From an uncultured Bifidobacterium sp. (GTDB lineage Bacteria > Actinomycetota > Actinomycetes > Actinomycetales > Bifidobacteriaceae), in the NCBI GenBank assembly GCA_937876495.1, contig CALEGL010000085.1:1-12488 (forward strand): a stretch of DNA of 12,488 bases. Direction: 5' to 3'. Numbering within the stretch: position 1 is the first letter of the stretch; every line of letters starts with the position of its first letter. Made by a program: the position numbers and the translations under genes. This document shows positions 1 to 12,488 of this stretch, piece after piece. The notes beneath the pieces were generated by a model that saw only the letters and a program-made list of their open reading frames with translations, was not told the origin of the DNA and did no database searches.

Positions 1-526
1 GGAGGGCGGATCCTCCCTGGCGATTCTCAAATCCTCCAGCAAGCCCAATGCGGCCTACCGTTTCATCTCCTACGTCTGACACGCGAGCGAGGGCATCGAC
101 ACCCGGGTGGCGAGCGGCTCGTTCCCCGCCGATGTGCGGACCCTGAGCGGCCCCTCCTTCCTCTCCAGAACGACCATCGTGGACTCGCGTGGGATGAAGG
201 TCTCCTTCTTCGGCGGGCAGAAGTTCAACGAGGTTCTTGCCGAGGCCGCCTCGGACGTCTCCGTGGGCTATCAGTACCTGCCCTTCGAGGTGTATTCACG
301 CAACAACTTCGATTCCACGGTGGGCGAGGCGTATGCCTGGTCGACAGGCAAGGCGAGGTTCGATGACGCGGTGGCGCGCATCATGGCCGGAGGGGTGAAG
401 GACGGCGGCGGCACGGTGACGGTTCCGGAGTTCCCGGGCCAGAAGGTGTCGCTGATGGATGGCGTGGAGCTGTGGCAGAAGAATCTGGTCGAATACGGTG
501 CCAACCAGGGTTTCACGGTGGAATAA
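1..526 (+). pseudogene. ABC sugar-binding protein, C-terminal part, interrupted by in-frame TGA
   Basis: The frame entering at base 2 reads a typical solute-binding protein C-terminus: EGGSSLAILKSS, then AAYRFISYV, then a TGA at 77-79. It continues in the same frame as HASEGIDTRVASGSFPADV and ends with YGANQGFTVE before a TAA at 524-526. Both sides of the TGA look like one continuous extracellular sugar-binding protein (family 1 type, the binding subunit of a carbohydrate ABC importer). AAYRFISYV matches the helix that usually precedes the GxFPAD segment. A GTG at 107 could open a 139-residue ORF, but that would be only a fragment without a signal peptide. The 5' end lies outside the window. 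Either the gene carries a nonsense mutation, or the TGA is a sequencing error, or the stop is read through. The family call is fairly secure; the pseudogene status is not. Confidence 0.7.
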
Positions 527-572
527 GGCCGGACGGCGGATTCAGGGTAGGCGGGTTTCGTGCCGGCGGATG

Positions 573-613
573 CCCGGCGGGGTCATCCACGCCGGGGCGG
601 CCGGTGCGGCCGC
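573..613. terminator. Two tandem GC-rich hairpins between convergent genes
   Basis: CCCGGCG (573-579) pairs with CGCCGGG (590-596) across a 10-base loop. GCGGCCG (597-603) pairs directly after it with CGGCCGC (607-613) across GTG. Both stems are perfect 7-bp inverted repeats. They lie between the converging ends of the sugar-binding protein gene and coaX, so they could terminate transcription from both sides. Neither is followed by a T-run, so this is a structural guess. Confidence 0.35.
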
Positions 614-671
614 TTCGGGCCATGAATCCGATGACTCTGGCGTGCGGCGGCACAGGCCCGTCGGAGTCGCG

Positions 672-1439
672 TTATCTCCTGTTGCGAGCGTGGATGACGG
701 CCATGCCCTTGAGGATGAGCTCCGGGTCGTAGACGTCGATGAGATCGGTGTCGTCGGCGAAGATGCGTCCCAGTCCCCCTGTGGCGATGACGTGGAAGTC
801 CTCGTCGATCTCCTCGTGGAACTGCGCGATGGTTCGTTCGACGCCGCCGAGGAACCCGTAGTAGAGTCCGGCCTGCATGGCCGTGCGCGTGTCCCGGGCG
901 AGGATCGTGGTCGGTCGGGTGATCTCCACCTCCGGAAGTTGTGCGGCCGAGTCCCACAGTGCGGATGCCCCGGTCCGGATGCCGGTGGTGATCAGACCGC
1001 AGGTTATGGTCCCCGAGGCGTCCACGTAGTTGAACGTCGTGGCGGTGCCGAAGTCGGCGACGAGGACGGGGCCGCCGTACAGGTAGAAGGCACCCGCGCA
1101 GTCGCACAGGCAGTCGGCGCCCAGCGTCTTGGGGTCCTCGATGCCAATCCGCAGACCGGACCGGATGCCGGGGCCGACGACCATGGGCTCGACTCTGAGA
1201 TACGTGATGATCCCTCCGCGGAAGGAGTGCATGACCTTCGGCACCACGGAGGAGACGATGACATCCTCGACGTCGTCGGCGGACAGGTCGTGCAGGGCCA
1301 GAAGCTGGGTGAGCAGCAGACCGTACTCGTCGGCCGTGCGCGGAGTGCGTGTGGAGATTCGATGCGTGGCCACGATCCGCGAGCCGTCCAGGAAGCCCAG
1401 GACGATGTTGGTGTTGCCGATGTCGACGGCGACGAGCAT
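672..1439 (-). CDS. coaX: Type III pantothenate kinase
   Basis: Phosphorylates pantothenate with ATP, the first step of coenzyme A synthesis, in the cytoplasm. The 255-residue length is normal for the family. The start ATG at 1439 follows a strong AGGGAGG site. Visible motifs are the N-terminal phosphate loop DIGNTN (residues 6-11), TADEYG (35-40), VVGPGIRSGL (87-96), GAD (107-109) and DFGTATT (129-135). The Asp of GAD, usually catalytic, is present. Residues that are normally conserved differ: the Arg after GAD is Cys110, the Asn three residues later is Asp113, and the usual GGxIxPG segment reads CGLITTG (147-153). The overall ASKHA fold is clear, so this is either a lineage variant or an enzyme with altered pantothenate binding. 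The gene stands alone on the minus strand, divergent from the peptide-binding protein gene. Confidence 0.9.
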   Translation of the reverse strand: MLVAVDIGNTNIVLGFLDGSRIVATHRISTRTPRTADEYGLLLTQLLALHDLSADDVEDVIVSSVVPKVMHSFRGGIITYLRVEPMVVGPGIRSGLRIGIEDPKTLGADCLCDCAGAFYLYGGPVLVADFGTATTFNYVDASGTITCGLITTGIRTGASALWDSAAQLPEVEITRPTTILARDTRTAMQAGLYYGFLGGVERTIAQFHEEIDEDFHVIATGGLGRIFADDTDLIDVYDPELILKGMAVIHARNRR

Positions 1440-1796
1440 GAAGCCTCCCTGATCGTGGACGCGGTGGACGGTGGATTCGTCGCCGCACGGGACGTATCCC
1501 TGCGACCCATCATAGAGTCGCCATGCCGTCGGACGCAGGACGGCGGGAAGGTCGCCTGGAATCCCGGATTCCGGCGTATGCGGAAGGATGCCAAGCATCC
1601 CGGCGGGTGCCACGGCCTTCTTCGGACGCTTGCATCCCGCATCCGGTATACGCTGGGGGCGGCGGGCGACCTTATGGCGTCCAGCCGGATTGTCACAGGT
1701 TCATGGCGTGTGCGACCGAGTCCCGCGCCCTCTTCGCCGTTCGCTGGCGGCGGGTCGGGGTCGGCCGTGGCGCCCCGACGACAGAGATGGGGAACG
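1440..1796. other. Divergent intergenic region, coaX / peptide-binding protein
   Basis: No convincing gene lies in these 357 bases. They must hold the promoters of coaX and of the downstream solute-binding protein gene. On the minus strand TATGAT (1514 down to 1509) is a good -10 hexamer for coaX, giving a leader of about 60 bases, but no clear -35 accompanies it. On the plus strand a GGTATACGCT stretch at 1645-1654 is the best -10-like sequence, again without a good -35. Palindromes at 1558-1600 are listed separately. Confidence 0.4.
1558..1600. promoter_or_regulatory. Paired 15-bp palindromes, possible operator
   Basis: GGAATCC-C-GGATTCC (1558-1572) and GGATGC-CAA-GCATCC (1586-1600) are both perfect 15-bp inverted repeats of the form GGA-N9-TCC, with centres 28 bases apart. 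Two further GCATCC copies follow at 1632-1637 and 1639-1644. Their place between two divergent genes suggests protein binding sites, but no matching regulator is encoded in the window. Confidence 0.3.
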
Positions 1797-3599
1797 ATGT
1801 CCGAAAACGATGGCGCGCACGGAGTATCCGACGCGACCCGGCATGATGACAAGGCAACGGGGGATTCCGCAGTGACGCGGGAGACGGAGGGAAGCGCGGG
1901 GACGGCCGACGATGTGCGCGCCGCCGACCGCTCCGGGCGGATCGTGCAGGGGGATTCCGGCCCCGTGGAGCCGACGGATGGTGCGAGGCGGCCGGGTCGG
2001 CCCGGGGACGGGAGTCCGCAGAGCGTGGCGGCGGGAAGCCTGGACGACTCCTTGGCCGCCCATGAACGTGCCCCACGCCGCCACCGACGACGCTGGCCCT
2101 GGGTGGTTCTGGCTGCGCTCGTCGTCGTGGCCGTGGTGGTGTCTCTGCTCGTCGTACGGGCTAGGCGGACGTCATCCTCCGCATCCCCGGCGGACACGGT
2201 GGGCATCGGCCTCAAGCTGGCGCCCACCAACCTCGACATCCGCAACCAGTCCGGGTCGGCGCTTGACCAGGTGCTCATCGGCAACGTGTACCAGGGGCTG
2301 GTCGCCCGCGACTCGAGCAACACCGTCATCCCGTCGCTGGCGACGTCCTGGACGACGTCCTCCGACGGCAGAACCTACGTTTTCCGCCTGAGGCATGGCG
2401 TGACCTTCTCCAACGGCGACGCGCTGGACGCCGACGACGTTGTCTGGTCGATTCGGCAGCTCATCGGCAAACAGTACGTCGACGCCTCGCTGCTGAAGAA
2501 CTTCTCCTCCATTGAGGCCGTGGACGCGCATACGGTGAAAATCGTCCTCACGAAGCCCTATGCCGATCTGCTGTGGGTGCTCGCCGGACGGCCGGGGCTG
2601 GTGTTCGATAAGGACGCCGACTACGACGCTCGGACATCGGCCGTGGGGTCGGGCCCGTACACCGTGTCCTCCTTCCGCTCCGGCACCTCCATAACCCTGA
2701 AGGCGAACCCCCGCTACAAGGGGGACGACAAGGCGAGGACACGGACCATCGTGCTGCGCTACTACACGGACGACAATGCCGCGGTCAACGCCTTGAAGTC
2801 CGGCGACGTCCAGGTCCTCGCCCCGGTGAGCCAGAACCTCGCCTCGACGTTCTCGCAGGACACGGCCCATTACACGGTGAAGGTTGGGGACGGCACGGAC
2901 AAGTACGTGCTTGCCTTCAACGGCAAAGGGAAGGCCACCTCGGACAAACGGGTGAGACAGGCGCTGCGCTACGCCATCGACTCCGATGAGCTCATCGCGG
3001 CCCGCGGTGGGGTGGACAAGGCCCTGGGCGGCCCCATCCCCTCGCTCGACCCCGGGTACGTGGACCTCACTGGCCTGTATCCGCATGACGAGGCGAAGGC
3101 GCGTGCCCTGCTCGCGCGGGCCGGATACGATTCCGATCATCCGCTCAGGCTCACTCTCACCTACGCGAACATCTACGGGACCGAGATCGGCCAGCAGCTC
3201 AAGACCCAGCTCGCCCGCGTGGGGGTGAAGCTCACCGTCGACGTCGTTGAGTTCGCCACCTGGCTGCAGAACGTGTACACGAACCATGACTACGACCTGT
3301 CCCTGGTGGACCACAACGAAAGCCACGACTTCTACCAATGGACGGACGCCGACTACTACTACGGCTATGACAACGCCACCGTGCGGTCCCTGTACGAGCA
3401 GGCCATGGCCTCGACGGATGCGGCGACCATGAACAGTCTTCTGGCGAAGGCCGCGAGAATCGTCTCCGAGGACGCGCCCGCCGACTGGCTGTTCAACTAC
3501 CGCATCTCCACGGCGTGGGCGAAGGGCGTGACCGGGTTCCCGGTCAATCTCAACCAGACCCTCATGCCGCTGTGGAAGGTGGCGTACCGGATGGAATGA
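1797..3599 (+). CDS. Membrane-anchored family-5 peptide-binding protein of an ABC importer
   Basis: Binds oligopeptides or a similar solute outside the membrane and hands it to permeases; the probable partners are encoded at 6494-10034. The solute-binding domain runs from about residue 133 to 600 and contains the family-5 signature FSNGDALDADDVVWSI (204-219), followed by YTVSSFRSG and LRYAID blocks. The N-terminus is unusual. About 99 hydrophilic, low-complexity residues are followed by a basic stretch (RRHRRR), then one hydrophobic segment (about 100-120), then RARR. There is no lipobox Cys, so the protein is probably held by an uncleaved anchor with a long cytoplasmic tail. The ATG at 1797 was chosen because it is the last ATG before the anchor and has a GATGGGG stretch upstream. 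A GTG at about 1873 would shorten the tail. The substrate cannot be read from the sequence. Confidence 0.85.
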   Translation: MSENDGAHGVSDATRHDDKATGDSAVTRETEGSAGTADDVRAADRSGRIVQGDSGPVEPTDGARRPGRPGDGSPQSVAAGSLDDSLAAHERAPRRHRRRWPWVVLAALVVVAVVVSLLVVRARRTSSSASPADTVGIGLKLAPTNLDIRNQSGSALDQVLIGNVYQGLVARDSSNTVIPSLATSWTTSSDGRTYVFRLRHGVTFSNGDALDADDVVWSIRQLIGKQYVDASLLKNFSSIEAVDAHTVKIVLTKPYADLLWVLAGRPGLVFDKDADYDARTSAVGSGPYTVSSFRSGTSITLKANPRYKGDDKARTRTIVLRYYTDDNAAVNALKSGDVQVLAPVSQNLASTFSQDTAHYTVKVGDGTDKYVLAFNGKGKATSDKRVRQALRYAIDSDELIAARGGVDKALGGPIPSLDPGYVDLTGLYPHDEAKARALLARAGYDSDHPLRLTLTYANIYGTEIGQQLKTQLARVGVKLTVDVVEFATWLQNVYTNHDYDLSLVDHNESHDFYQWTDADYYYGYDNATVRSLYEQAMASTDAATMNSLLAKAARIVSEDAPADWLFNYRISTAWAKGVTGFPVNLNQTLMPLWKVAYRME

Positions 3600-3608
3600 C
3601 GGTGGGTG

Positions 3609-3635
3609 CCCCCGCTTCCGCTCGGGCATGCGGGG
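3609..3635. terminator. Possible hairpin between convergent genes
   Basis: CCCCGC (3610-3615) can pair with GCGGGG (3630-3635), with an inner CCG/CGG. It follows the binding protein stop codon by ten bases and lies before the converging small gene. No T-run follows, so support is weak. Confidence 0.2.
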
Positions 3636-3678
3636 ACCGGGAAACGGCTCCTGGTCCGATGAGGGCGGGGAGCGGCAA

Positions 3679-3852
3679 TCATCCGAAGAGACGCGACAAA
3701 AGACCGGACCCGTTGCCTCCGGCCTTGGACGAGGCTCCGTGGCCCGGGCAGCGCTGATCCTTGGGGATGTTGCGCATGACCTGGTCGACGTGCATTCCGC
3801 ATCCGGCCCACGTCCTCTTTCCGCAGATGGGGCAGGTGACTTCGTAGCACAT
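3679..3852 (-). CDS. 57-residue Cys-rich, probably zinc-binding protein of unknown function
   Basis: A small cytoplasmic protein whose core holds CPIC (residues 7-10), AGCGMH (16-21) and RCPGH (34-38). These give two Cys-rich knuckles plus His, the arrangement expected of a structural zinc or other metal site. An extra Cys sits at position 2. The tail (39-57) is Gly/Ser-rich and ends LLSRLFG. The ATG at 3852 was chosen because AAAGGAGA lies just upstream, whereas an earlier in-frame start would add 19 residues without a ribosome site. I recall similar short proteins in other Actinomycetota without an assigned role. The gene is the last of three codirectional genes, 172 bases after the CstR-like repressor, so it may share that operon or have its own promoter. 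Its companions suggest a link to thiol or metal chemistry, which is inference. Confidence 0.8.
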   Translation of the reverse strand: MCYEVTCPICGKRTWAGCGMHVDQVMRNIPKDQRCPGHGASSKAGGNGSGLLSRLFG

Positions 3853-3940
3853 GGATGTCTCCTTTTTCTGGCTGTCCCGGCGGCTTCCGGAGCGTTGTGG
3901 TGTTCGCACGGGCGGGGCCTTGGGCCGTCCGTGCGCCGAT

Positions 3941-3955
3941 GGCCATGCGATGGCC
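3941..3955. repeat. Small inverted repeat between repressor and small Cys-rich gene
   Basis: GGCCAT-GCG-ATGGCC is a perfect 6-bp inverted repeat. It overlaps two direct copies of CGATGGCC (3937-3944 and 3948-3955). It lies in the 172-base gap upstream of the 57-residue protein gene and could be a processing hairpin or a regulatory site. There is nothing to choose between these. Confidence 0.2.
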
Positions 3956-4021
3956 GTCCCGCGACCCCGCGCACGATGGCCGGGACGCGGAATGCGGGGT
4001 CATGGCGTTCAGGCCCCGCGA

Positions 4022-4041
4022 TCCTCATGCGAGCATGAGGA
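4022..4041. repeat. Palindrome spanning the repressor stop codon
   Basis: TCCTCATGC-GA-GCATGAGGA has perfect 9-bp arms around a 2-base centre and includes the TGA of the CstR-like gene. As RNA it could form a hairpin at the gene end. No T-run follows on the minus strand, so it is not a classical terminator. Confidence 0.3.
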
Positions 4042-4384
4042 AGAGCTTCTCGAGTTCCCGGACGTCGGGCGCCGCCTCCGTTCCGGGATCCGTCGTCGGT
4101 CCGTCGTCGGCGCCGAGGCATTCGCGCATCGACGTGGTGACGATGAGGAAGCCGACGCGGGACAGGGCCTTCTTCACGGCGCTGAGCTGCGTGATCGTGT
4201 CACGGCAGGACCGTCCCTGCTCGATGCCGGCGATGACGGCGTCAAGCTGTCCCGAGGCTCTTTTCAGCCTGTTGAGGATGGCTCTGCGGGAGTCGGCGTC
4301 GTCCGCGCCCTTCCGCCCGGCGTCGGCCGGGGGCGCGGATGCGGTCCGCGCCCCGGGGAGCGTTCTCATTCGTGTGTCGTTCAT
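4025..4384 (-). CDS. cstR: CsoR-family repressor, CstR-like (persulfide-sensing type)
   Basis: A small all-helical DNA-binding repressor. The family core begins at about residue 33 with RRAILNRLKRASGQLDAV and carries Cys60 and Cys89, 29 residues apart, as in known CsoR and CstR proteins. In copper-sensing CsoR the position four before the second Cys is His; here it is Ser85. Loss of that copper ligand, plus the segment CRDTITQLSA resembling staphylococcal CstR, points to a sensor that forms disulfide or polysulfide links when sulfane sulfur rises. An extension of about 32 residues precedes the core and an acidic tail follows it. The ATG lies two bases after the stop of the upstream reductase/rhodanese gene, with GGAAAGG inside that gene as ribosome site, so the two are cotranscribed. 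The likely operator is at 6077-6092, giving autoregulation. Confidence 0.85.
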   Translation of the reverse strand: MNDTRMRTLPGARTASAPPADAGRKGADDADSRRAILNRLKRASGQLDAVIAGIEQGRSCRDTITQLSAVKKALSRVGFLIVTTSMRECLGADDGPTTDPGTEAAPDVRELEKLFLMLA

Positions 4385-4386
4385 GT

Positions 4387-6036
4387 CTACAGGTACCTTT
4401 CCAAAGTGTTCATTCCCCCGGCCAGCACGGTCGAGTCGATTCCCGCCGATTCCAGTACGCGATGCGCGAGGTAGGCCCTTTTGCCGGAGGCACAGACGAC
4501 GAGCACGCGCCGTCCTGCTGCGTTCGCTCGGACTTCGTCGAGACGCTCCCGCATCCGTGTATGGGGGATGTTGATCGCCCCCGGCAGATGCCAGCGGTCG
4601 AATTCCGCGGGTGTGCGCACGTCGAGGATCATCATCCCGCCGATCGCGGCGGGAAGCTGCTCCGGCTCGGTCTGCCGGAGCATACCGGTGGACAGGTCGT
4701 CGGCCATGTAGCCGACGAAGTTGACGGGGTCCTTCGCGGATCCGAATGGAGGGGCGTAGGCGAGGTCGAGGTCGATGAGGTCCTCCGCCCGCATGCCGGC
4801 CCTGATGGCCGTGGCCAGGACATCGATGCGCTTGTCGACGCCGTCGCCTCCGGCGGCCTGGGCGCCGAGAAGCCTGCCGTCCGCCCCCACATGGACCCTG
4901 AGGTCGACGTCCTGGGCGCCCGGATAGTATCCCGCGTGCTGGGAGGGCTGCAGATGCAGGGTGTGGAAGGGGATGGACGCCCTGTCCAGCGCCTCGCCGG
5001 ACGCTCCCGTCATGCCGATGACGGTGCGTCCTATGCGCACGATTGCGGTCCCCACGACGGATGGCAGGGGTCTGGCGGAGTCAGGGGAGAGGATGGCGTC
5101 GGCGACCAGTCTGCCGTCCCTGTTCGAGGGCCCCGCCAGCGCCAGCGGATGCCGGGCTCCGGTGACGGCGTCCGTCCGAAGCGTCACGTCGCCGACGGCC
5201 CAGACTGACGGGAGGGACGTGCGGCCGTGGGCGTCCATGTCGATCCACCCGTGGTCGGCCTTTACGCCGGCGGACACGAAGGGTTCGGAGTTGGGCCGCA
5301 CGCCGGTGGCCACCACGACGGCGTCCGCTTCGACGCGGGTCCCGTCCGACAGCATGGCGACGGCGGAACCGCCCTCGTCGGACAGCGAGACCACCGTCGT
5401 CGACATATGCGACGAGACCCCGAGGGCCGCCAGCGCCTGGATTGCATAGGTCGCGATGTCCGCGTCAAGGGGCGACAGGGGATGGGGGCCTCCGTCGACG
5501 ATGGTCACGACGGCGCCGGCGTCGGCGAGGTTCTCGGCCGCCTCCAGCCCGATGAAGCCCGCGCCGATCACGAGGGCGCGGAGGGGTGCGGGACCGGAGT
5601 GGTGCGTGAGAACCTCGCGAAGCGCCACGGCGTCGCCGATGGTCCGCAGCGTGTGGACGCGCGGCGAGTCCAGTCCGGGGACGGGAGGAAGGGCCGCCCT
5701 CGTCCCGGTGGCGATGACGAGCGCGTCATAGGGGACGTCCCTCTCGCCGTCGGCGGTGGAGACCTGCACGGCGCGTTCGGCGGGGTTGAGACCCGTGACG
5801 GTGCTTCCGAGCCTCACGTCGATGTTCAGCGAAGCGAGAAGCGTCTCGGGCGTCTCGACCTCGAGGGCCTCGCGGTGGGGTATGGTCCCTGAGACGTAGT
5901 AGGGCAGCCCGCAGCTGGCGCTGGAGACGTGCCGGGTGGATTCGAGGACCGTGATGGACGCCTTCTCGTCGAGGCGCCGGGCGCGTGCGGCGCAGCTCAT
6001 TCCGGCTGCCGTTCCTCCGATGATGACCAGGTGCAT
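4387..6036 (-). CDS. CoA-disulfide reductase with C-terminal rhodanese domain
   Basis: A cytoplasmic flavoprotein that uses NAD(P)H to reduce CoA disulfide or CoA persulfide/polysulfide. Such fusions serve sulfane-sulfur detoxification. The 549 residues fit CoADR-rhodanese fusions. An N-terminal FAD loop reads IGGTAAG (6-12). The single redox Cys is Cys42 in SSASCGLPYY. A second nucleotide-binding loop reads VIGAGFIGLEAAEN. The dimerisation domain has HAGYYPG and YAPPFGSAKDPVN, both carrying the expected Tyr residues. The rhodanese domain begins near ILDVRTPAEFD, and its active loop is CASGKR with catalytic Cys515. The ATG at 6036 is preceded by GAAAGGA, and MHLVIIGG is the natural start of the FAD domain; a much longer open frame upstream is not coding. 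It is the first gene of the minus-strand module, with a CstR-type operator about 40 bases upstream. Confidence 0.92.
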   Translation of the reverse strand: MHLVIIGGTAAGMSCAARARRLDEKASITVLESTRHVSSASCGLPYYVSGTIPHREALEVETPETLLASLNIDVRLGSTVTGLNPAERAVQVSTADGERDVPYDALVIATGTRAALPPVPGLDSPRVHTLRTIGDAVALREVLTHHSGPAPLRALVIGAGFIGLEAAENLADAGAVVTIVDGGPHPLSPLDADIATYAIQALAALGVSSHMSTTVVSLSDEGGSAVAMLSDGTRVEADAVVVATGVRPNSEPFVSAGVKADHGWIDMDAHGRTSLPSVWAVGDVTLRTDAVTGARHPLALAGPSNRDGRLVADAILSPDSARPLPSVVGTAIVRIGRTVIGMTGASGEALDRASIPFHTLHLQPSQHAGYYPGAQDVDLRVHVGADGRLLGAQAAGGDGVDKRIDVLATAIRAGMRAEDLIDLDLAYAPPFGSAKDPVNFVGYMADDLSTGMLRQTEPEQLPAAIGGMMILDVRTPAEFDRWHLPGAINIPHTRMRERLDEVRANAAGRRVLVVCASGKRAYLAHRVLESAGIDSTVLAGGMNTLERYL

Positions 6037-6073
6037 GGCCGTCCTTTCGCGTCGTCGTACTGGCGACGGCCTC

Positions 6074-6079
6074 ATGATA
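6074..6079 (-). promoter_or_regulatory. -10 box of the reductase/repressor operon
   Basis: On the minus strand this hexamer reads TATCAT, one base from consensus. It would start transcription near 6067, about 30 bases before the reductase ATG at 6036. It overlaps the first half of the CstR-type operator, so a bound repressor would block it. No convincing -35 is visible. Confidence 0.5.
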
Positions 6080-6092
6080 CCCCAGGGGGTAT
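6077..6092. promoter_or_regulatory. CstR/CsoR-type operator
   Basis: ATACCCC-AG-GGGGTAT is a perfect 7-bp inverted repeat with a 2-base centre. AT-flanked C-run/G-run palindromes of this kind are the known operators of the CsoR/CstR repressor family. It lies directly upstream of the reductase-cstR operon and overlaps -10-like boxes on both strands, so one bound tetramer could repress both directions. Confidence 0.85.
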
Positions 6093-6095
6093 AAT
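6090..6095 (+). promoter_or_regulatory. Consensus -10 box toward the small protein and transporter operon
   Basis: TATAAT matches the sigma-70-type consensus exactly and shares its first three bases with the CstR-type operator. Transcription would begin near 6102, about 85 bases before the ATG at 6187. The -35 region is not recognisable, so strength is uncertain. Confidence 0.45.
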
Positions 6096-6186
6096 GGGGC
6101 CCACGGCGTTTCGGCCAGGGCATAACGCGTGTCTCGGATCCGTCGGCCAGGGGCCGCAGCGCGACGGATCGACGGAAAGGACGGTC

Positions 6187-6387
6187 ATGATGACGAGTGC
6201 GACGAGGAACGAGGAGACGGATCACGCCGGTGGGACCGCATCGGCGGAAGGGGCGTCGACACTCTTCCCGGAGGCCCGCGCCCGCGAGGACGGCGGCGCG
6301 GCGCGTCTGCGCTCGCGACGCCTCGGACCATCCTGCCCCTTCGTCGCGCTCGCGCGATGGCTGTCGCGGATGCGGCGACAAGGGTAG
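6187..6387 (+). CDS. Small protein of unknown function, 66 residues
   Basis: Not recognised. An ATG at 6187 (or the adjacent one at 6190) lies six bases after GGAAAGGA, nearly the same ribosome site as that of the divergent reductase. The frame ends at TAG 6385-6387. Third codon positions are strongly G/C, as in the neighbours. The N-terminal half is acidic, Gly/Ala-rich and probably disordered (EETDHAGGTASAEGA). The C-terminal half is basic, with one Cys in GPSCPFVALARWLSRMRRQG, which could form a short amphipathic helix. It sits between a TATAAT box at 6090 and the permease gene at 6494, 106 bases away, so it may be the first gene of the transporter operon and under the CstR-type operator. 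It could instead be a chance ORF, since GC-rich DNA produces many. Confidence 0.45.
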   Translation: MMTSATRNEETDHAGGTASAEGASTLFPEARAREDGGAARLRSRRLGPSCPFVALARWLSRMRRQG

Positions 6388-6493
6388 TGTGAATCGGTGA
6401 GCGGCCCGCGGTACCGCCCGCGAGGCGGTCGCGTGGGCGAGGCGCCGCTCAAGGCCGCCACCGCAGGACGCGGGGCGGACCGGGAAGGTCGTC

Positions 6494-7468
6494 ATGCGAT
6501 TCGTCCTTGGCCGTCTGGCCATGTTCGCCGTGGCCCTCATCCTCGTGTCGGTTCTCGTGTTCGTCGCGCTGCGGATACTGCCGGGGGATATGGCTTCGGT
6601 GATGGCGGGGACCAATGCCTCGCCCGCCCGGGTGGCCGCGCTGCGCACGCGCTTCGGACTCGACCGGCCGCTGGCCGAGCAGTACGTCGACTGGGTCGGT
6701 GGGCTTGCGCGTGGCGACATCGGCGCCTCGATGCTCACCGGACGCTCGGTGGCCTCGCAGATCGCCATCCGTGCCCGCATCACCATCCCGCTCATCCTGC
6801 TGTCGATGGCCGTGGCGCTCGCCGTCGGGCTGCCGGCCGGCTGTGCGGCCGTGCTGGCTCGACGCGGATCCGTGCGGTCCGCCATCCACATGGTCGCCGT
6901 GGTCGGCGGATCCGTCCCGGCGCTGTGGGCGGGGCTGCTGCTTCTGCTGCTGTTCGGTCGTGGCACGGGAATCCTCGGCGTCCTGCCCTCCCAGGGGTTC
7001 CCTGACGACGGCTGGGCCTCGCCCGGTCGTGCGCTGGAGTCTCTGGCGCTTCCCGCCCTGACGGTCGGCGTCATCGTCGGCGCGCAGATGATGCGCTATG
7101 TTCGGTCGACGCTCGCCGAGGCCGTATCGGATGACAGCGTGGCCATGGCCATGGCCTGCGGCATGACACGGCGGGAGGCCGGCATCCGGGTGGGCCTGCG
7201 TCTGGCGATGCCGCAGCTCGTCTCCGTCGTGGGCCTCACCCTGGCGAGCATGGTGACGGGGGTGATGGTCGTCGAAAGCCTGTTCGCTCTGCCCGGCCTC
7301 GGCTCGGGGCTGCTGCAGGACGTGGGGAACAGGGATCTTCTCGTCGTGCAGAGCGAGCTGTTCCTTCTCGCCGCGCTGTTCCTCGCCATCGGCCTGGTCG
7401 TCGACCTGCTGCATTCGCTGCTCGACCCCCGTTTGCGGAGGGCTCGTCCTGAGGAGGGCCGCGCATGA
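6494..7468 (+). CDS. dppB: Peptide-type ABC transporter permease, DppB-like
   Basis: An inner-membrane channel subunit of a peptide/nickel family importer, 324 residues, normal for DppB. It starts MRFVLGRLAM with a first membrane helix at about 8-28, followed by the family pattern RILPGD and RFGLDRPLAEQY. Further membrane segments lie near 97-121, 133-155, 184-199, 244-264 and 285-308. The cytoplasmic coupling loop (EAA region) lies at about 217-241 with ACGMTRREAG. ESLFALPGLG (261-270) is a hallmark of this subunit. The ATG at 6494 follows GGGAAGG. The last bases overlap the next permease start as ATGA. The matching binding protein is probably the one at 1797-3599, separated by the opposite-strand sulfur module. 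The substrate is unknown. Confidence 0.88.
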   Translation: MRFVLGRLAMFAVALILVSVLVFVALRILPGDMASVMAGTNASPARVAALRTRFGLDRPLAEQYVDWVGGLARGDIGASMLTGRSVASQIAIRARITIPLILLSMAVALAVGLPAGCAAVLARRGSVRSAIHMVAVVGGSVPALWAGLLLLLLFGRGTGILGVLPSQGFPDDGWASPGRALESLALPALTVGVIVGAQMMRYVRSTLAEAVSDDSVAMAMACGMTRREAGIRVGLRLAMPQLVSVVGLTLASMVTGVMVVESLFALPGLGSGLLQDVGNRDLLVVQSELFLLAALFLAIGLVVDLLHSLLDPRLRRARPEEGRA

Positions 7469-8388
7469 GGGTCCGTGCCGTCGCCATTTCGCTGTGGTCG
7501 CATCCTCAGGGCCGATTCGGTGTGGTCGTCATCGCCCTCTGGATCGTCGTCGCGCTCACGTCCTGCGTCTGGACGCCGGTGCCGCTGACCCAGGCGAACG
7601 GCTATGACGCCTGGCAGGGGCCGTCGCTTGGGCATCCGCTGGGGACGGACGGCACGGGCGCCGACGTCCTCAGCTGGCTGATGGCCGGATCGCGCATCGA
7701 CCTTCTCATCGTGCTTCTCACCACCGCTCTGGCGGCGATCGAGGGGCTGCTGCTGCTTGGCTTCATGGCGGCCGCAGGCCCGGCGGCGTCGGCGGCCATG
7801 GCCGTCATGACGGATGCGCTCATCTCCATCCCCACGGTGCTGGTGGCGCTGATCCTCGCGGTGCCGTTGGGAGCCGGCGTCGCGGTCGTCGTGCTCGCCT
7901 GCGGTCTGGGATACGGTCTCAACCTCGCCCGCGTGGCGCGTCCGCGCGTTCTTCTCGCCTCCCGCTCCGGCTACGTCGAGGCCGCCCGGGCCAGCGGAGG
8001 GTCATGGGCGCGGGTCGTCCTCGGCCATGTGATCCCGAACGCCGTGCCCGTCCTCGCCGTGCAGCTGTCGCTGTCCGCGGCCACGGCGGTGCTTGCCGAA
8101 TCGGGACTCACCTATCTGGGCATCGGAGTGCCGACGGGGACTCCCAGCTGGGGGTCCTCCCTGGCGGCCTCCGTGGGACTCGTCAGCGTCCATCCGCTCA
8201 CCGTGGTCTGGCCGGGGCTCGTCGTCACCGTGGTCGTGGCGGCGCTGAACCTTTTCGGCGACGCCCTAGGTGAGGCCGTCGATCCCGTGGCCAACCCCCT
8301 TCTGCGCCGGGCCTCATCGTCTTCGGCCTCCCGGCATCGGGCCCGGGCCTCCCATGACGTCGCGACGAAGCGAGGGGAGGAGCCATGA
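7465..8388 (+). CDS. dppC: Peptide-type ABC transporter permease, DppC-like
   Basis: The second channel subunit, 307 residues. Its first helix (about 17-35) is followed by the family landmark HPLGTDGTGADVLSWLMAGS (57-76). The EAA coupling loop reads YVEAARASGGSWARVVLGH (170-188). LTYLGIGVPTGTPSWG (215-230) is the typical DppC segment after the fifth helix. The Ser/Arg-rich tail beyond about 280 is longer and more hydrophilic than usual. The ATG overlaps the DppB stop (ATGA) after GAGGAGGG, and the stop overlaps the next gene in the same way, so the three genes are translationally coupled. A Cys at 34 in the first helix region is not in lipobox context. Confidence 0.88.
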   Translation: MRVRAVAISLWSHPQGRFGVVVIALWIVVALTSCVWTPVPLTQANGYDAWQGPSLGHPLGTDGTGADVLSWLMAGSRIDLLIVLLTTALAAIEGLLLLGFMAAAGPAASAAMAVMTDALISIPTVLVALILAVPLGAGVAVVVLACGLGYGLNLARVARPRVLLASRSGYVEAARASGGSWARVVLGHVIPNAVPVLAVQLSLSAATAVLAESGLTYLGIGVPTGTPSWGSSLAASVGLVSVHPLTVVWPGLVVTVVVAALNLFGDALGEAVDPVANPLLRRASSSSASRHRARASHDVATKRGEEP

Positions 8389-10034
8389 GCCTCGAGGTAC
8401 GCGGACTACGGGTCACCGTGGGCGGCCACAGGATCCTCGACGGGGTCGATCTCGACGTCGGCGACGGCGAAAGGGTGGGCCTGGTCGGTGCGTCCGGATC
8501 AGGCAAGTCACTGCTGGCGAGGTCTCTGGTCGGGCTCCAGCCGTCCGGGGCCAGCGTCGCGGGCTCCATATTTCTTGGCGGCGAGCAGGTGGTGGGCGCA
8601 TCCGAGGAGAGACTCGTCGACCTGCGTGGCCGGGCGGTGGGGATGGTGTTCCAGAACCCAGGTGCGGCGCTCAGCCCCGTGACGCGGATCGGTGACCAGG
8701 TCGCGCTGCCCCTGCGGCTGCACTACGACCTGACCCACAGGGAGAGGCGACGTCGGGCCCAGGACATGCTCCGGCGCGTCGGCCTCGGCACCGAGGTGAT
8801 GCAACGGTATCCGGGGGAGCTATCAGGAGGACAGCAGCAGCGCGTGTGCATCGCCGCGGCCCTGATTTGCTCGCCCCGGCTCATCATCGCCGACGAACCC
8901 ACCACGGCGCTCGACTCCCTCATCCAGAGGGATGTCATCGACCTTCTCGTTTCGCTCGTCGACGATCTGGGGGCCTCCCTGCTGCTCATCACCCACGACT
9001 ACGCGGTTCTGTCGCGGGCGGTGACGCGATGCCATGTGCTCTCCGCCGGCCGCATCGTCGAGGAGGGGCCGGTGCGGACGCTGATGTCCTCCCCCGCCAG
9101 CGAGGAGGGGCGCGTGCTCTCCCGGGCCGCCCGCCTGCTCACCCTTCGGCCCGGAGACGATGAAGATGCGGACGCGCGGGATACAGATGCGTCCGATGGC
9201 GCCGGGGCGTCCAGACGTCCTCTTCTGACCGCCCGCGGACTCGCCGTGGATCTCGGACGCGGTCGTGGGCGGCGTCGCGTGCTCCACGGGGCGGACCTCA
9301 GCCTGTTCCCCGGGGAGTGTCTGGCGGTCGTCGGCGGATCGGGCTCCGGGAAGACCACCCTGGTGCGTGCGCTGTTGGGGCTGACGCCGGCCGCGGCAGG
9401 CGAAGTGACCTATCGCGGTCTGGCGGTGTCGGGACGACGCTCGCCGGGGTCGCGGGCGCTTCGTCACGAGGCGGGTCTGGTGTTCCAGAACCCCCTTCTC
9501 GCTTTGGATCCGCGCTGGCCGCTGGGCAGGTCGGTGGCCGAACCGCTGCGGATGGCCGGATGGAGGGACTCCGATCGGATTGCGACGCGCGTCCGATGGG
9601 CGATGTCCGCGGCAGGACTCGATGCGGACGTCTTCTCTCCTCGCTATCCCGCGGACGTCTCCGGCGGGCAGGCGCAGCGTGCCGTCATCGCCCGTGCTCT
9701 GGTCCTGAAGCCACGAGTGGTCGTCGCTGACGAACCGATGAGTTCGCTGGACGTCGTGGCGCGGATGCGGCTCATCGACGCCCTTGACGCGATCCGTCGG
9801 GTGGATCCCTCCATGGCGCTTCTCATCGTCTCGCATGATCTGGGGGTGGTCCGCCGGCTGGCCGACCACATCGTCGTCCTTCATGACGGCCGCATCGAGG
9901 AGGATGGCGACGCCCGAGACGTTCTGCGGTCGCCGCATACCGACTACGCGTGTCGGCTGGTCGCCGCCGCGACCCTGACGGGCGCCAGGGCGCCGGGTGG
10001 CCATTCAGACCGGTCGGATGCCGAGGTGGCATGA
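8385..10034 (+). CDS. Fused double ATPase of a peptide ABC importer (DppD-DppF fusion)
   Basis: A single 549-residue chain with two complete ATP-binding domains that power the two permeases from the cytoplasmic side. Domain 1 has Walker A GASGSGKS (35-42), Q-loop FQNPG (89-93), signature LSGGQQQR (146-153), Walker B LIIADEP (166-172) and switch His in LLITHD (200-205). Domain 2 has GGSGSGKT (317-324), FQNP (367-370), VSGGQAQR (425-432), VVVADEP (445-451) and LLIVSHD (479-485). All catalytic residues are present, so both sites should be active. An acidic linker at about 255-277 (DDEDADARDTDASDGAG) joins the halves. The gene overlaps the DppC stop and is the last of the operon. Each half lacks much of the C-terminal oligopeptide extension seen in separate DppD and DppF proteins. 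Confidence 0.92.
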   Translation: MSLEVRGLRVTVGGHRILDGVDLDVGDGERVGLVGASGSGKSLLARSLVGLQPSGASVAGSIFLGGEQVVGASEERLVDLRGRAVGMVFQNPGAALSPVTRIGDQVALPLRLHYDLTHRERRRRAQDMLRRVGLGTEVMQRYPGELSGGQQQRVCIAAALICSPRLIIADEPTTALDSLIQRDVIDLLVSLVDDLGASLLLITHDYAVLSRAVTRCHVLSAGRIVEEGPVRTLMSSPASEEGRVLSRAARLLTLRPGDDEDADARDTDASDGAGASRRPLLTARGLAVDLGRGRGRRRVLHGADLSLFPGECLAVVGGSGSGKTTLVRALLGLTPAAAGEVTYRGLAVSGRRSPGSRALRHEAGLVFQNPLLALDPRWPLGRSVAEPLRMAGWRDSDRIATRVRWAMSAAGLDADVFSPRYPADVSGGQAQRAVIARALVLKPRVVVADEPMSSLDVVARMRLIDALDAIRRVDPSMALLIVSHDLGVVRRLADHIVVLHDGRIEEDGDARDVLRSPHTDYACRLVAAATLTGARAPGGHSDRSDAEVA

Positions 10035-10072
10035 CATCCGGCCTGGAAACTCTGCGCACGACGCGGATTGCC

Positions 10073-11065
10073 TCACACGACGCGGTTGACCCGTGACCCG
10101 GTGAAGAAGGCCGCCATGGAGCGCACCACCTGCTCCGTCAGTCCCCGGTAGGCCTCATCCGTCCGCCAGGCGACATGGGGGGTGATGACCACTCCGGGGA
10201 TGCCCAGCAGAGGGTCGTCCTTGGGAAGGGGTTCGTGCTCGAACACGTCGAGTCCCGCCGGAACGTCCCCCCGCAGCAGACGTCGGGTGAGGGCGCCCTG
10301 CTCGATGATCTCCGCGCGCGCGGTGTTGACGAAGAGGGTTCCCGGACGCAGCGCCTCGAGGTCACGCCCGGTGATGACGCCCCGCGTCGAGTCCAGAAGG
10401 GGCAGATGCAGACTGACGACGTCCGAGGAGGCGAAGAGGTCCCGGATCGAGTCGACGGGAGTGACGGCGTACCGTTCCACTGCATCCGCATGCAGATGCG
10501 AGTTCCACGCGTGGATTCTCATGCCAAAGCCGCTGGCGATGGAGGCCATGGCCTGCCCGATGCCGCCGAATCCGACGAGCCCCAGGGTCCGGCCGTGCAG
10601 GGAGATCCCTTCGGAGCCCAGCCAGTGGCCGGCTCTCACGTCCGCATCCAAGGCGCCCGCGTGGCGCGCGAGCTCGAGGACGAGGGCCATGGCATGCTCG
10701 GCCACGGCATGATCGCCGTAGCGCACGACGTTGCACACGGCGATGCCGTCGCGTTCGGCCGCCTGGACGTCGATGTAGCTGGCCACCCCCGTGCCTCCGA
10801 AGGCGAAGCATCGCACATGGCTTCGTAGACGTGCGTAGATGCCCTCCGTCACGTGGAATCCGATGACCATCACGGCGTCCGCTCCCTCGCAGCGCCGCAC
10901 GATCTCGTCGGCGTCCAGGGTGGCGTCGGTCCACATGCGGACGCGGGCGACGTCGTGAAGCAGGCCGAGGACGTCGGAGAAGGGCTTCACCATGGAGGGA
11001 ATGACGCTGGGCATGACCACAAGAGGGAGGTCCGTGCGGTCCTTCTGTGTTTCGATGACATCCAT
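10073..11065 (-). CDS. D-2-hydroxyacid dehydrogenase, phosphoglycerate dehydrogenase-like
   Basis: A NAD-dependent oxidoreductase interconverting a 2-hydroxyacid and a 2-oxoacid. With the start at ATG 11065 it has 330 residues. The Rossmann loop is GFGGIG (165-170). The catalytic triad is visible as Arg250 (VNTAR), Glu278 (FEHEPL) and His297 (TPHVAW). No C-terminal ACT or regulatory domain is present, so a SerA role is unproven; glyoxylate, hydroxypyruvate or phosphoglycerate are all possible substrates. A GTG three codons upstream (11074) is an alternative start. The ATG is preferred because AGGGTGGG precedes it, or because TAGGGT seven bases upstream would give a leaderless message. The gene converges on the transporter operon with 38 bases between and is divergent from cbs. 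If it does feed serine synthesis it would supply the co-substrate of cystathionine beta-synthase, which is inference. Confidence 0.85.
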   Translation of the reverse strand: MDVIETQKDRTDLPLVVMPSVIPSMVKPFSDVLGLLHDVARVRMWTDATLDADEIVRRCEGADAVMVIGFHVTEGIYARLRSHVRCFAFGGTGVASYIDVQAAERDGIAVCNVVRYGDHAVAEHAMALVLELARHAGALDADVRAGHWLGSEGISLHGRTLGLVGFGGIGQAMASIASGFGMRIHAWNSHLHADAVERYAVTPVDSIRDLFASSDVVSLHLPLLDSTRGVITGRDLEALRPGTLFVNTARAEIIEQGALTRRLLRGDVPAGLDVFEHEPLPKDDPLLGIPGVVITPHVAWRTDEAYRGLTEQVVRSMAAFFTGSRVNRVV

Positions 11066-11189
11066 GCCGCCCACCCTAGGACATGCCGGGAACGGGCGGA
11101 TTGCCTTCGTGCCGGCCGATGCGGCGGAGAGGGGGATTCGGGGTTTCGGAACGACCCGGGCATCGACACGCCGTGCGTTCCTCCGGTGC

Positions 11190-11195
11190 TATGGT
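11190..11195 (+). promoter_or_regulatory. -10 box for a leaderless Cys-leader transcript
   Basis: TATGGT fits the actinobacterial TANNNT pattern and ends seven bases before the leader peptide ATG at 11203, so transcription should begin at or next to that A. No ribosome site precedes the ATG. A TCGACA at 11163-11168 resembles a -35 but is 21 bases away, too far to be convincing. Confidence 0.5.
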
Positions 11196-11202
11196 GTGAG
11201 CC

Positions 11203-11235
11203 ATGGCTTATCTCTCATGTTGCTGTTGTCGCTGA
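11203..11235 (+). CDS. Poly-cysteine leader peptide MAYLSCCCCR
   Basis: Ten codons ending in TGA, with four consecutive Cys codons (TGT TGC TGT TGT, 11218-11229) placed just before the stop. Such a run is far from chance expectation in a ten-residue ORF, and it sits upstream of a transsulfuration gene. Poly-Cys upstream ORFs that sense cysteine supply are known from mycobacteria. The ATG has no Shine-Dalgarno sequence but lies seven bases after TATGGT, so it is probably read from a leaderless RNA. Ribosomes would stall on the Cys codons when charged Cys-tRNA is scarce. The codons TGT-TGT-CGC form one arm of a hairpin (11225-11232 with 11257-11264), coupling stalling to RNA folding. The peptide itself is unlikely to have another job. 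Confidence 0.75.
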   Translation: MAYLSCCCCR

Positions 11236-11359
11236 CCGACGCCTTCGGGCGAGCGGGCGACAACGCATAACTGGAGAAGGGGAGATAGGCGGCGTCCTTT
11301 CGACGCCATGTCTTCGTGCATGTCCGTAGGGCATGTCGCCGGCATGTCTGTATGCCGGC
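11206..11359 (+). promoter_or_regulatory. Putative cysteine-responsive attenuator leader RNA
   Basis: Several pairings can be drawn. GTTGTCGC (11225-11232, over the last Cys codons) pairs perfectly with GCGACAAC (11257-11264) and encloses CGCC-TTCG-GGCG (11240-11251). An outer helix of nine pairs, one of them G-U, joins 11206-11214 to 11282-11290. GGCGTC/GACGCC (11291-11307) is a further perfect hairpin. The alternative GGCGACA (11256-11262) pairs with TGTCGCC (11334-11340), which would disrupt both the Cys-codon hairpin and the terminator-like hairpin at 11338-11359. A ribosome stalled on Cys codons would free 11256-11262 for that alternative and allow read-through into cbs. Full translation and release would restore the first and last hairpins. 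The pairings are seen; the switching model is inference. Confidence 0.6.
11338..11359 (+). terminator. Terminator-like hairpin of the attenuator
   Basis: GCCGGCAT pairs with ATGCCGGC across the loop GTCTGT, a perfect and GC-rich 8-bp stem. It lies about 200 bases before cbs and overlaps by three bases the alternative pairing partner at 11334-11340. Only TT follows, not a full T-run, so termination may be weak or factor-assisted. Confidence 0.45.
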
Positions 11360-11391
11360 TTCCGTGGAACGATGACGATGGAGTGCAATAA

Positions 11392-11560
11392 CAGCCAGCC
11401 ATCGGCATTGGCGTGTCTCCCTTCAGGCCTGTTCCAGACCTGCGTCGCCCTCCCGCTCGGGGACGGACGGACCCGCGCCTCGCGGCATCCGCGACCGGGA
11501 ATCCTTCAATGTCCACAGAAACCCGAAAACCAGGAAGAACGCTTCCGGAAACGAGACATC
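11392..11560 (+). other. Remaining cbs 5' untranslated region
   Basis: No gene is seen in these bases. They include a perfect hairpin TCGCGG-CAT-CCGCGA (11480-11494) and, close to the cbs start, GGAAACGAG as a modest ribosome site. An open frame from ATG 11510 runs out of frame over cbs and is a shadow. Confidence 0.4.
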
Positions 11561-12488
11561 ATGACCATCCACGACTCCATCACCGACCTCATCGGCGGCA
11601 CTCCTCTGGTCGCGCTGCACCACGTCACCGACGGGGTGCGCGCCACCATCGCCGCCAAGATCGAATATCTCAATCCCGGCGGATCGGCCAAGGACCGCAT
11701 CGCAGAGCGCATCATCGACGCCGCCGAACGTTCCGGGCAGCTGAAGCCCGGCGGCGTGATCGTCGAGCCCACCAGCGGGAACACGGGCGTCGGTCTCGCC
11801 CTCGTCGCCCAGCAGCGCGGCTACCGCACCATCTTCGTCGTGCCCGACAAGGTGTCCGAATCCAAGCGCGCCGTGCTGCGCGCCTACGGCGCCGAGGTCG
11901 TCGTCGCGCCCACGAACGTCGAACCCTCCGACCCGCGCTCCTACTACAACGTCTCGGACCGTCTCGCCTCGAGCATCCCCGGCGCCTTCAAACCCAACCA
12001 GTACTCGAACCCGAACGGGCCTCTGAGCCACTACGAGACCACGGGCCCCGAGATTTGGCGCGACACCGACAGGCGTGTCACCCATCTGGTGGCGGGCATC
12101 GGCACCGGCGGGACCATCTCCGGGACGGGACACTACCTCAAGGAGGTCTCCGACGGATCCGTCGTCGTCGTCGGATCCGACCCGCAGGGGTCCATCTACT
12201 CCGATCCGGACGACGTCCATCAGTACGACATCGAGGGGGTGGGGGAGGACTTCTTCCCCGAGGCCTTCGACCGGAGCATCCCCGACGAGATCGTCCAGGT
12301 CACCGACGCCGAGGCGTTCGAGATGACCCGACGCCTCGCCTCCGAGGAGGGGCTGCTCGTCGGAGGGTCCTCCGGGATGGCCGTCGTCAGCGCCGTGAAG
12401 TACGCGAAGGAGCATGACCTCGACGAGAACCAGCTCATGGTCGTCATCCTCCCCGATTCGGGACGCGGATACCTCGAGAAGATCTTCA
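11561..12488 (+). CDS. cbs: Cystathionine beta-synthase, 3' end outside the window
   Basis: A PLP enzyme joining serine (or O-acetylserine) and homocysteine to cystathionine, or making cysteine directly; cytoplasmic, in transsulfuration. 309 codons are present. MTIHDSITDLIGGTPLV is a classic start. The PLP lysine is Lys44 in NPGGSAKDR. TSGNTG (71-76) and GTGGT (181-185) bind substrate and cofactor phosphate. The block EGVGEDFFP (225-233) is typical of CBS rather than plain cysteine synthase. GGSSGM and PDSGRGYLEKIF close the catalytic core at the window edge. Whether tandem CBS regulatory domains follow cannot be seen. The ATG was chosen by family start and the upstream GGAAACGAG. Expression is probably governed by the poly-Cys leader at 11203-11359. 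The neighbouring divergent gene is a hydroxyacid dehydrogenase. Confidence 0.93.
   Translation, partial: MTIHDSITDLIGGTPLVALHHVTDGVRATIAAKIEYLNPGGSAKDRIAERIIDAAERSGQLKPGGVIVEPTSGNTGVGLALVAQQRGYRTIFVVPDKVSESKRAVLRAYGAEVVVAPTNVEPSDPRSYYNVSDRLASSIPGAFKPNQYSNPNGPLSHYETTGPEIWRDTDRRVTHLVAGIGTGGTISGTGHYLKEVSDGSVVVVGSDPQGSIYSDPDDVHQYDIEGVGEDFFPEAFDRSIPDEIVQVTDAEAFEMTRRLASEEGLLVGGSSGMAVVSAVKYAKEHDLDENQLMVVILPDSGRGYLEKIF

Follow-up and report, generated by a model that had tools for sequence, protein, structure and literature searches.

Upstream of a cystathionine beta-synthase gene (cbs) in an uncultured Bifidobacterium sp. lies a short open reading frame (uORF) that closes on a run of Cys codons, and the question raised by this locus is how translation of so short a reading frame might set the expression of the gene that follows. 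The window, by which we mean the whole stretch of 12,488 nucleotides of contig CALEGL010000085.1 that was analyzed, has the features collected in Table 1. The name cbs was taken from a preliminary description of the locus and from the literature; the best match of the gene is a B. thermophilum record (84% identity), and the seven best named records matching it are all from Bifidobacterium. In the B. thermophilum locus (L001), the ORF that comes after cbs (4111-5301) resembles a cystathionine gamma-synthase/lyase, as judged by eye. Our answer, to which we assign a probability of roughly 0.77, is that the uORF is leaderless and belongs to a four-region translational attenuator of cbs that senses charged Cys-tRNA.

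Table 1. Features of the window and the basis on which each was assigned
Feature	Position	Strand	Basis or remark
D-2-hydroxyacid dehydrogenase-like ORF	10073-11074	opposite strand	upstream of cbs; named by appearance
Extended -10 promoter element TGCTATGGT, predicted	11187..11195	+	7 nt before uORF ATG; consensus match
Poly-Cys uORF, MAYLSCCCCR*	11203..11235	+	ORF reading; Cys-rich uORF at 77/78 genus cbs loci
Region 1, outer part (uORF codons 2-7)	11206..11223	+	pairs with 11265-11267 and 11280-11290
Inner hairpin of 1:2, including 8-bp stem 11225-11232/11257-11264 and tip 11240-11251	11225..11264	+	folding, covariation
Region 2 (3' arm and tail of uORF hairpin)	11250..11290	+	alternative partner: region 3
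Three local hairpins (11291-11307, 11318-11336, 11338-11359)	11291..11359	+	probability 0.96-1.00 in all four folds
Region 3, putative anti-RBS, alternative partner of region 2	11413..11459	+	folds; boxes at similar distance in other clades, by eye
Region 4 (cbs ribosome-binding site and ATG)	11547..11563	+	11553-11559 pairs with 11413-11419 in the free fold
cbs (cysteine synthase/cystathionine beta-synthase family)	11561..12488	+	cut by window end

The ten-codon reading frame with four Cys codons was confirmed where it had first been described, with one Arg codon separating the Cys run from the stop. Conservation of the Cys run across related genomes, a check proposed at the same time, is borne out: we collected 78 cbs loci from 77 of 112 genus genomes (cbs match of at least 71% identity; the other 35 genomes were left out), and 77 of them have a Cys-rich uORF. 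At least three consecutive Cys codons lie shortly 5' of the stop at 76 loci, and at the 77th (L146), which reads CCRCCR, four Cys codons are kept with an Arg inserted. The one locus lacking such a uORF (L163, genome G023) holds an additional cbs copy that shares 73% identity with the query; a Cys leader is absent from the 1 kb 5' of it. Removal of duplicate elements (L137 and L158) and short leaders (L164-L166) from the 76 loci gave a set of 71 leaders, which measure 191 to 767 nt from the first Cys codon to cbs, the cbs start being ambiguous in four. The Cys run is four codons long in 38 of them, three in 32, and five in 1; Arg and a stop follow it in 68/71 and Leu and a stop in 3/71. The bare DNA pattern (three Cys codons and a TGA within 12 nt) was not enriched, occurring 22 times in the genome versus 26 times for a reversed-pattern control; the position of the uORF before cbs is the conserved part, and the Cys pattern by itself is not rare.

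A TANNNT motif lies 6 to 8 nt 5' of the uORF ATG in 70/71 leaders (7 nt in 61), the TG extension of this -10 element is present in 63/71, and an SD-like sequence upstream of the uORF was seen in 0/71. A promoter listing that requires both hexamers called no promoter at the window uORF. Since a -10 element sits this close to the ATG and no SD-like sequence accompanies it, the uORF is probably leaderless.

The perfect 8-bp stem originally drawn at the end of the uORF (11225-11232 with 11257-11264) is present, with a mean pair probability of 0.80 in the free fold, and proves to be a fragment of a longer uORF hairpin (1:2). In the free fold of the window, 11206-11216 pairs with 11280-11290 (11 bp, probability 0.47) and 11221-11223 with 11265-11267. 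When the cut-out element is folded at minimum energy, pairing between the conserved tail and the uORF arm is seen in 70/71 leaders; the uORF, starting at approximately codon 3 and running through the stop, thereby makes up the 5' arm of a single long hairpin. From 20 sequences we built a covariance model of this hairpin (R1), which found matches in 73/112 genus genomes; the matches among those listed fall at cbs (coordinates checked by eye), and the remaining ones lie on the opposite strand at the same sites, plus one weak opposite-strand match further down the G048 leader. Covariance analysis, also suggested in the preliminary description, gave a divided answer, favoring the uORF hairpin arms through two-sided changes and not through further pair types. 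With 20 rows, an initial count gave little signal by two measures (reached by 216 and 192 of 500 shuffles). In a larger alignment (70/78 loci taken, of which a threshold left 69; 59 distinct rows), 90.2% of cells were paired versus 29.6 to 47.5% when slid, 49 cells had changed on both sides versus 19.0 in shuffles (reached by 0/500), and two-sided changes were found in 10/27 pairs (reached by 7/500), all counts from an alignment fitted to the model and hence biased towards the model structure; further pair types in the same 59 rows were not above shuffles, 424/500 of which reach the count. The covariation is seen in the relatives' helix homologous to the pairing of 11206-11223 in the window. 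Rfam 15 gave 0 matches at gathering over the whole window and 0 at E up to 1 in 11150-11600, and no relative was found on viral contigs. We also considered and rejected a second conserved hairpin immediately following the uORF hairpin; its mean z was -0.8 against mono-nucleotide shuffles, with 19/71 leaders below -1.64, and it is not a general feature.

Beyond the hairpin the leaders align poorly, and recurring boxes before cbs look, by eye, complementary to both the tail and the ribosome-binding site (RBS). A duplex between the whole element and the downstream leader was rejected as well; z fell below -2 in 18/71 leaders, 15 of them with MQ/MH/MR uORFs (the others are L098, L099, and L101). 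This result led to narrower tests of the tail (region 2) and the RBS (region 4), in which the best duplex of each tail or RBS with every leader's downstream stretch was computed for 64 leaders and compared with 5000 permutations. The tail prefers its own downstream stretch by -2.9 kcal (centred; z -10.4, 0/5000) and the RBS by -2.5 kcal (centred; z -8.6, 0/5000), in permutation tests that retain some relatedness among leaders; for 43 representatives sharing <25% of 8-mers, z is -8.2 for the tail and -6.7 for the RBS (0/5000 each). Six control segments showed no co-evolution, with z from -0.8 to +2.2 (reversed tail, -0.8; reversed RBS, -0.5; cbs coding start, 1.3; promoter, -0.3; uORF 5' arm, 2.2; mid-leader, 0.0). 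A seventh segment, the stop-codon and tip part of the hairpin, gave z -6.0, a signal that we attribute to the MQ-type clade.

Single-leader shuffles gave a weaker signal, with a mean z of -1.48 for 2:3 and -0.96 for 3:4 in 67 leaders (L120, L121, L128, and L162 having been dropped for an ambiguous cbs start) and with 24/67 and 17/67 leaders, respectively, reaching 5% singly. The set of 64 also leaves out, by choice, three leaders of unusual length, of which L103 and L105 give no support to 2:3 against shuffles (z 1.15 and 1.33) and L134 supports it (z -5.7). When the 2:3 and 3:4 sites were located separately, they overlapped by at least 4 nt in 24/67 leaders, where 9.8 were expected and the maximum in 1000 trials was 22. 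Comparative sequence analysis shows several of the features by which an attenuator of this kind is recognized: a leader ORF with matching codons (77/78 loci), the placement of that ORF in arm 1 of a 1:2 hairpin (70/71 leaders), and co-evolution of regions 2 and 4 with the leader stretch that would hold region 3, in line with pairings 2:3 and 3:4.

Folding, computed at equilibrium and not co-transcriptionally, is consistent with a switch. When the uORF was blocked as by a stalled ribosome in the 64 leaders, mean SD accessibility rose from 0.379 to 0.472 (33 up, 8 down; p 9e-6), 2:3 pairing rose from 0.27 to 0.53, and 3:4 pairing fell from 0.45 to 0.33; an equally large block placed elsewhere left mean SD accessibility at 0.380 and the pairing means unchanged. 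With shuffled spacers the SD gain was 0.008 to 0.041 versus 0.093 for the native leaders and the SD was less hidden in the free state (0.50 versus 0.38), the paired comparison with shuffled spacers being modest (p 0.03; 32/64 leaders exceed their own shuffles). Placing the block at the stop codon exposes the RBS to nearly the same degree as placing it at the Cys codons (0.451 versus 0.472), and the model therefore needs termination to be brief.

In the window itself, folding without a block yields a mixture, in which the outer helix of 1:2 has a probability of 0.47 and the helix of 3:4 one of 0.34. The RBS helix 11413-11419/11553-11559 (7 bp) is gone from the minimum-energy fold when 11203-11232 is blocked; 11278-11287 then pairs with 11414-11423 (10 bp), 11271-11276 with 11432-11437 (6 bp), 11263-11267 with 11441-11445, and 11250-11257 with 11452-11459. 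The stall block reduces the 3:4 share from 0.28 to 0.02 and raises the unpaired fraction of the SD from 0.32 to 0.50, and the control block likewise opens the SD (0.32 to 0.48) and cuts the 3:4 share (0.28 to 0.08). Neither pairing reaches significance in the window by itself (13/100 shuffles reach its 2:3 pairing and 89/100 its 3:4 pairing), and the argument for it depends on the related leaders.

In the mechanism that we propose, transcription would begin at or adjacent to the uORF ATG and ribosomes would load straight onto the uORF. With charged Cys-tRNA plentiful, the ribosome would read through the Cys codons and depart, whereupon region 1 would fold on region 2 into the long hairpin, leaving region 3 free for the cbs RBS (region 4), and cbs would be poorly translated. 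With Cys-tRNA short, the ribosome would stall at the Cys codons and mask region 1; region 2 would then pair with region 3, and the cbs RBS would be released. Stalling, the direction of the response, and a translational output are the parts of this scheme that we infer.

The main rival is Rho-dependent transcription attenuation, in which the uORF hairpin and its translation would gate the access of Rho to a C-rich leader before cbs. Rho was put forward for B. longum in 2005, in the sections of that report dealing with its leader (PMC1262725), and in 68/71 leaders the final 150 nt contain more C than G, a count made without genomic control. We nonetheless judge this reading unlikely, as it leaves unexplained both the co-evolution of the RBS with the downstream leader (z -8.6) and the coincidence of the 2:3 and 3:4 sites (24/67 versus 9.8). 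An untranslated cbs mRNA could be a Rho target too, so that Rho and the translational switch may act together.

Less likely still is that the uORF and hairpin are kept for some other reason, such as mRNA stability or translation coupling without Cys sensing, with the long-range pairings serving only to fold the leader. The mechanism that we propose does rest on sequence and folding, and because the Cys codons lie in arm 1, pairing alone could conserve some of them; against this, the leaders retain three to five Cys codons ahead of the stop despite the varying run length, L146 retains its four around the inserted Arg, and adjacent-Cys uORFs before cbs recur outside the genus, as described below.

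The preliminary description had mapped regions 3 and 4 much closer to the uORF, with 11256-11262 pairing either within the uORF hairpin or with 11334-11340 and the latter excluding a GC-rich hairpin at 11338-11359. The 7-nt complementarity exists but is not confirmed as a working pairing, its probability being 0.0 in the free and Cys2-blocked folds, and a perfect 7-nt complement to arm 2 occurs within 120 nt in 7/71 leaders. The hairpin (11338-11346/11351-11359) folds with a probability of 0.96 and stays folded in every state; its exact stem sequence is found in 1/71 leaders (the window alone), no U-run follows it, and a listing of terminator-like sites has none there. Such sites occur between the hairpin and cbs in 8/71 leaders, at 11 positions where 5.2 are expected from shuffles. 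A conserved GC-rich hairpin with a U-run, exclusive with an antiterminator, by which an intrinsic-terminator attenuator would be recognized, is absent, and in the modeled folds the local hairpins of 11291-11359 are spacer, not switch. A classical trp/his-type intrinsic-terminator attenuator at 11338-11359 is on these grounds very improbable, even though a stable hairpin and a 7-nt alternative pairing do exist there and terminator-like positions reach, in few leaders, about twice their shuffled number. What stands of the earlier interpretation is a translation-coupled attenuator with mutually exclusive pairings before cbs, most likely sensing charged Cys-tRNA; what is not supported is the terminator type and the placement of regions 3 and 4, which in the window folds are 11413-11459 and the RBS at 11553-11559. 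The evidence points to attenuation that is translational and not terminator-based.

Leaders with MQ/MH/MR uORFs depart from the general arrangement, as their 2:3 and 3:4 sites overlap in 2/23 cases versus 22/44 elsewhere. A CGYCGGT box (longer form GGGAACGTCGGTTCACGA) lies 48 to 133 nt before cbs in 22/24 of these leaders and in 0/47 others; the partner of this box is the stop-codon side of arm 1, and the stretch flanking the box pairs with arm 2. In whole-leader minimum-energy folds of three leaders (L148, L151, and L155), the hairpin pairs with an anti-hairpin. An inverted partial copy of the hairpin, matched by the model on the opposite strand, was observed downstream, before cbs, in L148, L151, L152, and L155; in the 22/24 leaders that have it, the CGYCGGT box is the mark of such a copy.

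The model was rebuilt on 69 sequences and run on 151 family genomes; it found matches in 66/151, from 4/16 genera (GTDB genera), one of which (g7) was matched solely at E 0.03. Of 17 further sites, 16 precede cbs with a Cys uORF, come from three other genera, and had been in neither earlier test; the remaining one (G076, 28 bits), in the window's own genus, has no cbs within 1.5 kb and was set aside. One identical leader was dropped, leaving 15 distinct leaders, among which L187-L189 are near-copies, as are L192 and L193. For 12/15 tails at most 11/78 other leaders give a better partner, for the RBS anywhere from 0 to 78 of the 78 do better, and the 2:3 and 3:4 sites overlap in 9/15 leaders. 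A concerted change in the Ser codon of the uORF, the tail, and box 3 separates L187-L189 from L191 (TTTCC/GGAAA/TTCCA versus TTTCA/TGAAA/TTTCA). L189 and L190 come from one genome (G169, 9% contamination) with two copies of leader and cbs start, identical in the part read, which reflect either a duplication or an assembly effect.

Outside the genus (L009-L078, Microbacteriaceae and others), a fixed rule without chance control found an adjacent-Cys-codon uORF at 22/72 cbs loci. In the short leaders there, the uORF lies 94 to 199 nt before cbs and often has a GTG start. The three short leaders of the genus (L164, L165, and L166) span 98 to 118 nt from Cys run to cbs and have no model match; in the fold computed for L164, a CAACAAC stretch immediately 5' of the SD is the partner of the Cys codons. 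Across the 22 outside-genus leaders and these three, a stall block raised SD accessibility from 0.49 to 0.61 (18 up, 3 down of 25; p 7e-4), and a stop block did not raise it (0.51). A direct two-state switch of this sort may have preceded the four-region form.

On balance we favor the broader view that these leaders constitute an undescribed Bifidobacteriaceae RNA family, in which a leader several hundred nucleotides long, carrying a leaderless poly-Cys uORF, would control cbs translation as a complete four-region attenuator. Box 3 and both of its partners would have been rewired in step across lineages, and one clade would have adopted a second design, an inverted downstream copy pairing with the whole uORF hairpin. 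This bears on cysteine synthesis in gut bifidobacteria and gives an Rfam-type family to annotate. We take BLD_0914 of B. longum to be this same cbs gene. Passages of PMC11540073 concerned with BLD_0914 (cysK/cystathionine beta-synthase) describe its expression as very low and the gene as perhaps not functional, and those on qRT-PCR describe a cysteine-containing medium, in which the switch would be expected to be off; this could explain the low expression.

The preliminary description knew of no poly-Cys uORF with this layout at cbs in such organisms, but a poly-Cys leader was published upstream of B. longum cbs in 2005 (BMC Microbiol; PMC1262725), in a report whose sections on the leader describe other attenuator elements as missing and leave the mode of regulation unknown apart from suggesting Rho. 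The gene, the genus, and a Cys run adjoining the stop are the same in both cases; whereas those sections name one Bifidobacterium species, the present analysis adds the long hairpin, regions 2, 3, and 4, and genus-wide spread, and so a specific map for the regulation mode left open in 2005. No title or abstract among the literature matches listed describes this cbs-leader structure, most subscription papers lying outside the search; the poly-Cys uORF at cbs was already known, and the mechanism map is new as far as searched.

In mycobacteria, cysteine-responsive polycysteine leaderless sORFs (Canestrari et al. 2020, Mol Microbiol) have been reported, in the relevant parts of the articles, to act by attenuation on downstream translation (PMC9031893, PMC9094748, PMC13236596). 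The bifidobacterial uORF resembles them in being a short ORF, predicted here to be leaderless, with consecutive Cys codons before a cysteine gene; compared by description only, it differs in its long leader (191-767 nt) and predicted four-region arrangement. That arrangement is like the one in ermC, in which the leader peptide lies in arm 1 and a stalled ribosome frees region 2 for region 3, releasing the SD from 3:4. We claim no sequence relation between the two, and whereas the signal for ermC is a drug, the signal predicted here is a shortage of Cys-tRNA.
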